DNA of 64,000 nt. Origin: Acetobacteraceae bacterium (GTDB lineage Bacteria; Pseudomonadota; Alphaproteobacteria; Acetobacterales; Acetobacteraceae). The notes beneath the pieces were generated by a model, which was not told the origin of the DNA, did no database searches, and worked only from the letters and a program-made list of their open reading frames with translations. Location: positions 1 to 64,000 of the forward strand of contig SHWL01000004.1 of assembly GCA_009693865.1 (NCBI GenBank), given 5' to 3'. The number at the start of each line of letters is the position of its first letter. Positions within the stretch are counted from its first letter, which is position 1. Both the position numbers and the translations under genes were made by a program. Positions 1 to 64,000 of the stretch are shown here, piece after piece.

Positions 1-77
1 CGGGTCACCTGCTGGCGCTGTTCCGAGGTCAGGCTCCGGACCACTTCCAGCCACGCTTCGAATGCTTTGTTGTCCAT
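1..77 (-). CDS. Transposase N-terminus (IS1595-like), cut by window edge
   Basis: The first 25 codons are visible, starting MDNKAFEAWLEVVRSLTSEQ. A short helical start ending in an LT-x-EQR pattern is typical of the region just before the zinc ribbon in IS1595-family transposases. No catalytic residue is in the window, so the identification is provisional. The ATG at 75-77 lies inside the putative insertion sequence, about 35 bases from its terminal repeat. It would read away from the disrupted SIR2 partner gene. Confidence 0.4.
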   Translation of the reverse strand, partial: MDNKAFEAWLEVVRSLTSEQRQQVT

Positions 78-125
78 GGGTGTCGACCGCCGTTCCCAAG
101 CCGCCATTCGCGGTTAACACTTCCC
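1..125 (-). mobile_element. Left-border end of an IS1595-like insertion sequence
   Basis: Read on the minus strand, a motif GGGAAGTGTTAACCG at about 125-111 looks like the terminal inverted repeat of an IS1595-family element, followed 30-40 bases later by an ORF start. The adjacent outside 8 bases (126-133, AATAAATA) are AT-rich, as the 8-bp targets of this family usually are. The stop codon of the neighbouring 471-codon ORF lies inside this putative repeat. The rest of the element is outside the window, so neither the second end nor the target duplication can be checked. The family assignment rests on the repeat and on the N-terminal style of the ORF. Confidence 0.45.
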
Positions 126-1529
126 AATAAATAACGCAATGAGAGCCAATTTCTTCGATTCCGCGACGAGCTCACTATCGGGGACACCGGTAAGTTTTTC
201 TGCACCACCGTCAACGGCACCCGAACTGCTTTCGTGCCATACATGGAAACCGGCTTGCTCCGCTGGACGGAGCCTCCAAGTTGGCCAGCGCGTGCGGATT
301 TCGTTCAAAAGGTCAGAGGCGGACCCACCAATGGCAAGCCCGTCCCGCTCCATCTCAGCGAGAATGTCGAAGCGGCTCCGATCAATGGTTTGGTCAATCT
401 CAACGCCTTCGCGGAACCAGTCTCGCGGCGGGCCCTCGCAAAGCCGGCGCAGAATCGCTCGCTGCTTTTCTACAGCGAAATCTGGCCACCGTGTCCTAAT
501 GAGCCGGAATACCTCGACACTAGAGCTCGTGAGAAATAGCTCGCCTCTCGGCAATTCGATCAGCATGTCCGCAGCAACGTCGGAGCTAACAACCGGATCT
601 GCGCAAGCGAAGAGTACAAGCCGCCGCATCAAACGGAAATCAATGTGGCACCAGCGTCGAAGCAACGGGAGTGCCAATTGTGGCGACTTCCTTGCGAGCC
701 GCAGCCAAAGCTCGGCCATCACTCGCACAATCGCATGAAAACCGGAGCGATAGGTGTTTTGAACGTGGTGCGCAACAGACGGAACGTCGTGGTCTGTCGT
801 CCCGTTTCCCTTATTCCCTTCGACGCCAACATCGGCCGCATCGGCGAGGGCCGCTTCCAGTGCCGAGGTTAGCTTCGCAAGCAGACTGAGGTCCGTCTCC
901 GCGGTTGCATTTTTCGACCAGGCTTGCAGAAATTCAACGGTCGAGACGCCGTCCTGGACTTCGAAGTCAATCGACATGAGGTCCCAAGGGCGTTCATGCG
1001 GCGCGCGGACTGTGTCGTAGAAGGAAATGCGCTTACCCAACTTGAGTTTCGGTCGGAGAGTTTGGGCGATACGTTCGAGCAAGGCCGCAGAATGATCACC
1101 ACGTAAGACTAGCGGTTCGAGCTCAAACCAGTCATCCCGTAAAAGTCTCGTCTGGGCCTCTCTTATATGTCGAATGATGAGCTGCCAGCATTTCGCCAGG
1201 ACTGGCGGGAGATTTTCTACCTCTCGATTAAGTCGAAATTCAAGGAAGTTCGCTGTTTCAGGAGAGAAGAAACCGATGTTTGCAACAACATCTCTTACAG
1301 CGTCCTCGTCTGAGAAATTGCGCTCGATCCAGCCAATGATCTGGTTATCGCCTTGGATCAGCTTCATCTCCGAAAGCACGGGAAGCCATGCTAACGAGGG
1401 GTTGATTGTAGCAAGTGTGGCAGCGAGGTCTCCCTCCGACAAGAACAGTCGCAACTGCTCCCGCTCGAAGTCTGAAGCGTCGGTTGGGGTCTTCTTACGT
1501 TCAGTTTTCGGGTCTTGTTGATCGGTCAT
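114..1529 (-). pseudogene. SIR2-associated helical protein, 3' end probably cut off by an IS
   Basis: A 471-codon ORF begins inside the stop of the SIR2-domain gene (ATGA overlap, 1526-1529), so the two are translationally coupled. I do not recognise a named family. The protein looks mostly helical, with many leucine, arginine and tryptophan residues and WxR repeats such as IRTRWPDFAV and IRTRWPTWRL, and it has no signal peptide or membrane segment. Its last residues (IGKC) and the TAA stop fall inside the terminal repeat of the IS1595-like element, so the original protein was probably longer. A large helical partner or C-terminal region is common beside SIR2 NADases in anti-phage systems. 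A role in sensing or regulation is inference. Confidence 0.6.
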
Positions 1530-2506
1530 GGCTCACTTCTGCCACTTGCATTGCCGGTTAATATGGCCTGAATGCGCGCTTTCCGATAGCCAGCCGGATC
1601 CATTGCATATCGCGCCCACTCGGTTAGCGTGCCGTAAATCGCGTCGTAATCCAAAAACTCGATTGGTTTGATCCCTTTAGCCTTCCAGAGGGAGGCGGAA
1701 TCGATTGTGACTTTCTCGATGGCGTAAATGTCCTTCAGGTCTCGGAAGCGATCGCGGTCGGCATCAAGCGTTTCCAAGAGCAGACGCATCGCCGCGTCCT
1801 CCGCCGCGTACCCCACCAGTACGAGCGTACCCAAACGCATGCGATCTTCGACGTATTGAGATGCCCACCCATCACGTAAATAGGCATCGCCAAAATCCGC
1901 ACTTGTCAGAACCAAGTCGCTCGGCGGCAGTTCAAGTGCTATGTCGGCGATTCTTCCATGAAGATGCAGAACGCCGAAATCACGATCGGCACCTGGTTTC
2001 GGAATGGATTTGCCAGCATGACTCGGGACGCCAACGAGGCCGCCCGCAGCCGCTGCGCGCTCGAAAAGCGTGTCGAAATTTGTCGTTAGCAATCTCGGAC
2101 GGCCCTCGGCATCGCGGGAAAGCTGGAGGAGAGCGAGATGGTCAGGCAGCGCGCAGGAAGGTGCTGCGAGAAGATCAGAGACGGCGTTGCGGACCCGTGA
2201 CGCCGTCCTGGGTAAGCGCGTCCGCTTTTCTAGAGAACGAAGCGCCCGGTCAAATTCGCGGGCGGCCATTGCTTTTCGTTCGGCAGGTTCGTCACCCCAC
2301 GATTCACCGAGGTAATCATAGACTCGTTCGGTAAGTGACTCGAACGAAGGTAAGCCGATGCGGAACGATACCCCGGCGCCGCAGAGAAATGTCACACTTC
2401 CGTCGACCACGGCGCGGATGAGGTCATCCGGAATATCTGCGCCTTTTTCCAGAAATCTCACTGGCCTCCTCCGGGCGGCCCTGTTGTACTTCGGGGACAG
2501 GCCCAT
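1526..2506 (-). CDS. SIR2-domain protein, predicted NAD+ hydrolase of a defence module
   Basis: A SIR2-fold protein of about 326 residues. Visible motifs are the nucleotide-binding GAGVS (residues 43-47), TTNFD (141-145), which carries the conserved Asn, and HLHG (181-184), which carries the catalytic His. These residues suggest an active enzyme. The sequence resembles the SIR2 domains of prokaryotic anti-phage effectors that destroy NAD+ (for example Thoeris ThsA, DSR proteins and SIR2-HerA) more than the protein deacylase sirtuins, because no zinc-binding Cys quartet is seen. I chose the ATG at 2506; the ORF track extends 11 codons upstream to a TTG. The downstream partner overlaps by 4 bases. 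Confidence 0.75.
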   Translation of the reverse strand: MGLSPKYNRAARRRPVRFLEKGADIPDDLIRAVVDGSVTFLCGAGVSFRIGLPSFESLTERVYDYLGESWGDEPAERKAMAAREFDRALRSLEKRTRLPRTASRVRNAVSDLLAAPSCALPDHLALLQLSRDAEGRPRLLTTNFDTLFERAAAAGGLVGVPSHAGKSIPKPGADRDFGVLHLHGRIADIALELPPSDLVLTSADFGDAYLRDGWASQYVEDRMRLGTLVLVGYAAEDAAMRLLLETLDADRDRFRDLKDIYAIEKVTIDSASLWKAKGIKPIEFLDYDAIYGTLTEWARYAMDPAGYRKARIQAILTGNASGRSEP

Positions 2507-2547
2507 CGTCTGTGTAGTGGGGACCTTCCCAAAACGCAATCATATCG

Positions 2548-2892
2548 ATGCGCTGCTTGGGCGATGATCGGCGCGTCCCGCTACGTGCGCTCAAGTGCAC
2601 ACAAACTGACCCGCACCGCACCCGGCCTCAGGTCGTCACCTCACGCGTTACTGCGGGCTTTTCAGATGTTCGGTATGGTGCCTATGGAGGGCCGTCTTCA
2701 CCTGATCGACGGGCCATCGAGGAATACGCGGCAGACCCAATGGCTCACGCGAACAACGTGGCAAAACCGGTGGGATCGTCGTCCAGCAGGATGCGGGCCG
2801 GCGACTACCGTGTGATTCTTGCCGAAACCGAGGCCGACCTGCTGGTCGTTCGAGTTGGGCCGCGCGGGGGCATTTATGGCGAAGGGACGTAA
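2548..2892 (+). pseudogene. RelE/ParE-family toxin, N-terminal region probably frameshifted
   Basis: The last 60 or so codons match the end of RelE/ParE toxins: an IEEYAADP helix, then MRAGDYRVILAETEADLLVVRVGPR, which corresponds to the usual R-x-G-D-x-R-V-I beta strands. The upstream part in this frame (QTDPHRTRPQVV) does not look like the usual N-terminus. A more convincing start (ALLRAFQM, as in ALKALRRM) lies in another frame just upstream, so a frameshift near 2690 is likely. The Xre-type antitoxin begins 3 bases after the stop. The coordinates are those of the open frame, not of a proven gene. Confidence 0.5.
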
Positions 2893-2895
2893 ACC

Positions 2896-3288
2896 ATGAC
2901 CATCCAGACCACGATCTCGCCCGACGGACAGCGTCTGGTGACGATGACCACTGAAGAATACCAGGATCTGATCGACGCACGCGACGCCGAGGCCGCCATG
3001 CGAGCCGTCGCGGCCGGCACACTGCAAACGCTGTCCGGCGACGACGTCGACGCCTACCTTGCGGCCGCCACATCGCTGGCTTTTTGGCGCAGGCATCGCG
3101 GGTTCACGCAAGCGGACATGGCCCGGGAGATCGGTGTCTCTCAACCCTATCTGGCCCAGTTGGAAAACGGCCAAAGAGTAGGCTCGGTTTCAGTTTATCA
3201 ACGGCTGGCCAGGCGGTTGGGTTTAAGCGTGGACGAGTTGCTGCCCGATCAGCCGCCCATGAAGGCAACGCCTTCGCAACCGCGTTGA
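2896..3288 (+). CDS. Xre-family antitoxin of a RelE-type toxin-antitoxin pair
   Basis: A 130-residue protein. Residues 1-60 form a charged N-terminal part (TTEEYQDLIDARDAE) like that of HTH antitoxins that bind their toxin. Residues about 62-118 form a cro/C1-type helix-turn-helix (WRRHRGFTQADMAREIGVSQPYLAQLENGQR). It begins 3 bases after the RelE-like ORF, the toxin-first order common in HigBA/RelE-Xre pairs. It probably neutralises the toxin and represses its own operon. If the upstream toxin is dead, this is an orphan antitoxin. Confidence 0.8.
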   Translation: MTIQTTISPDGQRLVTMTTEEYQDLIDARDAEAAMRAVAAGTLQTLSGDDVDAYLAAATSLAFWRRHRGFTQADMAREIGVSQPYLAQLENGQRVGSVSVYQRLARRLGLSVDELLPDQPPMKATPSQPR

Positions 3289-3479
3289 TCCGGCGCCCGA
3301 CACCTCCGCACACGGCCGACCCGCCGATCGTGTGAAAGCACGACCAAAGATCAACAGATTGGACGGGTTCAGGCGCCGCGGATTCTGATCCCACGACGGG
3401 CACGGCGGCCACCCAGCCATTCCGCCACCTCTCGCACCGTGCCAGGCTGCCTCCCTCACAACCCGAAAGTCCCTCCCGA

Positions 3480-4313
3480 ATGGATATCTCCGGCAAAACC
3501 GCCATCGTCACCGGCGCCGCGTCCGGCATTGGTCTCGGCATCGCGACCGCCCTCGCGGAGGCCGGCGCCAACGTGGTCATGGCCGACATCCAGAAGGATC
3601 TGGTCGAGCAAGCCGCCCATGGCCTATCCGGCACCAACAAGCGCGTCATGCCGGTGCGGATCGATGTGACCCAGGAACAATCCGTCCTCGACGCCCTGGC
3701 GGAGGCCGAGCGCAACTTCGGCAAACTTCATATCGCCTGCAACAACGCGGGCGTCCCGATGCACGGCACCAAACTGATCGACGTGCCGCCCGCCGACTGG
3801 GAATTCGTCATGGGTGTCAACATCTGGGGCATCATCCACGGCATCCGCCACTTCGTCCCCGCCATTCTCAAACACGGCGAGGAAGGGCACATCGTCAACA
3901 CCGCCTCGGTCGCCGGCTTCCAGAACCGCCGCGGCACCAATCAGGGGCCGTATTCCATGAGCAAATACGCCGCCCTTTCGCTGTCCGAGGCGCTGGAGCA
4001 GGAGTTGGAAGGCACCAACGTCGGCGTCTCGGTGCTATGCCCAGGACCGATCGCGACAAACATCGCGCGGGGGGCCAGGAACCGGCCGGACCACATGGGC
4101 GGGCCCCAGGTCAAAGCCAATGACGAGGCGATGCTGGCCGAGCGCCTCGCCACCATGGGTCTGGACCCGAAGAAGGTAGGGGAGCGCGTGGTCGACGCGA
4201 TCCGCACCAAGACCTTCTACGCCTTCGTCAGCGCCGTGCCCGCCGCGGTGATCAAGGCGCGCCACCGCCGCATCGAGGAAGCTCTCAACAGCCCGTGGGT
4301 CACCCATTACTGA
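3480..4313 (+). CDS. Short-chain dehydrogenase/reductase (classical SDR)
   Basis: A 277-residue Rossmann-fold oxidoreductase. The cofactor motif TGAASGIG is near residues 12-19, NNAG near 88-91, a catalytic Ser is in NTASVAG, and the YSMSK motif (Tyr-x-x-x-Lys) is near residue 160. The Asp at the end of beta-2 (MADIQ) favours NAD(H). The substrate cannot be told from sequence. It is followed on the same strand by an amidohydrolase and a second, atypical SDR, so the three may act in one catabolic pathway. No strong ribosome binding site precedes this ATG. Confidence 0.85.
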   Translation: MDISGKTAIVTGAASGIGLGIATALAEAGANVVMADIQKDLVEQAAHGLSGTNKRVMPVRIDVTQEQSVLDALAEAERNFGKLHIACNNAGVPMHGTKLIDVPPADWEFVMGVNIWGIIHGIRHFVPAILKHGEEGHIVNTASVAGFQNRRGTNQGPYSMSKYAALSLSEALEQELEGTNVGVSVLCPGPIATNIARGARNRPDHMGGPQVKANDEAMLAERLATMGLDPKKVGERVVDAIRTKTFYAFVSAVPAAVIKARHRRIEEALNSPWVTHY

Positions 4314-4428
4314 CTGCCGCCTCGACGCCCAGGCGGCCGCACCTGACAACCAGTGGCAATACCGCTAGTCTCGGGACCGAGCGTCCGGGCACTCGACCCG
4401 GTGCGAACGAATAAACGGAGAGGATGCG

Positions 4429-5256
4429 ATGCGGATCGTCGACGCCCAAATTCACACCTGGGGAACCGGCTTACCGAGTAACCTCTCGCATTGGCAGGTC
4501 ACGCACTTTACCCCCGAGGAAGCCATCGCCCTGATGGACGCGGGCGGCGTCGAGGCCGCCGTCATTCATCCGCCAGGCTGGGATCCGAATTCCACCGAAA
4601 TGGCGTTCAAGGCGGTGCGGGACTACCCGGGACGGTTCGCGATCATGGGCGCGCTGCCGCTCGACCGGCCGGAGTCGCGCGGACTGATCGCGGGTTGGAG
4701 AAAGCAACCGGGCATGCTTGGCCTGCGGTATGGGTTTCTGCACGATCCCATGCGCACGTGGCTGGCCGATGGCACGCTCGACTGGCTTTGGGCCGAGGCT
4801 GAAAAGGCCGGTGTTCCCATCGCCATGCTGGCGACCGACTCACTGACGGACATCGTCCGCATAGCCCAACGCCACCCCGCCCTTCGCCTCACCGTCGATC
4901 ACCTGGGCGGCCGCGGCGGCCTGACGACGTTGAAAGACGCCGCTGCCATGACCCACATCCCGGACCTTCTGGCGCTTGCGAAATTCCCCAATGTCGGCGT
5001 CAAAGCGACCGGCGCCCCAGGCTATTCCGCCGAGCCCTACCCGTTCCCGAAAATGCAGACGTATCTGCGGCAGATTTTCGACGCCTTCGGCCCAAACCGC
5101 GTATTCTGGGGCACTGATATTTCGAAAATGCCGTGTTCCTGGGGCCTGTGCGTCAAAATGTTCACCGAGGAACTGCCGTGGCTCAGCGAACAGGACAAGA
5201 GCCTCGTCATGGGCGATGCGCTGTGCGCCTGGTGGGGCTGGGACCGCGCTGCCTGA
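4429..5256 (+). CDS. Amidohydrolase-family metal-dependent hydrolase (amidohydrolase 2)
   Basis: A 275-residue TIM-barrel protein of the amidohydrolase-2 superfamily, whose members hydrolyse lactones and amides or decarboxylate aromatic acids. Visible elements are an N-terminal DAQIHTW (a variant of the D-x-H-x-H metal site), VDHLGG in the middle and the C-terminal FWGTDISKMP, whose Asp is a usual metal ligand. A good ribosome binding site (GGAGAGG) sits 7 bases before the ATG. The first metal motif has Gln in place of the first conserved position, so metal use may differ from the family norm. Its neighbours are two SDR genes. Confidence 0.8.
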   Translation: MRIVDAQIHTWGTGLPSNLSHWQVTHFTPEEAIALMDAGGVEAAVIHPPGWDPNSTEMAFKAVRDYPGRFAIMGALPLDRPESRGLIAGWRKQPGMLGLRYGFLHDPMRTWLADGTLDWLWAEAEKAGVPIAMLATDSLTDIVRIAQRHPALRLTVDHLGGRGGLTTLKDAAAMTHIPDLLALAKFPNVGVKATGAPGYSAEPYPFPKMQTYLRQIFDAFGPNRVFWGTDISKMPCSWGLCVKMFTEELPWLSEQDKSLVMGDALCAWWGWDRAA

Positions 5257-5301
5257 CATGATTTCCCCGAACGCGACGAACCTCAAAGGAAACCTTTCCA
5301 A

Positions 5302-6162
5302 ATGAGCCAAACTCACAATACGAATACCAAAGGTAAGCCGGTCGCCGTGGTCGTCGGCGCGACCTCCAAGTGGCAATCGGACGGGCGCAATACGTTGCTG
5401 GCGCACGGCAAGACGCTGGACGACAGCAATCTGCCGGTCGGTGCGCGTTGGGGTGTCGGCGGCGCCGTCGCCCAGAAGTTCGCGAAAGAGGGTTTCTTCG
5501 TCGTGCTGACAACCCGCGCCACGGCCAACGCGACGCCATTGGCGGAGGCCATCCGGCAACAGGGCGGTGACTGCTCGATCGTCGAGCTGGATCTTGTCTC
5601 GCAAGACTCCATCGCCGCGGCGTTCGCCACGATCCGTCGTGACGCCGGCGATCCGGAGGTTCTGGTCTACAACGCGGGATATCTGGAAGGCCGCGATCTG
5701 CCGCCGGAGAAAGAGTTGCTTGAACACATCACGGTGGAGATGCTCGATACCGCGATGCACATCGCCAGCCGCGGGCCGTTTCTCGTCGCCAAGGAAGTGT
5801 TGCCCGCCATGCGGAAGAAAGGCGAAGGATCGTTCTTCTTCTCCAATAACTCAAGTTCGCTGCGCGGCAAGAAGCGCATGACCGGACAGTCGCTCTACTA
5901 CCCCAGAGTCATGATGCGCACGCTGGCACAGGTGCTGACCGAGGAATACTCCGAGCACGGCGTGCACGTGGCCAACGTGGTGATCGACGGCACCATCGAC
6001 TCGCCTGGAACAAGGGCGATGCCAAGGTCCCAGAACCGGCCCGATCTCATCATCAATCCGGTCAAGATCGCCGAGGCGTTTTACTACCTGCACACCCAGG
6101 ACCGCTCGTGCTGGACGCACGAGCTGCAACTGACGCCATTTTCGACCAAGCCGAGTTTTTGA
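5302..6162 (+). CDS. Atypical SDR-fold protein with insertion near the cofactor loop
   Basis: A 286-residue protein with an SDR fold: VVVGATS at residues 15-21, LVYNAGYLEG near 115 and SFFFSNNSSSLRG near 168. Two things are unusual. About 25 extra residues (KWQSDGRNTLLAHGKTLDDS) sit between the first beta strand and the glycine-rich turn, which reads RWGVGGAVAQKF. The expected Tyr-x-x-x-Lys is replaced by YYPRVMMR, with no Lys at the right spacing. The C-terminus (DGTIDSPG) still follows the SDR pattern. It may be a divergent reductase or a binding protein. It is the third gene of a same-strand set. Confidence 0.7.
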   Translation: MSQTHNTNTKGKPVAVVVGATSKWQSDGRNTLLAHGKTLDDSNLPVGARWGVGGAVAQKFAKEGFFVVLTTRATANATPLAEAIRQQGGDCSIVELDLVSQDSIAAAFATIRRDAGDPEVLVYNAGYLEGRDLPPEKELLEHITVEMLDTAMHIASRGPFLVAKEVLPAMRKKGEGSFFFSNNSSSLRGKKRMTGQSLYYPRVMMRTLAQVLTEEYSEHGVHVANVVIDGTIDSPGTRAMPRSQNRPDLIINPVKIAEAFYYLHTQDRSCWTHELQLTPFSTKPSF

Positions 6163-6286
6163 GGGGACCCACTGGCCTCCTTGACTTCTCAGGTAATCGG
6201 CTTCGTCCTGACCCCTGACGAAACATCCTGCCCGGGACCGCGAATAATACCAGCGCGCTTAAAGATTGACTCTCGGTTCGCCCCCC

Positions 6287-6400
6287 ATCGTCATGGCCCG
6301 GCTTGTCCGCATAGGCATCAGGATAAGTGCCGGCTGGAGACGGACATTCTCTTTTCACCGTCATGGCCCGGCTCGTCCGGGCCACCGGCCGTGGCTACCG
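6287..6400 (+). repeat. REP-like palindromic repeats (two copies)
   Basis: Two copies of a motif beginning CGTCATGGCCCGG lie at about 6288 and 6358. The second has the inverted arm CCGGGCCA a few bases later, so it can form a hairpin. The same head motif recurs at about 18465, 34558, 47970 and, inverted, 53610. This copy sits in the 250-base gap between the SDR gene and the group II intron relic, which otherwise holds no gene. Confidence 0.65.
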
Positions 6401-6417
6401 GTTCGAGGGTGGCGCCG

Positions 6418-6751
6418 TTTCGTGCGCGCCAAAAGTCTGAAAGCCTTCAAGGACAAGGTAAGAGCACGGACGATCCGAAGCCGGGGCGATAGCCTTTCCC
6501 GGATCATTGAGGATATCAACCCGATGTCGCGGGGGTGGTTTGAGTACTTCAAACACGCCAGGCCGCGCTTGTTCCGGAGACTCGACGGCCTCATCCGGCG
6601 GCGGCTGCGCGCCATTCCGCGTAAGCAGGAGAAGCGTCCCGGCATGGGCCGGAGCATGGCCGATCACACACGATGGACCAATGCTTTCTTCGCGGCCCCG
6701 GGCCTGTTCACCTTACAGGCAGCCCATCGAACCGCGAGACACTCCCGATGA
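6418..6751 (+). pseudogene. 3' remnant of a group II intron maturase/reverse transcriptase (LtrA-like)
   Basis: About 110 codons encode only the C-terminal maturase and DNA-binding end of a group II intron-encoded protein. KSLKAFKDKVR, RGWFEYFKHA and RRRLRAIPRKQEKRPG are characteristic, and the reading frame ends normally at 6751. The reverse transcriptase domains, including YADD, are absent. Upstream the homology stops at a REP-like repeat. This is therefore a 5'-truncated relic that cannot move by itself. Confidence 0.85.
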
Positions 6752-6768
6752 GGAAACCAGCGACTGGA

Positions 6769-6835
6769 GAGCCGTGTGCGTGAGAACCGCAAGCACGGTT
6801 CGGAGGGCGGGGAGGGAAACCTTCCCGACCCCTAT
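6769..6835 (+). ncRNA. Group II intron domains V and VI (3' end of intron RNA)
   Basis: Just after the maturase stop, GAGCCGTGTGCG paired with CGCAAGCACGGTTC (6769-6801) is a classic domain V hairpin with the catalytic AGC at its base. It is followed by a GGGGAGGGAA/TTCCCGACCCC stem (domain VI) with an unpaired A eight bases before the end, as expected for the branch point. The intron probably ends at CCCTAT (about 6835), which has the usual 3' AY. With the 5' domains missing it cannot splice. Confidence 0.8.
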
Positions 6836-7102
6836 CGGGGAAATAGGAGGCCATCTTGAAGCGGTAATATTTTGGCGTTGCCGTAGTTCCGGCCAAAGGC
6901 ATCTCATGCGCCACCTGACCGCCATGCGGCGGAACCTTGAATGGCATGCCGCGCATGAAGTTCGCGAGGTGCCCCGGTTCGACAACCCCGCGTGGATCGG
7001 GCAGTCTTCGAAATAGATTTGCACCCAGGCGGTAAAGACCGGATCGATGCCATTGAACGATATCCCCGGCGCCGGGCGCGCCGCGTCAGGATCGAGGACG
7101 AA
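6836..7102. other. Flank of the intron relic; possible frameshifted minus-strand gene remnant
   Basis: No intact gene is visible. On the minus strand two adjoining frames could join into one protein-like stretch (GISFNGIDPVFTAWVQIYFED in one, then FMRGMPFKVPPHGGQVAHEM in the next), which would end at the intron boundary. I do not recognise the family. If real, it is a gene fragment broken by a frameshift and by the intron. It could also be chance coding-like bias in high-GC DNA. Confidence 0.25.
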
Positions 7103-7630
7103 TTGACCGCACATCCGATCGATCTGGAAACCATCAACACGCTTGGCGCCGACGCGTTCACCGCGCATCTCGGCCGGATCTTCGAGCATTCTTCCTGGAT
7201 CGCGCGTGCCGCGTTCGCCGCGCGGCCGTTCGTTTCGGTCGCGGCGCTGCACGCGACCATGGTTTCGGTTGTGACGAACGCCGGACCGGAGCGTCAACTC
7301 GCGTTGTTGCGCGCGCATCCCGAACTGGCGCGCCCAGTGGCGCTGACCGCATCATCGGCGGCGGAGCAGGGCGGGATGGGACTGGACCGTCTGGCGGGCG
7401 AGGAGGCGGCGGCTTTCGATGAACGCAATGCCGCCTATCGTGCGCGATTCGGCTTTCCGTTCATCATCGCGGTGAGGGGCCAGTGCGATCGGTCCGCCAT
7501 CCTCGCCGCGATGACCGCGCGGCTCGGACATTCGCCGGAGCAGGAGATGGCCGCCGCGCTTGCCGAAGTCGCCAAAATCGCGCGGTTCCGTCTGGACGAT
7601 CTGATCGGGTCGAGAACCAATTCCGCCTGA
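7103..7630 (+). CDS. uraD: OHCU decarboxylase (uric acid degradation)
   Basis: A protein of about 175 residues matching 2-oxo-4-hydroxy-4-carboxy-5-ureidoimidazoline decarboxylase, which makes S-allantoin after urate oxidation. Typical pieces are FTAHLGRIFEHSSWIA near the N-terminus, the AHPELA block with the catalytic His, and FGFPFIIAVRGQ with ILAAMTARLGH toward the end. The start is uncertain: a TTG at 7103 preceded by GAGGA fits the family start, whereas the ORF track extends 37 codons further into poorly conserved sequence. The convergent hydantoinase-like gene may also serve ureide breakdown. No urate oxidase is visible here. Confidence 0.85.
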   Translation: MTAHPIDLETINTLGADAFTAHLGRIFEHSSWIARAAFAARPFVSVAALHATMVSVVTNAGPERQLALLRAHPELARPVALTASSAAEQGGMGLDRLAGEEAAAFDERNAAYRARFGFPFIIAVRGQCDRSAILAAMTARLGHSPEQEMAAALAEVAKIARFRLDDLIGSRTNSA

Positions 7631-7770
7631 CCATCATGGAATCCGGTCCCGATCGGGCCACGTGCCGGAAGGACAGCGCACGACCGCGACCGTTGGCCTT
7701 CCGTACCGTTGTATTGACGCAAACCCCGGTGGTGACGTCCGTCTCCGCGCACCCCACGCTCCTGGGCCGC

Positions 7771-9180
7771 TCAATCGGGCACAAAGGCCGACTTCCCGCG
7801 GACCAGGAATGCCCCTGTTCCTTTACGCGCCTTCAGCACCCCATTCTCCACCACCACGTGGCCGCGCACCAGCGTCGTGACCGGCCAGCCGGTGACCTCG
7901 AGCCCCTCATACGGCGTGTAATCGCTGCCATCGTGCAGATCGGCGTGGCGGATCGTTCTGGTGATCGAAGGGTCCCAGATCGCGATATCGGCGTCTGCGC
8001 CAATGGCGATGCTCCCCTTGCGAGGGTACAGACCATAAGCCTTCGCATGGTTCGTCGCCGTGATCCTTACGAAATGCGACAGCTCGATCCGTCCCTTCAT
8101 CACGCCTTCGGAAAACAGAATCGGCAACCGCGTTTCGATTCCGGGGATGCCGTTCGGCACCCAGCGGAAACTTGTGCGTCCCTTTGGCACAAGTTTCCCC
8201 TTCTCGTCGTTGTACCGGAATGGGCAATGATCCGACGAGTAAAAATCGAAGATCCCCCGCTCGATCCCAGCCCAACAGGCGTCCTGACTGGGCTTGTCGC
8301 GCGGTGGAGGGCTGCAAACGTACTTCGCGCCCTCCATGTTCAAGCCATCCAGGTCCTCCGCTGTCAACATCAGATATTGCGGGCAGGTTTCAGCCAGAAC
8401 CTTGACACCGCGAGCGCGCGCGCGCTGGATTTCCTCGATCGCCTCGCCGTTGGAAACATGGACGATGACCAGCGGCACATCGGCGACCTCGGCCAGTGTA
8501 CAGGCGCGATGAGTGGCCTCGCGCTCGGCCGGAATCGGGCGCGACGTCGCATGGAACCGCGGCGCGATCCGGCCCTCGGATTCCAGCTTCGCGGTCAGAT
8601 GGCGGATGATGTCGTAATTTTCCGCGTGCACCATCACCAGCGCGCCAGAGCTGCGCGCCACGGCCATGACTTTAAGGATTTCCTCGTCGGTCAGCGCGAG
8701 GCCCTCATAAGTCATGAATACCTTGAAGGAGGTATACCCGTCCCCGATCGCCGCCGGCAGCTCCTGACCCAGTACCGTGGGCGTGGGGTCGGAGACAATG
8801 AGGTGGAAGCCGTAGTCGGTGTAGCATTGCCCGTCGGATTTCGCGTGATAGTCCTGGATCGCCTGGCGCAGACTTTGCCCGCGTTCCTGCAGACAGAACG
8901 GGATCACGGTGGTGTTGCCGCCAAACGCCGCGGACCGCGTGCCGCTTTCGAAGTCATCGGACTGCACGACATCCGGGCCGCTTGGTTGCGCGAGATGCAC
9001 GTGACTGTCGATGCCGCCGGGCAGGACCAGCCGGCCCGTGGCGTCGATGATGGTTCCGGCGGAGCCCAGATCGAGACCAAGCGCGGCGATCCGGCCGTGT
9101 TTGACACCGACATCGCAGTTCATGACGTCCGAACCGGTGGCGACGGTGCCGCCCCGGACGATCAGGTCGAACGCCGTCAT
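7771..9180 (-). CDS. Dihydropyrimidinase/hydantoinase-family cyclic amidohydrolase
   Basis: A 469-residue amidohydrolase. The metal-site motif GGIDSHVHL lies near residue 57, a carbamylated-Lys block SFKVFMTYEG near 150, HAENYD near 182, HVSN near 240 and SSDHCPF near 320. These fit D-hydantoinase or dihydropyrimidinase, which open cyclic ureide rings, and leave allantoinase possible. I start it at the ATG at 9180 (MTAFDLIVRGG) because the 33 upstream codons in the ORF track lack conservation. It converges on uraD, with 140 bases between the stops. Confidence 0.85.
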   Translation of the reverse strand: MTAFDLIVRGGTVATGSDVMNCDVGVKHGRIAALGLDLGSAGTIIDATGRLVLPGGIDSHVHLAQPSGPDVVQSDDFESGTRSAAFGGNTTVIPFCLQERGQSLRQAIQDYHAKSDGQCYTDYGFHLIVSDPTPTVLGQELPAAIGDGYTSFKVFMTYEGLALTDEEILKVMAVARSSGALVMVHAENYDIIRHLTAKLESEGRIAPRFHATSRPIPAEREATHRACTLAEVADVPLVIVHVSNGEAIEEIQRARARGVKVLAETCPQYLMLTAEDLDGLNMEGAKYVCSPPPRDKPSQDACWAGIERGIFDFYSSDHCPFRYNDEKGKLVPKGRTSFRWVPNGIPGIETRLPILFSEGVMKGRIELSHFVRITATNHAKAYGLYPRKGSIAIGADADIAIWDPSITRTIRHADLHDGSDYTPYEGLEVTGWPVTTLVRGHVVVENGVLKARKGTGAFLVRGKSAFVPD

Positions 9181-10119
9181 TCGCGTGGCTCCGTCTGTCT
9201 GTGCCCGCCAACATGGCAAACAGCGGGCCATGTTCACAACCCCCCGCTGGATCGAACGGCGGCGCGCGGGCACCGGCATGGCGTTGCTTCATCATGCTCC
9301 TTCGGTGGAGCCAGGAATCCCTGTAAGTCCATGCTCGGTGTCTCCGCTGTCCTGGCATGAGGCCGGAACCGGAACGACCGCGCCCATGAAGGCGCCACAT
9401 CGCGACGGGCTGTCTCGCGCGGGATCGTGACGCATGCCCGCGTATGTCACGCCGTGCTCCGGGCGACAGACGGTCACCCGGGAGCGCCAAAAAGCGGTCA
9501 GGACGCGGGGCTGAAGTTGAAGGATGTTTTGCCGATTCCCCGTTGGGCGAAGTCAGGCATCGGATCGGTATTGACGAAGGTCAAACATGCCACACAGGCG
9601 CCCGAATCGGGCGTATCAGGCTTGAGGATACGCGATTCGACTCGAGACCGTGATGCGGAACGACCCGGCCGCCGATGCAAGAGGCGCTGGCGAGTCGCTT
9701 CCGTCCATCGGAACCGCCGCATCTCCTGGTCCTCAGGTGGACCCAAAAATCGGCGGCGCGACCAGCAATTCAGGGAATCGAGATGTCCCGACGGATCGAA
9801 AAAGGTAAGCCATCCCGGCGCATGAAAATTTCAGGGCCGGTCGTCAAAAAAACATGTTCACGCGAAGGTTGTAGTGATATCGGCCCGGCGGCGTAAGGAG
9901 TTCGCGAAATCCCGCGGAATCTCCCAATTCGTGGAAAAAATAACCTGATACTGATTTTCTGGGCAAACTCGGCGAAAGCGTTATCGCCTGGGCGGTGAAA
10001 GCCGCCAAAGTCCGTGTTGGACCCGGCCCATCCGTTAATCACTTCGCCTTGCACCACCCGAATCCGTATGCGAAAAAACCTTTCATTGACGTTACCATCC
10101 GCTATCCGGAGCTCGTTCC
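9181..10119. other. 939-base stretch without a recognisable gene
   Basis: Only short ORFs with no recognisable domains occur here, and none has a convincing ribosome binding site plus conserved sequence. The region lies between the starts of the minus-strand hydantoinase gene and the plus-strand RTX-like gene, so it must contain their two promoters. The last 130 bases before 10120 are less GC-rich and are the likely promoter of the RTX-like gene. I saw no repeat array or RNA gene. Confidence 0.5.
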
Positions 10120-11343
10120 ATGCCAATTGTCACGGTGCAAGGCGCCAACGCTTCGGTGATTTCCCTGTTCTATGACAACGCCGCCAATGCGGCGCTCGCG
10201 ACGGTTGTACGCGATGCCATCGATACCGGGATCGCCAGCACTCTGATCCGCCCAGCGGATAGTAAGAATGGCCCGCCGCCGCCGTTGGCAAGCGGTAAGA
10301 TCGGCGAATTCGTGCAAAGCACCGCCGGCGTGTCCAAAATGGCGGCCGGCTACGATTACGTCGTCGCGTCCGCGGCGTTCTCCAATATCACCGGCAACGC
10401 GGATGCGAATCAGCGGATTCTCGCGGGCGCCAATAACCTGACGTTCACCGCGGTCGCGGGCGGATCGGGCTCCGTCATCACCGGCGGCGGTAACAACGCA
10501 ATCACCGTACCGGTTTCCGATTCGGGGTCGTGGCTGATCGCCCTCGGCAACGGCAACTCTACCGTGAGAGCGTTGGGCAGTGGCAACGACACCATCAGCA
10601 CAGGCACGGGCACGAACCGGATTCAGCTTGGGTCGGGCAGCACGACGGTGACCACCGCCGGGACGGACACGATCGTGGGATCGACGGTGGGCGGCAGCGT
10701 GACCGTCACCGCCAGCGGGTCGGACGTGATCTATGGCAATGCCTCCAACTTCTATTTTATCGCTGGTGGAGCCGCGACCATATTCGGCGGCACGGGCAGC
10801 GTCACCGTGGTGGGCGGCACGGGCGCCGACCTTTTCTACGGCGGCACGGCCGGGAACAACGTTCTCACGGCAGGCACCGGCGCGGCGACCCTGTTCGGTG
10901 GCGGCAACAACGACAGGCTGTTCGCGAACGGCACCGGGGCTCAGGAGTTGCATGCCGGGGTAGGCAATGAAACGCTGACCGGGTCGGCCAGCGCCGGCAA
11001 CGACACGTTCTATGGCGGCGCGGGAAACACCACGGTCAACGCGGGTGTGGGTTTAAACACATACGTCGCGGGCACCGGGGCGGAAACGGTGAATGCCAAC
11101 CCGGGGGCCAGTAGCAACCTGTTCACCTTTATTAACGGACTTGGTGGTGGGACCGTATCCGAGAACGGTCTGACCATGCTCAGTCAAATCCAGATCCATC
11201 TGTCCGGTTTTGCCGCGAACGACCTGACGTCGGTGACCAGCCAGAACAACGGGGGTGGCAATCTGAATGTCACGCTGTCGGATGGCAGCCAGGTCACATT
11301 CCTGGGTATCGGGACGGCGCTGACAAACAGTCAGTTCGTTTGA
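10120..11343 (+). CDS. RTX-like glycine/asparagine-rich repeat protein, probably secreted
   Basis: A 407-residue protein with no classical signal peptide. After a globular N-terminal part (residues 1-105), residues about 110-340 contain degenerate calcium-binding-type repeats such as GSGNDTISTG, GGTGADLFYGG, GGGNNDRLFANG and GNDTFYGGAGN. RTX beta-roll proteins of this kind usually leave by a type I secretion system using an uncleaved C-terminal signal. The C-terminal block here (VTLSDGSQVTFLGIG) fits that style. No type I exporter is in the window. The next gene also encodes an exported repeat protein. The binding partner or role is unknown. Confidence 0.7.
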   Translation: MPIVTVQGANASVISLFYDNAANAALATVVRDAIDTGIASTLIRPADSKNGPPPPLASGKIGEFVQSTAGVSKMAAGYDYVVASAAFSNITGNADANQRILAGANNLTFTAVAGGSGSVITGGGNNAITVPVSDSGSWLIALGNGNSTVRALGSGNDTISTGTGTNRIQLGSGSTTVTTAGTDTIVGSTVGGSVTVTASGSDVIYGNASNFYFIAGGAATIFGGTGSVTVVGGTGADLFYGGTAGNNVLTAGTGAATLFGGGNNDRLFANGTGAQELHAGVGNETLTGSASAGNDTFYGGAGNTTVNAGVGLNTYVAGTGAETVNANPGASSNLFTFINGLGGGTVSENGLTMLSQIQIHLSGFAANDLTSVTSQNNGGGNLNVTLSDGSQVTFLGIGTALTNSQFV

Positions 11344-11497
11344 CGTGAACGCGCGGGCAGTCAGCGACGGACGGAGAGAACCAATGTCATCAGGTTTGCC
11401 ACCGGTTACCGCCGCATCCAGCGATCGAAATATTGGACCTGGCGGCATGCCGCGTCGGGTCGCACCAGTTTCAGCGAGCAAGACAGGGATCAGGGCC

Positions 11498-12496
11498 ATG
11501 AAATCGGGATTGCTACTGGCCACCGGCGCCGCCGCGCTCCTGATGGGCGCCCACCCCGCGCACGCCGCGTATGAGGCCTGGCGCTTCACCACCATCGTGG
11601 ACACGAACGACAACACCGGCAACAGCGAGGCGAACGGTATCAACAGAACCCGCCAGATCGTCGGCTCCTCCGTGAACACCCCAGACACGATCGCCTATAA
11701 TACGAGCGGGTTCAGCCGCTCATCCGGCGGCTCCTACACAGCGGTCAATGTGCCCGCCGCGGCGATGACCACGGCATCCGGCGTCAACAATTCGGGGCAA
11801 ATCTCCGGGTACTATACCGACACCTCCGGCGGTGTGCATGGCTTCGTGCAGACCGCCGGTATTCCGGTCTCGTTCGACGTCACCGGGGCCGCGAGCGGGG
11901 GCGCCACATATGCCGTTGGAATCAACACGGCCGCGACCACGGTCGGCTATTATTTTGACAGTTTGGGCAACGCGCATGGGTTCAGCCGCACCTCCGGCGG
12001 TAGCGACACAACGCTCGACGTGACGGGTCTCGGGACCGTGACCTCCACCCAGGCGTTCGGTATCAACGACGGCGGGATAATCGTTGGATCGTTCAGCGAT
12101 GGCACGTTGACCCACGGCTTCGTCAAGGTTGCTGGAGTCTATACGCTTCTGGACGATCCCCTGGGTGTCAATGGTAGCTTCGCCACCGGCCTCAATAACG
12201 CGGGCGATGTTGTCGGCTATTACATCGACGTCGACGGCATCACGCATGGCTTTGTCGATTTCGGCGGCGCGAGCGGTGGCACGATCTTCATGACCATCGA
12301 CGCGCCTGGTGCCGCCAGTCTGACCACCACCATGGGCATCAACGACAAGTTTCAGGTCGTCGGCCGCGCGATCAACGCCGATGGTGTCATCACCGGCTAT
12401 GTGGCCGATCTGCCCGAGCCCGCGACCCTGGCGCTGTTCGGTCTCGGGTCGTTTGGCGTGGCGATGCTGCGCCGCCGGCGGGCCCGCGCCGGCTGA
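11498..12496 (+). CDS. HAF-repeat protein with PEP-CTERM sorting signal
   Basis: A 332-residue exported protein. The start at 11498 gives a clear signal peptide (MKSGLLLATGAAALLMGAHPAHA). The body has about six repeats of the HAF type, each with a GINxxGxxVG(Y/S) core and a HGF motif (GVNNSGQISGYY, GINDGGIIVGSF, GLNNAGDVVGYY). The tail is a PEP-CTERM module: LPEPATLALFGLG, a hydrophobic stretch and RRRRAR, which is recognised by exosortase (EpsH) at the inner membrane. The exosortase gene is not in the window. PEP-CTERM proteins usually accompany exopolysaccharide or biofilm formation. Confidence 0.85.
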   Translation: MKSGLLLATGAAALLMGAHPAHAAYEAWRFTTIVDTNDNTGNSEANGINRTRQIVGSSVNTPDTIAYNTSGFSRSSGGSYTAVNVPAAAMTTASGVNNSGQISGYYTDTSGGVHGFVQTAGIPVSFDVTGAASGGATYAVGINTAATTVGYYFDSLGNAHGFSRTSGGSDTTLDVTGLGTVTSTQAFGINDGGIIVGSFSDGTLTHGFVKVAGVYTLLDDPLGVNGSFATGLNNAGDVVGYYIDVDGITHGFVDFGGASGGTIFMTIDAPGAASLTTTMGINDKFQVVGRAINADGVITGYVADLPEPATLALFGLGSFGVAMLRRRRARAG

Positions 12497-12730
12497 CCCA
12501 CGCCGGGCCATTTCGTAAGCAAGGACTCGGAACGTCCAGATATCGGTTCGGCATCCTGTAATGCCGGTGCCGCTACGCGCTCAGACCGGCGTGCCCTGAC
12601 CCGGCGCCCAAAGCGGCCCATTCCGCCAGCGGCCTATTGAGCCCGCCCCCCATCCAACCCTATATCCCCCGGCTCAATCTCATCGGCGTGCTCCGATGCA
12701 CGTACCCCGCGACCCGGAAGGCGGAATTTC

Positions 12731-14410
12731 ATGGCCAGCTACCAATATGTTTATGTGATGAAAGACCTGACCAAGGCCTTCCCCGGCGGGCGGGAAGTGT
12801 TCAAGGGCATTACCCTCTCGTTCCTCCCCGGCGTGAAAATCGGCGTTCTGGGCGTCAACGGCGCCGGCAAATCCACGCTGATGAAAATCATGGCCGGCAT
12901 CGAAACCGAATTCGGCGGCGAGGCCTGGGCAGCCCCCGGCGCTACCGTCGGCTATCTGTCGCAGGAACCCCACCTCGACCCCGATAAGACCGTCGGCGAG
13001 AACGTCGAGGAAGCCTTCGTCGAGCTGAAATCCGCGCTCAACCGTTTCAACGAAATCTCCATGAAGTTCGCCGAACCCATGAGCGACGAGGAGATGAACA
13101 CGCTGCTGACCGAGCAAGGCGACCTGCAGGAGGTCATCGACAACCAGGACGGTTGGGAACTCGACCGCCGCGTGGACATCGCCTTGGACGCGCTCCGCTG
13201 CCCGCCCGCCGACGCCCAGGTGACAACGCTGTCAGGGGGGGAGCGGCGGCGCGTGGCGCTGTGCAAGCTGCTGCTGGAAAAACCCGATCTGCTGCTGCTG
13301 GACGAGCCCACCAACCATCTGGACGCCGAAAGCGTCGCCTGGCTGGAAAAGACCCTGCACGACTATGCTGGCACCGTCATGGTCGTCACCCATGACCGTT
13401 ACTTCCTGGAAAACGTCACCAACTGGATTCTTGAGCTCGAACGCGGCCGCGGTTACCCGTTCGAGGGCAACTATACTTCCTGGCTGGCGCAGAAACTCAA
13501 GCGTCTGCGGCAGGAGGAGAAAGAAGAAAGCGCCCGTCAGCGCGCGTTGTCGCAGGAGGAAGAGTGGATTCAATCCTCGCCTCGGGCCCGCCAGACCAAA
13601 AATCGCGCGCGGATTCAGCGATATGAGGAATTGCAGGCGAAATCCATGGAACAGGCCGGCGGCGTCGCCGACATCGTCATCCCCCCCGGCCCGCGTCTGG
13701 GCAATCTGGTGATCGAGGCCGAGGACCTCCGAAAGGGGTACGGCAACAATCTGTTGATCGACGGCATGAACTTCAAGCTTCCGCCTGGCGGGATCGTCGG
13801 CGTGATCGGTCCGAACGGTGCCGGCAAAACCACATTGTTCCGGATGATTATCGGACAGGAGGAACCCGACGGCGGATCGTTACGGGTCGGTGAGACAGTG
13901 AAACTGGGCTATGTCGATCAATCCCGTGACAGCCTCAATCCGGACAAGACGGTGTGGCAGGAAATCTCCGGCGGCGAGGAAATCATCCACCTCGGCAAAC
14001 GCGCGATCCAGTCACGTGCTTACGTCGGGGCGTTCAACTTCAAGGGCTCGGACCAGCAAAAGAAGGTCGGCATCCTGTCAGGCGGCGAGCGTAACCGCGT
14101 GCATCTGGCGAAGATGCTGAAGACAGTACACAATGTCATTCTTTTGGACGAACCAACCAACGATCTGGACGTCGATACGCTGCGCGCGTTGGAGGAAGCC
14201 CTGACGGAATTCGCCGGCTGCGTGGTAGTGATCACCCACGACCGCTGGTTCCTGGACCGCCTCGCGACTCACATCCTGGCGTTCGAGGGCGACAGCCACG
14301 TCGAATGGTTCGAAGGCAACTTCGAAGCCTATGAAGCCGACAAACGCCGCCGCCTGGGCGCCGACGCGACGGAACCGCACCGGATCAAGTACCGGCCGTT
14401 GGCGAGATGA
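12731..14410 (+). CDS. ettA: Energy-dependent translational throttle protein EttA (ABC-F)
   Basis: A 559-residue soluble ABC-F ATPase with two nucleotide-binding domains. The Walker A motifs are GVNGAGKST (41-49) and GPNGAGKTT (360-368). The signatures are LSGGERRR (168-174) and LSGGERNR, and both sites have LLDEPTN Walker B motifs. Between them lies the charged P-site-tRNA interaction linker (about 255-310). EttA binds the ribosomal E site and gates entry into elongation according to the ATP/ADP ratio. Length and sequence are full-family. It is a single gene with its own upstream region, and a toxin-antitoxin pair follows 45 bases downstream. Confidence 0.95.
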   Translation: MASYQYVYVMKDLTKAFPGGREVFKGITLSFLPGVKIGVLGVNGAGKSTLMKIMAGIETEFGGEAWAAPGATVGYLSQEPHLDPDKTVGENVEEAFVELKSALNRFNEISMKFAEPMSDEEMNTLLTEQGDLQEVIDNQDGWELDRRVDIALDALRCPPADAQVTTLSGGERRRVALCKLLLEKPDLLLLDEPTNHLDAESVAWLEKTLHDYAGTVMVVTHDRYFLENVTNWILELERGRGYPFEGNYTSWLAQKLKRLRQEEKEESARQRALSQEEEWIQSSPRARQTKNRARIQRYEELQAKSMEQAGGVADIVIPPGPRLGNLVIEAEDLRKGYGNNLLIDGMNFKLPPGGIVGVIGPNGAGKTTLFRMIIGQEEPDGGSLRVGETVKLGYVDQSRDSLNPDKTVWQEISGGEEIIHLGKRAIQSRAYVGAFNFKGSDQQKKVGILSGGERNRVHLAKMLKTVHNVILLDEPTNDLDVDTLRALEEALTEFAGCVVVITHDRWFLDRLATHILAFEGDSHVEWFEGNFEAYEADKRRRLGADATEPHRIKYRPLAR

Positions 14411-14420
14411 CGGTTTCGGC

Positions 14421-14449
14421 TTGACATACGCGCGTGAATGACTCATAAA
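14421..14449 (+). promoter_or_regulatory. Promoter and palindrome before the vapBC-like pair
   Basis: TTGACA (14421-14426) is followed after 17 bases by CATAAA (14444-14449), a good -35 and weak -10. A short inverted repeat, ATGAC...GTCAT, covers 14438-14457 and would be a natural operator for the antitoxin. This placement argues against translation starting at the ATG at 14438 given in the ORF track. Confidence 0.5.
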
Positions 14450-14455
14450 TTGGTC

Positions 14456-14695
14456 ATGAACAAAATGATCACGCTGGCCGAGGCCAAGGCGCATCTGTCG
14501 GCCCTGATCACCGAGGCCGAGGATGGCGCCGAAATCACCGTCACGCGTCACGGCCGTCCGGTCGCGCGCATCGTCGGCGCGCCTCAGGATGTCGCTCGCG
14601 CGCCGGGCGGATGGGGCTGGCACGGAACCTACGACAAATCCGTCTTCGCGCCCATGACCGACGCCGAAGCGCGTGAGGAAGGCTGGCCCGTGTGA
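14456..14695 (+). CDS. Phd/YefM-type antitoxin
   Basis: A protein of about 79 residues with the Phd/YefM fold: MITLAEAKAHLSALITEAEDGAEITVTRHGRPVARIV is the standard DNA-binding N-terminus. The acidic C-terminal end (PMTDAEAREEGWPV) would bind the toxin. I chose the ATG at 14456 because the earlier ATG lies inside the promoter; the ATG at 14465 is also possible. The stop overlaps the GTG start of the PIN toxin gene, so the two are coupled. The protein probably represses its own promoter. Confidence 0.85.
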   Translation: MNKMITLAEAKAHLSALITEAEDGAEITVTRHGRPVARIVGAPQDVARAPGGWGWHGTYDKSVFAPMTDAEAREEGWPV

Positions 14696-15081
14696 CGTTC
14701 ATCGCCGACGCCTGCGCGCTCATTGTCTTTCACGGCTACGGCGGACAGACCATGAGCGAGGCGGGCAAGCTGGCCATGAGCCACGGCGATGTCTTCGTGT
14801 CCCCCATCACACTTTGGGAAATTTCCCGGAAAGTCGCGATGGGGAAATTGGAGCGGCCCGCGCCGCCGGGCTTCAACGGCAGCTTGGCGGAATGGCTGCG
14901 TCAGGCCGGTTATCGCGTCATGCCGCTGAGCTGGGACGATTGCGAGCGGGCCAACGGATTGCCTTATCATCATAAAGACCCGATGGACCGGATGCTGATC
15001 GCGACCGCCCTGGATCGAGGTTTGACCATCATCAGCGACGGCGATCTCTTCCAGCATTACGGTGTCGCGACAGTCTGGTGA
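14692..15081 (+). CDS. PIN-domain toxin (VapC-like ribonuclease)
   Basis: A 129-residue PIN-domain protein. The N-terminal acidic motif is FIADACALI, a conserved Glu lies in SPITLWEISRK, and DPMDRMLIATAL and IISDGDLF supply the remaining acidic residues of a Mg-dependent RNase site. VapC-type toxins cut specific tRNA or rRNA sites when the antitoxin is lost. It starts with GTG overlapping the antitoxin stop by one codon-frame. All expected catalytic acids are present, so it is likely active. Confidence 0.85.
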   Translation: MTFIADACALIVFHGYGGQTMSEAGKLAMSHGDVFVSPITLWEISRKVAMGKLERPAPPGFNGSLAEWLRQAGYRVMPLSWDDCERANGLPYHHKDPMDRMLIATALDRGLTIISDGDLFQHYGVATVW

Positions 15082-15356
15082 CGCACCGGGCCGCTGAAAT
15101 CCCCTTGCATCCGGCTACCGTTTCGATCTATTGCCGCCTCCTCTTGAACATCCAGACGCCGGAGGGGTGCATGGCCGCGTACAATCAGCATCATCCGCGC
15201 GGATCCTGTCAGGCCCCGTGGCTTCATGTCGCGGGGCGGGCCGAACACCGGATCTGATCTTTTCTCTCCGGCTTTGCCTGCCCAGGGATCCGTTCGCCTG
15301 ACCCTTTGGCAAGATTCCGCGTCGCTCTGGCGGCCGGACCGGACAAGAGAAACTCC

Positions 15357-16847
15357 ATGAGTCTGATTAATATACGCGGCGTCGGAATCGTGTCCCCGCG
15401 ACCGCTGTTCCACAACCTCGATCTCGCCATCCACGCATCCGACCGGATCGGGCTGATCGCCGGCAACGGCGCGGGTAAGACCACGCTGCTGCGCTGCCTC
15501 GCCGGCCAAATGGAGCCAGGCATGGGACAGATCACCAACCGGCGCGGCTTGCGGGTCGGGTTCGTGGAGCAGGACGTGCCCGCGAACCTGCTCGATCTGA
15601 CAATGGCGGAAGCGCTCCGCCGCGCTCTGCCGGCGGCGGAGCGTGAAGCTCAGACCTGGAAGATCGGACTGGTGCTGGACATGCTGGAAACGCCGGAGGC
15701 GATGCGCGAACGCCGCTTGTCCGAGCTCAGCGGCGGCTGGCAGCGCCTGGCGTTGATCGCGCGCGTTTGGGTGAACGATCCGGACGTACTGTTGCTGGAT
15801 GAGCCGACCAATCACCTGGATATGCGGCGGTTCGCGGTGCTGGAGAACTGGATCAATCACGCGACGGAGGGCGTGGCGATGGTGATCGCCAGCCATGACC
15901 GGCAATTCCTCGACAATTGCACCAACCGTACTTTATTTCTGCGCCCGGACGAATCGCGGAGTTACGCGCATCCGTTCAGTCGCGCCCGCGGGTTGCTGGA
16001 GGATGACGATACGGCCCATGAAACCAAACTGGCGCGCGACGCGAAGGAGGCCGATCGGCTGCGGCGCAATGCCGGTCAGTTGCGCAACGTCGGGATCAAC
16101 AGCGGCAGCGACCTGTTACTGAAAAAGGCGAAATATCTGACCAACCGCGCCGAGGCGATCGAGCAATTGCTGCGTCCGTTGGTCCAGACTCGCGCGGGAG
16201 AGATTCGCCTGACGAACCGCGGCTCTCACGCGAAGGTGCTGATGTCGTTGGATGAGGTCGCGGTCGAGACGCCAGACGGGAAGATGTTGTTTCGCACTGG
16301 TACACTGAAAATCTTCCAGCGCGACCGCATCGTGGTGACGGGCGCCAACGGGGTTGGCAAGTCGGTGTTCGTCAGGCTGTTGCGCCGCGCGATCGCGGGA
16401 GACGCTGTTCCTGGCATCTCGGTCAGCCCGAGCGTGGTACTGGGCTATGTGGATCAGCAAATGTCGCAACTTCCATCAGCCGAAACACTGCTCGGTTTCG
16501 TCGCCGGACAGTTTCGCCTGGGCGATCAGCGCAGCGTGAGCCTGCTCGCCAGCGCGGGCTTCGATTACGATGCGCAACGCCGCCCGATCGCGCGTCTGTC
16601 GCCCGGTCAAAAGGCACGACTTGGGCTATTGGCGCTGCGCCTGACGGAACCGAATTTCTATCTCATGGACGAGCCGACCAACCATGTGGACATCGTCGGG
16701 CAGGAACGCCTGGAAGCCGAGATCCTCGCGCACGAGGCGACCTGCGTGCTGGTCTCGCACGACCGGTTTTTTGTCCGTGCGATCGGCACGCGGTTTCTTT
16801 GCATCGAAGACGGGCGGGCGCGGGAAATGGAGGCGCCGGAGGCTTGA
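15357..16847 (+). CDS. ABC-F family ATP-binding protein, divergent second domain
   Basis: A 496-residue protein with two ABC domains and no membrane segments. Domain 1 has GNGAGKTT near residue 40, the signature LSGGWQRLAL near 125 and LLDEPTNHLD near 150. Domain 2 has the variant Walker A GANGVGKS near 330, the signature LSPGQKARL near 420 and LMDEPTNHVD. It is not EttA, Uup or YbiT by its motifs. ABC-F proteins act on ribosomes, and some protect them from antibiotics. The ATG at 15357 aligns with the first beta strand; the ORF track starts 17 codons earlier. Confidence 0.8.
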   Translation: MSLINIRGVGIVSPRPLFHNLDLAIHASDRIGLIAGNGAGKTTLLRCLAGQMEPGMGQITNRRGLRVGFVEQDVPANLLDLTMAEALRRALPAAEREAQTWKIGLVLDMLETPEAMRERRLSELSGGWQRLALIARVWVNDPDVLLLDEPTNHLDMRRFAVLENWINHATEGVAMVIASHDRQFLDNCTNRTLFLRPDESRSYAHPFSRARGLLEDDDTAHETKLARDAKEADRLRRNAGQLRNVGINSGSDLLLKKAKYLTNRAEAIEQLLRPLVQTRAGEIRLTNRGSHAKVLMSLDEVAVETPDGKMLFRTGTLKIFQRDRIVVTGANGVGKSVFVRLLRRAIAGDAVPGISVSPSVVLGYVDQQMSQLPSAETLLGFVAGQFRLGDQRSVSLLASAGFDYDAQRRPIARLSPGQKARLGLLALRLTEPNFYLMDEPTNHVDIVGQERLEAEILAHEATCVLVSHDRFFVRAIGTRFLCIEDGRAREMEAPEA

Positions 16848-16871
16848 TGCCGTCCTCAATGGCTGGCCAGG

Positions 16872-17777
16872 TCATGCGACGGCGTCCATTTCGGCCAGCA
16901 TCTCCGTCGCGCGCGTACGGAACGCCACGCCCGCGGCCTGAAGCGTCTCCAGCACCCAGGCCCGTACGGCGCGGTGTCGCGGCGAGCCTCGCAGATCCCG
17001 ATAGGTCATCAGCCATATCAACCTTTCCGGGATTGGCTCCGGGACCGGAATGGGAACCAGCGTGTCGTGCTTCCGGGCGATGAGGTCCGGCAACAACCCG
17101 ATTCCTACCCCGGCCAGCGTCGCGGTCAGCAGGGCCGTGGTGCAGGACGCTCGGAGGACGACCTCCGCCGCCAACTGGTGCCGCGCGAGCCAGGCGGTCT
17201 CATCGGGATGCTCGTCCCCGGTCAGTAACCGTTCCACGCGCGGATCGAGCTGATCGGGCGAGCGGCCGTTGAGAAAAGGCGGGGCGGCATACAGACCGAA
17301 GCGGAGCAGCCCCAGACGCTGGACCATCAAAGTGCCGCCCTCAGGTCTGGCGAAGCGGAGAGCGATCTCGGCATCGTGTGGCACCGGGCCATCGGACACG
17401 GTCGCGATCTCGATGCGCAATGCCGGGTTCCTTTTCAGGAGAGCGGGCAAAACAGGGGCCAGGAATGTGCTCATGATCGGCTCTGGCGCCGAAATCCGGA
17501 CCGGTTGCTCGCCAGTTTGCCGGAGCGTGCCGGCGCACCGCGGAATCTCGGTCATCGCCAACGCGGCGGCGCGGGCGCGATCGAGTACGGCCAACCCATC
17601 TTGTGTCAGGTAAACGCCGGCGTGGGTCCGTTCGACCAGGCGCAAGCCCAGGGCGGTTTCGAAGATGTCGAGGCGGCGATGGACGGTGGCGACGCTGACT
17701 TTCAGCCGCCGCGCCGCCTCCGATAACGTCGGGGCATCGGCGATCGCCTCGAATACACGCACATCGTCCCAGTCCAT
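16872..17777 (-). CDS. LysR-family transcriptional regulator
   Basis: A 301-residue LysR-type regulator. Residues about 3-62 form the winged helix-turn-helix (FEAIADAPTLSEAARRLKVSVATVHRRLDIFE). The rest is a periplasmic-binding-like effector domain with VLPALLKRNPALRIE and the hinge region GVGIGLLPDLIARK. It is divergent from a SnoaL-like gene, with about 230 bases between the starts, the typical layout of a LysR gene and its target. The effector molecule cannot be predicted. Confidence 0.9.
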   Translation of the reverse strand: MDWDDVRVFEAIADAPTLSEAARRLKVSVATVHRRLDIFETALGLRLVERTHAGVYLTQDGLAVLDRARAAALAMTEIPRCAGTLRQTGEQPVRISAPEPIMSTFLAPVLPALLKRNPALRIEIATVSDGPVPHDAEIALRFARPEGGTLMVQRLGLLRFGLYAAPPFLNGRSPDQLDPRVERLLTGDEHPDETAWLARHQLAAEVVLRASCTTALLTATLAGVGIGLLPDLIARKHDTLVPIPVPEPIPERLIWLMTYRDLRGSPRHRAVRAWVLETLQAAGVAFRTRATEMLAEMDAVA

Positions 17778-18006
17778 CGATCCTCCGGTATGACAGGCCG
17801 GTTTTCGACGTTGTTCCTACCGAAACCAGGTCCGATCCGAAAGAAATGATGTGTCAACGAATGGTTAAGATCGGCACAAACTGGTTCGCCTGACGCAATC
17901 GCCCGGTGAAAATTTTCATCGTCGGACATCCAAACGCCGCATCCGTCCGTAGAGACGATATGCCTCGATGGCGAGGCAGGGGAAACCACCGCAAGGGAAA
18001 CGCGTC

Positions 18007-18408
18007 ATGACGGACAATGTCACGTTCATTCAATCGATGTATGCCGCTTTCGGCCGCGGCGACGTGAAGACCATCCTCGAAAACCTCGATCCCGCGATCC
18101 AATGGGAGTCGAACGGCGATCCGGCGACGATCCCCTGGGGCGGCAAGCGGTCCGGGATCGCGGGCGCTTTGTCGTTTTTCGAAGCCCTTGGCGGAAATCT
18201 GGACTTCGAGTTGTTCGAGCCCGGCCAGTTCTTTCCCTCCGGTGACACCGTCATCGTACTGGGCCGGACCATCGCGCGCCACAAGACGGGCGGGGGAGGC
18301 GCGTGGCAGTCCGAATGGGTGCATGTGTTCTCGGTCCGCGACGGGAAGGTGACGCGCTTCCAGGAATTCTACGACACCGCCGCAATTGAGCGCGCCCTCG
18401 GCGCTTGA
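18007..18408 (+). CDS. SnoaL/NTF2-like fold protein
   Basis: A 133-residue protein with the cone-shaped alpha+beta barrel pattern of the SnoaL/limonene-epoxide-hydrolase superfamily: MYAAFGRGDVKTILENLDPAIQWE at the start, and a C-terminal strand pair WVHVFSVRDGKVTRFQEFYDTAAIERAL. Such proteins bind or isomerise small hydrophobic or polyketide-like molecules. The ATG at 18007 was chosen over the earlier start in the ORF track because family members begin with this helix. It is divergent from the LysR gene, which may control it. Confidence 0.8.
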   Translation: MTDNVTFIQSMYAAFGRGDVKTILENLDPAIQWESNGDPATIPWGGKRSGIAGALSFFEALGGNLDFELFEPGQFFPSGDTVIVLGRTIARHKTGGGGAWQSEWVHVFSVRDGKVTRFQEFYDTAAIERALGA

Positions 18409-18461
18409 GCAACCGGCGTCGGGCGCCGGGTTGACCCTGGCCGCCCGGGATATTCTCCTTT

Positions 18462-18590
18462 CACCGTCATGGCCCGGCCCCGACCGGGCCATCCGGCGCG
18501 GTACATTGCCGCGAAAACGGACGCCAATCCTCTCCGCCGGATGGACCGTTGGTACTGGACCGGATGGTCCGGTCGGTCGGCCCCTGGTCA
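18462..18590 (+). repeat. Inverted pair of REP-like palindromic repeats upstream of recA
   Basis: A full copy (CCGTCATGGCCCGG...CCGGGCCATCCGG then GCGCGGTAC, 18465-18511) is followed by a diverged inverted copy starting GTACTGGACCGGATGG near 18552. Together they resemble a bacterial interspersed mosaic element. The pair lies in the 398-base gap between the SnoaL-like gene and recA and does not encode protein. Confidence 0.6.
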
Positions 18591-18652
18591 GGTCGAGATA
18601 CCCTGGCCCGCCAAAATGCGAACCGCTGCCATGCGGGGTTGGGAATCGACAG

Positions 18653-18667
18653 GAACATATGATAAAC
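18653..18667 (+). promoter_or_regulatory. Possible LexA (SOS) box upstream of recA
   Basis: GAAC, seven bases, then AAAC matches the alphaproteobacterial LexA pattern GAAC-N7-GAAC with one mismatch. It lies about 140 bases before the recA ATG. SOS control of recA is the rule in the class. This is a pattern match by eye only, and one mismatch in an 8-base pattern is weak evidence. Confidence 0.35.
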
Positions 18668-18806
18668 AAACCCGGTCGCGAGCGCCGAATCGACGATTCG
18701 AGGCGATGTGACGCGATTAATCTTTTGGTGACACACGTATTGCGTGTATCGCCGGATTGCACTAAACCTGTCGTCGTCAACCTGGATCAGAAGAAAGTCG
18801 CCGCCA

Positions 18807-19847
18807 ATGGAAAAATCAAAAGCGCTCGACGCCGCGGTCGCCCAGATCGAACGGGCGTTCGGCAAGGGCTCGATCATGCGCATGGGCGCTCGGCCGGATG
18901 GGCAGAATGTCGATGTCGTGCCGACCGGGTCGTTGGGGCTGGATCTTGCCCTTGGCATTGGTGGCCTGCCACGCGGCCGGATCATCGAGATTTACGGCCC
19001 GGAAAGTTCCGGCAAGACAACCCTGGCGTTGCATGTGATCGCGGAAGCCCAGAAGCGTGGTGGCGTCTGCGCTTTCATTGACGCCGAACATGCAATGGAC
19101 CCGACCTATGCCCGCAAACTGGGTGTCGATCTGGACAATTTGTTGATCAGTCAGCCCGACGCGGGCGAGCAGGCGCTGGAAATCGCCGATACGCTGGTGC
19201 GCTCGGGTGCGATCGACGTGCTGGTCGTGGACAGCGTCGCCGCGCTGGTGCCGCGGGCCGAACTGGAAGGCGAAATGGGCGACAGCCACATGGGGCTGCA
19301 CGCGCGATTGATGAGCCAGGCACTTCGGAAGATCACCGGCAGTGTCTCCAAGAGTAAATGCATTCTGGTTTTCCTCAACCAGATACGCATGAAGATCGGT
19401 GTCATGTTTGGCAACCCGGAGACCACGACGGGCGGCAACGCGCTGAAATTCTATGCCTCGATCCGGTTGGAGATCCGGCGTACCGGCCAGATCAAGGAAC
19501 GCGATGAGGTGGTCGGCAACCAGACCCGCGTTAAGGTCGTCAAGAACAAGATGGCCCCGCCGTTCCGCCAGGTCGAGTTCGACATCATGTATGGTGAGGG
19601 GATCAGCCGGACCGGCGAACTTCTCGACCTCGGCATCAAAGCGGGCGTGGTCGAAAAGTCCGGCTCCTGGTTCAGCTACTCAAGCCAGCGGGTCGGTCAG
19701 GGACGGGAAAACGCCAAGCAGTTCCTGCGCGATCATCCGGACATGGCCGATGCGATCGAGGCCAAGGTGCGCGAACAGTCAGGGATCGTCGCGAATGCGT
19801 TAATGGTCGCACCGACCGAGGAAGACGAGGCGGAAGCCGCGGAATAG
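18807..19847 (+). CDS. recA: Recombinase RecA
   Basis: A 346-residue RecA, complete. The Walker A is GPESSGKT (64-71), Walker B is [12 protein letters not shown], loop L2 contains [18 protein letters not shown], and the acidic C-terminal tail ends EEDEAEAAE. RecA forms filaments on single-stranded DNA, drives homologous recombination and stimulates LexA self-cleavage. The ATG at 18807 ([24 protein letters not shown]) is the conserved family start; the ORF track adds 21 unconserved codons. It is monocistronic by spacing. Confidence 0.98.
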
Positions 19848-19966
19848 GATATCCGCACCCCTCCCGTGTCGCGCGGAAGGGGGGCGGCGCCGCGTTCGCA
19901 TTCAAGCCTGCCGCCCGTCCACGGCATTCGTCCTTGCTCGCATGATCATATCGGCTTATAAACTGG

Positions 19967-19980
19967 TCCGACTAGTCAGA
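19967..19980 (+). promoter_or_regulatory. Palindromic operator candidate before the second PIN toxin pair
   Basis: TCCGACTAGTCAGA is a near-perfect 14-base palindrome (12 of 14 positions symmetric) centred on GACTAGTC, 15 bases before the antitoxin TTG start. Its position overlaps where a promoter would end, so autoregulation by the antitoxin is plausible. Confidence 0.45.
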
Positions 19981-19994
19981 CTGGAGCGCAGCCG

Positions 19995-20282
19995 TTGGCA
20001 AACACCCGCCTTAACCGTCAGCACGACGATGTGTGGCCGCTTCAGGACGCCAAAGCCCGCTTCAGCGAGCTTGTGAAATGCGCCCTTGAAAAGGGACCGC
20101 AGCACGTCAGCGTGCGAGGCGAACCCGCGGTCGTCATCTTGTCTGAAGCGGCATTCGCCGAACTCACGGCATCCCGGCCTTCGATCGTCGATCATCTCCT
20201 GGATGGTCCGCCATGGCCGGACGATTTGGTGGACGCGATCAACGCGCGTTCCAGCGACACCGGCCGCGACATCGAATTCTGA
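19995..20282 (+). CDS. Phd/YefM-family antitoxin
   Basis: A 95-residue protein with VWPLQDAKARFSELVKCALEKGPQHVSVRGEPAVVILS, the conserved Phd/YefM DNA-binding part, followed by a C-terminal arm (HLLDGPPWPDDLVDAI) that typically wraps the toxin. The start is a TTG (19995); no better ATG is available upstream of the conserved segment. Its stop overlaps the ATG of the PIN toxin (TGATG), so the genes are coupled. Confidence 0.85.
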   Translation: MANTRLNRQHDDVWPLQDAKARFSELVKCALEKGPQHVSVRGEPAVVILSEAAFAELTASRPSIVDHLLDGPPWPDDLVDAINARSSDTGRDIEF

Positions 20283-20698
20283 TGTATCTGGTCGATACGA
20301 ACGTGCTGTCGGAAGCCCGCCGCCGCGACGGCCCCGCCCGCGACTGGCTCCGGTCCGTCAACCCGGCGGACTTGTACCTCAGTGTCGTGACCCTTGGTGA
20401 GATCATGAAGGGCATCGCTCTCAAACAGCGCGCCGACCCCACGATGGCATCAGGGTTACGCGTATGGCTTGAACTCCTGCGGCGGGACCATACGGATCAT
20501 ATCCTGCCAGTCGACGACCGCGTGGCACTGGAGTGGGGGCGGATCGCGGCGATACGTTCACGCGGAATGGCGGATGGATTGATCGCGGCGACAGCCGCGG
20601 TTCATGACAAGATCGTCGTGACCCGAAATATCGCTGACTTCGCCGATACCGGTGTGCCGATCATCGATCCCTGGGCGATGCCCGGCCCATCGCGCTAA
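20282..20698 (+). CDS. PIN-domain toxin (VapC/FitB-like)
   Basis: A 138-residue PIN-domain ribonuclease. YLVDTNVLSE gives the first Asp, LGEIMKGIAL the Glu, and GMADGLIAATAAVHDKIVVTRNIADF the later acidic cluster. The sequence is close to the FitB subgroup. With the antitoxin it forms a type II toxin-antitoxin pair, the second PIN pair in this window and clearly different in sequence from the first at 14692. It probably cuts RNA when freed from the antitoxin. Confidence 0.88.
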   Translation: MYLVDTNVLSEARRRDGPARDWLRSVNPADLYLSVVTLGEIMKGIALKQRADPTMASGLRVWLELLRRDHTDHILPVDDRVALEWGRIAAIRSRGMADGLIAATAAVHDKIVVTRNIADFADTGVPIIDPWAMPGPSR

Positions 20699-20725
20699 CC
20701 CGCAAAGTACCTGGCCCGGGTCGCG

Positions 20726-21316
20726 CTACCCCCCAAACCTAGGGTCCGGATAATCGATCACCCGCACTTCTTCCGACACCGTATCCAATACCGCGCAACT
20801 CAATTGCCGATCGTTCCGGCTGTCCCGCGCATCCCCCGCCGAGCCTGGGTTGATCACCAGCACCGAACCAACCCGTTTCACAACCTGGCAATGCGTGTGC
20901 CCGTAAAGCACGATATCCGCGTCAGCCTCCGCGAAACGCTCCATTTTCGAGCTATGCGGATGGATATACTCCCCACGCGGTTCCCACGGCGTCGAATGGA
21001 TCAGCAGCAGCCGCTTCGTCCCAAGACTTAAATACCGCCGGTGCGGCTGCTTCGCGAGGAACGCCATTAACGCTGGATCGATCCCCGGCCGTTGCCGCGC
21101 CCTTATCCCGGCCGGGGACATGAAAACTTCCTCGTGATTTCCCTGAATGATGTGCGCGCGGCGCTCGATCAGCCGCGTCACCACGTCATTGGAAAACTGG
21201 TACTCGAAGATGCTGTCGCCAAGACACAGCAATTCATCGACGTCCCCCATCGCGTCAAGGGCGAGATCAAGGCCGAGAATATTGCAATGAAGGTCCGAAA
21301 CAATCCCGACTTTCAA
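20726..21316 (-). CDS. Metallophosphoesterase (YfcE/MJ0936-like)
   Basis: A 196-residue calcineurin-like phosphoesterase. The metal-binding motifs are all present: SDLHCN (7-12), LGDSIF near 33, GNHEEV near 59, IHSTP near 107 and GHTHCQ near 138. Small proteins of this kind hydrolyse phosphodiesters such as cAMP-like compounds or pNP-phosphate in vitro, with Mn or Fe. The first motif reads D-x-H as required. It is followed by an alpha/beta hydrolase gene that is upstream on the same strand, about 40 bases away. Confidence 0.88.
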   Translation of the reverse strand: MKVGIVSDLHCNILGLDLALDAMGDVDELLCLGDSIFEYQFSNDVVTRLIERRAHIIQGNHEEVFMSPAGIRARQRPGIDPALMAFLAKQPHRRYLSLGTKRLLLIHSTPWEPRGEYIHPHSSKMERFAEADADIVLYGHTHCQVVKRVGSVLVINPGSAGDARDSRNDRQLSCAVLDTVSEEVRVIDYPDPRFGG

Positions 21317-21356
21317 ATTCCGTGCTCCATGCTGAATACCAACGGCGGCCCGCCGA

Positions 21357-22103
21357 TTACCTTGGCGTGTGGCGATCCAGGAACGCGATTACCCGTGTGC
21401 GCTGTTCCTCCATATGCTCGGGCCCACGCCAATTGCGAATGACTTCCATCCCCGGCACCAACCGTTCCAGCTCGTCGCTGGTCGCCGCCGGATGCGGAAT
21501 ATCCGTCCCGGGCAACAGGATCTTCGGGATCGCGCAGCTCCGGACAAAATCACGATCCACGCAGAACACGAAATCGGGGCCCCACATGTTCTGGCCGAAA
21601 CCACGCATTTCTTTTTCGTCCAGATCAGGCCGGTCGGCGCGCCGCTCCTCGCTCCACGCGACAAAACTCTCGGGGAAGTATTCAAGATGGTCCGGATGGA
21701 CACCGATCGGATTCTGCAACACCTCCGACGTGACCCGGTCCGGCGCGACCTGGCCGATCTTCAGACAGAAACTGCCACCGATGCAGCCGCCAAGTACGTG
21801 AAACTTCCGGTGCCCCAGATGATCCATCAACGCCAGGTGATCCGCGGCATAGGTGTGCCATCCATGGTCCGCCTCGATCGCGCATTTCGACTGCCCGGCG
21901 TTGCGTTGATCCATCGCCACCACCCGGTATTTCGACGCCAGAACGTCCGTCCAGTCGCACCACGTCCGCTGAGGCCCATTCGCCGGGTGGTGCCACATGT
22001 TCAGGTTCGATCGCAGTCCGCCCGGAGCGAACAGCAGGATCGGAAAGCCGTTCCCAAACTCCTCGTAATATATCTCGCCATCTGGCCGTTGCAACATCGG
22101 CAT
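21357..22103 (-). CDS. Alpha/beta hydrolase with Cys at the nucleophile position
   Basis: A 248-residue alpha/beta hydrolase. It has an oxyanion-type HGG equivalent (FAPGGLRSN), the DQRNAGQS turn near residue 65, and a nucleophile elbow reading GGCIGGS near 106, so Cys replaces the usual Ser, as in dienelactone hydrolases. The acid may be in LPGTDIPHP and the His near GPEHMEEQ. The likely substrate is an ester or lactone. It sits between ribF and the phosphoesterase gene on the same strand, 25 bases after ribF ends, and may be co-transcribed. Confidence 0.8.
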   Translation of the reverse strand: MPMLQRPDGEIYYEEFGNGFPILLFAPGGLRSNLNMWHHPANGPQRTWCDWTDVLASKYRVVAMDQRNAGQSKCAIEADHGWHTYAADHLALMDHLGHRKFHVLGGCIGGSFCLKIGQVAPDRVTSEVLQNPIGVHPDHLEYFPESFVAWSEERRADRPDLDEKEMRGFGQNMWGPDFVFCVDRDFVRSCAIPKILLPGTDIPHPAATSDELERLVPGMEVIRNWRGPEHMEEQRTRVIAFLDRHTPR

Positions 22104-22128
22104 GGTTGGTCTCCCGTTGTGTTATGCG

Positions 22129-23058
22129 TTATCGTTTCGCCGCCAGCAGCCGCCGCGCTTCCGCCGCGTCTGCCGCGATCTGGGCTTTCAGTTCGTCCAG
22201 CCCGGAGAACCTCACCTCTGGCCGGATATAGGCGAGCAAAGCCACGGTGATCTCTGTCCCGTAAATATCGCCGGAGAAATCGAACAGATTGACCTCCAGC
22301 CGGCTTTCCGGGCCCTCGTTCACGGTTGGGCGGCGGCCGATATTGGCGACCCCGTCGTAAGCCGTTCCGTCCGCGACGCGAACCGTCACCGCGTAAACGC
22401 CGCGCGCGGGTTCCAGATGCCTTCCAAGCGGCACGTTCGCGGTCGGAAATCCGATGGTGCGGCCGCGTTTGTCGCCATGCGCCACCTCACCGCGAATGGC
22501 CCAGGGACGGCCGAGTTCGGCGGTCGCGCGCTCGGGGTAACCATCTTGCAGCGCCCGGCGGATCCGCGTCGAGGACAAGGGTCCGCCCGGGTCCGAAACC
22601 GCCGGCACCTGCGTCACGCCCATGCCAACCGCCTCCGCGCGCATCGCCAGGAATCCGGTATCTCCGCCACGCCGGTGCCCGAACGCGAAATCCCCGCCGG
22701 TCGTCAGGTGCCGCGCGCCCAGACCCTGGTGCAACACCTCGCTGACGAAGGCTTCCGCCGTCATCAGGCTGAATTCAAGGTTGAATGGAAGTTCGTACAG
22801 CAACTCGCAGCCCAGGGCTGCCAGGGCGTCGGCGCGCTCGGCGGACAGTGTCAGGCGGAAAGGCGGGTCGTCCGGGCGGAACACCTCCCGCGGGTGTGGT
22901 TCGAAGGTCAGCACCGCCAACGGAGCATTTGGGCGCGCGGCGTGCGCGGCCCGCAACACCGCGGCATGGCCCAGATGCACGCCGTCGAAATTGCCTAACG
23001 CCAGCGTCGGGCCGCGGGCATCGGCGGGCAAGTCTCGCCAGTCGTGAAAAATCCGCAT
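22129..23058 (-). CDS. ribF: Bifunctional riboflavin kinase / FAD synthetase
   Basis: A 309-residue RibF that makes FMN and then FAD. The N-terminal adenylyltransferase domain has GNFDGVHLGH (22-31), TFEPHPREVF, GGDFAFGHRRGGD and the SSTRIRRAL block. The C-terminal kinase domain starts near residue 185 with RPWAIRGEVAHGDKRGRTIGFPTANV and includes GVANIGRRPTV. All key motifs are present and the length is normal. The FAD and FMN it provides serve the flavoproteins also encoded here (NuoF, CysJ-like, ACAD). Confidence 0.96.
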   Translation of the reverse strand: MRIFHDWRDLPADARGPTLALGNFDGVHLGHAAVLRAAHAARPNAPLAVLTFEPHPREVFRPDDPPFRLTLSAERADALAALGCELLYELPFNLEFSLMTAEAFVSEVLHQGLGARHLTTGGDFAFGHRRGGDTGFLAMRAEAVGMGVTQVPAVSDPGGPLSSTRIRRALQDGYPERATAELGRPWAIRGEVAHGDKRGRTIGFPTANVPLGRHLEPARGVYAVTVRVADGTAYDGVANIGRRPTVNEGPESRLEVNLFDFSGDIYGTEITVALLAYIRPEVRFSGLDELKAQIAADAAEARRLLAAKR

Positions 23059-23205
23059 CGTCAGCGCGCCGGGACCCGCGCGCGGGCCTCCCCTTCTATC
23101 AGGGCCGTATTTCGGCCTGCGGGAAGATCCTCGAAGAGGTATCCGGTGCTCATGTGTCGTCCCATTGCTGACGCCCGGCCTTTCTGGCGCGGGACGGGCG
23201 CGGGA

Positions 23206-23649
23206 TCAACCTTCGCGGCCAAGCGGCCGCCACATCCGCGGGTCGAACACGAACGTTTCCACCGTTCCCATCACTGCCCGGCCCGCGTCCCGATGGCGCG
23301 GATTGAGCAAAACGTTCCGGGCATGCGGCATGAGAATCGATGGGACACGCAGTGCGGCAGATGTCGCCTCGGACAGCCAAAGGTCGCCCGCGGCGGCTGT
23401 GTCCGCCGGTACCGGTTCCAAATCGCGGATCAGCCGGTCCGGTATCGCGACTCCCATTAACACGAAATCGGCGGGCAGCAACTCGAACGGCAAATCGAGG
23501 TGAACGCGCACCTCCATCGCCGCCAGCGCCGGATGCTCCGCCAGATACACCATCGGCCGTCCCGGGGTGTTCCATCGTCCACCGAAAAGGCGCGCGCCTT
23601 CGCCCGTCAGGTCCGCGAACGGGCGGCGGCAGAGCCGCCACAGGTCCAT
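23206..23649 (-). CDS. RES-domain toxin (NAD+ phosphorylase-type)
   Basis: A 147-residue RES-domain protein. The three diagnostic residues are visible: Arg in LWRLCR, Glu in the GGRWNTPGRPMVYLAEHPALAAMEVRVH segment and Ser in LWLSEATSAALRVPS. RES toxins deplete NAD+ and stop growth until neutralised by an Xre/ParS-like antitoxin, whose gene lies directly upstream and overlaps by one base. Together with the SIR2 gene, the window holds two predicted NAD+-consuming enzymes. Confidence 0.88.
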   Translation of the reverse strand: MDLWRLCRRPFADLTGEGARLFGGRWNTPGRPMVYLAEHPALAAMEVRVHLDLPFELLPADFVLMGVAIPDRLIRDLEPVPADTAAAGDLWLSEATSAALRVPSILMPHARNVLLNPRHRDAGRAVMGTVETFVFDPRMWRPLGREG

Positions 23650-24041
23650 CAGACTGCCAGGCCGTGGTCGATGCGGCCCAGAATGGCCTCGACCTGACGA
23701 GCACCGATATCGGTGTCCAGCCGGTTGAGCGGGCTTTCCCCATCCAGCAACGGCGTCGGGCGGCGTAGCCAGGCATGCGCTTTGGCCCTGTCGCCGAACG
23801 TTGTCTCAGCCTCCCAGATCATGCGCAGCAGACGGCCGAGCCGGTCGGATTGGTCATGCGTGAGCGAGCCCAGGATGCGGCGATGTGCCAGGGTTTTGCG
23901 CGGTAATACGAGGCGATCGAGCTCCGCCAGGGTGAACTTCCCGGCGTCGAGGGCGTGGTCGACCACGTCCAGGTCCAGGTCCTGCCGAAGCGGGTTCAGG
24001 GCCGCCTCCGAGACTCCCCGCAATGGCGATATCCTTCTCAT
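23649..24041 (-). CDS. Xre/MbcA/ParS-type antitoxin of the RES toxin
   Basis: A protein of about 130 residues. The N-terminal half (LDLDVVDHALDAGKFTLAELDRLVLPRKTLAHR) is the Xre-like DNA-binding region, and the C-terminal half (FGDRAKAHAWLRRPTPLLDGESPLNRLDTDIGARQVEAILGRIDHG) is the MbcA/ParS/Xre toxin-binding domain. I use the ATG at 24041; the ORF track runs 36 codons further upstream through non-conserved sequence. A possible promoter, TTGACG-17-GATATG, lies just before this start, which supports the shorter form. Confidence 0.87.
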   Translation of the reverse strand: MRRISPLRGVSEAALNPLRQDLDLDVVDHALDAGKFTLAELDRLVLPRKTLAHRRILGSLTHDQSDRLGRLLRMIWEAETTFGDRAKAHAWLRRPTPLLDGESPLNRLDTDIGARQVEAILGRIDHGLAV

Positions 24042-24309
24042 GACCGTGCATATCGCCCAATCGCCACCCTGCGTCAAGTTGTTTCCGCCGCGCCTTGTGT
24101 TGCCTATTGTCAATAAACCCTGCGCGTCACATAGTACGTCAGAAGGCAAAACGAACCTTAATCAATTCCGAGAACCGAACGGGGAATGAGCATGACCACG
24201 CGCCATACTCTGGTGGCCGAATGGGTTTGACGCGATCCCGCCGGTTTCTCTGGCGACAGCCCGGCCCGGCATCGACGCGCCAGCCCTGGCCACCTGTGTC
24301 TGACCCCGA

Positions 24310-25985
24310 ATGACTTCCTCCACCGCCGCGATGATCGGGAAGGTTTCCTTGGCCGTGGCGCCGGCGTATCTGACGCATGCCCGGCGGAGATGGGCAGGCC
24401 AGTTCTTGATCGGAGCGTTGCTCGCGGCAGTCGCCGTCGTGACATTCGTGACCGCCGCGCGGGACGAAGATTTCTGGTGGGGCGATGGCGCCAGCTTCGC
24501 GCTGAACGGCGAGTTCCTGCGCGATTATATTGCCTCGGGCTTGGGGCGGTCCCCGATGGCGTTCGCGGCGGAGTGGTATTTCCGTTACCCGGCGCTGACG
24601 ATCAGTCTTTATCCGCCGATTTTCCCGTTGGCCGAGGCCGCGGTTTTCGCGGTTTTCGGGTTTTCCCACAACGCCGCTCAGGCCACTGTCACCATTTTCA
24701 CGTTGCTTGCCCTGTTCGGTGTCTATTGGACCGTCCGGACATCCGCTGGGGCCTTGTGCGCCGCCGGCGCGGCGGTCTTGCTTGTCGCCAGCCCCGAGGT
24801 GCTGCGGTGGTCGCGTGAGATCGTCATGGAAATTCCCGCGTTGGCGTTCCTTCTGTTGGCCGCCGCGGCGCTTCTTCGTTACCAGGCGGCCAAAAGCACG
24901 AGACGCCTGATCGTCGTCGCGCTGCTGCTGGCCGGCGCGATCCATACCAAGCAAACCGCGATCTTCGTCGTGCCCGCTTTCGCGGCGGCATTGCTGATCG
25001 ACGAAGGCGTGTCCCTGACGCGGCGCTGGTCCACCTGGATCGTTGTCGCGACGGCGGCGATTTGCCTGGTTCCTCTCGCCATCTTCACATTTCACTTCTC
25101 GGCGGAGAATTTCAACATCGCGTTCGGCCCCGGCACGGGCGAAAAGGGTTACGATCGTTTGTCCATCCGGGCCCTCACGAGATACGGCCGCTCTCTGCCG
25201 GAGATCGTGGGGTACATCCCGCTTCTCGGCACTGCCGCCTACCTGGGGCTGGTCGCGAAGAAGGGATGGCGCGACCGGGCCGAACGGCGCCTCGCCGTCC
25301 TGATGCTGGCCTGGTTTTTCATCGACTATGTTCTCGTGTCCGTGACAGCCGATTTCGAAATCCGGTACGCGACATTCCTGGCGGTGCCCTTCGCCGTGCT
25401 GTCGATGTTACCGATCGCGCGCCTGCCGCTACCGGCCGGCGCCGCGGCGTTGATCATGAGCCTGTGCCTGTATGCCGGTCTGCTCTCACGCCAGCCGGTT
25501 GTACGGGTCGAGGGGTACAATACCGCCGCGCAGTTCGTGCTTGAACAAAGCGAACAGAACGATGTCGTGCTGTTCCACGGCGCGGGGTCGAAGAATTTCA
25601 CGTTTTCCGTCCGGGTCCGGAGCCCAAAATCTTTCTCCTGCGGGCTGAAAAGTTTCTCGTGGACTACAATATCACGCGGGACTGGGGCATCATCGATCGT
25701 AACGTTTCCGCCGCCGAAATCGAGGCGATCGTCGATCGTCACGGCATATCGATGATCGTGATTCAACCGAACTTCTGGACCGATCAGCCGTCCGTCGCGG
25801 CCTTGCAGCGGATGGTCGATTCCGGCCGGTTCATGTTGGCCGCCCAATTCTCGATTACCTCCGAAGACCCCTCCCGGTTGGCTGTCATTCGCGTGTATCG
25901 AAATCTTGAGCCAACCGCGCGAACCGGGAAGGACCTGGAAATCAAGCTGCCACCGTTGCGAGGCGCCATATCCCGGCGCCTGTAA
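24310..25985 (+). pseudogene. GT-C/ArnT-like membrane glycosyltransferase with a C-terminal frameshift
   Basis: About 435 codons encode a polytopic membrane protein with roughly ten hydrophobic segments and an acidic first loop (ARDEDFWWGDG), the pattern of dolichyl- or polyprenyl-phosphate sugar transferases (GT39/ArnT/PMT). Near 25600-25620 the reading frame shifts. The original frame runs on into serine/arginine-rich nonsense, while the next frame continues sensibly as EPKIFLLRAEKFLVDYNITRDWGIID through to 25985. One lost base would explain it. It could be a real pseudogene or a sequencing error. Sugar and acceptor are unknown. Confidence 0.75.
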
Positions 25986-26067
25986 CGCCTGGCGCCGCGC
26001 GACCACGCTTCACCGGAGCGATGATGTCGTCCATCCTGCGGGCCACTCTCGGGGACGCCCTCGCATC

Positions 26068-27192
26068 ATGACCGACTCGCGGGACCTGCTGGCCGAGCTC
26101 GCCTCTTGGGTCCGTATTGAAACACCCACCACCGACGCCTTGGCCGTCAACCGGTTGATGGACGTGGCGCAGCGCGAGCTTGCCCAGGTGGGGGCGGATC
26201 TGACGCGCGTTCCGGGACGGGACGGGTTCGGCGACAGTTTGATCGCGCGCACCCCTGGGCTCAGTGCCGGGGACAGGCCGATCCTCGTGGCCGGGCACCT
26301 CGACACCGTTTGGCCGCATGGGACATTGGCAAAAATGCCCTTCGAGGTGAACGGCGAGAAAGCCCATGGCCCGGGCATATACGACATGAAAGCCGGCAGT
26401 TTCCTCGCGTTCCATGCCGTGCGCGCCATTTTGCGCGACCGCATCCCCACGCGCCATCCGATCGTTCTGCTGCTGACTCCGGATGAGGAAGTTGGCAGTC
26501 CGTCCAGCCGCTGGCTGATCGAACAAGAGGCCGCCAACGCCGCCGCTGTCCTGATCCCGGAGCCCGCCAGCGCGACCGGCGCCTGCGTCACGTCCCGAAA
26601 GGGCATCGGCCGCTTCACGCTGCTTGTGGAGGGCAAAGCCTCCCACGCCGGGACGGCTTTCCAGGACGGCGCCTCGGCGACTGTCGAGCTGGCGCACCAG
26701 ATTCTGGCATTGCACCGGATGGTGGAGCCGGACGACGGCATCACCGTCAACACCGCGCCGGTCTGGGGCGGCACGCGGCCCAACGTGGTCGCGGCGGCGG
26801 CGGGGTGCGAGATCGACCTGCGCGTCAACTCCGCCCGCGACGGCGAACTCATGACCGCCCGCATCCTGGGACTGCAATCGCGTGTGGCGGGCTGCACGGT
26901 GAGCGTGAAGGGCGGGATGAACCGGCCGCCCTACGCCGAGACCAAGGAAATCCGCGCGCTGTATGAGAAAGCCTGGGTGCTGGCGGACCGGATCGGGCTG
27001 AAATTACCGCGGCAGCACCGTAGCGGCGGCTCCGACGGCAATTTCACCGCCGCCCTGGGCATTCCGACCCTGGACGGTCTGGGCTGCCCGGGAGCGGGGG
27101 CGCATGCGGTGCACGAGCACATCCTGTGGCGGCAACTGGCCCCGCGCGCGGCTCTGATGGCGAGCTTGCTGGAGACGCTGGACGAGGTGTGA
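26068..27192 (+). CDS. M20-family metallopeptidase (carboxypeptidase G2/ArgE-like)
   Basis: A 374-residue M20 amidohydrolase. AGHLDTVWP near residue 72 gives the first His/Asp of the zinc site, GPGIYDMKAG near 105 the bridging Asp, PDEEVGS near 139 the catalytic Glu pair, and HAVHEHI near the end the last His. A dimerisation lid domain starts at RKGIGRFTLLVEGKASHAG. The closest type is carboxypeptidase G2, which releases C-terminal glutamate from folate-like molecules, but general N-acyl amino acid deacylation is possible. The ATG at 26068 fits the family start. Confidence 0.88.
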   Translation: MTDSRDLLAELASWVRIETPTTDALAVNRLMDVAQRELAQVGADLTRVPGRDGFGDSLIARTPGLSAGDRPILVAGHLDTVWPHGTLAKMPFEVNGEKAHGPGIYDMKAGSFLAFHAVRAILRDRIPTRHPIVLLLTPDEEVGSPSSRWLIEQEAANAAAVLIPEPASATGACVTSRKGIGRFTLLVEGKASHAGTAFQDGASATVELAHQILALHRMVEPDDGITVNTAPVWGGTRPNVVAAAAGCEIDLRVNSARDGELMTARILGLQSRVAGCTVSVKGGMNRPPYAETKEIRALYEKAWVLADRIGLKLPRQHRSGGSDGNFTAALGIPTLDGLGCPGAGAHAVHEHILWRQLAPRAALMASLLETLDEV

Positions 27193-27214
27193 GGGCCCGC
27201 TGTTTGGCGCCGCG

Positions 27215-28354
27215 TCAGGCGAGCCCGTAGAGCGCGGCCGCGTTATCGTGCGTCAGCTTCCGTCGCGTGTCCGGTGACAGATGCGCCATCTGCCGCTCGA
27301 TCGCCGCCCGGGAGTTCGGCCAGACGCTGTCCGGGTGAGGGTAGTCGGACGCCCACAGCAAATGCCCCTCGCCAAAGAACGGCAGCAGCGCGATCGCCAC
27401 GTGATCCTCCTGGAAGGTTGCGTAAATCTGGCGTTTGAACAGCTCGCTTGGCTTTGCCTGTAGCATGATGCCGCCTTTGTCGGCCCAGTACTCCTTCGCC
27501 TCCCACAGCCGCCAATGGCGATAATCGAGTTCCTCGACCAGCCAGGGGAGCCAGCCGGTGCCAGCCTCGGCCAGGACCAGCTTGATCTTCGGATGGCGTT
27601 CCAGGATGCCCCAGGCGAACAGGTCGACGAAGGGTTCCAGGAACTGACCCATGAAGAGTTTGGTCGTGCCAAACACGCTGGCGGGTTTGCCGGCGGCCGG
27701 GTCGCCGGGCTTGAGGCCGATGACGGTCACGTGCCAGGCAAGGACGATCCCGGTTTCCTCCAGCGCGTTCCAGAACGGTTCCCACGCCGGATCGGACAGC
27801 GCCGGTTTGGCGGCGGCGATCTGAATGTTGACCTGGCGAACGCCGCCTTTCCGCGCGAGCCGGTACAACTCCGCCGTCGCGGCCTCCGGATACTCCGGCA
27901 GCATCGGCACACCGAGCAGGCGATCCGGCGCGGCGGAACAGAACTCCTCCAGCCCATCGTTGTAGGCGCGGTAGCAGGCGTCGCGTAGGACCGGATCCTC
28001 GGTCGTGATCGAGAAGATCGGCCCGAAAATGACATGCGTCTGGACCCCGTCGCGGTCCATGTCCTTCAGGCGCAGGCTCGCGTTCGCTGGGCGGCGCTCG
28101 CTGGGGTCGGTCATGCCGCCGCGGTCGAGGGCGGAGTACAGCGGCTTCGGGGCAGCCGGGACATTGCGATCGACAGGTCTGCCAGCCCAATTACCCCAGA
28201 CTTTGCCATCGCAGACCCAGACGGCCTGACCGTTCCGGTCCTCGATGACCGGGGCGCGGTCGCGAAGGGCGGCGGGCAGGCGTGTGGTCCAGAGGTCCGG
28301 GGGGAGTTGGCCCAGGTCGAGGTGGTCGTCGCAGGAGATGAGATCAGGGGGCAT
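27215..28354 (-). CDS. Amidohydrolase-family (amidohydrolase 2) hydrolase or decarboxylase
   Basis: A 379-residue TIM-barrel amidohydrolase of the ACMSD/ligW-like group. ISCDDHLDL at the N-terminus is the degenerate first metal motif, LAWHVTV near residue 205 the metal His, and LLWASDYPHPDSVWP near 325 carries the catalytic Asp. Such enzymes in soil proteobacteria degrade aromatic acids or lactones. I use the ATG at 28354 rather than the upstream start in the ORF track, because conserved sequence begins at MPPDLIS. It is divergent from the MNT gene, with 91 bases between starts. Confidence 0.82.
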   Translation of the reverse strand: MPPDLISCDDHLDLGQLPPDLWTTRLPAALRDRAPVIEDRNGQAVWVCDGKVWGNWAGRPVDRNVPAAPKPLYSALDRGGMTDPSERRPANASLRLKDMDRDGVQTHVIFGPIFSITTEDPVLRDACYRAYNDGLEEFCSAAPDRLLGVPMLPEYPEAATAELYRLARKGGVRQVNIQIAAAKPALSDPAWEPFWNALEETGIVLAWHVTVIGLKPGDPAAGKPASVFGTTKLFMGQFLEPFVDLFAWGILERHPKIKLVLAEAGTGWLPWLVEELDYRHWRLWEAKEYWADKGGIMLQAKPSELFKRQIYATFQEDHVAIALLPFFGEGHLLWASDYPHPDSVWPNSRAAIERQMAHLSPDTRRKLTHDNAAALYGLA

Positions 28355-28445
28355 GGGGAGCCTCTTGTGTGTCCGGGTGGAGCGTTTCGTTGGTACTCTC
28401 TTGGGACTGGTTCTGCTATATGCGATCGCGTCCCCGGAGATAAGC

Positions 28446-28769
28446 ATGACCGCGCGGCCAACCGACGATCCGATCCTGAAGCGCTTCAGGACGGCGCTCG
28501 ATGCGATGTACGGCGACGAGATCGATCGCGTGGTGCTGTTTGGGTCACGCGCGCGTGGCGATGCGCGTGAGGATTCGGATTACGATGTCGCGGTGTTCTT
28601 GAAGACACTGCCTGATCGGTGGCGTGAATTCGATCGCCTGGCGGAACTTCGGGTTGATTTTCTCGACGACACAGGCGCTTTCTTCGACACTAAGCCCTTT
28701 CTCTCGACGGATTATCAGGAGCGCACGCCATTGATGCGCGAAATCCGCCGTGAGGGGCAGGAAGTATGA
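28446..28769 (+). CDS. MNT-domain nucleotidyltransferase (antitoxin of a HEPN/MNT pair)
   Basis: A 107-residue minimal nucleotidyltransferase. The active-site motif LFGSRARGDAREDSDYDVAVF near residues 31-51 is complete, with the GS and D-x-D. In HEPN/MNT toxin-antitoxin pairs the MNT protein AMPylates the HEPN RNase to silence it. The next gene begins in its stop (ATGA, 28766) and has a HEPN-like start but breaks after about 20 codons. The MNT gene is therefore intact without an intact partner. Confidence 0.82.
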   Translation: MTARPTDDPILKRFRTALDAMYGDEIDRVVLFGSRARGDAREDSDYDVAVFLKTLPDRWREFDRLAELRVDFLDDTGAFFDTKPFLSTDYQERTPLMREIRREGQEV

Positions 28770-28830
28770 CGCCCGAAACCGGCTACTTCCTTGCCAAGGC
28801 GCACAAACTTCTTGTTGAGGCCGCGAAATA
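28766..28830 (+). pseudogene. HEPN-domain toxin, 5' fragment only
   Basis: The first 20 or so codons, MTPETGYFLAKAHKLLVEAA, match the start of HEPN-domain proteins paired with MNT nucleotidyltransferases. After that the sequence (KYTRPTGLRFPDGRSCANG) no longer looks like HEPN, and the diagnostic R-x4-6-H RNase motif is missing. The 99-codon ORF continues by chance. The break appears to be a deletion or recombination joining this fragment to a TetR gene tail. Confidence 0.6.
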
Positions 28831-28869
28831 CACGCGTCCGACCGGATTGAGGTTCCCTGACGGAAGGTC

Positions 28870-29265
28870 GTGCGCGAACGGCTCGACGATCATCCACGTA
28901 CCGTCGGATTTGAGAGACCTATGCACATGCGCCGAAGCGCCGGCTGGATCGCCCATGTCGTGCAGACAGTTGAAGAAGGCGACCTCGCGGCCGGCTACGC
29001 GACCCTGCCGGACACAATCAAGGATCGGGTGCTGCGCTTTTTCGACGCGAATGAGGCCTGGCTGACGGCGCTGCTGTTGCGCGGGCGGACGAGCAAGCAA
29101 CTCGTCTTCTCGGGCCGGCCGGCCGGGAACGCACGGTTTCTTGTCGGTGCGCTCGAGGGTGCGATGCTGCTGGCCCGCTCGCACGCGGACCCCGGCCGCT
29201 TCCGCTCGGCGGCCGCTCGATTGTTGGCCGGTTTCAGCGCCGGGAAGCGCTTCGTCGCGAACCCT
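28870..29265 (+). pseudogene. TetR-family regulator, C-terminal fragment
   Basis: In this frame residues FFDANEAWLTALLLRGRTSKQLVFSGRPAG and ARFLVGALEGAMLLARSHADPGRFRSAAARLLAGF match the ligand-binding C-terminus of TetR regulators, especially the FxxxxxWL and LEGAMLLAR helices. No helix-turn-helix is present upstream. The ORF then runs into sequence antisense to the amidase gene, so its own stop seems lost. It is a relic joined to the HEPN fragment, which suggests a deletion removed the HEPN end and the TetR start together. Confidence 0.55.
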
Positions 29266-30710
29266 CACCCCACCGGCACCACGCCCTCCTTCGGATCGAT
29301 CGGCACCATCCGGTCCAAGCCCGTCAACCGCTCCAAGAACATCGCCGCGGCCATGGCCCGCGCCTCCTGCCGAGGCGGCGCCGCGATCTGCAACCCCACC
29401 GGCCGGCCGAACCGATCGAACCCGGCGGGCACCGCGACCGCCGCGCAACTCGCCATCGTCATCGCCGCGTTCAGCATCGACCCGCCCATGTAGTTTGCCA
29501 ACGCCACCCCATCGATCGTTTCCGGATGTGTCCGGTTCACATCGAACGCCGGAGTCCCCGCGCTGGGCGTCACGAACACATCGTAACGTTCGAACATCTC
29601 CATCACTCGGCGGTAAAACGCCGCCCGCTCCCGCTCCGCCCAGGCCAACTGCGAAGGCGTCTGGCCCAATCCCTTCTCGGTATTCCAGACAATGTCCGGC
29701 TTCAACAACTCCCTGTGATCCCGCAACTGAATCTCCCGATCCACCACGAAATGTTGCGATCGAAGGATCATGAACGCTTCCTCGATCCCGCCGAGATCTG
29801 GCGCGTATTCTTCAATCACACAGCCAAGGTCTTCGAACCGCCGCACCGCCGCCTCGCAGATCGCGCGCGTTTCGCGCTCGACCAAAATCTTGCCATCGTA
29901 ATCCGGACTGTAGGCGATGCGCTTGGGCGGACCCGCTCGCCCCAAAGAACCGGCAAACGACTCCGCGGGCGCGTCGAACGTCAACGGATCGGCGGAGCAA
30001 TACCCCGCCATCGTGTCCAGAAACAACGCGAGATCGGGAATGTTCCGCGCCATCGGTCCTTGCACCGACAGCGGCGACCATAAATTTCCCGCGGTCCCGC
30101 GCGTCACACGCCCCGGTGAGGGCCGGATTCCAACCACGGAACAATACGTTCCCGGACGCCGTAACGATCCGCCGTGATCCGTGCCTTGCGCCAGCCAAAC
30201 CTCACCGGTCGCGACCGACACCGCGCCGCCGCCGGTGCTGCCACCCGATGTCAACGACGTGTTCCACGGATTACGGGTCCGCCCGAACACCTCGTTGAAG
30301 GTGGATCCGCCCGCGCCAAACTCCGGTGTGTTCGACTTGGCAACCACGATACCGCCCAACCGCTCGATCCGCTCCACGACCGGATGCGACCGCGATGGCA
30401 CGTGATCCCGGAAGATCGGCGAGCCGTACGTCGTGCGCACCCCGGCCACGTCCGTCAGGTCCTTGATCGATACCGGCAACCCACCCAACCAGCCGGGTTC
30501 ATTCGCTTCCGGCGGATAACGCACCGCCATCAATCGTTTCGCGTGCGCCCGCGCGCGATCGAAACAAAGCGTCGGCAGAGCGTTCACCGATGGCTCAACG
30601 ACCGCGATCCGCGCTTCCGCCGCGTCGATCAACTCCAACGGCGAGACCTCGCGTTTGCGCAGCCGCGCCACCGCCTCAGTCGCCGTCATCCGGATCAGAT
30701 CCTGGCTCAT
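29265..30710 (-). CDS. Amidase (amidase-signature family)
   Basis: A 481-residue amidase-signature enzyme. The catalytic Lys is in LPVSIKDLTDVAG near residue 78, the cis-Ser in GGSTGGGAVSVATG near 155, and the nucleophile Ser in GTDHGGSLRRPG near 179. These enzymes hydrolyse amides to acids and ammonia, and some act as Glu-tRNA amidotransferase A; nothing here shows GatB/GatC. The start at 30710 has GGGAG at proper spacing, whereas the ATG at 30716 is too close to it. It is divergent from the outer membrane lipoprotein gene 75 bases away. Confidence 0.9.
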   Translation of the reverse strand: MSQDLIRMTATEAVARLRKREVSPLELIDAAEARIAVVEPSVNALPTLCFDRARAHAKRLMAVRYPPEANEPGWLGGLPVSIKDLTDVAGVRTTYGSPIFRDHVPSRSHPVVERIERLGGIVVAKSNTPEFGAGGSTFNEVFGRTRNPWNTSLTSGGSTGGGAVSVATGEVWLAQGTDHGGSLRRPGTYCSVVGIRPSPGRVTRGTAGNLWSPLSVQGPMARNIPDLALFLDTMAGYCSADPLTFDAPAESFAGSLGRAGPPKRIAYSPDYDGKILVERETRAICEAAVRRFEDLGCVIEEYAPDLGGIEEAFMILRSQHFVVDREIQLRDHRELLKPDIVWNTEKGLGQTPSQLAWAERERAAFYRRVMEMFERYDVFVTPSAGTPAFDVNRTHPETIDGVALANYMGGSMLNAAMTMASCAAVAVPAGFDRFGRPVGLQIAAPPRQEARAMAAAMFLERLTGLDRMVPIDPKEGVVPVG

Positions 30711-30785
30711 CGGCATCTCCCTTTGCTCTGAACATCGCTCCCCGCGACGCTTGCGCGATCCCGCCGTGTCGTGCAAGCGGGGCGC

Positions 30786-32294
30786 ATGATTCGCCTGCTC
30801 CCCCTTCTGTCCTTGTTGCTGAGTGGCTGCGTCTCGCTTGGCCCCAATTTCACCGCGCCCGATTGGACCGGCCCAGGATCGTGGTTCGGCGGAGGGAAAG
30901 CGCGTGCTCCGATCAGCGAAATAACCGAGGCGCCGATCGATCCCAACTGGTGGACCTTGTTCCGGGATCCGCAACTCACCGCGCTGGAAAACCGTGTCGC
31001 GAATGAAAACCTGGACGTCGCCATCGCCGCGCTACGCATCGACCAGTCCCGCGCGCAATTCGACAGCGCGCGCTCGGCCGGCTTGCCCCGGCTTAACGCA
31101 AGCACCTCCTACAATCGCCAGAAAGCCAGCAATGTTGGCCAGTTCGGTCAGAACCCCAGCGCGCTTGGCGCGTCCGGCACCAACGGCAGCACCGTCGGCG
31201 GTCTGGGTTCCCGCAACCTGAACGAGATCGATATCTTCCAGGCCGGGCTCGATGCCTCGTGGGAGATCGATCTGTGGGGCAAGCTTCGCCGCGGCGTTGA
31301 ATCCGCGGGCGCGTCCGCGCAAGCCGCGGAGGACGCCCAGAGGGGCGTGCTTTTGATGAGTCTGGCGGAGGTCGCGCGCGATTACATCTTGCTGCGCGGC
31401 GCGCAGACGCAACTCCGGATCGCCCGGGAGAACGCCCAGATCGCGCGCGACACCCTCAATCTGACCAAACAGCGCGCGGCCGGCGGCGTGACGACGAACC
31501 TCGACGTCGCCAATGCGTCAGCTCTGCTCAGCGAGACTCTCGCGCGCATTCCCGCGTTGGAACTGCAGGAGGCGCGGCTGATCAACGCCTTGTCACTGCT
31601 GGTTGGCATGCCGCCGAACGGGTTGCGCGCGGAATTGCACAGTCCCCGCGCGGTGCCTCCGGTGCCGCCGAGAGTGCCCGTCGGCCTGCCCTCGGAACTG
31701 GCCCGCCGTCGCCCCGACGTGCGCCAGGCGGAGGCGCTTTTGCACGCCGCGACGGCCGAGATCGGCGTCGCGAAGGCGGCGTTCTTCCCCTCGTTCAAAC
31801 TCGCCGGTAGCATCGGGATGCAGTCCGTGCAGTTCACCCGCATCTTCGATCTGAACGCCCGTCAGTACGCCACCGGACCGGGCCTGACGGTGCCGTTGTT
31901 CGAGGCGGGTGCATTACGCGCGCAATTGCATCTGACCGAGGCGCGGCAGAAAGAAGCCGCTCTCGTCTATCAAAAAATCGTGCTGAGCGCGTTGCATGAG
32001 GTCGACAACGCGCTGACCTCCTACCGTTACGAACAGGCGCGCCGCCAGCAACTCACCGACGCCGTGGCCGAGAATCGCCTCGCACTGGAACTGGCGCGGG
32101 CAAGGTACGCACAGGGTGTCTCGGATTTTCTGACCGTGTTGCAGACGCAACGGAATCTACTGGCCAACGAATTGCTGCTGGCGGACAGCACGACCTCTGT
32201 CTCCGCCAACCTCGTCGTCCTCTACAAAGCCCTGGGCGGTGGCTGGGAGAGTGATTTGCCCGACGAGCGCCCAACGGGCAAGCGCGCACCGTGA
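30786..32294 (+). CDS. NodT/OprM-family outer membrane efflux lipoprotein
   Basis: A 502-residue TolC-like outer membrane channel. Signal peptide and lipobox are MIRLLPLLSLLLSGC, with Cys 15 for lipidation. The family's two repeats begin NWWTLFRDPQLTALENRVANENLDVAIAALRIDQSRAQ and RRPDVRQAEALLHAATAEIGVAKAAFFP, and the end has LLADSTTSVSANLVVLYKALGGGW. It would form the exit duct of a tripartite efflux pump or export system. No membrane-fusion or inner-membrane pump gene is next to it, so it either serves a distant pump or an envelope/exopolysaccharide function, as the following genes suggest. Confidence 0.9.
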   Translation: MIRLLPLLSLLLSGCVSLGPNFTAPDWTGPGSWFGGGKARAPISEITEAPIDPNWWTLFRDPQLTALENRVANENLDVAIAALRIDQSRAQFDSARSAGLPRLNASTSYNRQKASNVGQFGQNPSALGASGTNGSTVGGLGSRNLNEIDIFQAGLDASWEIDLWGKLRRGVESAGASAQAAEDAQRGVLLMSLAEVARDYILLRGAQTQLRIARENAQIARDTLNLTKQRAAGGVTTNLDVANASALLSETLARIPALELQEARLINALSLLVGMPPNGLRAELHSPRAVPPVPPRVPVGLPSELARRRPDVRQAEALLHAATAEIGVAKAAFFPSFKLAGSIGMQSVQFTRIFDLNARQYATGPGLTVPLFEAGALRAQLHLTEARQKEAALVYQKIVLSALHEVDNALTSYRYEQARRQQLTDAVAENRLALELARARYAQGVSDFLTVLQTQRNLLANELLLADSTTSVSANLVVLYKALGGGWESDLPDERPTGKRAP

Positions 32295-32363
32295 CCGGGT
32301 AGGGCGTCGTCTTAACCTAAATCTTTACCTCTTGTTCATCCCTGTCCGTCAGCATTGCTCCGT

Positions 32364-33656
32364 ATGCGAAGCGGACGCCCACATCTTCCGTCGTTAACCA
32401 TCCTGTGCGTTCTGCTTCTCGCGGGACCGGCGCAAGCCCAGTTGCTGACGTCGCTGTTCCCCGAGGGCGTGCCAGGATACGGAACCGAACAAGGCGTCAC
32501 CGTCCGCTCCCGCGCGCGTCCGGCGTTCGAGCCATTGGGCGTCCGCGCGGATACCGTCATGATCCGGCCGCTGCTTGGCGTGAGCGCCGGGTATGACGAC
32601 AATATTTTCGGTGGGCCGGCCCGTCGTGGCGCGTGGCAGATCGCGACCCGTCCCTCGGTATTGGCCAGCGTGGAACGGTCCAACACCAGCCTTGGGTTTT
32701 TCGCCTCCGCCGACGATGTCCGGTATCCGACCGCGCCCGCGCAGAACCGCACTGACGGGGCCGTCTTCATGGGCGGCACGATCGAGTTGGGCCGGGACAA
32801 GCTGACCCTGGGCGCCGGGTACCTGGCCCGTCACCAGGACCGGACCGAACTGGACGCGTTGCCCTCCGACCGGCCGGTGGCGTTCCGGGTCGAAAACATG
32901 CGCGTGTCCTATTCCACTGTCTTCGGCCGGCTCACCACCATTCCGTCCTTCGAGCTCGCTCGCTGGCGCTTCGCCAACACCACCGTACTGGGCTTGCCGG
33001 TGACCCAGACCGCGCGCGACCGCACCACGGCCCAAGGGGCGCTGACGCTCCGCTACGGTTGGATGCCTGGGAGGGACTTGCTGGTCGTCGCCCGCGTTCT
33101 CGACACACGCTACGACCATCCCGCTCTGGGTCAGGCCTCGAACAATTCGACGTCCTGGCAAAGCCTGATCGGTGTCGATTACGACGATAACGCGCTTTGG
33201 CGGTACCGGCTTCTGGGCGGGGTGGAGTACCGTGAATCGGCATCGCCCGCGGTTCCGATCACGACGATCGGTATCGTCGACGCGGATATTACCTGGTCGC
33301 CGACGGGCATGACCACCGTGCGCGCCAGCGCCACGCGAGGGGTCGAGGACGCCGCGCAATCTGGCTTGTCGAGCTTCACCTATACCAGCGGGCAATTGAC
33401 GCTCGATCACGAGTATCTCCGGAATTTGCTGCTGCATGCGTCGGCGTCGTTGCGCCACGCGAGGTTCAATCGGACCGGGGGGCAGCAACTGGGCTTTTCG
33501 TTCGGGGCCGGCGTGACCTGGATGATCGACCGGAACGTGCGGATGTCGCTGACCCACGACGTCGCCGACGTCCGGAACATGCATTTGCCGGTGGGCACGG
33601 TCGCCGGCGATTACACGCGAAACCTGACATTGCTGACAGTGCGGTTGGGGTTGTGA
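32364..33656 (+). CDS. Outer membrane beta-barrel protein, exopolysaccharide type
   Basis: A 430-residue exported protein. The signal peptide is roughly MRSGRPHLPSLTILCVLLLAGPAQA. The rest alternates polar and hydrophobic residues in strands ending in aromatic residues, and finishes with LTLLTVRLGL, a typical barrel end. Early GVSAGYDDNIFG is characteristic of the outer membrane beta-barrel (BBP2-like) family linked to polysaccharide export. The stop overlaps the GTG start of a WecG/TagA-type glycosyltransferase, so the two genes are coupled. The ORF-track start (TTG, 32355) is 3 codons earlier. Confidence 0.75.
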   Translation: MRSGRPHLPSLTILCVLLLAGPAQAQLLTSLFPEGVPGYGTEQGVTVRSRARPAFEPLGVRADTVMIRPLLGVSAGYDDNIFGGPARRGAWQIATRPSVLASVERSNTSLGFFASADDVRYPTAPAQNRTDGAVFMGGTIELGRDKLTLGAGYLARHQDRTELDALPSDRPVAFRVENMRVSYSTVFGRLTTIPSFELARWRFANTTVLGLPVTQTARDRTTAQGALTLRYGWMPGRDLLVVARVLDTRYDHPALGQASNNSTSWQSLIGVDYDDNALWRYRLLGGVEYRESASPAVPITTIGIVDADITWSPTGMTTVRASATRGVEDAAQSGLSSFTYTSGQLTLDHEYLRNLLLHASASLRHARFNRTGGQQLGFSFGAGVTWMIDRNVRMSLTHDVADVRNMHLPVGTVAGDYTRNLTLLTVRLGL

Positions 33657-34576
33657 TTTCCACAATCCGGCTGCTGGGTCTGGACTTCGCCGATCTGACA
33701 GCGGCGGCGGCTGCCAGGGCGATCGCGGCGCGGCCCACTGGCGCCGGCTTCTCATATGTTGTCACGCCCAACGCCGATCATCTGGTGCGCCTGGCCCGCG
33801 ACCCGGCGCTGGCGGCTTTATATCAGCACGCGTGGCTGCGTCTGTTGGACTCACGGGTGGTCGCGGGCCTGGCCGGATTATGCGGCCTGCGCGCGCCCGC
33901 TGTTTCCCCGGGCAGCGACCTGACCGCGCTGTTGCTGCGCCGGCATATCGAACCCGGCGAGCGGATCGCGATTGTCGGAATGCGCCCAGCCTGGGTGCCG
34001 CTGCTGGAGGCGCGATGCGGCCTCGCTCCCTGCGTGCATCACGATCCGCCGATGGGGTTCGACCGCGATCCCGCCGCGATGGCCCGCGCGGTCTCCTTCG
34101 TGCTGGCGCATCCGGCACGGTTCGTGTTCTTCGCGGTGGGCTCGCCCCGGCAGGAGTTTCTGGCGGCAGCGGTGGCGGCAACCGGGCAGGCGGTGGGGAC
34201 CGGACTTTGCGTTGGCGCGAGTCTGGCGTTTCTGGCGGGAGTCGAACGGCGCGCGCCGGTCTGGATGCAGCGGCACCGGCTGGAGTGGGCATTCCGTTTG
34301 GCCAACGACCCGAGGCGGCTGGCCCGCCGGTATCTTCTGGACAGTCCACAGGTGGTGCCGATGCTGCTGCGGGAGAGGCTGGGCGCGCGCCCGTCCGTCA
34401 ACCGTACCTGGAGCAATTTTCGATCTGGTTGTATCGGGACAACCCCCTCCCTCGCCACGGCCTGGCTCGACGCGACCGGATCGGAAAACGCTCCAGGAGA
34501 AGAAGGAGTGGAGGTATGCCAACGGCCCGAACCCCAGGCCCATGGCACAGCCCCTTCCCGTCATGGCCCGACCTGA
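33653..34576 (+). CDS. WecG/TagA/CpsF-family glycosyltransferase
   Basis: A GT26-type glycosyltransferase of 307 codons starting with GTG inside the preceding stop. Typical motifs are YVVTPNADHLVRLARDP near residue 35 (the NxD block), LLDSRVVAGLAGL, FFAVGSPRQEFLAA near 160 and GVGASLAFLAG-like GLCVGASLAFLAGVERRAP near 185. These enzymes add N-acetyl-mannosaminuronate-like or other sugars to lipid-linked carriers for polysaccharides. The family ends near LLRERLG. The last 60 codons (VNRTWSNF onward) look non-homologous and end inside a REP-like repeat, so the C-terminus is probably extended or frayed. Confidence 0.85.
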   Translation: MISTIRLLGLDFADLTAAAAARAIAARPTGAGFSYVVTPNADHLVRLARDPALAALYQHAWLRLLDSRVVAGLAGLCGLRAPAVSPGSDLTALLLRRHIEPGERIAIVGMRPAWVPLLEARCGLAPCVHHDPPMGFDRDPAAMARAVSFVLAHPARFVFFAVGSPRQEFLAAAVAATGQAVGTGLCVGASLAFLAGVERRAPVWMQRHRLEWAFRLANDPRRLARRYLLDSPQVVPMLLRERLGARPSVNRTWSNFRSGCIGTTPSLATAWLDATGSENAPGEEGVEVCQRPEPQAHGTAPSRHGPT

Positions 34577-34615
34577 TCGGGCCATCGGTGCCGGCACAGT
34601 GTCGGGCCATGACGC
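34558..34615 (+). repeat. REP-like palindromic repeat pair
   Basis: CCGTCATGGCCCGACCTGAT with its arm CGGGCCATC, followed by GTCGGGCCATGACG, which is the head in inverse orientation. The repeat overlaps the end of the glycosyltransferase reading frame (stop at 34576), so it supplies the last codons of that protein. Confidence 0.6.
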
Positions 34616-34736
34616 GATCCTTAAGTGTGCGGCGTTCGGGCGGTTGGCATTATTGACCGTTCGCGGCTGGTGCTGAGCGAAGCCGTGGCGTCGCGGTCCG
34701 GCCCTGTCTGAAGATTTCTCGCCCGCGCGTTTGCGC

Positions 34737-34766
34737 TTGACATGGCCGGTTATGTTATTTATTCTA
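34737..34766 (+). promoter_or_regulatory. Strong sigma70-like promoter with overlapping palindrome
   Basis: TTGACA (34737-34742), 17 bases, then TATTCT (34760-34765) is the best -35/-10 pair seen in the window. A palindrome, ATGTTA-TTTATTC-TAACAT (about 34752-34770), covers the -10 region, as repressor operators of toxin-antitoxin and regulator genes do. The island is AT-rich in GC-rich surroundings. It leads into a poor ORF at 34800. Confidence 0.55.
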
Positions 34767-34799
34767 ACATTTATCGTCACCGCCAATCGGAACATATCC

Positions 34800-35042
34800 A
34801 TGGACATCGCCACGCTCACACTCTCCCCCGAGGCTTACGATGCTCACATGCTCCGGGGCGTCATTGCCGCCACGACGCCGCGGTGCGAGCGGACTGGCTC
34901 GCGCGACCGGAGGAAACCGCGGTGCGATCCCGGCCACGACGTCTTAGGCGACAGGCAAACACCACTGCCCTGCCGCACCGCCATGGCCCGGGGGCCGCGC
35001 CGCTGCCCTCTGAACGGGTTTTTAGCGCATCCCATTGCTTGA
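34800..35042 (+). pseudogene. Degenerate short ORF behind a strong promoter
   Basis: An 80-codon ORF starting MDIATLTLSPEAYDAHMLRG, preceded by the promoter at 34737. The first 18 residues look like an ordinary protein start, but after about residue 25 the sequence turns arginine/proline-rich and resembles random GC-rich DNA. It is most likely what is left of a small gene, perhaps an antitoxin, though this is inference from the promoter and operator layout. No partner is visible before rpsT. The rest of the 557-base gap holds only a REP-like repeat and the rpsT upstream region. Confidence 0.25.
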
Positions 35043-35133
35043 CCTGACGGAGCGTCACCGGTAGAACCCCCGCCTTCCGCCGCCGGCGCTTTCCGGGCGG
35101 CCCGATCCAGACAGAGGCGACAGACCCGGCATC

Positions 35134-35403
35134 ATGGCCAACACCGCATCCGCGCGTAAGCGTATTCGTCAGACCATCGTTCGTACCGCGCGCAACGCGG
35201 CCCGCAAATCCCGCCTGCGCACGTTCGTGAAAAAGGTGGAAGAGGCGATCGCGGGCGGCGACAAGTCAGTCGCCATCGCCGCGTTACGTACGGCGCAACC
35301 CGAAATGCAACGCGCGTCCGGCAAGGGGATCATTCACGCCAATACGGTGGCGCGGAAACTGTCGCGATTGTCCGCCCGGATCAAGGCGTTGGCGAGCGCG
35401 TGA
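35134..35403 (+). CDS. rpsT: 30S ribosomal protein S20
   Basis: An 89-residue basic protein with the S20 pattern [38 protein letters not shown] and the C-terminal [19 protein letters not shown]. It binds 16S rRNA early in small-subunit assembly. Its place upstream of dnaA is common in alphaproteobacteria, including Caulobacter. A GGCCGG-type hairpin follows the stop without a T-run. Confidence 0.97.
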
Positions 35404-35880
35404 ATTTTTGTTCGTAACGTTCCGGCCTGGTGGTTGACCGGCCGGACATCCTGAGGCACTTTGTGAGCGGCCAAGGGGAAGGCCGAGAGGTAAACCCCCT
35501 GGCGCGGCGATCGATGGATCGCGTCACGCCATCCCTGGGAGCGGCGTGGCAATTTGCCACTCAAGAAATGTTTCCCACAATAGTTATCCCCGCTATTATA
35601 CTTTGAGTAATGATGTTGCGTATTTTTTTGAACGCGATTTTATTGGCTGGGCCCCCATTGCGTCCCGTCGAAAGCCAGGTCTAAATATTGCCAATTGGTA
35701 GCCGGCCCTGAAATCTCTAGTCAGGATGAGGAAATTCTACCGGTGACGCCAATGGAAAATTGCCTGTCGCGCCCGGGATCGAACCCTGGCGATCTGGGGG
35801 CACGCATGCTGTCATGGGATGCGTCTGTGGGGAACCGGGCACGGTAGTGCCCAACGACGGCATTGGGGGAGCGAGATAAC
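35404..35880. other. rpsT-dnaA intergenic region: dnaA control, possible origin-type elements
   Basis: This 477-base gap contains no gene. Bases about 35560-35700 are clearly AT-rich compared with the surroundings. DnaA-box-like 9-mers occur at 35571 (TTTCCCACA, 7/9), 35584 (TTATCCCCG, 7/9) and 35880-35888 (inverted TTATCCACG, 8/9), the last covering the dnaA GTG start. A perfect palindrome, GTGGCAATTTGCCAC, lies at 35546-35560. These could be for DnaA autoregulation or part of a replication origin; the number of boxes is low for an origin. Confidence 0.4.
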
Positions 35881-37266
35881 GTGGATAAACCGCAACTCGC
35901 AACGATCTGGGCAAAAATTCGCGGCATCCTGCAGGCCGAGGTGGGGGACGCCGAATATCGCAACTGGCTCCGGCCAATGACGCTGGTAGGCGTGGTCGGC
36001 GATGAGGCCGCCATCAGCCTGCCAACAGCCTTCATGCGCGACTGGGTGCGCGATCATCACGGCGCCCGCGTCAATACGCTGTGGCAGACCGAATGGCCCG
36101 AGGTGCGCCGGGTAAATTTCGTCGTCAACAACGTTGCCCACTCGCCTGTCGAAGCCCGAGCCGCCCAACCGGCCGAAATCCCCAAACCGCGCCTGGAGAC
36201 TGAGGAAAAGCCTGACACGCGTCCCGATATCGCCGTCGCGCTGGACCCCCGATTCACCTTCGAAGCCTTCGTCGTCGGTAAACCCAACGAGGTCGCGCAT
36301 GCCTGCGCCCGCCGTGTCGCCGAACAACCCGCCTGCCACGGCTTCAACCCCTTATTCCTTTACGGCGGCGTCGGTCTCGGTAAAACGCATCTGATGCACG
36401 CGATCGCCTGGGAACTGACCGAACGCGGCGGCGCGAACGGCAAACCCGTCTCGGTCACGTATCTGTCCGCCGAGAAGTTCATGTACCGCTTCATCGCGGC
36501 CATCCGCGGTCACCAGACGATCCAGTTCAAGGAGCAATTGCGCGGCGTCGACGTGCTGATGGTCGACGATCTGCAGTTCCTGATTGGCAAGGACAACACG
36601 CAGGAGGAGTTTTTCCACACCTTCAATTATCTCGTGGAGGCGGGAAAGCAGATCGTCATCTCCGCCGATAAATCGCCGTCGGATCTGAACGGGCTCGACA
36701 ACCGCCTGCGCACTCGTCTCGGCTGCGGAATGGTCGCCGACCTGCATTCGACAACGTACGAACTACGCATTTCCATCCTGGAATCCAAGGCCGCGCGCGC
36801 CGGCGTGCCGATCCCGCCCAAGGTTCTGGAATTCCTGGCGCATAAAATCACCTCCAGCGTGCGCGAACTGGAAGGCGCGCTCAATCGCCTCGTCGCGCAC
36901 GCGAACCTGTTTGGCCGCGTCATCACGCTGGAAACCACGCAGGAGGTGCTGCACGACATCCTGCGCGCCCACGACCGCAAGGTGACGATCGAGGAAATTC
37001 AGAAGAAGGTCGCGGAACACTACAACATCAGCCAAACCGAGATGACCTCCGCTCGCCGTGCCCGAGCCGTCGCCCGTCCGCGCCAGGTGGCGATGTACCT
37101 GTCGAAACAACTCACAACCCGCAGCCTGCCGGAAATCGGCCGGAAATTCGGCAACCGCGATCACACCACGGTCATGCACGCGGTCTCCCGCGTGAACGAA
37201 CTGATGCAGGCCGACGGCGACTTCGCCGAAGGCGTCGAGTTGCTGCGGCGTATGCTGGAGTCGTGA
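35881..37266 (+). CDS. dnaA: Chromosomal replication initiator DnaA
   Basis: A 461-residue DnaA. Domain I starts WAKIRGILQAEVGDAEYRNWL, domain III has Walker A GGVGLGKTH (162-170), Walker B LMVDDLQFL and the sensor RLRTRLGCGM, and domain IV ends with the DNA-contact signature GNRDHTTVMHA. It binds DnaA boxes as ATP form and opens the origin. I start at the GTG at 35881, which has GGGGGAG eight bases before it; the ORF track's TTG at 35863 would include that site. The codons overlap a DnaA-box-like sequence, which would allow autoregulation. Confidence 0.97.
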   Translation: MDKPQLATIWAKIRGILQAEVGDAEYRNWLRPMTLVGVVGDEAAISLPTAFMRDWVRDHHGARVNTLWQTEWPEVRRVNFVVNNVAHSPVEARAAQPAEIPKPRLETEEKPDTRPDIAVALDPRFTFEAFVVGKPNEVAHACARRVAEQPACHGFNPLFLYGGVGLGKTHLMHAIAWELTERGGANGKPVSVTYLSAEKFMYRFIAAIRGHQTIQFKEQLRGVDVLMVDDLQFLIGKDNTQEEFFHTFNYLVEAGKQIVISADKSPSDLNGLDNRLRTRLGCGMVADLHSTTYELRISILESKAARAGVPIPPKVLEFLAHKITSSVRELEGALNRLVAHANLFGRVITLETTQEVLHDILRAHDRKVTIEEIQKKVAEHYNISQTEMTSARRARAVARPRQVAMYLSKQLTTRSLPEIGRKFGNRDHTTVMHAVSRVNELMQADGDFAEGVELLRRMLES

Positions 37267-37269
37267 GAA

Positions 37270-37512
37270 ACGGTGGGGCTTTGCCCCAAACCCCACCAAG
37301 AGGCTCTGCCTCTTGGAACTCCGCCAAGGGCAGTGGCCCTTGGAACCATGACTTTCGATCAGGGGATCGGAGGGCCTACTCGTATGAATTTACGTGCGAG
37401 CAGGCCCTCCGATCCCCTGATCAAATAAATCGCGGTCCAGGGACCGTGTCCCTGGTGGGAGGTCCAGGAGGGCAACGCCCTCTTGGCGGGGTTTGGGGCA
37501 AAGCCCCGCCGC
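37270..37512. repeat. Large nested inverted repeat between dnaA and the aminotransferase gene
   Basis: At the centre are two perfect 21-base arms (37357-37377 and 37402-37422, beginning GATCAGGGGATCGG), with a 24-base loop that itself has CTCG/CGAG ends. Around this are inverted copies of another element: GGGGCTTTGCCCCAAACCCC on the left (about 37272) and GGGGTTTGGGGCAAAGCCCC on the right (about 37487), with further GGC-rich small hairpins (AGAGGCTCTGCCTCTT, CAGGGACCGTGTCCCTG). The whole 240 bases can fold as one structure. It separates two convergent genes and may terminate both. Confidence 0.85.
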
Positions 37513-37516
37513 TTCC

Positions 37517-38827
37517 TCACTCCAACAACGCACTCCGCGACGACAGAAACTCCTCGACGGCGGCGGCTAACTTATCGCATTCGGCATCGCCGATCGGCAG
37601 GCACAGCGTCATCATTCCCCGGCGAGCCAGCCAGATTCCTTGTGCGAGCATATCGAAGAAAAACAGTTCCTTCAGCTTCGCGTCGCTTTTCGCCGCGTCG
37701 GCTGGCGTGCGGATTGGATCGCGCGTCGTATGGACCGCGAGCATCGAGCCGATCCCGGTGAACTGTAACCGCGCGTCCGCGGCGCGGCACAGCGCGTTCA
37801 ACCTCTCCCGCAACGCATCGCCCCGGGCATTCAGCGCCTTCGCTGCCTCCGGCGTGTAGATTTCGGTCAGGCCGGCAAGCCCGGCGTTCATTGTCAATAC
37901 GTTATTGTTGAACGTTCCCGCGTGCGGTAGCGCATCCGGCCGCCGAGGATCGAACAAATCCATGATATCGCCGCGCCCGCCAAACGCGCCGAACGACATC
38001 CCGCCACCGATATATTTCCCAAAGGTCGTCAGGTCCGGCTTGATCCCGCGAACAGCCTGCAGCCCGCCCGGCGACAGGCGAGACGTCATCACCTCATCCA
38101 GAATCAGCAGCGCGCCAATGCGAGATGTCTCTTCCCGCAGCATCGCCAGAAATTCCGGCGTGGCGGGGATGCAGCCGCCGCTGCCGTACATCGGCTCCAG
38201 AATCACCACCGCCAGATCGGTGGCGTTCGTGGCGATCAGCGACCGGGTTGTCTCCATATCGTTATAAGATGCCACGACATACTCGAACGGCGCGTTGATC
38301 GGAGAGCCACCGCCCGCGAAGCCGAACACCGCGCCGTGATAGCCGCCGTCGAAGACCATCACCTTCGATCGTTTCGTGAAAATCCGCGCGACCGAGATCG
38401 CCAGCAGGTTCGCCTCCGTGCCGGAATTGGTGAACCGCACCCGATCCAGCCCAAACCTCTCGCACACCGCGCGGGCAAAGCGCGCCTCGACCAGGTTCGA
38501 CGCGCCAAAGTTGATGCCCCCGTCAAGCGCCTTATCCAATGCCGCCCGGATGACCGGATGCGAGTGGCCGAAGATGCCCGCAGTATATTCACCCAGAAAA
38601 TCGACGAATTCGTGCCCGTCGAGATCCCAGAGACGGCAGCCCGCGGCCCGCTCCATCGCCAGCGGGAAGGGCGCGTAATGCAGCACGGTGCGGGTATTGC
38701 CGCCGGGCATGACCGCCGTCGCCTCCACATACCGGGCGAGGCTTTTCGGATTGCCGGCGACGTAAAGCTCTTTCGCCTCGTTCAGCACGGCATCGATATC
38801 GGCGTTGCGCAATTGGGTCTCGCTCAT
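37517..38827 (-). CDS. Class-III aminotransferase, glutamate-1-semialdehyde aminomutase type
   Basis: A 436-residue PLP enzyme. VMPGGNTRTVLHYAPFPLAMERAAG near residue 40 and FTNSGTEANLLAISVAR near 130 are HemL-like. The catalytic Lys is in TTFGKYIGGGMSFGAFGG near 270, and LDEVMTSR near 245 gives the Asp that binds the pyridine nitrogen. True HemL makes 5-aminolevulinate in the C5 pathway, but alphaproteobacteria normally use HemA (ALA synthase), so a different aminomutase or transaminase substrate is more likely. I left the symbol blank. The ATG at 38827 is the conserved start. Confidence 0.82.
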   Translation of the reverse strand: MSETQLRNADIDAVLNEAKELYVAGNPKSLARYVEATAVMPGGNTRTVLHYAPFPLAMERAAGCRLWDLDGHEFVDFLGEYTAGIFGHSHPVIRAALDKALDGGINFGASNLVEARFARAVCERFGLDRVRFTNSGTEANLLAISVARIFTKRSKVMVFDGGYHGAVFGFAGGGSPINAPFEYVVASYNDMETTRSLIATNATDLAVVILEPMYGSGGCIPATPEFLAMLREETSRIGALLILDEVMTSRLSPGGLQAVRGIKPDLTTFGKYIGGGMSFGAFGGRGDIMDLFDPRRPDALPHAGTFNNNVLTMNAGLAGLTEIYTPEAAKALNARGDALRERLNALCRAADARLQFTGIGSMLAVHTTRDPIRTPADAAKSDAKLKELFFFDMLAQGIWLARRGMMTLCLPIGDAECDKLAAAVEEFLSSRSALLE

Positions 38828-39053
38828 GCTCCGCTCCCCCTGGGTGGGGAGAGTGTCGCGCCAGTCACGCCGGGACGCAATTGGCATTCGGGCGACCGTT
38901 TTCAAGGCTTGACCCCTATGGCGGCGCGGACGGTCTTTGGGTATGGTCCGTCCGCCTCGTCGCAGGAGGCGAAATCCATGGGGCTGGTTCTCCCGGAACC
39001 GGTCCGTCTGGGCGCGGCCTCTTGCTGGTCCCGCCTTGGAGGTGACGAAATCG

Positions 39054-39419
39054 ATGCAGCCGCTGCTCTACGGCTATTTGCCCATCTTGGTCTTCCTGGC
39101 CATCGCCGGGGGAATCGCCGTCGCCATGTTGGGCGGCTCGCTGCTTCTCGCCCGCCAAAAACCCTACGCGGAGAAGCTGTCCGCCTATGAATGCGGCTTC
39201 GAACCCTTCGACGATGCCCGCCGCCGTTTCGACGTGCGGTACTACCTGGTCGCCATCCTCTTCATCATCTTCGACCTGGAAGTCGCCTTCCTCTTCCCAT
39301 GGGCCGTCGCCCTCAAAAGCATCGGCGCTCTGGGCTTTTGGTCGATGGTTGCCTTCCTCGCCGTGCTGACGGTCGGCTTCGTCTACGAGTGGTGCAAAGG
39401 CGCCCTGGAATGGGAGTGA
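39054..39419 (+). CDS. nuoA: NADH-quinone oxidoreductase subunit A
   Basis: A 121-residue membrane subunit with three transmembrane helices. [39 protein letters not shown] is the conserved loop and second helix that line the quinone chamber. GGAGGTG precedes the ATG at 39054 with good spacing; the longer ORF-track form adds 39 codons that are not conserved. It is the first gene of the 14-gene nuo operon, followed by nuoB after 4 bases. Confidence 0.96.
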
Positions 39420-39423
39420 CCGC

Positions 39424-39978
39424 ATGAGCGACGTGACGGCCATTGCCTGGAACCGCGAGCATCTTCCGCCCGGCCCCGAGCAGGATGCGGTCATCAAAGG
39501 CATCACCGGGGAAATCGCCGATAAAGGCTTCCTCGTCGCCAACCTCGATAAGATCGTGAACTGGGCTCGTACCGGAAGTCTCTGGCCGATGACATTTGGC
39601 CTGGCCTGCTGCGCGGTCGAAATGATCCACGCCTATATGCCCCGTTACGACCTCGACCGCCTGGGCATTATCCCCCGCGCGAGCCCGCGGCAAAGCGACG
39701 TGATGATCGTGGCGGGGACGCTGACCAACAAAATGGCGCCCGCGCTGCGGAAAGTTTACGACCAGATGCCAGAGCCGCGCTGGGTGATCTCGATGGGAAG
39801 CTGCGCCAATGGCGGCGGCTATTACCATTACTCCTATGCCATCGTGCGTGGTTGCGACCGGATCGTGCCGGTGGATATCTACGTGCCCGGCTGCCCGCCG
39901 ACCGCTGAGGCGCTGGTCTACGGAATCATGCAGTTGCAGAAGAAAATCCGCCGCACGGGGACTATTCTCCGTGGCTGA
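39424..39978 (+). CDS. nuoB: NADH-quinone oxidoreductase subunit B
   Basis: A 184-residue peripheral subunit that holds cluster N2, the last iron-sulfur cluster before quinone. The four cysteines are seen: the adjacent pair in GLACCAVE (62-63), one in [11 protein letters not shown] and one in [11 protein letters not shown]. The C-terminus overlaps the GTG start of nuoC. Length and motifs are normal for the family. Confidence 0.97.
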
Positions 39979-40585
39979 GGATACACCACTGGAACGTTTG
40001 GGTGATGCGGTAGCGGGTTTACCAGGTGTGACCGGCACGTCGATCCAATTGGGCGAGCTGACCGCGCGCGCGAGCCGCGACGGACTGGTCGCGCTGATGA
40101 CGATGCTGCGCGACGATCCCCGCTTCGCGTTCGAGCAAATGATGGATCTCGCCGGCGTCGATTGGCCAGAACGCGCGGACCGATTCGATGTCGTTTACAA
40201 TCTGCTGTCCGTGTCGTTGAACCAGCGTCTGCGCGTGATCGTGACGACCGATGCTGAAACGCCGGTCGCGTCGATCCACGAGGTCTGGCCCGCCGCCACC
40301 TGGTGGGAACGCGAGGCCTGGGATCTCTATGGCATCATCTTCTCCGGGCAACCCGATTTGCGCCGTATCCTCACCGATTATGGGTTCGAAGGGCATCCGC
40401 TGCGGAAAGATTTTCCCCTGACGGGCTATATCGAAGTCCGTTACGATGAGGATCGAAAAGCCGTCGTCTACGAGCCTGTCAAACTGACCCAGGATTTCCG
40501 GAACTTCGACTTCCTGTCGCCGTGGGAGGCGATGACGACCCTGCCAGGCGACGAGAAAGTCCAGACTGAGCGGGCGAAAGGCTGA
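39971..40585 (+). CDS. nuoC: NADH-quinone oxidoreductase subunit C
   Basis: A 204-residue peripheral-arm subunit. The family block [48 protein letters not shown] is complete. The start is a GTG at 39971 that overlaps the nuoB end by 8 bases; the ORF track begins 54 codons earlier in nuoB's sequence and should be ignored. It is separate from nuoD, as in most alphaproteobacteria, not fused as in E. coli. Confidence 0.95.
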
Positions 40586-40589
40586 CGTC

Positions 40590-41783
40590 ATGGACGAGAT
40601 CGCCACCCGTACCGTCGAGATCGACAGCCACTCGATCAATTTCGGCCCGCAGCACCCCGCCGCGCACGGCGTGCTGCGTCTGATCCTGGAACTGGACGGT
40701 GAGATCGTCGAGCGCGCCGATCCGCATATCGGATTGTTGCACCGCGGCACCGAAAAGCTGATCGAGCACAAGACCTACATGCAGGCCGTGCCGTATTTCG
40801 ACCGGCTCGATTACGTGTCCCCGATGTGCGAGGAACACGCATTCGCGCTCGCGGTCGAGAAGCTGCTTGGCATCGCGCCGCCGGATCGCGGCCAATGGAT
40901 CCGGGTGTTGTTCGCCGAGATAACACGGGTTTTGAATCATCTGCTGAATCTCACGACCTATGCGTTGGACGTTGGCGCCATCACGCCCGCGCTATGGGGG
41001 TTCGAGGAGCGCGAGAAACTCATGGAGTTCCATGAGGCCGCGTCGGGCGCGCGGTTGCATGCGAACTATTTCCGCCCAGGAGGGGTGTCGAAAGATTTGC
41101 CGGCGGGCTTGACGGACCGGATCGGCGAGTGGGCTGAGACTTTCCCAAAATTCATGGACGATCTGGAGACGCTTCTGACTGGTAATCGAATCTGGAAGCA
41201 ACGCACCGTCGATATCGGCGTGTTCTCGGCCGAGCAGGCGTTGGCCTGGGGATTTTCCGGGCCCCCTTTGCGAGCGTCCGGTGTGCCGTGGGATTTGCGG
41301 CGGTCGCAGCCATACGACAAATACGCCGAGGTCGAGTTTAACATTCCCGTCGCGCGTAATGGCGACTGTTACGACCGGTATCTGGTCCGGCTCGCGGAAA
41401 TCCGGGAGAGTCTGAAGATCATCAGGCAATGCCTCGCGAAAATGAAGCCGGGTCCGGTGAAGGTCGAAGACCGGAAGTTTTCGCCGCCCGGTAGAAGTGA
41501 AATGAAGCGTTCGATGGAGGCGCTGATCCATCACTTCAAGCTGTATACGGAAGGGTATCACGTGCCGGCGGGCTCGACCTATTCCGTGGTCGAAACGCCT
41601 AAGGGTGAGTTCGGCGTCTATCTCGTCGCCGACGGCACCAACAAACCTTACCGGTGCAAGATTCGCTCAACCGGGTTCGCCTTTTTGCAGGCGGTCGATG
41701 TCATGGCGAAACGGCACATGCTGGCCGATGTTTGCGCGATCATCGGATCGCTGGACATCGTGTTCGGCGAGATCGACAGGTAA
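40590..41783 (+). CDS. nuoD: NADH-quinone oxidoreductase subunit D
   Basis: A 397-residue subunit homologous to the large subunit of NiFe hydrogenases, forming much of the quinone site with NuoB. The start [38 protein letters not shown] carries the quinone-binding His (in HPAAHG), and [12 protein letters not shown] and the C-terminal DIVFGEIDR are conserved. No Cys ligands of the hydrogenase metal are present, as expected. It lies 4 bases after nuoC. Confidence 0.97.
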
Positions 41784-41786
41784 GTC

Positions 41787-42404
41787 ATGGCCGATTTCGA
41801 ACAACCCGCGCATTTCGCTTTCGATGCCGACTCCGCGGCGGAGATTGACAGAGTCGTCGCCAAATACCCGCCGGGCCGCCAGGCCAGCGCGGTCATTCCG
41901 GCGCTGTATGTCGTGCAACGGCAGATGAAGCGCCAGACCGGCAGCGCCTGGGTGCCGCTGAAAGGAATGGACGCCGTGGGCGAGCGCCTCGGGATGCCGC
42001 CGATCCGGGTTTACGAGGTCGCGACATTTTATTTCATGTTCAACATGGCGCCGATTGGAAAGTATCATTTGCAACTGTGCACGACGACGCCTTGCTGGTT
42101 GCGGGGCTCGGACGATATTGTCGCCGCGTGCCGCGAGGCCACGGGCATCAAGGGCTGGAAGGAGACCAGCGCGGACGGGCTGTTCACCATGACCGAGGTC
42201 GAATGCGTCGGCGCCTGCGTCAACGCTCCGATCCTGCAGGTGGACGACGACTTTTATGAGGACATGGACCGGGAAAAGACTCTTTTGGTCATTGCCGCGT
42301 TGCGCGAGGGCAAACCGCCCGCAGTTGGCTCCATGATTGGACGGCAGCGATCCGCGCCCGAGGGCGGGCCCACGACGTTGTTGTTCGCGCCGGAGAACGG
42401 ATGA
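41787..42404 (+). CDS. nuoE: NADH-quinone oxidoreductase subunit E
   Basis: A 205-residue thioredoxin-fold subunit with the 2Fe-2S cluster N1a. The cysteines are in [11 protein letters not shown] (C-x4-C) and [11 protein letters not shown] (C-x3-C). It is the electron-input arm partner of NuoF. The stop overlaps the nuoF start (ATGA). The C-terminal 40 residues ([19 protein letters not shown]) are an alphaproteobacterial-type extension. Confidence 0.96.
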
Positions 42405-43696
42405 TGTTGGCGGATCAGGATCGCATCTTCACCAATCTATATGGCGTGCATGACCCGTTGCTTGCGGGTGCCCGTATGCGCGGTGACTGGGACAATACCA
42501 AAGCGATCCTGGAACGCGGGCGGGACGCGCTTGTCGATGAGGTCAAGGCCTCCGGACTGCGCGGCCGCGGCGGCGCGGGTTTTCCGACCGGGCTGAAATG
42601 GTCGTTCATGCCGAAGACTTCGGACCGGCCGTGCTATCTGGTGGTGAACGCCGACGAGTCCGAGCCCGGAACGTGCAAAGACCGCGATATCATCCGGCAC
42701 GATCCTCACAAGCTCGTGGAAGGTTGTTTGGTCGCCGGGTTCGCCATGGGCGCCTGCGCGGCGTACATCTATATCCGCGGCGAGTTCTACAATGAACACC
42801 TTGTATTGCAGGCGGCGATCGACGAGGCCTACGAAGCCGGTCTGATCGGCAAGAATGCCTGCGGGTCCGGCTACGACTTCGATGTCATCCTGCATCGTGG
42901 CGCCGGGGCTTACATCTGCGGCGAGGAAACCGCGCTGATCGAAAGCCTGGAAGGTAAAAAGGGCATGCCGCGGCTGAAGCCGCCGTTCCCCGCCGGTGTC
43001 GGGTTATACGGCTGCCCCTCCACCGTGAACAATGTGGAAAGCATCGCGGTGGCACCGACCATCCTGCGCCGTGGCGCCGCGTGGTTCAGTGCGTTGGGTC
43101 GTCAGAACAATACGGGCCCGAAAGTGTTCTGTATCTCCGGCCACGTGAACAAGCCTTGCAATGTCGAGGAGGAACTCGGCATTCCCATGCGCGAGTTGAT
43201 CGACAAATACGCGGGCGGCGTGCGCGGCGGCTGGGACAATCTGCTGGCGGTGATCCCCGGTGGCGCCTCAGTCCCGGTGATCCCGAAATCGGTATGCGAC
43301 GACGTACTCATGGACTTCGACAGTCTCCGCAATGTCCGCAGCGGCCTGGGCACTGCCGCCGTGATCGTCATGGATAAGTCGACCGATCTGATCAAAGCCA
43401 TCGCTCGGTTGTCGAAGTTCTACATGCACGAAAGCTGTGGTCAGTGTACACCGTGCCGAGAGGGCACGGGTTGGATGTACCGCGTCATGACCCGCATGGT
43501 CGAAGGCCGCGCCGAACTTGCCGAGATCGACACGCTGGAACAGGTCACGCGCCAAATCGAAGGTCATACCATTTGCGCGCTTGGTGACGCGGCCGCCTGG
43601 CCGATCCAAGGCCTGATCCGCCATTTCCGGCCGCTGATGGAAGAGCGGATCGCTTCCTATAAAGCGCGGTCCACCGTGCGGTTGGCGGCGGAGTAA
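42401..43696 (+). CDS. nuoF: NADH-quinone oxidoreductase subunit F
   Basis: A 431-residue NADH dehydrogenase subunit. The glycine-rich FMN/NADH site [17 protein letters not shown] lies near residue 53, a second nucleotide motif [19 protein letters not shown] near 170, and the N3 4Fe-4S cysteines in [12 protein letters not shown] near 350. It oxidises NADH and passes electrons to NuoE and NuoG. It starts inside the nuoE stop. Confidence 0.97.
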
Positions 43697-43699
43697 CCC

Positions 43700-45721
43700 A
43701 TGCCCAAACTCACCATCGACGGGATTGAGGTCGAGGTTCCTCCCGGTTCCACCGTGCTACAGGCCGCCGAAGCCGCGGGCATTGAAATCCCGCGCTTCTG
43801 CTACCACGACCGCCTGTCCATCGCCGGCAATTGCCGCATGTGCCTGGTGGAGATCGAGAAGACCCCGCCGAAGCCGATCTCCTCCTGCACCTATCCCGCG
43901 GCCGAGGGCATGATCGTTCATACCGATACCCCAATGGTCCGCAACGGCCGCCGCGGCGTGATGGAATTCCTGCTCATCAACCACCCGCTGGATTGTCCGA
44001 TTTGCGACCAGGGCGGCGAGTGCGATTTGCAGGATCAGGCCATGGGTTACGGCATGGACCATTCGCGCTATGCCGAGAACAAGCGCGCCGTGAAGGACAA
44101 GGAACTCGGCCCCCTGGTGAAAACCGTGATGACGCGGTGTATTCATTGCACCCGCTGCATTCGTTTCATCTCCGAGGTCGCGGGCGTGCCCGATCTCGGC
44201 GCCACCTCCCGCGGCGAACACATGGAAGTCGGCACTTACGTCGAGAAAGCGTTGAGCTCCGAGCTGTCAGCCAATATCATCGACCTATGCCCGGTGGGCG
44301 CGTTGACCTCGAAGCCGTACGCGTTCACCGCGCGTTCGTGGGAACTGACCAAGACCGACAGCGTAGACGTACTGGATGCGGTCGGTGCCAATATCCGCGT
44401 CGACACCCGTGGCCCCGAGGTGCTGCGGATACTCCCGCGTTTGAACGAAGATGTGAACGAGGAATGGCTAGGCGATAAGTCCCGCTTTTCGATCGATGGC
44501 CTGAAACGGCGCCGCCTCGACAAGCCATGGGTGCGCAAGGACGGTAAGCTTCAGGCCGCGACCTGGCAGCAGGCTTTCGATGCCATCGCGACGAAACTGC
44601 ACGACACCAAAGGCGACCGGATTGGCGCCATCGCGGGCGATCTGTGCGACGCGGAAAGCATGCTCGCGTTGAAAGACCTGATGGCCGCGCTTGGGTCATT
44701 CAACCTCGACTGCCGCCAGGACGGTGCGAAACTGACCAACGCGCGGCGCGATCATTACACATTCAACACTCAGATCGCCGGGATTGAGGACGCGGACGCG
44801 ATCCTCATCATCGGTTCCAACCCAAGACGCGAGGCGCCTGTCCTCAATGCCCGCATTCGAAAAGCATGGGCCAACAGCGGCGCGAAGATCGGTGTGATCG
44901 GTGCCGAAACGGATCTGACCTATCCGGTGACCCATCTCGGAACCGGAACGACGGCGTTGGGCGCTGGCGAAACATTCCTCAACGGCGCGAAGAAGCCGAT
45001 GGTGATCGTCGGGCAGGGCGCGTTGAAGCACGAAAATCTGCTTGCCGCCGCCTGGGGCATCGCATCCCGCGCGGGCGCGCTGACCCCCGAATGGCATGGC
45101 TTTAACGTTCTGCACACGGCCGCGGCCCGCGTTGGCGCCCTCGACCTGGGTTTTCTCAGCGGCAAGACGGCCGGTGAAATGCTCAATGGCGGTGTGGATG
45201 TGCTGTATCTGCTTGGCGCCGATGAGTTCAATATCGCAAAGACCGGTCCGGCCACGTTTGTCATTTACCAGGGCCACCATGGCGATTCCGGTGCGGCGCG
45301 CGCGGATGTGATCCTTCCCGGCGCGGCCTACACGGAGAAATCCGGTACCTATGTCAACACCGAGGGCCGGGTCCAGCGCGGCTTCATGGCCACGCATCCT
45401 CCCGGCGAGGCGCGGGAGGACTGGAAAATCATCCGCGCCCTCAGCGCCCATACCGGCCACGCGCTGCCGTACGATACCATCGCGGCAGTGCGAGCCAGAT
45501 TGGAACAGGTCAACCCGGTCTTCGCCAATGTCGGCTTTCTGCCACGCTTCGGCTGTTCCGACACAACAGCCCCGGCAGGCGATCCGGCGGCGGTGGCGAA
45601 CGTGAACTTCACGCCCGTGATTGTGCATTACCACCAGACCGATACGATCAGCCGCGCCAGCCCGACCATGGCGGCCTGTGTCGCGGCGCTCGAACCAGCG
45701 CCCGCGATGGCGGCGGAATAA
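43700..45721 (+). CDS. nuoG: NADH-quinone oxidoreductase subunit G
   Basis: A 673-residue iron-sulfur subunit. The N-terminal 2Fe-2S ferredoxin domain has [15 protein letters not shown], the His/Cys N5 site is [19 protein letters not shown], and the N4 and further cysteines are in [10 protein letters not shown] and DLCPVGAL. The C-terminal part is a molybdopterin-oxidoreductase-like domain that has lost its cofactor site. Length is about the alphaproteobacterial norm. The extra N7 cluster is not apparent. Confidence 0.95.
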
Positions 45722-45726
45722 CGGCG

Positions 45727-46755
45727 ATGATCGAATCCGTGATCGACTTTCTGCTGAACGACCCGATCGGCATCGTCATTCTGACCGTGATCAAGGCGCT
45801 GGCGTTACTGGTGCCGCTGCTGATCGCCGTCGCTTACCTGACCTATGCCGAGCGCAAGGTGATGGCCGCGATTCAACTGCGAAAAGGTCCCAATGTGGTT
45901 GGCTGGTTCGGCCTGCTGCAACCCTTCGCCGATGCCATCAAGATGATGACCAAGGAAACGGTCATTCCCTCGGGCGCCAATCGCGTCCTGTTCGTCATGG
46001 CCCCCATGCTTACCTTCGTTCTCGCCATGCTCGCCTGGGCGGTCATTCCGATGAACGACGGATGGGCCATCGCCAATATCAACGTTGGAATCCTGTATCT
46101 GTTCGCGATCAGCTCGTTGGGCGTTTACGGCATCATCATCGCGGGCTGGTCGTCGAACTCGAAATACGCGTTCCTCGGCGCGATGCGCTCGGCGGCGCAG
46201 ATGGTGAGTTACGAAGTGTCGATGGGGTTCGTCCTCGTCACCGTGTTGCTCTGCGCGGGCAGCCTCAATCTGACCGACATCGTGCGGGCGCAAACCAAAG
46301 TTTGGTTCTTCATCCCGCTGTTCCCGATGTTCGTCATCTTCTTCATCTCAGCGCTGGCGGAAACCAATCGCGCGCCGTTCGACCTTCCCGAGGGCGAGTC
46401 GGAAATCGTCGCGGGCTTCTTCGTCGAATACTCGTCCATGAGCTTCGGCCTGTTCTTCCTTGGCGAATATGCCAACATGATCCTCATGAGCGCGATGACC
46501 GCCATCCTGTTTCTGGGTGGCTGGCTGCCCCCGTTGAACATGGAACCCTTCACCTGGGTTCCCGGCCCGATCTGGTTGATCCTCAAAATCTGCGCGCTGT
46601 TGTTCACCTTCATCTGGGTGCGCGCGACCTTCCCCCGCTACCGTTACGATCAATTGATGCGGTTGGGCTGGAAAGTGTTCCTGCCGTTCTCCCTGGGTTG
46701 GCTGGTGCTGACCGCGGGCGTTCTGATGGCGCTCGGATGGCTGCCCAATGCGTGA
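45727..46755 (+). CDS. nuoH: NADH-quinone oxidoreductase subunit H
   Basis: A 342-residue membrane subunit with about eight helices, forming the link between the quinone chamber and the proton channels. Conserved loops are [35 protein letters not shown] near residue 38 and [28 protein letters not shown] near 215, both characteristic acidic loops. It follows nuoG by 5 bases. Confidence 0.97.
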
Positions 46756-46784
46756 TCAATTGAAGCCGGAAGGAGCCTGATCGC

Positions 46785-47273
46785 ATGGCATTCCTCGATC
46801 GCACCGCGCGCAGTCTGCTGCTGACCGAACTCGTGACCGGCATGAGCCTGACGCTGCGCTATTTCTTCCGGCGCAAGGCCACGATCAACTACCCTTACGA
46901 GAAGGGTCCGATCAGCCCGCGCTTCAAAGGCGAGCACGCGCTGCGCCGCTACCCCAACGGTGAAGAACGCTGCATCGCCTGCAAGCTATGCGAGGCGATC
47001 TGCCCAGCGCAGGCGATCACGATTGAGGCGGAACCTCGGGAGGATGGGTCGAGACGCACCACCCGCTACGACATCGACATGACCAAATGCATCTACTGCG
47101 GCCTGTGCGAGGAAGCCTGCCCAGTGGATGCGATCGTGGAAGGCCCGAACTTCGAGTTCGCGACGGAGACGCGGGAAGAGCTGCTCTATAACAAAGACAA
47201 GCTGCTGGCGAATGGCGACCGGTGGGAGCCGGAACTCGCGCGGCGGCTGGAACTGGACGCGCCCTACCGATGA
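46785..47273 (+). CDS. nuoI: NADH-quinone oxidoreductase subunit I
   Basis: A 162-residue ferredoxin-like subunit carrying clusters N6a and N6b. The two C-x2-C-x2-C-x3-C motifs are [16 protein letters not shown] and [16 protein letters not shown]. An amphipathic N-terminus ([21 protein letters not shown]) lies on the membrane. The stop overlaps the nuoJ start (ATGA). Confidence 0.97.
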
Positions 47274-47956
47274 TCGTCGACTTCTTCTTTTACCTCTTTG
47301 CCGCGGTGTTGCTGATCTCGGCGGCATTGGTGGTCAGCGCGCGCAACCCGGTGCATTCGGTGTTGTTCCTGATCCTGGCTTTCTTCAACGCCGCGGCATT
47401 GTTCCTGATCGCGGGGGCGGAGTTCCTGGCGATGATCCTGGTCATCGTCTATGTCGGCGCCGTCGCGGTGCTGTTCCTGTTCGTTGTCATGATGCTCGAC
47501 GTCGATTTTGAGCAGTTGCGCGGCGGGTTTCAACGTTACGCGGGCGTCGGCGCGATCGTCGGTGCCGGATTGCTGTTCGAGCTGGCGGTGGTTTTCGGCG
47601 GCTGGACCCTGGCGCCGAACGCGGAAAAACTTCGCCTGTCGCCGACGCCCGCGGATGTCACGAATACTGAGGCGTTGGGCCGCGTCCTTTACACCGACTA
47701 TATCTTCTTGTTCCAGGCCGCCGGTATGGTGCTGCTGGTGGCGATGATCGGCGCGATCGTGCTCACGTTGCGCGACCGGAAGACGTCGAAGCATCAGAAT
47801 ATCGGGACGCAGACGCGACGGACGGTCGCCGAAACGTTGGAGATCGTCACAATCTCACTCGGCGCGGGCACCACGGAAAGCGGGGGCTTCCTCCGTCCGA
47901 AGGCACCCGAGCCGGAACCCCAGCCCGAGCATGAAGCAGCGGGAGGCCACCATTAG
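47270..47956 (+). CDS. nuoJ: NADH-quinone oxidoreductase subunit J
   Basis: A 228-residue membrane subunit with five helices; [54 protein letters not shown] includes the pi-bulge helix involved in coupling. The start at 47270 overlaps nuoI; the ORF-track start 16 codons upstream lies within it. The C-terminal [16 protein letters not shown] tail is longer than in E. coli. A REP-like repeat and 108 bases separate it from nuoK. Confidence 0.94.
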
Positions 47957-47969
47957 CGATTCCCCCCAT

Positions 47970-48052
47970 ACCGTCATGGCCCGGCATGACCGGTCCATCC
48001 GTCGCGGTACCGTATTGAACCAGATAACTCGATCGAGCCACGCCATGACGAG
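47970..48052 (+). repeat. REP-like palindromic repeat inside the nuo operon
   Basis: CCGTCATGGCCCGGCATGACCGG...CCATCCGTCGCGGTACCG (47971-48012) followed by the inverted head CCACGCCATGACG (about 48038-48050). It is the same family as the copies at 6358, 18465 and 34558. It sits in the only sizeable gap of the operon, between nuoJ and nuoK, and could stabilise or attenuate the transcript there. Confidence 0.65.
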
Positions 48053-48064
48053 TCAGAAACTCGC

Positions 48065-48376
48065 ATGACCGCTGTCAGCCTCAATCACTACCTCGTGGTC
48101 AGCGGCATCCTGCTGGTGATCGGCGTGTTCGGCATCTTCCTCAACCGGAAGAACGTCATCGTCATTCTGATGGCGATTGAGCTGATCCTGCTCGCGGTCA
48201 ACCTGAACCTCGTTGCGTTCTCGGCGGTGTTGAACGATCTCACGGGCCAGGTGCTGGCGATGCTCGTGCTGACCGTCGCAGCGGCCGAGGCGGCGATCGG
48301 ACTGGCCATCGTTGTCGTGTATTTCCGCAATCGCGGATCGATCCAGGTTGAAGACGTCAACCTGATGAAGGGCTGA
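48065..48376 (+). CDS. nuoK: NADH-quinone oxidoreductase subunit K
   Basis: A 103-residue three-helix membrane subunit. [28 protein letters not shown] contains the conserved Glu of helix 2, and [32 protein letters not shown] the second Glu and tail. It is paralogous to MrpC. It starts about 108 bases after nuoJ and ends one base before nuoL. Confidence 0.97.
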
Positions 48377-48377
48377 C

Positions 48378-50303
48378 ATGGTTTACGCGATCGCCGTCTT
48401 CGCGCCGCTGGTTGGCGCCCTGATCTCCGGCCTGCTTGGCAAGGCGATCGGCGATCGCGCCGCCATGGGCGCTTCCGTACTGGGCATGCTGATCGCCGCC
48501 GCCTGCGGTCCCTACGCGTTCTTCGTGCTGGCACAAGGCGGCGAACCTGGAACGATCGATCTCGGCACGTGGATCGAGGCCGGCAAGTTCCATGTGTCAT
48601 GGGCCTTGCGTTATGACACGCTGGCGGCGGCCATGGTCGCGATGGTGTCGTTCGTATCGATGCTGATCCATGTCTATTCCATCGGCTATATGTCGCACGA
48701 TGCCACGCGCTGGCGGTTCTTCTCGTACCTGTCGCTGTTCAGCTTCGCGATGTTGATGCTGGTGACCGCCGACAACCTGGCACAGTTGTTCTTCGGCTGG
48801 GAAGGCGTCGGCCTCTGTTCGTACTTACTGATCGGTTACTGGTACGATCGCCCCTCCGCCTGCGCCGCCGCGATCAAGGCCTTCATCGTCAACCGCATCG
48901 CCGATCTGCCCTTCGCCGTCGGAGTCGCGCTGATCTTCATGACGTTCGGGTCGATCGAGTTTTCCTCCATCTTCGCTACCGTCACGAAACACGGTGCCGA
49001 TACGTATCGTCTGTTCGGCCTGACGTTCCCGGCGCTTGAAGTCATCGGTTTCCTGCTGTTCATCGGCGCCATGGGCAAATCGGCCCAACTCTTTCTTCAC
49101 GTCTGGCTGCCCGACGCGATGGAGGGCCCGACGCCGGTCTCCGCCCTCATTCACGCCGCGACGATGGTCACCGCCGGCGTGTTCCTGATGGCGCGGATGT
49201 CGCCACTGATGGAATACGCCCCGTACGCCGCGTCGTTCGTCACGATCGTTGGCGCCTCTACCGCGTTGTTCGCCGCGACCGTCGGCTGTTGCCAGAACGA
49301 CATCAAACGGGTCATCGCCTATTCGACCTGTTCGCAGCTTGGCTACATGTTCGTGGCCGCGGGCGTCGGCGCTTACCAGGCCTCGATCTTCCACCTCATC
49401 ACCCATGCGTTCTTCAAGGCCCTGCTGTTTCTGGGCGCGGGTTCGGTAATCCACGCGATGTCGGATGAGCAGGACATGCGCCGGATGGGTGGCCTCGCGA
49501 AACATATCCCGGTGACCTGCGCGGTGATGTGGATCGGCAACCTGGCGCTGGCCGGCATTCCACCGTTGGCCGGGTCGTATTCCAAGGACGCGATCATTTC
49601 CTCGGCGTTTTTGGCCCATAGCAATGTCGGCTCATATGCCTTCATCTGTACCGTTATGGCGGCGTTCCTGACGGCTTTCTATTCCTGGCGCCTGCTGTTC
49701 ATGACGTTCCACGGCACATCGCGCGTCGACCATCGCACCATGGAACATGTGCATGAATCGCCCGCTGTCATGCTGATACCACTGCTGCTGCTGGCCACCG
49801 GCGCGGCCTTCGCCGGCATGCTTCTAAATGGCTGGTTCATTGGTCACGATCAGGTGCATTTCTGGCACGGATCGATCTTCAACAACCCCGCGAATGAGAT
49901 CATGCGCCATATTGAGCACGCGCCGTTGGCCGTGGAACTCGCCCCTCTTATCGTCGGTGTCGCGGGCATCGCCCTGGCTTATGCGATGTATATCGCACGG
50001 CCCGATCTACCGAAGATCTTCGCCAAGGAACACCCGCGGATCTACTTCTTCCTCCTCAACAAGTGGTACTTCGATGAGCTGTACGACCGGATTTTCGTCC
50101 GTCCGCTGATCTGTATCGCGCGCTTTTCCTGGCGGATCGGGGACGCGACGATCATCGATGGCGTGCCGAACGGTCTCGCCGCGATCGCCGCCGGAGGGGC
50201 GCGGCAGGTGGTCAAGATCCAGACCGGCTCGCTCGCGGCGTACGCCTTCGTCATGCTGATCGGCGTCGTCGCGCTGGTCGGCGTCTTCATGTTGTTCCGG
50301 TGA
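48378..50303 (+). CDS. nuoL: NADH-quinone oxidoreductase subunit L
   Basis: A 641-residue antiporter-like proton-pumping subunit at the end of the membrane arm. LFFGWEGVGLCSYLLIGYWYDRPSACAAAIKAFIVNRIAD near residue 137 and HAATMVTAGVFLMARMSPL near 255 carry the conserved Glu/Lys/His of the channel. The C-terminal lateral helix and last anchor (residues about 540-641) are present. NuoL, NuoM and NuoN share the same fold. Confidence 0.97.
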   Translation: MVYAIAVFAPLVGALISGLLGKAIGDRAAMGASVLGMLIAAACGPYAFFVLAQGGEPGTIDLGTWIEAGKFHVSWALRYDTLAAAMVAMVSFVSMLIHVYSIGYMSHDATRWRFFSYLSLFSFAMLMLVTADNLAQLFFGWEGVGLCSYLLIGYWYDRPSACAAAIKAFIVNRIADLPFAVGVALIFMTFGSIEFSSIFATVTKHGADTYRLFGLTFPALEVIGFLLFIGAMGKSAQLFLHVWLPDAMEGPTPVSALIHAATMVTAGVFLMARMSPLMEYAPYAASFVTIVGASTALFAATVGCCQNDIKRVIAYSTCSQLGYMFVAAGVGAYQASIFHLITHAFFKALLFLGAGSVIHAMSDEQDMRRMGGLAKHIPVTCAVMWIGNLALAGIPPLAGSYSKDAIISSAFLAHSNVGSYAFICTVMAAFLTAFYSWRLLFMTFHGTSRVDHRTMEHVHESPAVMLIPLLLLATGAAFAGMLLNGWFIGHDQVHFWHGSIFNNPANEIMRHIEHAPLAVELAPLIVGVAGIALAYAMYIARPDLPKIFAKEHPRIYFFLLNKWYFDELYDRIFVRPLICIARFSWRIGDATIIDGVPNGLAAIAAGGARQVVKIQTGSLAAYAFVMLIGVVALVGVFMLFR

Positions 50304-50304
50304 G

Positions 50305-51840
50305 ATGATGAACACCGCTGGCTTCCCGCTTCTGTCGCTGATCACCTGGCTGCCGCTGGTGGGATGCGTCGTGATCATGTGCGTGCGAGGCGATGAGGAA
50401 ACCGTTGCCTCGAACGCCCGCTGGACCGCGCTCTGGACAACGCTGATCGTTCTGGCTCTGTCCCTGGTACTGTGGGTTAAATTCGACCCGCGAGAGGCCG
50501 GGTTCCAGTTCAACGAGTCCATCGCCTGGCTGCCGCATTATCGGATCGCTTATAAGATGGGCGTCGATGGCATTTCCGTGCTGTTCGTTCTGCTATCGAC
50601 CGTTCTGACACCGATCTGTATTCTCGCGAGTTGGGAGACCATCCAGACCAAGGTTCGAGAATACATGATGTCGTTCCTGATCCTGGAAACGATGATGGCA
50701 GGCATGTTCTGCGCGACCGACTTCGTCGTGTTCTACATGTTCTTCGAAGCCGTGCTGATCCCGATGTATCTGATCATCGGCGTCTGGGGCGGACCGAGGC
50801 GCGTTTACGCCGCTGTCAAGTTCTTCCTGTTCACGCTGACCGGTTCGGTGTTGATGCTGCTGGCGCTGATCGCCATGTGGTTGCACGCCGGAACGACCGA
50901 CATCTCGGTGCTGATGGAAACGCGCTTCCCGGTCTCCATGCAGACCTGGTTGTTCTTCGCGCTGTTCGCGTCCTTCGCCGTCAAGGTGCCGATGTGGCCC
51001 GTGCACACCTGGTTGCCCGACGCACACGTGGAGGCACCGACCGCCGGTTCCGTCATCCTGGCCGGCGTGCTGTTGAAGATGGGCGCCTACGGGTTCGTTC
51101 GCTTCTCGATCCCAATGCTACCGGACGCGGCGCAGGCCTATGCGCCGTTGATTTACACGCTATCCATCGTGGCCGTCATCTATACCTCGTTCGTCGCCCT
51201 GGCGCAGGAGGACATGAAGAAGCTGATCGCCTATTCCTCTGTCGCTCATATGGGTGTCGTGACGATCGGCTTGTTCACGTTCAACGAGCAGGGCATTCAA
51301 GGCGCGCTGTTCCAGATGTTGTCGCATGGGATCGTTTCGGGCGCGCTGTTCCTGATCGTCGGCGTTGTCTACGACCGTATCCACTCCCGCGAGATCGCCC
51401 ATTACAGCGGCCTCGCCGACCGGATGCCGGCTTACGCGCTGGTGTTCATGGTGTTCACCATGGCCTCGGTCGGTCTGCCCGGCACGGCGGGATTCGTCGG
51501 CGAGTTCCTGGTCATCGTGGGCGCGCTTCAGGTCAATTTCTGGCTGGCCCTCCTCGGTGGCCTCGGCATGATCCTGGGTGCCGTCTACATGCTGTACCTT
51601 TACCGCCGCGTGATCTTCGGCACGATCACGCACGCGAACCTCAGACACATCCTCGATCTCAGTCCACGCGAATGGGCGGTGTTCGCGCCGCTGATCGTTC
51701 TGACATTGTGGATGGGAGTCTACCCGTCCAGCTTTACCACCTTCTTCGATGAGAGCGTCGCGGCGATGGTAAGACATCATCATGCCGCGATCGCATCGAC
51801 GGTGAAGCTCGCCCAAGGGATGCCAGGGGTATTGAACTGA
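50305..51840 (+). CDS. nuoM: NADH-quinone oxidoreductase subunit M
   Basis: A 511-residue proton-pumping subunit with about 14 helices. FFEAVLIPMYLIIGVWGG near residue 145 contains the conserved channel Glu, and VPMWPVHTWLPDAHVEAPTAGSVILAGVLLKMGAYGF near 225 the Lys-bearing broken helix. The stop overlaps nuoN's start by one base (TGATG). Confidence 0.97.
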   Translation: MMNTAGFPLLSLITWLPLVGCVVIMCVRGDEETVASNARWTALWTTLIVLALSLVLWVKFDPREAGFQFNESIAWLPHYRIAYKMGVDGISVLFVLLSTVLTPICILASWETIQTKVREYMMSFLILETMMAGMFCATDFVVFYMFFEAVLIPMYLIIGVWGGPRRVYAAVKFFLFTLTGSVLMLLALIAMWLHAGTTDISVLMETRFPVSMQTWLFFALFASFAVKVPMWPVHTWLPDAHVEAPTAGSVILAGVLLKMGAYGFVRFSIPMLPDAAQAYAPLIYTLSIVAVIYTSFVALAQEDMKKLIAYSSVAHMGVVTIGLFTFNEQGIQGALFQMLSHGIVSGALFLIVGVVYDRIHSREIAHYSGLADRMPAYALVFMVFTMASVGLPGTAGFVGEFLVIVGALQVNFWLALLGGLGMILGAVYMLYLYRRVIFGTITHANLRHILDLSPREWAVFAPLIVLTLWMGVYPSSFTTFFDESVAAMVRHHHAAIASTVKLAQGMPGVLN

Positions 51841-53261
51841 TGAACTGGACCCTGGCCCTACCGGAAATCGTTCTCGCCTGTCTGGGCATGGCGATCCTGA
51901 TCTTCGGCGTGCTGCGCAAGCAGGAGAGCACCCAACACGCGACCATGCTTACCATTGGCGCCTTTCTGATCGTTGGCTTTCTGATCGCCACAAGGCAGAC
52001 CGGGTTCGCGTTTCACGGCCAGTTCGTCGCCGATGCGTTTGCGACATTCAACAAAGAACTGGTCCTTCTGGGCGGCTCGCTCGCGCTGATCCTGTCGTTG
52101 GACTGGAACCGTTCGCAGGGCATCGCGCGCTTCGAGTATCCGGTGCTGGTTCTGTTCGCCACCGTCGGGATGTTGGTGATGGTGTCAGCGTCGAACCTGA
52201 TGACGCTGTATCTGGGATTGGAGCTTCAATCGCTCGCGCTATACGTTCTCGCCGCCTTCGCGCGTGACAATCTGCGATCGGCCGAGGCCGGGCTTAAGTA
52301 CTTCGTGTTGAGCGGACTTGCCTCAGGCTTGCTGCTGTATGGCGTGTCGCTGGTCTACGGATTCTCCGGAACGATGGACTTTCAGGCGCTGCATGCCGCG
52401 CTGATGAAGCCCGCCGCCGCGCCCACGGGTCTGATCGTCGGGGTCGTCTTCGTGCTGGTAGGGCTGGCGTTCAAGGTCTCCGCCGTGCCGTTCCATATGT
52501 GGACGCCCGATGTTTACGAGGGCGCGCCAACGCCGGTGACCGTGTTCTTCGCGACGGCCCCCAAAGTCGCGGCGATGGCGTTGCTACTGCGCGTCATGGG
52601 TACCTCGTTCGCGGAGCTGGTACCCGCCTGGCAATTGCTGGTTGTTCTGATGTCGATTGGTTCCATGGTGTTGGGCGCGCTGGCCGCGATCGGCCAGACG
52701 AACATCAAGCGGCTGATGGCGTATTCCTCGATTGGGCACATGGGCTACGCGTTGATCGGCCTCGCGGTGGGGACGTCCGACGGTGTGCGCGGCGTGCTGG
52801 TTTACATGGTGGTCTACGTGCTGATGACGGCAGGGACCTTCGCCTGCATTCTGGCCATGAAGCGCGACGGCCGGCCGGTCGAACAGATTTCCGACCTTTC
52901 CGGACTGGGAACGAACGATCCGGGTCTGGCGTTGGCGTTGAGCGTGTTCATGTTCAGCCTGGCGGGCATACCGCTGATGGCGGGGTTTTTCGCCAAGCTT
53001 TACATCTTCCTCGCCGCCGTGAAATCCGGACTATGGACACTCGCCATCATCGGTGTGCTGGCCAGTGTGATTGGCGCGTTCTACTATATCCGCATCATCA
53101 AGGTGATGTATTTCGATCCGCCCGCGGCGGCGTTCGACCGGCGGCCGCCCGCGCTATCGTTCGTTGTCGCGGCGACCGGATTGTTCACCGCGTTCTTCTT
53201 CCTGTTTCCGGCGCCCGTGGTGGACGCGGCGGAATTGGCGTCGCGCGTTTTGTTCCGGTAA
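51840..53261 (+). CDS. nuoN: NADH-quinone oxidoreductase subunit N
   Basis: A 473-residue membrane subunit, last gene of the operon. LMTLYLGLELQSLALYVLAAFARDNLRSAEAGLKYFVLSGLASG near residue 120 holds the channel Glu and neighbouring Lys, and HMWTPDVYEGAPTPVTVFFATAPKVAAM the second channel segment. No nuo-like gene follows. The next 400 bases are repeat-rich and non-coding. Confidence 0.97.
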   Translation: MNWTLALPEIVLACLGMAILIFGVLRKQESTQHATMLTIGAFLIVGFLIATRQTGFAFHGQFVADAFATFNKELVLLGGSLALILSLDWNRSQGIARFEYPVLVLFATVGMLVMVSASNLMTLYLGLELQSLALYVLAAFARDNLRSAEAGLKYFVLSGLASGLLLYGVSLVYGFSGTMDFQALHAALMKPAAAPTGLIVGVVFVLVGLAFKVSAVPFHMWTPDVYEGAPTPVTVFFATAPKVAAMALLLRVMGTSFAELVPAWQLLVVLMSIGSMVLGALAAIGQTNIKRLMAYSSIGHMGYALIGLAVGTSDGVRGVLVYMVVYVLMTAGTFACILAMKRDGRPVEQISDLSGLGTNDPGLALALSVFMFSLAGIPLMAGFFAKLYIFLAAVKSGLWTLAIIGVLASVIGAFYYIRIIKVMYFDPPAAAFDRRPPALSFVVAATGLFTAFFFLFPAPVVDAAELASRVLFR

Positions 53262-53356
53262 GGTATTAATATAAGAACGATATAGCAACGAACGGCCCGA
53301 ACACGGCGCATAGGCGCAAAGCTAAAACCAAAAGTCAGGCTGCACCATTCCATTAA

Positions 53357-53470
53357 TCGTCATCCCCGGGCTCGTCCCGGGGACCCGAAGCGGTACCATC
53401 CCCACGAACAGGTCGCACGAACCGCGGCTCGGTGCCGCGACCGGTCCACGGGACGAGCCCGTGGATGACG
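53357..53470. repeat. Inverted pair of palindromic repeats after nuoN
   Basis: The left copy starts CGTCATCCCCGGGCTCGTCC...GGACCCGAAGCGGTACC (53359-53398). The right copy is its inverse, ACCGCGGCTCGGTGCC...GGACGAGCCCGTGGATGACG (53421-53470). This is the second subfamily of the same head (CGTCAT) and tail (GCGGTACC) design; the copy near 61697 belongs to it as well. A further half copy in inverse orientation, GTCAAGCCGGGCCATGACGG, lies at 53591-53610. Confidence 0.7.
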
Positions 53471-53547
53471 TTGAAAAGATGACGTTGAAAAGATGACGTT
53501 GAAAAGATGACGTTGAAAAGATGACGATGGAAAGGCGACGTTGAAAG
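53464..53547. repeat. 14-base tandem repeat, about six units
   Basis: Four exact units of GATGACGTTGAAAA (53464-53519) are followed by two diverged units (53520-53547). The array starts at the last bases of the inverted palindromic repeat; its first unit shares GATGACG with the repeat end. Such an array could come from slippage at the repeat edge. It is not CRISPR-like, because there are no spacers. The 408-base gap from nuoN to the ACAD gene contains no gene. Confidence 0.85.
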
Positions 53548-53669
53548 GTCAGCGCATTCCACATTGAGTGGTTATCTCAGCGCGTATGCGGTCAAGCCGG
53601 GCCATGACGGAAAAGGGGAGGACGTCTGCCGCCCGACCGGCCTTAACCTGAGGTCTACGCGTGCCCCCA

Positions 53670-54722
53670 TCAATCCTCATCAAGATCGGGCGCTGTCGCC
53701 TGATAGCGCGCCCGATGCAATGCGGCCGATCCATACATCGGTGCCAGCACCATCATCTTTCGCAGGAACAACCCGGGATCGGCGGCGTCCGTATAGCCGA
53801 TGCCACCATGCAACTGGATACACCCTCGTGTCACGATGCTCGCCGCGTCCGACGCCCGCGCTTTTGCCCGCGACACTGCCGCCTTGCGCACGCGCGCGTC
53901 CTTCGACTCATCCATCGTCCGAGCCGCGGCGTTCACCGTCGCGGCGGTCAGCGCCAACTGAATCTTTAAATCCGCCGACCGATGCTGCAACGCCTGGAAC
54001 GTTCCGATCTTGCGTCCAAATTGCTCACGCGTTTTCAGGTATTCAAGCGTGATCCCGAACACCCGGTCCATCGCGCCCAAAAGATACGCGCTGGTGGCCA
54101 GGGCCGCGACTTCCAAAGCCTCGCCCGCATCGCCCGCTACCGCCTCTGCCGGAGCGTTGTCGAACGTCACGGTCGCGAAATTGCCGCCATCCTGAGCCCC
54201 GGTCGATACCACATGCACGCCGGGCGCATTCCGCTCCGCCAGCGCTAACCCGCCAGGCACGGTAACCAAAAACGCGTCCGCTCCGATGCCCATCGAAACG
54301 AACATCTTGCGCCCACTCAACCGCCCGCCCGACAAAACACACGATCCCGTCACGTCGATACTGTGCGGCTTTTCTTGCCACGCGGGCAGAACGATCCGCT
54401 CTCCGCTCAACACGGATTCGAGATGATCCCCCGGCAACAGCATCGCCGCGAAGGCCGCCGGGATCAGGGGCTCCGGCAGCAGGCTCGCGCCGAGTTCTTC
54501 CGTCAGCGCGCAGAATTCCTGGACACCCAATCCGGACCCGCCATGCGCTTCGGAAACAAGCAGTCCTGGCCAGCCCATTTCGCACATCTGCCGCCAGACG
54601 CCCTTATCGAAACCAGGCTCGGTAAAGCGCAACGCGCGGATGCGCCGGAAATCGCCCGTGCGGGGCGCGATCCCCGCGGCGCTCTCACGAATCATACGCA
54701 GGCTTTCGCTCGCGGCGCTCAT
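53670..54722 (-). CDS. Acyl-CoA dehydrogenase family protein
   Basis: A 350-residue ACAD. The N-terminal helical domain has WRQMCEMGWPGLLVSEAHGGSGLGVQEFCALTEELG. The C-terminal domain has YLKTREQFGRKIGTFQALQHRSADLKIQLALTAA and CIQLHGGIGYTDAADPGLFLRK, the FAD and acyl-CoA contact helices. The usual catalytic Glu position near the C-terminus appears occupied by Gly/Tyr (HGGIGYT), as in smaller subunits of heteromeric ACADs. It oxidises, or helps oxidise, an acyl-CoA to the enoyl-CoA. I use the ATG at 54722. No partner gene or ETF lies next to it. Confidence 0.85.
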   Translation of the reverse strand: MSAASESLRMIRESAAGIAPRTGDFRRIRALRFTEPGFDKGVWRQMCEMGWPGLLVSEAHGGSGLGVQEFCALTEELGASLLPEPLIPAAFAAMLLPGDHLESVLSGERIVLPAWQEKPHSIDVTGSCVLSGGRLSGRKMFVSMGIGADAFLVTVPGGLALAERNAPGVHVVSTGAQDGGNFATVTFDNAPAEAVAGDAGEALEVAALATSAYLLGAMDRVFGITLEYLKTREQFGRKIGTFQALQHRSADLKIQLALTAATVNAAARTMDESKDARVRKAAVSRAKARASDAASIVTRGCIQLHGGIGYTDAADPGLFLRKMMVLAPMYGSAALHRARYQATAPDLDED

Positions 54723-54827
54723 GCGTTTCCTCCTTGCTGCGCCCAATCGTCGCGCGAGGCTCCGTCCCGGTCAAGGCAACGCCAACGGATTTGCATCATT
54801 GGCATGGGGCTCATAACTTGCGGGATC

Positions 54828-55136
54828 ATGTCACCGCGTCTCCTGTTCGCCACTGCCGCTGTTCTGCTGAGCCTCGCCGGTCCGGCCCATGCGGACGCGA
54901 TCGACGGGCATTGGTGCGACAACGAGAAGCGCCATCTGGAGATCAACGGGCCAGCCATCGTAACGCCATCGGGCGCCAGCCTGAAAGGCGATTACAACCG
55001 GCATGGCTTTACCTATCTCGAACCCAATGGCGGCAAAACCATCGTGATGGTGCTGTTGAGCGAGGTGAGCATGCGCCTGAAGGCCGGCGAGGGGCCCGAC
55101 GAGATGTGGCACCGCTGCGCCGCGCCAACGAGCTGA
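54828..55136 (+). CDS. Small exported protein of unknown function
   Basis: A 102-residue protein with a signal peptide MSPRLLFATAAVLLSLAGPAHA, then DAIDGHWCDNEKRHLEINGPAIVTPSG and a C-terminal EMWHRCAAPTS. It has two cysteines (in HWCDN and HRCAA) that may form a disulfide in the periplasm. The pattern resembles small uncharacterised alphaproteobacterial periplasmic proteins with a lipocalin-like strand order, but I cannot name a family. An ATG 9 codons upstream is also possible. It precedes the carboxylase gene by 18 bases and may share its transcript. Confidence 0.65.
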   Translation: MSPRLLFATAAVLLSLAGPAHADAIDGHWCDNEKRHLEINGPAIVTPSGASLKGDYNRHGFTYLEPNGGKTIVMVLLSEVSMRLKAGEGPDEMWHRCAAPTS

Positions 55137-55154
55137 CACAAAGGCGGGAAACGG

Positions 55155-56750
55155 ATGAACGACAGCGTCGACTTTTCGAAACCCGCTTTGACCGGATGGG
55201 AGCCGGAGCTGCGGGAACTCCGGCACCGCCAGGCGCTCGCAAGGGAAATGGGCGGCAAGGAACGGGTGGACCGGCAGCACAAAGGCGGCCGCCTGACGGT
55301 GCGGGAGCGGATCGACCATCTACTGGATCCCGGCACGTTCCAGGAGATCGGCAGCATCGCCGGCAAGGCGACTTATGACGCTCACGGCAACATCGTCGAT
55401 TTCATGCCCGGCAACTGTGTGTTCGGCCGCGGCATGGTTGATGGGCGGCCCGTTGTCGTCGCGGGGGACGACTTCACGCTGAGAGGCGGCTCGGCCGATG
55501 CCTCCATCAAGGGCAAGCCGAAAATGTCGGAGCAGCTCGCCGCGCGCTTCCGCATGCCGATCATCCGCCTGATCGAGGGCTCCGGCGGCGGCGGCTCGGT
55601 GAAAACGATTGAAACCACCGGCCGCGCCAATCTGCCCGGCGGCCTGGGCGAGACGACCGCCTTCGACATCGTCGCCAACAATATGGCGGAGGTGCCGGTC
55701 GTCGGCCTTGGCCTTGGCTCGGTCGCCGGATTGGGCGCCGCGCGCCTGGTCGCCGCGCATTATTCGATCATGGTCAAGGAAATTGCCGCCGTCTTCGTCG
55801 CGGGTCCCCCGGTCGTGGAACGTCTGGGCGAGCCCCGTACCAAGCAGGAACTCGGCGGTTGGGCGATCCAGGTCGGCTGCGGCGCCGTCGATGAGGCCGT
55901 CGATTCTGAGGAAGACGCGTTCGAGATGGCGCGGCGCTTCCTGTCCTATTTGCCCGGTTCGATCCACGACGTGCCGCCGCGCGCCAAGGGCTGGGACGAC
56001 CCGAACCGGAGCGACGAGGCGCTGATATCGGTTATCCCGCGGGTCAAGAAGCAGGCCTATCTGATGCGGCGGATCATTGGTTCGGTCTTCGACAAAGACA
56101 GTTTCTTCGAAATGGGACGGATGTTCGGCCGCTCGATCATCACCGGATTCGCTCGTTTGGATGGCTGGCCGGTCGCGGTGATGGCGGGCGACCCGCTGTT
56201 CGAGGGCGGCGCCTGGAACGCCGACGCCTGCAACAAGATCATCCGCTTCGTGGACATGGCGCAGACGTTCCATCTGCCCATCGTGCATCTCGTGGACTGC
56301 CCAGGATTCCAGGTGGGGCTGCGGGCGGAAAGCAGCGCGGTGATCCGGTGGGGCGTGCGGGCCTTGGCGGCGATCAACCAAACGACGGTGCCCTGGTGCT
56401 CGATCGTTGTCCGCAATTGCTACGGCGTCGGCGGGTTGGGTCATCAGCCGGTCGGCCGTTTGTGCCTGCGTTACGCCTGGCCCTCGGCCAGTTGGGGATC
56501 GCTGCCGTTGGAAGGGGGAATCGAGGCCGCCTATCGCGCGGAGATCGATGCCGCCGACGACCCTCAGGCGAAGCTGGAAGAAATCGAGGAGCGGTTGAAT
56601 CGCCTGCGCTCGCCCTTCCGCACCGCCGAGTCGTTCTGGATCGACGAGGTGATCGATCCCCGCGACACGCGACGCCTGCTGTGCGATTTCGCCAATCTGG
56701 CCGCGCCTTTACGTGAACCTGGGCCGTCCCGGTTTGGCATGCGCCCATGA
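55155..56750 (+). CDS. Acyl-CoA carboxylase, carboxyltransferase (beta) subunit
   Basis: A 531-residue carboxyltransferase of the propionyl/methylcrotonyl/geranyl-CoA carboxylase class. The N-terminal half (ERVDRQHKGGRLTVRERIDHLLDPGTFQEIG, IIRLIEGSGGGGSV) and the C-terminal half (FARLDGWPVAVMAGDPLFEGGAWNADACNKIIRFVDMAQTFHLPIVHLVDCPGFQVG) each contain the crotonase-like glycine oxyanion holes. It moves CO2 from carboxybiotin to an acyl-CoA. The biotin carboxylase (alpha) gene is not adjacent, which is unusual. The small exported protein gene is just upstream. Confidence 0.9.
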   Translation: MNDSVDFSKPALTGWEPELRELRHRQALAREMGGKERVDRQHKGGRLTVRERIDHLLDPGTFQEIGSIAGKATYDAHGNIVDFMPGNCVFGRGMVDGRPVVVAGDDFTLRGGSADASIKGKPKMSEQLAARFRMPIIRLIEGSGGGGSVKTIETTGRANLPGGLGETTAFDIVANNMAEVPVVGLGLGSVAGLGAARLVAAHYSIMVKEIAAVFVAGPPVVERLGEPRTKQELGGWAIQVGCGAVDEAVDSEEDAFEMARRFLSYLPGSIHDVPPRAKGWDDPNRSDEALISVIPRVKKQAYLMRRIIGSVFDKDSFFEMGRMFGRSIITGFARLDGWPVAVMAGDPLFEGGAWNADACNKIIRFVDMAQTFHLPIVHLVDCPGFQVGLRAESSAVIRWGVRALAAINQTTVPWCSIVVRNCYGVGGLGHQPVGRLCLRYAWPSASWGSLPLEGGIEAAYRAEIDAADDPQAKLEEIEERLNRLRSPFRTAESFWIDEVIDPRDTRRLLCDFANLAAPLREPGPSRFGMRP

Positions 56751-56826
56751 AGTGGGAGCGCCCGGGACAGCCCGCAAGGGCACGACCGCCGCGATTGCGG
56801 GAATGGCAGCTAGACGCTAAGGTGCA

Positions 56827-58701
56827 TTGACGAAATGCGACGGGGCCCCCAGAAGCCCCCGCGCGCACGATTGGGGCACTGATCGCCACCCGATCGGGAT
56901 GGAGGAACCCAGGTTGCAGCCGACCAATATTCAGGATCCCGACTATTTCCATAAGGTCGTGGATTGCCAATGGGCATGCCCGGCGCATACCCCTGTCCCG
57001 GAGTATATCAGGCTGATCGCGGACGGACGGTATGCCGACGCCTTCATGATCAATTGGAAGTCCAACGTCTTCCCCGGCGTACTGGGCCGGACCTGCGACC
57101 GCCCGTGCGAGCCCGCGTGCCGCCGCGGCCGGGTCGAGGATGAGCCCGTCGCGATTTGCCGCCTGAAGCGGGTTGCCGCCGATTACAAGGGCGACGTCAG
57201 CGACCGCATGCCGCCTCGCCCCACGTCGAAGAATGGCAGGAAGATCGCTTTGGTGGGCGCTGGGCCCGCGTCTTTGACGGTCGCGCGCGATCTGGCGCCT
57301 TTGGGTTATCACCTGGTCATCTATGATGGCGATACGCGGGCCGGCGGGATGATCCGCAGCCAGATTCCCAAGTTTCGGCTACCCGAGGAAGTGATCGACG
57401 AGGAAGTTGGTTACATCACCGATCTCGGTCCCGAGATGCGGTTGGGTCAGCATGTGGGAAGCCTGAAGGGTCTGTTGGACGAGGACTACGACGCGATCTT
57501 CGTTGGCACCGGCGCGCCGCGCGGGCGCGATCTGGAAATTCCTGGCCGTCAGGAAGCCGCCGCGAATATCCATATCGGGATCGACTGGCTGTCCTCGGTA
57601 TCGTTCGGCCACATCGACAAAATCGGCCGCCGGGTGATCGTACTGGGCGGCGGCAATACCGCGATGGATTGCTGCCGGTCCTCCCGCCGCCTGGGTGGCG
57701 ACGACGTGAAAGTGATCGTTCGTTCCGGGTTCGAGGAAATGAAGGCCTCGCCGTGGGAAAAGCAGGACGCGATGCACGAGGACATTCCGATCCTGAACTT
57801 CCTGGTGCCGAAAGAATTCAAGCACAAGGATGGTAAACTGTTTGGCATGACATTTGAAAAAGTCGTTGCCGAATACGATGCGCGCGGCCGGCGCCGTCTG
57901 GTGCCCGCGGGGGAGCCGGACCAGTTCTTCGAATGCGACGACGTTCTCGTGGCCATCGGTCAGGAGAATTCGTTTCCGTGGATCGAACGGGATATCGGGC
58001 TCGACTTCAACGAATGGGATATGCCGGTCGTTGACGAGGTGACGTTCCGGTCAACCAACCCCAGAGTGTTTTTCGGCGGTGACTCTGCATTCGGACCGAA
58101 GAACATTATCTGGGCTGTCGCGCATGGCCATCAGGCCGCGATCTCGATCCACAAGCAGTGCATGGGCGAGGACATCGCCGAACGTCCAGCACCCGGCGTG
58201 AACATCACATCGACGAAAATGGGCATCCACGAGTGGAGTTACGACAACGATATCTCCCTCGATCTACGCTTCAAGGTGCCGCATCGCGACAAGGCGATTT
58301 CGCTGAAGGACATCAAGTCCGAGGTGGAGTTGGGGTTCGACGACAAACTGGCGTTCGCCGAAGCGCAGCGTTGCCTGAATTGCGACGTGCAGACGATCTT
58401 CACCGACAAGCTCTGCATCGAATGCGACGCCTGTGTCGATATATGCCCAGTGGATTGCATCAGCTTCGTGGAAAATGGCGAGGAAGCCGATCTGCGCACG
58501 CGGTTGCAGGCTCCGGCGCATCGTCTGACCCAGGATTTGTATATCTCGGGTGAACTGAAGACGGGCCGCATCATGGCGAAAGACGAAGACGTCTGCCTGC
58601 ATTGCGGATTATGCGCCGAGCGGTGTCCGACCGGGGCATGGGATATGGAACGTTTCCTGATCGACGTGGCACAAGCGGAGCACGCATGCTACAGCAAGTA
58701 G
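56827..58701 (+). CDS. FeS/GltD-like FAD oxidoreductase with two C-terminal ferredoxin motifs
   Basis: A 624-residue protein. Residues about 45-120 form the 4Fe-4S N-terminal domain of the GltD family (CQWACPAHTPVPEYI and CDRPCEPACRRGRVEDEPV). About 135-460 is a two-dinucleotide-binding fold (VGAGPASLTVARDLA, VLGGGNTAMDCCRSSRRLG, FFGGDSAFGP). The last 110 residues add two 4Fe-4S motifs (CIECDACVDICPVDCI and CLHCGLCAERCPTGAW). It probably moves electrons between NAD(P)H and the downstream 2-oxoacid oxidoreductase. The TTG start keeps the conserved DWGTDRHPIG; an ATG at 56899 is the alternative. The stop overlaps korA. Confidence 0.85.
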   Translation: MTKCDGAPRSPRAHDWGTDRHPIGMEEPRLQPTNIQDPDYFHKVVDCQWACPAHTPVPEYIRLIADGRYADAFMINWKSNVFPGVLGRTCDRPCEPACRRGRVEDEPVAICRLKRVAADYKGDVSDRMPPRPTSKNGRKIALVGAGPASLTVARDLAPLGYHLVIYDGDTRAGGMIRSQIPKFRLPEEVIDEEVGYITDLGPEMRLGQHVGSLKGLLDEDYDAIFVGTGAPRGRDLEIPGRQEAAANIHIGIDWLSSVSFGHIDKIGRRVIVLGGGNTAMDCCRSSRRLGGDDVKVIVRSGFEEMKASPWEKQDAMHEDIPILNFLVPKEFKHKDGKLFGMTFEKVVAEYDARGRRRLVPAGEPDQFFECDDVLVAIGQENSFPWIERDIGLDFNEWDMPVVDEVTFRSTNPRVFFGGDSAFGPKNIIWAVAHGHQAAISIHKQCMGEDIAERPAPGVNITSTKMGIHEWSYDNDISLDLRFKVPHRDKAISLKDIKSEVELGFDDKLAFAEAQRCLNCDVQTIFTDKLCIECDACVDICPVDCISFVENGEEADLRTRLQAPAHRLTQDLYISGELKTGRIMAKDEDVCLHCGLCAERCPTGAWDMERFLIDVAQAEHACYSK

Positions 58702-60551
58702 ACCGTGTTGAAGGCCTCCAGCGGGTCAACGATTTCGTCGTCAAGTTCGCCAATGTGAACGGGTCGGGTTCGGCCAGCGCGAACGCGCTGTTCGCCAAGG
58801 CCGTATTGCGGATGGGCGTCGCGTCGACACCGCGCAATATTTTCCCCAGTAATATCCAGGGCCTCCCGACGTGGTACGAAGTCCGCGTCTCGGAGGCCGG
58901 TCATTTGGGCGCGCGCGGCGGCGGGATCGACCTGATGGCCGCGATGAACCCGCAGACCTGGGATGACGATGTAAAGTCCATCGTTCCGGGCGGGTATCTG
59001 TTTTACGACAGCACCAAACCGATGCCGCGGTCCAAGTTCCGCGAGGACATCGTCGTGCTCGGCGTGCCGCTGACGGAGATGACCAACAAGGCATACAGCG
59101 ATCCCCGCCAGCGTCAGTTGTTCAAGAACATCGTCGGTTTGGGTGCCTTGGCGACCCTGCTGGACATGGATGTGCCCTCGATCGAGGGGCTGCTGTCGGA
59201 GCAATTCAAAGGCCGTCAGAAACTGATCGACGCCAACTTCCAGGCGTTGCACATGGGCATCGACTGGGTGAAGGCCAACATGACGCACCCGATCGGATTG
59301 CGCATGTGCAAGGCCGATACGGTTGGCGATCGCATTTTCATCGATGGCAACTCGGCCGCCGGTCTTGGCGCCGTTTATGGTGGCGCGACGGTCTGTGCCT
59401 GGTATCCGATCACGCCGTCCACCTCGCTGGTGGAAGCGTTCACGCGTTATGCCACGCGCATGCGGTTCGATAAGGCAAGCGGAAAAAGCAAGGTCGCGAT
59501 CGTGCAGGCTGAGGACGAGTTGGCCTCGATCGGCATGGTGATCGGCGCCGCCTGGAATGGATCGCGCGCGTTCACCGCGACCTCGGGGCCGGGCATTTCG
59601 CTGATGCAGGAATTCATCGGCCTCGCGTATTTCGCGGAAATTCCCGCCGTGATCATGGATGTGCAACGTTCCGGTCCCTCGACCGGCATGCCGACGCGCA
59701 CTCAGCAAACCGATATCACCGCCTGCGCTTATGCCAGTCATGGCGACACGAAACACGTGCTGCTGATCCCCGACGATCCGCACGAGTGCTTCGAATTCAG
59801 CGCGCTGTCGTTCGATCTTGCCGACCGGCTGCAAACGCCGGTGTTCGTGATGCTCGATCTTGAGATCGGCATGAACGAACGGCTGTGCAAACCTTTCACC
59901 TGGGACGACAACCGCAAGCTGGATCGCGGTAAGGTCATGACGAAGGCAGATCTGGATGCGGGCAAAGTCTTTGGCCGGTATCTGGATGTCGATGACGACG
60001 GCATCACCTACCGCACCTATCCCGGCACGCATCCGACCAAGGGCGCGTTCTTCACGCGCGGCACGTCGAAAGACCGGATGGCGAGGTATTCGGAAGAAGG
60101 CTCGGATTATCAGGAGAACATGGACCGGCTGCTGAAGAAACACCGGACCGCCGCGACCATGGTGCCAGCGGCTATTTTGCAAAAGGCCAAAGCGCCCACG
60201 AAACTCGGCGCGATTTACTACGGATCGACCAGTGCCCCGATGACCGAGGCCGACGAAATCCTCAATCGGGAACAAGGCGTCGAGCTCGATCTGCTGCGGG
60301 TTCGCGCCTTCCCGTTTGGCGCCGAGGTCGCAAACTTCATCGCGGCGCACGATCAGGTTTTCGTGGTCGAGCAAAACCGCGACGGACAGTTGCGGTCGAT
60401 GCTGATCAACGAGCTTGAGATCGACCCAAAGAAGTTGACGAAAATTCTGCACTACGACGGCACGCCGATCACGGCGAACTTCATTTCCAAGGCGATCGGC
60501 GCCAGGCTTGAAGCCGACAAAATCGTTCCGCTGCGCAAGGTTGGATCATGA
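58686..60551 (+). CDS. korA: 2-oxoacid:acceptor oxidoreductase, fused gamma-alpha subunit
   Basis: A 621-residue subunit. Residues about 18-200 are the gamma domain (NVNGSGSASANALFAKAVLRMG, the acceptor-side Rossmann-like part). About 225-620 is the alpha domain, with the substrate and pyrimidine motif WYPITPSTSLVEAF and a second domain HGDTKHVLLIPDDPHECFEFSALSFDLADRLQTPV. The fusion is typical of two-subunit 2-oxoglutarate and 2-oxoacid ferredoxin oxidoreductases. It decarboxylates a 2-oxoacid to acyl-CoA with TPP in KorB. The start at 58686 has GGAG upstream and overlaps the previous stop. Substrate choice between 2-oxoglutarate and others is inferred. Confidence 0.88.
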   Translation: MLQQVDRVEGLQRVNDFVVKFANVNGSGSASANALFAKAVLRMGVASTPRNIFPSNIQGLPTWYEVRVSEAGHLGARGGGIDLMAAMNPQTWDDDVKSIVPGGYLFYDSTKPMPRSKFREDIVVLGVPLTEMTNKAYSDPRQRQLFKNIVGLGALATLLDMDVPSIEGLLSEQFKGRQKLIDANFQALHMGIDWVKANMTHPIGLRMCKADTVGDRIFIDGNSAAGLGAVYGGATVCAWYPITPSTSLVEAFTRYATRMRFDKASGKSKVAIVQAEDELASIGMVIGAAWNGSRAFTATSGPGISLMQEFIGLAYFAEIPAVIMDVQRSGPSTGMPTRTQQTDITACAYASHGDTKHVLLIPDDPHECFEFSALSFDLADRLQTPVFVMLDLEIGMNERLCKPFTWDDNRKLDRGKVMTKADLDAGKVFGRYLDVDDDGITYRTYPGTHPTKGAFFTRGTSKDRMARYSEEGSDYQENMDRLLKKHRTAATMVPAAILQKAKAPTKLGAIYYGSTSAPMTEADEILNREQGVELDLLRVRAFPFGAEVANFIAAHDQVFVVEQNRDGQLRSMLINELEIDPKKLTKILHYDGTPITANFISKAIGARLEADKIVPLRKVGS

Positions 60552-61603
60552 CATACCTCGCCAAACCGAAACTCCACCATCCCGACCTTCATAAGAACGC
60601 TCTGGGCTTTACCCGGCGCGATTATGAAGGGCCCGTCTCGACCTTGTGTGCTGGTTGCGGGCACGATTCGATCAGCGCGGCGATCGTGCGCGCGTGTTTC
60701 GAACTCGATCTGCCACCGCATCGGATCGCCAAATTGTCGGGCATTGGGTGTTCCTCCAAGACACCGACGTATTTTCTGGGCGCCTCGCACGGGTTTAATT
60801 CGGTGCATGGACGCATGCCGTCGGTATTGACGGGTGCCAATCTCGCGAACCGGGACCTGATTTATCTGGGTGTGTCTGGCGACGGCGACAGCGCCTCGAT
60901 CGGGATTGGGCAGTTCGCGCACGCCATGCGGCGCGGCGTCAACATGGTCTATATCGTTGAGAATAACGGTGTGTACGGCCTGACCAAGGGGCAGTTCTCC
61001 GCCACCTCCGACAAGGGCGCGAAGTCGAAACGCGGGATCGAGAACAGCGATGAGGCGATCGATCTTGTTGGCATGGCGTTGCAATTGGGGGCGACCTTCG
61101 TCGCGCGTAGCTTCTCCGGCGATAAGGGGCAGTTGGTGCCGTTGATCGAGGCGGCGTTGAAGCACCAGGGCGCGGCGTTCATCGACTGTATCTCGCCGTG
61201 CGTGGCATTCAACAATCACGAGGGCTCCACGAAAAGTTTTGACTTTGTGCGGGAGCATAACGAAGCGCTGAACGTGCTGGACGTGATTACCGGACGGCCC
61301 GAAATCGTGATCGATTACGCGCCGGGCACGGTGGAAATGGTGACCCAACACGATGGCTCGGTTTTGCGGCTTCGCAAGCTGTCACCTGGGTACGACGTGC
61401 ATGACCGGATTGGCGCGCTGAGCTACATGCAGGAGCGCCAGGCGGCCGGTGAAATGGTGACCGGGCTTTTGTACGTTGATCCAAACCCTCGCGATTTGCA
61501 CGCGCATCTGAAGACGGTCGATGTGCCATTGAACGAGCTGGATGATGCGGCGCTGATCCCGGGCGCCAAGGCGCTGGACGCGATTAACGCGAGCCTGCGG
61601 TAA
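60548..61603 (+). CDS. korB: 2-oxoacid:acceptor oxidoreductase, beta (TPP) subunit
   Basis: A 351-residue TPP-binding subunit. CAGCGHDSISAAIVRACFELDLPPHRIAKLSGIGCSSKTPTYF provides the cluster-associated cysteines (in CAGCG and GIGCSSK). LIYLGVSGDGDSASIGIGQFAHAMRRGVNMVYIVENNGVYGLTKGQFS is the TPP motif (GDGD...N) with the active-site loop. It starts inside the korA stop. With the upstream GltD-like protein it forms a three-gene operon. The fourth cysteine and cluster ligands could not be verified by eye. Confidence 0.9.
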   Translation: MTYLAKPKLHHPDLHKNALGFTRRDYEGPVSTLCAGCGHDSISAAIVRACFELDLPPHRIAKLSGIGCSSKTPTYFLGASHGFNSVHGRMPSVLTGANLANRDLIYLGVSGDGDSASIGIGQFAHAMRRGVNMVYIVENNGVYGLTKGQFSATSDKGAKSKRGIENSDEAIDLVGMALQLGATFVARSFSGDKGQLVPLIEAALKHQGAAFIDCISPCVAFNNHEGSTKSFDFVREHNEALNVLDVITGRPEIVIDYAPGTVEMVTQHDGSVLRLRKLSPGYDVHDRIGALSYMQERQAAGEMVTGLLYVDPNPRDLHAHLKTVDVPLNELDDAALIPGAKALDAINASLR

Positions 61604-61696
61604 CGCTTTCAGGGTGGGGATGGCGCCCAGGCCTTTTGGACAGCGCGGGTGGTCGACGCCAGCAGTTCTGATTATTGCCGCCTGCCTGTCCCCCCA

Positions 61697-61812
61697 TCGT
61701 CATCCTCCGGCTTGACCGGAGGACCAGAAGCGGCACCACGCATCCCGCTTCGTCCGGCCCATATGCGGATTTGTGCCGCGACGGGTCGTCCGGTCGAGCC
61801 GGACGATGACGA
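61697..61812. repeat. Inverted pair of palindromic repeats (second subfamily)
   Basis: The left copy, CGTCATCCTCCGGCTTGACC...GGACCAGAAGCGGCACC (61698-61737), and an inverted right copy near 61771-61810 (GTGCCGCGACGGGTCGTCCGG...CGGACGATGACG). The pair matches the arrangement after nuoN. It lies in the 527-base gap between korB and cobA, which otherwise shows no gene; the last 130 bases of the gap are AT-rich and probably hold the cobA promoter. Confidence 0.7.
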
Positions 61813-62130
61813 CGGGGGAGGCGCCGTCGCTAAAATCGGAACTGCTGGGTTGACCGGCGGTAGCATGTTTTTCCCGGGACGACCGTATCTGGAGGTCTGA
61901 TCTCCTGTCGTTTGGATGTGCCTTCAGGACGTCCGAATGAGGCAGGATTCCGGACCACGCAATCGGTGGATAAAGCTTCTGCCAAATGACGCCGCCGTGG
62001 AAGAACTACCACGTCCGGTTTCGTCTTGTAGGATAAAAAACTAATTCAGGCGCCGTGCCTTGCGGTTTTTAGAAAAATCTCCTCTTAGAGTGCTGTGTTC
62101 CGTCATTCCCGGAAGGTTCAGAGCCGCTCC

Positions 62131-62937
62131 ATGCTTCCACCCAACCTTATCCCGCCGCCGTTCGACGCGGGCTCCGTGTGGCTGGTCGGCGCCGGTCCGG
62201 GCGATCCTGGCCTGTTGACGCTGCACGCGTTGCACGCGCTGACCCAGGCTGGCGTCATTCTCCACGATGCCCTGGTTTCGGAGGAAATTCTTTCCCTCGC
62301 ACCCCAGGCGCGACTGGAACCGGTGGGGAAGCGGGGAGGTGGGGTCCGGACGCCGCAGTTGCGGATCAACCAGCGCCTGATCGCTCTGGCGAGGACCGGG
62401 CTTCGGGTGGTCCGGCTGAAGGGCGGCGATCCCCTGATTTTCGGGCGGGGCGGGGAAGAGGCGTTGGCACTCGCCGCCGCCGGCATTCCGTTCCGCATTG
62501 TTCCCGGCGTCAGCGCGGGTATTGGTGGCACCGCCGCGGCCGGTATTCCCCTGACCCATCGTGGCATCGCGCGAAGCGTCACGTTCGCGACAGGCCATGA
62601 CTCGTCGGGTGGGCTCACAGACCTCGACTGGTCCGCGATGGGCGACGTGGTGGTACTTTATATGGCGGGCCGCCAGCTTGGCGCCATCGCGGCGCGATTG
62701 CTGGCAGCCGGCCGCGACCCGGCGGAGGGCGTCGCGCTGATCAAGGATGCGACCCGACCAGTACAGACGGTGCGCGTGATGACGCTGGCGGAGGCGGTGA
62801 ATGCGCCGGTTTCCGGGTCGCCCACTCTCATCGTCATCGGGCCGGTCGTCGCGCTACGCGATCGTCTGGCCGCGTGGCAGCAGACCGCGCCGATGACCTT
62901 GCTTGACGACCCGCAACCCGCCCGTGCGTTGGGCTGA
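62131..62937 (+). CDS. cobA: Uroporphyrinogen-III C-methyltransferase
   Basis: A 268-residue SAM-dependent methyltransferase (SUMT). VWLVGAGPGDPGLLTLHALHALTQAGVILHDALVS is the first conserved block, RTGLRVVRLKGGDPLIFGRGGEEALALAAAGIPFRIVPGVSAG the SAM-binding GGDPxxFGRG and P-loop, and GIPLTHRGIARSVTFATGH the next. It converts uroporphyrinogen III to precorrin-2, the branch to siroheme and cobalamin. The ATG at 62131 matches the family start; the ORF-track GTG is 12 codons earlier. The following flavoprotein gene starts 10 bases later. Confidence 0.93.
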   Translation: MLPPNLIPPPFDAGSVWLVGAGPGDPGLLTLHALHALTQAGVILHDALVSEEILSLAPQARLEPVGKRGGGVRTPQLRINQRLIALARTGLRVVRLKGGDPLIFGRGGEEALALAAAGIPFRIVPGVSAGIGGTAAAGIPLTHRGIARSVTFATGHDSSGGLTDLDWSAMGDVVVLYMAGRQLGAIAARLLAAGRDPAEGVALIKDATRPVQTVRVMTLAEAVNAPVSGSPTLIVIGPVVALRDRLAAWQQTAPMTLLDDPQPARALG

Positions 62938-62947
62938 GGAATTGCCG

Positions 62948-64000
62948 ATGGCTCTCTCCGTATTGCTTCCCGCCGGCGCGCCCTTTGGGCCTGACCAGAT
63001 TTCGGCGCTGAACAGTGTGTTTTCCACCTCGACCGCTGAGCAGCGAGCATGGCTGTCCGGGTTCCTGGCGGGTGTGCAGACAGCCAACGGTCCGCAACAG
63101 GCGGTTCCCGCCGCGCCGCCGAAAGCGCGGGTGCCGTTGACGATCCTGTTCGGGACTGAGTCCGGCAACGCGGAGGCGCTGGCGCAACGGGCCCGCAGAG
63201 CCGCGGGGAAGTTGGGCTTCGCCGTGAAAATGGTCGACATGGCCGAAACGACCCCGGCGAAAATGGCTGAGATTCCGAATCTGCTGTTGATCGCCAGCAC
63301 CTGGGGCGAGGGCGATCCGCCGCAACGCGCCGTCGATTTTTATGAAGCTTTGCTGGACGATAACGCGCCGCGCTTCGAGAAAACCAGGTTCGCCGTGCTC
63401 GCGTTGGGCGACCGCGCCTACGCGCAATATTGCGAGATCGGCCGGCGCATGGACGAGCGCCTGGCCGCGTTGGGTGCCACGCGTATCGTGGACCGGATCG
63501 AATGCGATCTGGATTTTGAGGCGCCGGCTGGTTCCTGGATCGACACGACGCTGGACCGGATCGGCAAGGAATCGATCGAGACGGTCATGGCGGCCGAGGA
63601 TACCTCGGTCATTCATGTCGATTTCGCCCGGGGTGGTGGGGAGGCCTGGACTCGCGCGCAGCCGTTCGCGGCTGAGATTACCGAGCATGTGCGCCTGACC
63701 GGCAGCCGGTCGCTGTCGGACACACGGCATATCGAGCTGTCACTGGAAGGCAGTGGCCTTTTGTATGAACCTGGCGACGCATTGGGGATCGTGGCACGTA
63801 ACGATCCTGCTTTGGTGGACGCGGTGTTGAAGGCCGCGGGCCTCAATGGCGAGACGGCGTTGCGTGATGCGTTGCGTGACCGGTTCGACATCACGACGCT
63901 GACCGCGAAACAAATTACCGATCATGCCGCGCTGACCGGCACCACGGCGCCGGGTGCTGGATGGGCCATGGGCCGGCAGGTCATCGATCTTCTGGAAGCA
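62948..64000 (+). CDS. cysJ: Sulfite reductase flavoprotein alpha subunit (CysJ type), cut by window end
   Basis: At least 351 codons are open to the window end; the ORF track misses it because no stop is in range. Residues about 68-205 form a flavodoxin domain (LFGTESGNAEALAQRARR, ASTWGEGDPPQRAVDFYEALLDD, LALGDRAYAQYCEIGRRMDERL). From about 225 the FAD-binding ferredoxin-reductase connector begins (AEITEHVRLTGSRSLSDTRHIELSLEGSGLLYEPGDALGI). It would pass NADPH electrons to a sulfite reductase. Placement after cobA, whose product feeds siroheme, supports assimilatory sulfur metabolism. The NADPH domain is outside the window. Confidence 0.87.
   Translation, partial: MALSVLLPAGAPFGPDQISALNSVFSTSTAEQRAWLSGFLAGVQTANGPQQAVPAAPPKARVPLTILFGTESGNAEALAQRARRAAGKLGFAVKMVDMAETTPAKMAEIPNLLLIASTWGEGDPPQRAVDFYEALLDDNAPRFEKTRFAVLALGDRAYAQYCEIGRRMDERLAALGATRIVDRIECDLDFEAPAGSWIDTTLDRIGKESIETVMAAEDTSVIHVDFARGGGEAWTRAQPFAAEITEHVRLTGSRSLSDTRHIELSLEGSGLLYEPGDALGIVARNDPALVDAVLKAAGLNGETALRDALRDRFDITTLTAKQITDHAALTGTTAPGAGWAMGRQVIDLLEA

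Follow-up and report, generated by a model that had tools for sequence, protein, structure and literature searches.

The first bases of a draft contig hold a gene for a SIR2 protein and, overlapping it, a second gene that is cut short by a mobile element, and the question raised by this locus is what the pair was before it was broken. The window, the whole stretch of 64,000 nucleotides that was analysed, comprises bases 1-64000 of its contig in a 4.48-Mb draft assembly of 209 contigs that is 81% complete. An earlier note on this DNA proposed an undescribed two-gene system, now broken. Based on comparison with relatives, the two genes are likely what is left of a Dsr1-like anti-phage receptor that is divided among three genes, the translationally coupled chains of which would assemble as an NADase complex. 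The features that bear on this reading are collected in Table 1.

The product of gene 1 matches the Pfam family SIR2_2 (PF13289) with an E-value of 9e-16. The GAGxS motif, the TTNFD motif and both histidines of H-x-HG are invariant across 11 aligned relatives, and because the protein possesses only two cysteines, it has no zinc ribbon. With these motifs, including the catalytic asparagine and histidine, the protein has the features of the SIR2 NADase effectors and is predicted to be an NADase-type effector, which agrees with the defence module proposed earlier from the same motifs. The start of the gene had been placed at the ATG at 2506, but the GTG at 2461 is preferred because the Shine-Dalgarno-like GGAGGAGG lies upstream of it and the homology of the relatives begins there.

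Table 1. Features of the SIR2 locus and of the element that interrupts it, in positions of the window.
Feature	Position	Strand	Remarks
Multi-copy insertion element end	1..147		Present in 12 copies, each at the end of a contig; family of the IS unconfirmed
Gene 2 ORF tail	114..149	-	Codon 461 is part native, part element; codons 462-472, the last of them the stop, come from the inserted element
Gene 2, native part	148..1529	-	Middle helical subunit, cut short after 460 codons; 575-578 aa in intact relatives
ATGA stop/start overlap of gene 1 and gene 2	1526..1529	-	Contains the start of gene 2
Gene 1, SIR2 NADase-type effector (predicted)	1526..2461	-	GTG start, 311 aa; corresponds to Dsr1 profile positions 2-294
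HLHG	1955..1966	-	H168, predicted counterpart of DSR2 H171 (DSR2 residue: PMC10973363)
TTNFD	2072..2086	-	N128, predicted counterpart of DSR2 N133 (DSR2 residue: PMC10973363)
GAGVS, NAD-binding motif	2366..2380	-	GAGxS invariant in 11 aligned relatives
Shine-Dalgarno-like GGAGGAGG	2465..2472	-	Just upstream of GTG 2461; read from the sequence

When both proteins were searched against defence-system profiles, both matched models of Dsr1, and they did so collinearly. The SIR2 protein aligns at the N-terminal end of the 1263-position NCBIfam model NF041818 with 208 bits. The product of gene 2, which had been called unfamiliar, alone aligns with positions 480-819 of the same model (2e-33, 115 bits) and alone matches the PADLOC Dsr1 model at 3e-25, so that it represents the middle part of Dsr1. 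Taken together, the SIR2 protein of the window and the middle and C-terminal proteins of a relative cover positions 2-294, 463-941 and 956-1261 of the profile; the stretch of about 294-463 is unmatched in these divergent relatives, and the pieces otherwise tile the model. This collinear homology to the N-terminal, middle and C-terminal parts places the proteins in a Dsr1-like superfamily. Because Pfam gives a match for SIR2 only, the pair could be read as a two-gene system with no relation to Dsr1 beyond a similar SIR2 domain. This reading is refuted by the partner's own matches to the Dsr1 models and by single-chain sisters that are 37-44% identical to the partner and carry it in frame with SIR2.

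The likeness to Dsr1 as modelled by NF041818 and PADLOC therefore consists of a SIR2 domain and a long helical region, collinear over 1263 positions. Nevertheless, Dsr1 is a single gene, and the equivalog cut-off of NF041818 is 1400 bits for the whole protein. Even the single-chain relatives reach only about 450-465 bits, and the split relatives, with three genes, also score well below the cut-off. Moreover, the parts are encoded by separate genes in the window and in five full relatives, and the window copy is also truncated. Because the scores lie far below the equivalog cut-off, the family is called Dsr1-like and not Dsr1 proper.

Outside the Dsr1 models, the partner has few matches. Pfam contains no family for the gene 2 product, nor for the intact middle and C-terminal proteins of the relatives, and a PDB sequence search with the gene 2 product returned nothing useful. 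AlphaFold models built from a four-row alignment were weak, with a pLDDT of 65 for the middle protein encoded by gene 2 and of 46 for the SIR2 protein. A Foldseek search with the gene 2 model (pLDDT 65) gave matches to HEAT, ARM and PPR helical repeats, none of them significant. Additionally, viral contigs and phages were searched, and no relative was found in them.

The ORF of gene 2 (114-1529, minus strand) is coupled to gene 1 by the ATGA described earlier, and its last 11 codons, stop included, are encoded by the inserted element. The stop codon had been assigned to a putative IS1595 terminal repeat. It does lie in the end of a repeated element, which covers bases 1-147; the name IS1595 was not confirmed. 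The 12 copies of this end in the draft genome are 98-100% identical over bases 1-147, and the flanks of the eight copies compared diverge immediately past base 147. A search of the draft assembly, 81% complete and with 12 element ends present, revealed no transposase of PF12762 (DDE_Tnp_IS1595). Similarly, no similar element DNA or peptide was found in the plasmids searched, and no second junction between element and target was found in a search that assumed a duplication of 8 bp and identical terminal letters.

In comparison with IS-free relatives, the window copy lacks the last 115 or so codons of gene 2, which ends at the element, and the whole of gene 3, as the truncation by an IS proposed earlier implied for the partner. 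Gene 3 was also sought across the rest of the source assembly, an incomplete draft that breaks at the element; it was not found, and the positive controls were detected. With half its sensor gone, the window copy is most likely inactive. The insertion is probably recent, because the window copy and its intact sister have branches of similar length (0.30 vs 0.35, the window copy not having the longer one) and gene 2 remains open up to the element, with no earlier stop.

On its other side, the SIR2 gene adjoins a gene for a Cro/HTH-type regulator (HTH_3) at 2896-3288 on the opposite strand. The ORF that precedes this regulator (region 2548-3288) appears to have a degraded start and ends in IEEYAADP..MRAGDYRVIL, which resembles the tail of RelE-type toxins; Pfam gave no match for it. 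Region 2548-3288 is likely a toxin-antitoxin remnant.

The intact form of the system is seen in relatives from other soil bacteria. The full order of SIR2, middle and C-terminal genes occurs in five genomes (L016, L017, L018, L067 and L068). Three of the five hold the nearest chromosomal relatives, from Tardiphaga sp. P9-11, Bradyrhizobium sp. DOA9 and Hyphomicrobium sp. CS1BSMeth3, which are 51-60% identical to the gene 2 product. In the three-gene relatives, the SIR2 protein has about 310-315 aa, the middle protein 575-578 aa and the C-terminal protein 318-320 aa, and gene 2 is uninterrupted by any element. In every IS-free relative examined, the partner is longer than in the window and lies beside the SIR2 gene, as the earlier note would have it, and the system is indeed broken by the element; the intact unit, however, consists of three genes instead of two. 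As judged from the profile alignments, the three-gene operons are collinear with the single Dsr1-like chain. In a further locus, L069, SIR2 is separate and the middle part continues into the C-terminal part up to the end of the contig.

Gene 1 and gene 2 are joined by ATGA in the window and in L016, L017, L067 and L068, by an 8-nt overlap in L018 and across a 37-nt gap in L069. Between genes 2 and 3, the overlap measures 8 nt in four genomes and 20 nt in L017. The first junction falls at residue 303-311 or thereabouts, which matches the border between SIR2 and CTD of DSR2. An ordinary pseudogene, in which a single-chain dsr1-like gene was broken by frameshifts or assembly errors as well as an IS, is very improbable. 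Broken members of the family do exist, since L074, which looks nearly identical to L079, has its SIR2 gene broken once more at a run of T, and L073 and L116 also look broken. However, the same two junctions are kept in five independent genomes, where the start codons overlap the stop codons and additional residues are encoded, and the substitution pattern indicates that all three genes are under strong purifying selection (pN 0.17-0.36 in each, with synonymous sites near or at saturation between members). The relatives therefore largely refute this explanation.

Hardly more probable is that programmed frameshifting or read-through at the gene overlaps yields a single protein from the three frames. 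In favour of this mechanism are the shortness of the overlaps and the existence of sisters with one chain. Against it, the first junction occurs in the three arrangements given above, with different frame relations, and inspection by eye revealed no slippery run at the junctions. In addition, gene 2 begins with about 14 N-terminal residues of its own that are absent from the fused relatives. Because the frame relation at the first junction varies, separate coupled chains fit better than programmed frameshifting.

The closest fused homologues are the single-chain 'SIR2 family protein' of R. leguminosarum pRle248d (WP_162676309.1) and those of Agrobacterium and of G951 (L071), with 56-58% identity in SIR2. 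In contrast to the separate genes of the window, these form one chain of 1179-1190 aa, so that the earlier observation of a helical region fused elsewhere and separate here holds. The plasmid-borne proteins of Rhizobium leguminosarum and Agrobacterium, with SIR2 and partner in one frame, are 56-57% identical to the window in SIR2 and 39-44% in the partner. When concatenated sequences were analyzed in a careful tree, the seven split forms formed one clade (support 92/93), in which the window copy is nearest to Tardiphaga. The clade of split forms and four single-chain relatives is fully supported, and further single-chain proteins lie outside it. The three-gene split clade was also recovered in a quick tree of 48 rows, with a support of 98. 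Since the split clade is surrounded by single-chain relatives, the split arose from a fused ancestor.

Two other plans of splitting were observed. A second clade of the quick tree contains nine two-gene forms, in which a SIR2 protein of about 400 aa is followed by a protein of about 860-930 aa, most of them joined by ATGA. Two-gene Dsr1-like loci are L076, L077, L078, L081, L082, L110-L113 and L130, and this form is also present on a complete plasmid of Bradyrhizobium japonicum, where the genes are annotated as 'SIR2 family protein' and 'hypothetical protein'. In the third plan, found in L079 (3597-7422) and also in L074 and L080, SIR2 and the middle part make up one protein of 876 aa and the C-terminal part another of 400 aa, with an 8-nt overlap. 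The split label requires three changes on the quick tree, so there were probably three independent splits. L073 (712 + 566 aa) was considered as another split and rejected; it is likely a broken single-chain gene, because its second ORF lacks an evident start where the break occurs.

Several loci of the family have mobile genes as neighbours. In L129 (5977-7797), on a plasmid of Enterobacter hormaechei, a 606-aa 'hypothetical protein' is a Dsr1-like middle fragment between two IS3-family elements and represents an IS-broken member. In L015, on a Rhizobium plasmid, a single-chain Dsr1-like gene is immediately preceded by a gene with a TIR domain and a hypothetical gene coupled to it (2535-6010). 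In L013 and L014, two different conjugative plasmids of Agrobacterium, the single-chain Dsr1-like gene directly follows repABC.

In KomC and ThsA, the SIR2 NADase is likewise encoded by its own gene in a multi-gene system, and its SIR2 sequence is detectably similar to the window protein. The partners in both systems are unrelated to the Dsr1-like partner, and nothing connects either system with the way in which a DSR protein became split. DSR2 of Bacillus subtilis (PDB 8k98 and others) also combines a SIR2 effector with a helical sensor, but in one chain; its sequence similarity is weak and within the SIR2 region (E 0.013), with the sensor part unmatched by sequence. The SIR2 domain of DSR2 (aa 1-303) is an NADase with the catalytic residues N133 and H171, and the isolated domain is inactive (PMC10973363). 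DSR2 is a tetramer, and binding of the phage tail tube protein to its helical part activates the SIR2 domains (PMC10973363). DSR1 is described as a single-gene system (PMC10973363).

By homology, we infer that the split system forms a complex, possesses NADase activity and defends against phages. Coupled translation would yield the three chains in matched amounts, and these would assemble into a complex equal to a single-chain DSR. The middle and C-terminal chains, from genes 2 and 3, would recognize a structural protein of the phage and activate the SIR2 subunit encoded by gene 1, which would then degrade NAD and halt the infection. The subunits could also function unlike DSR, with a free SIR2 protein activated in trans, or serve a cellular role other than phage defence, inasmuch as separate genes permit free subunits. 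This is unlikely, given the full collinearity with Dsr1, the conserved active-site motifs, the patchy distribution of the family and the mobile genes that adjoin several loci.

Overall, a split form of a Dsr1-like receptor that would act as a coupled NADase complex remains the best explanation of the locus. DSR1 and DSR2 have been described as single chains that both sense phage and destroy NAD. No description of a split, two-gene or three-gene DSR1 was found in the open-licence literature. There is perhaps an even chance that Dsr1-like receptors have split repeatedly, by three plans, into separable and possibly exchangeable effector and sensor subunits that are overlooked by one-chain detection models. 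Annotation with a single long model would miss the split forms or call them 'hypothetical protein'. Moreover, the split versions mark where nature tolerates cutting the chain, and they are ready-made constructs for testing how sensing reaches the SIR2 domain.
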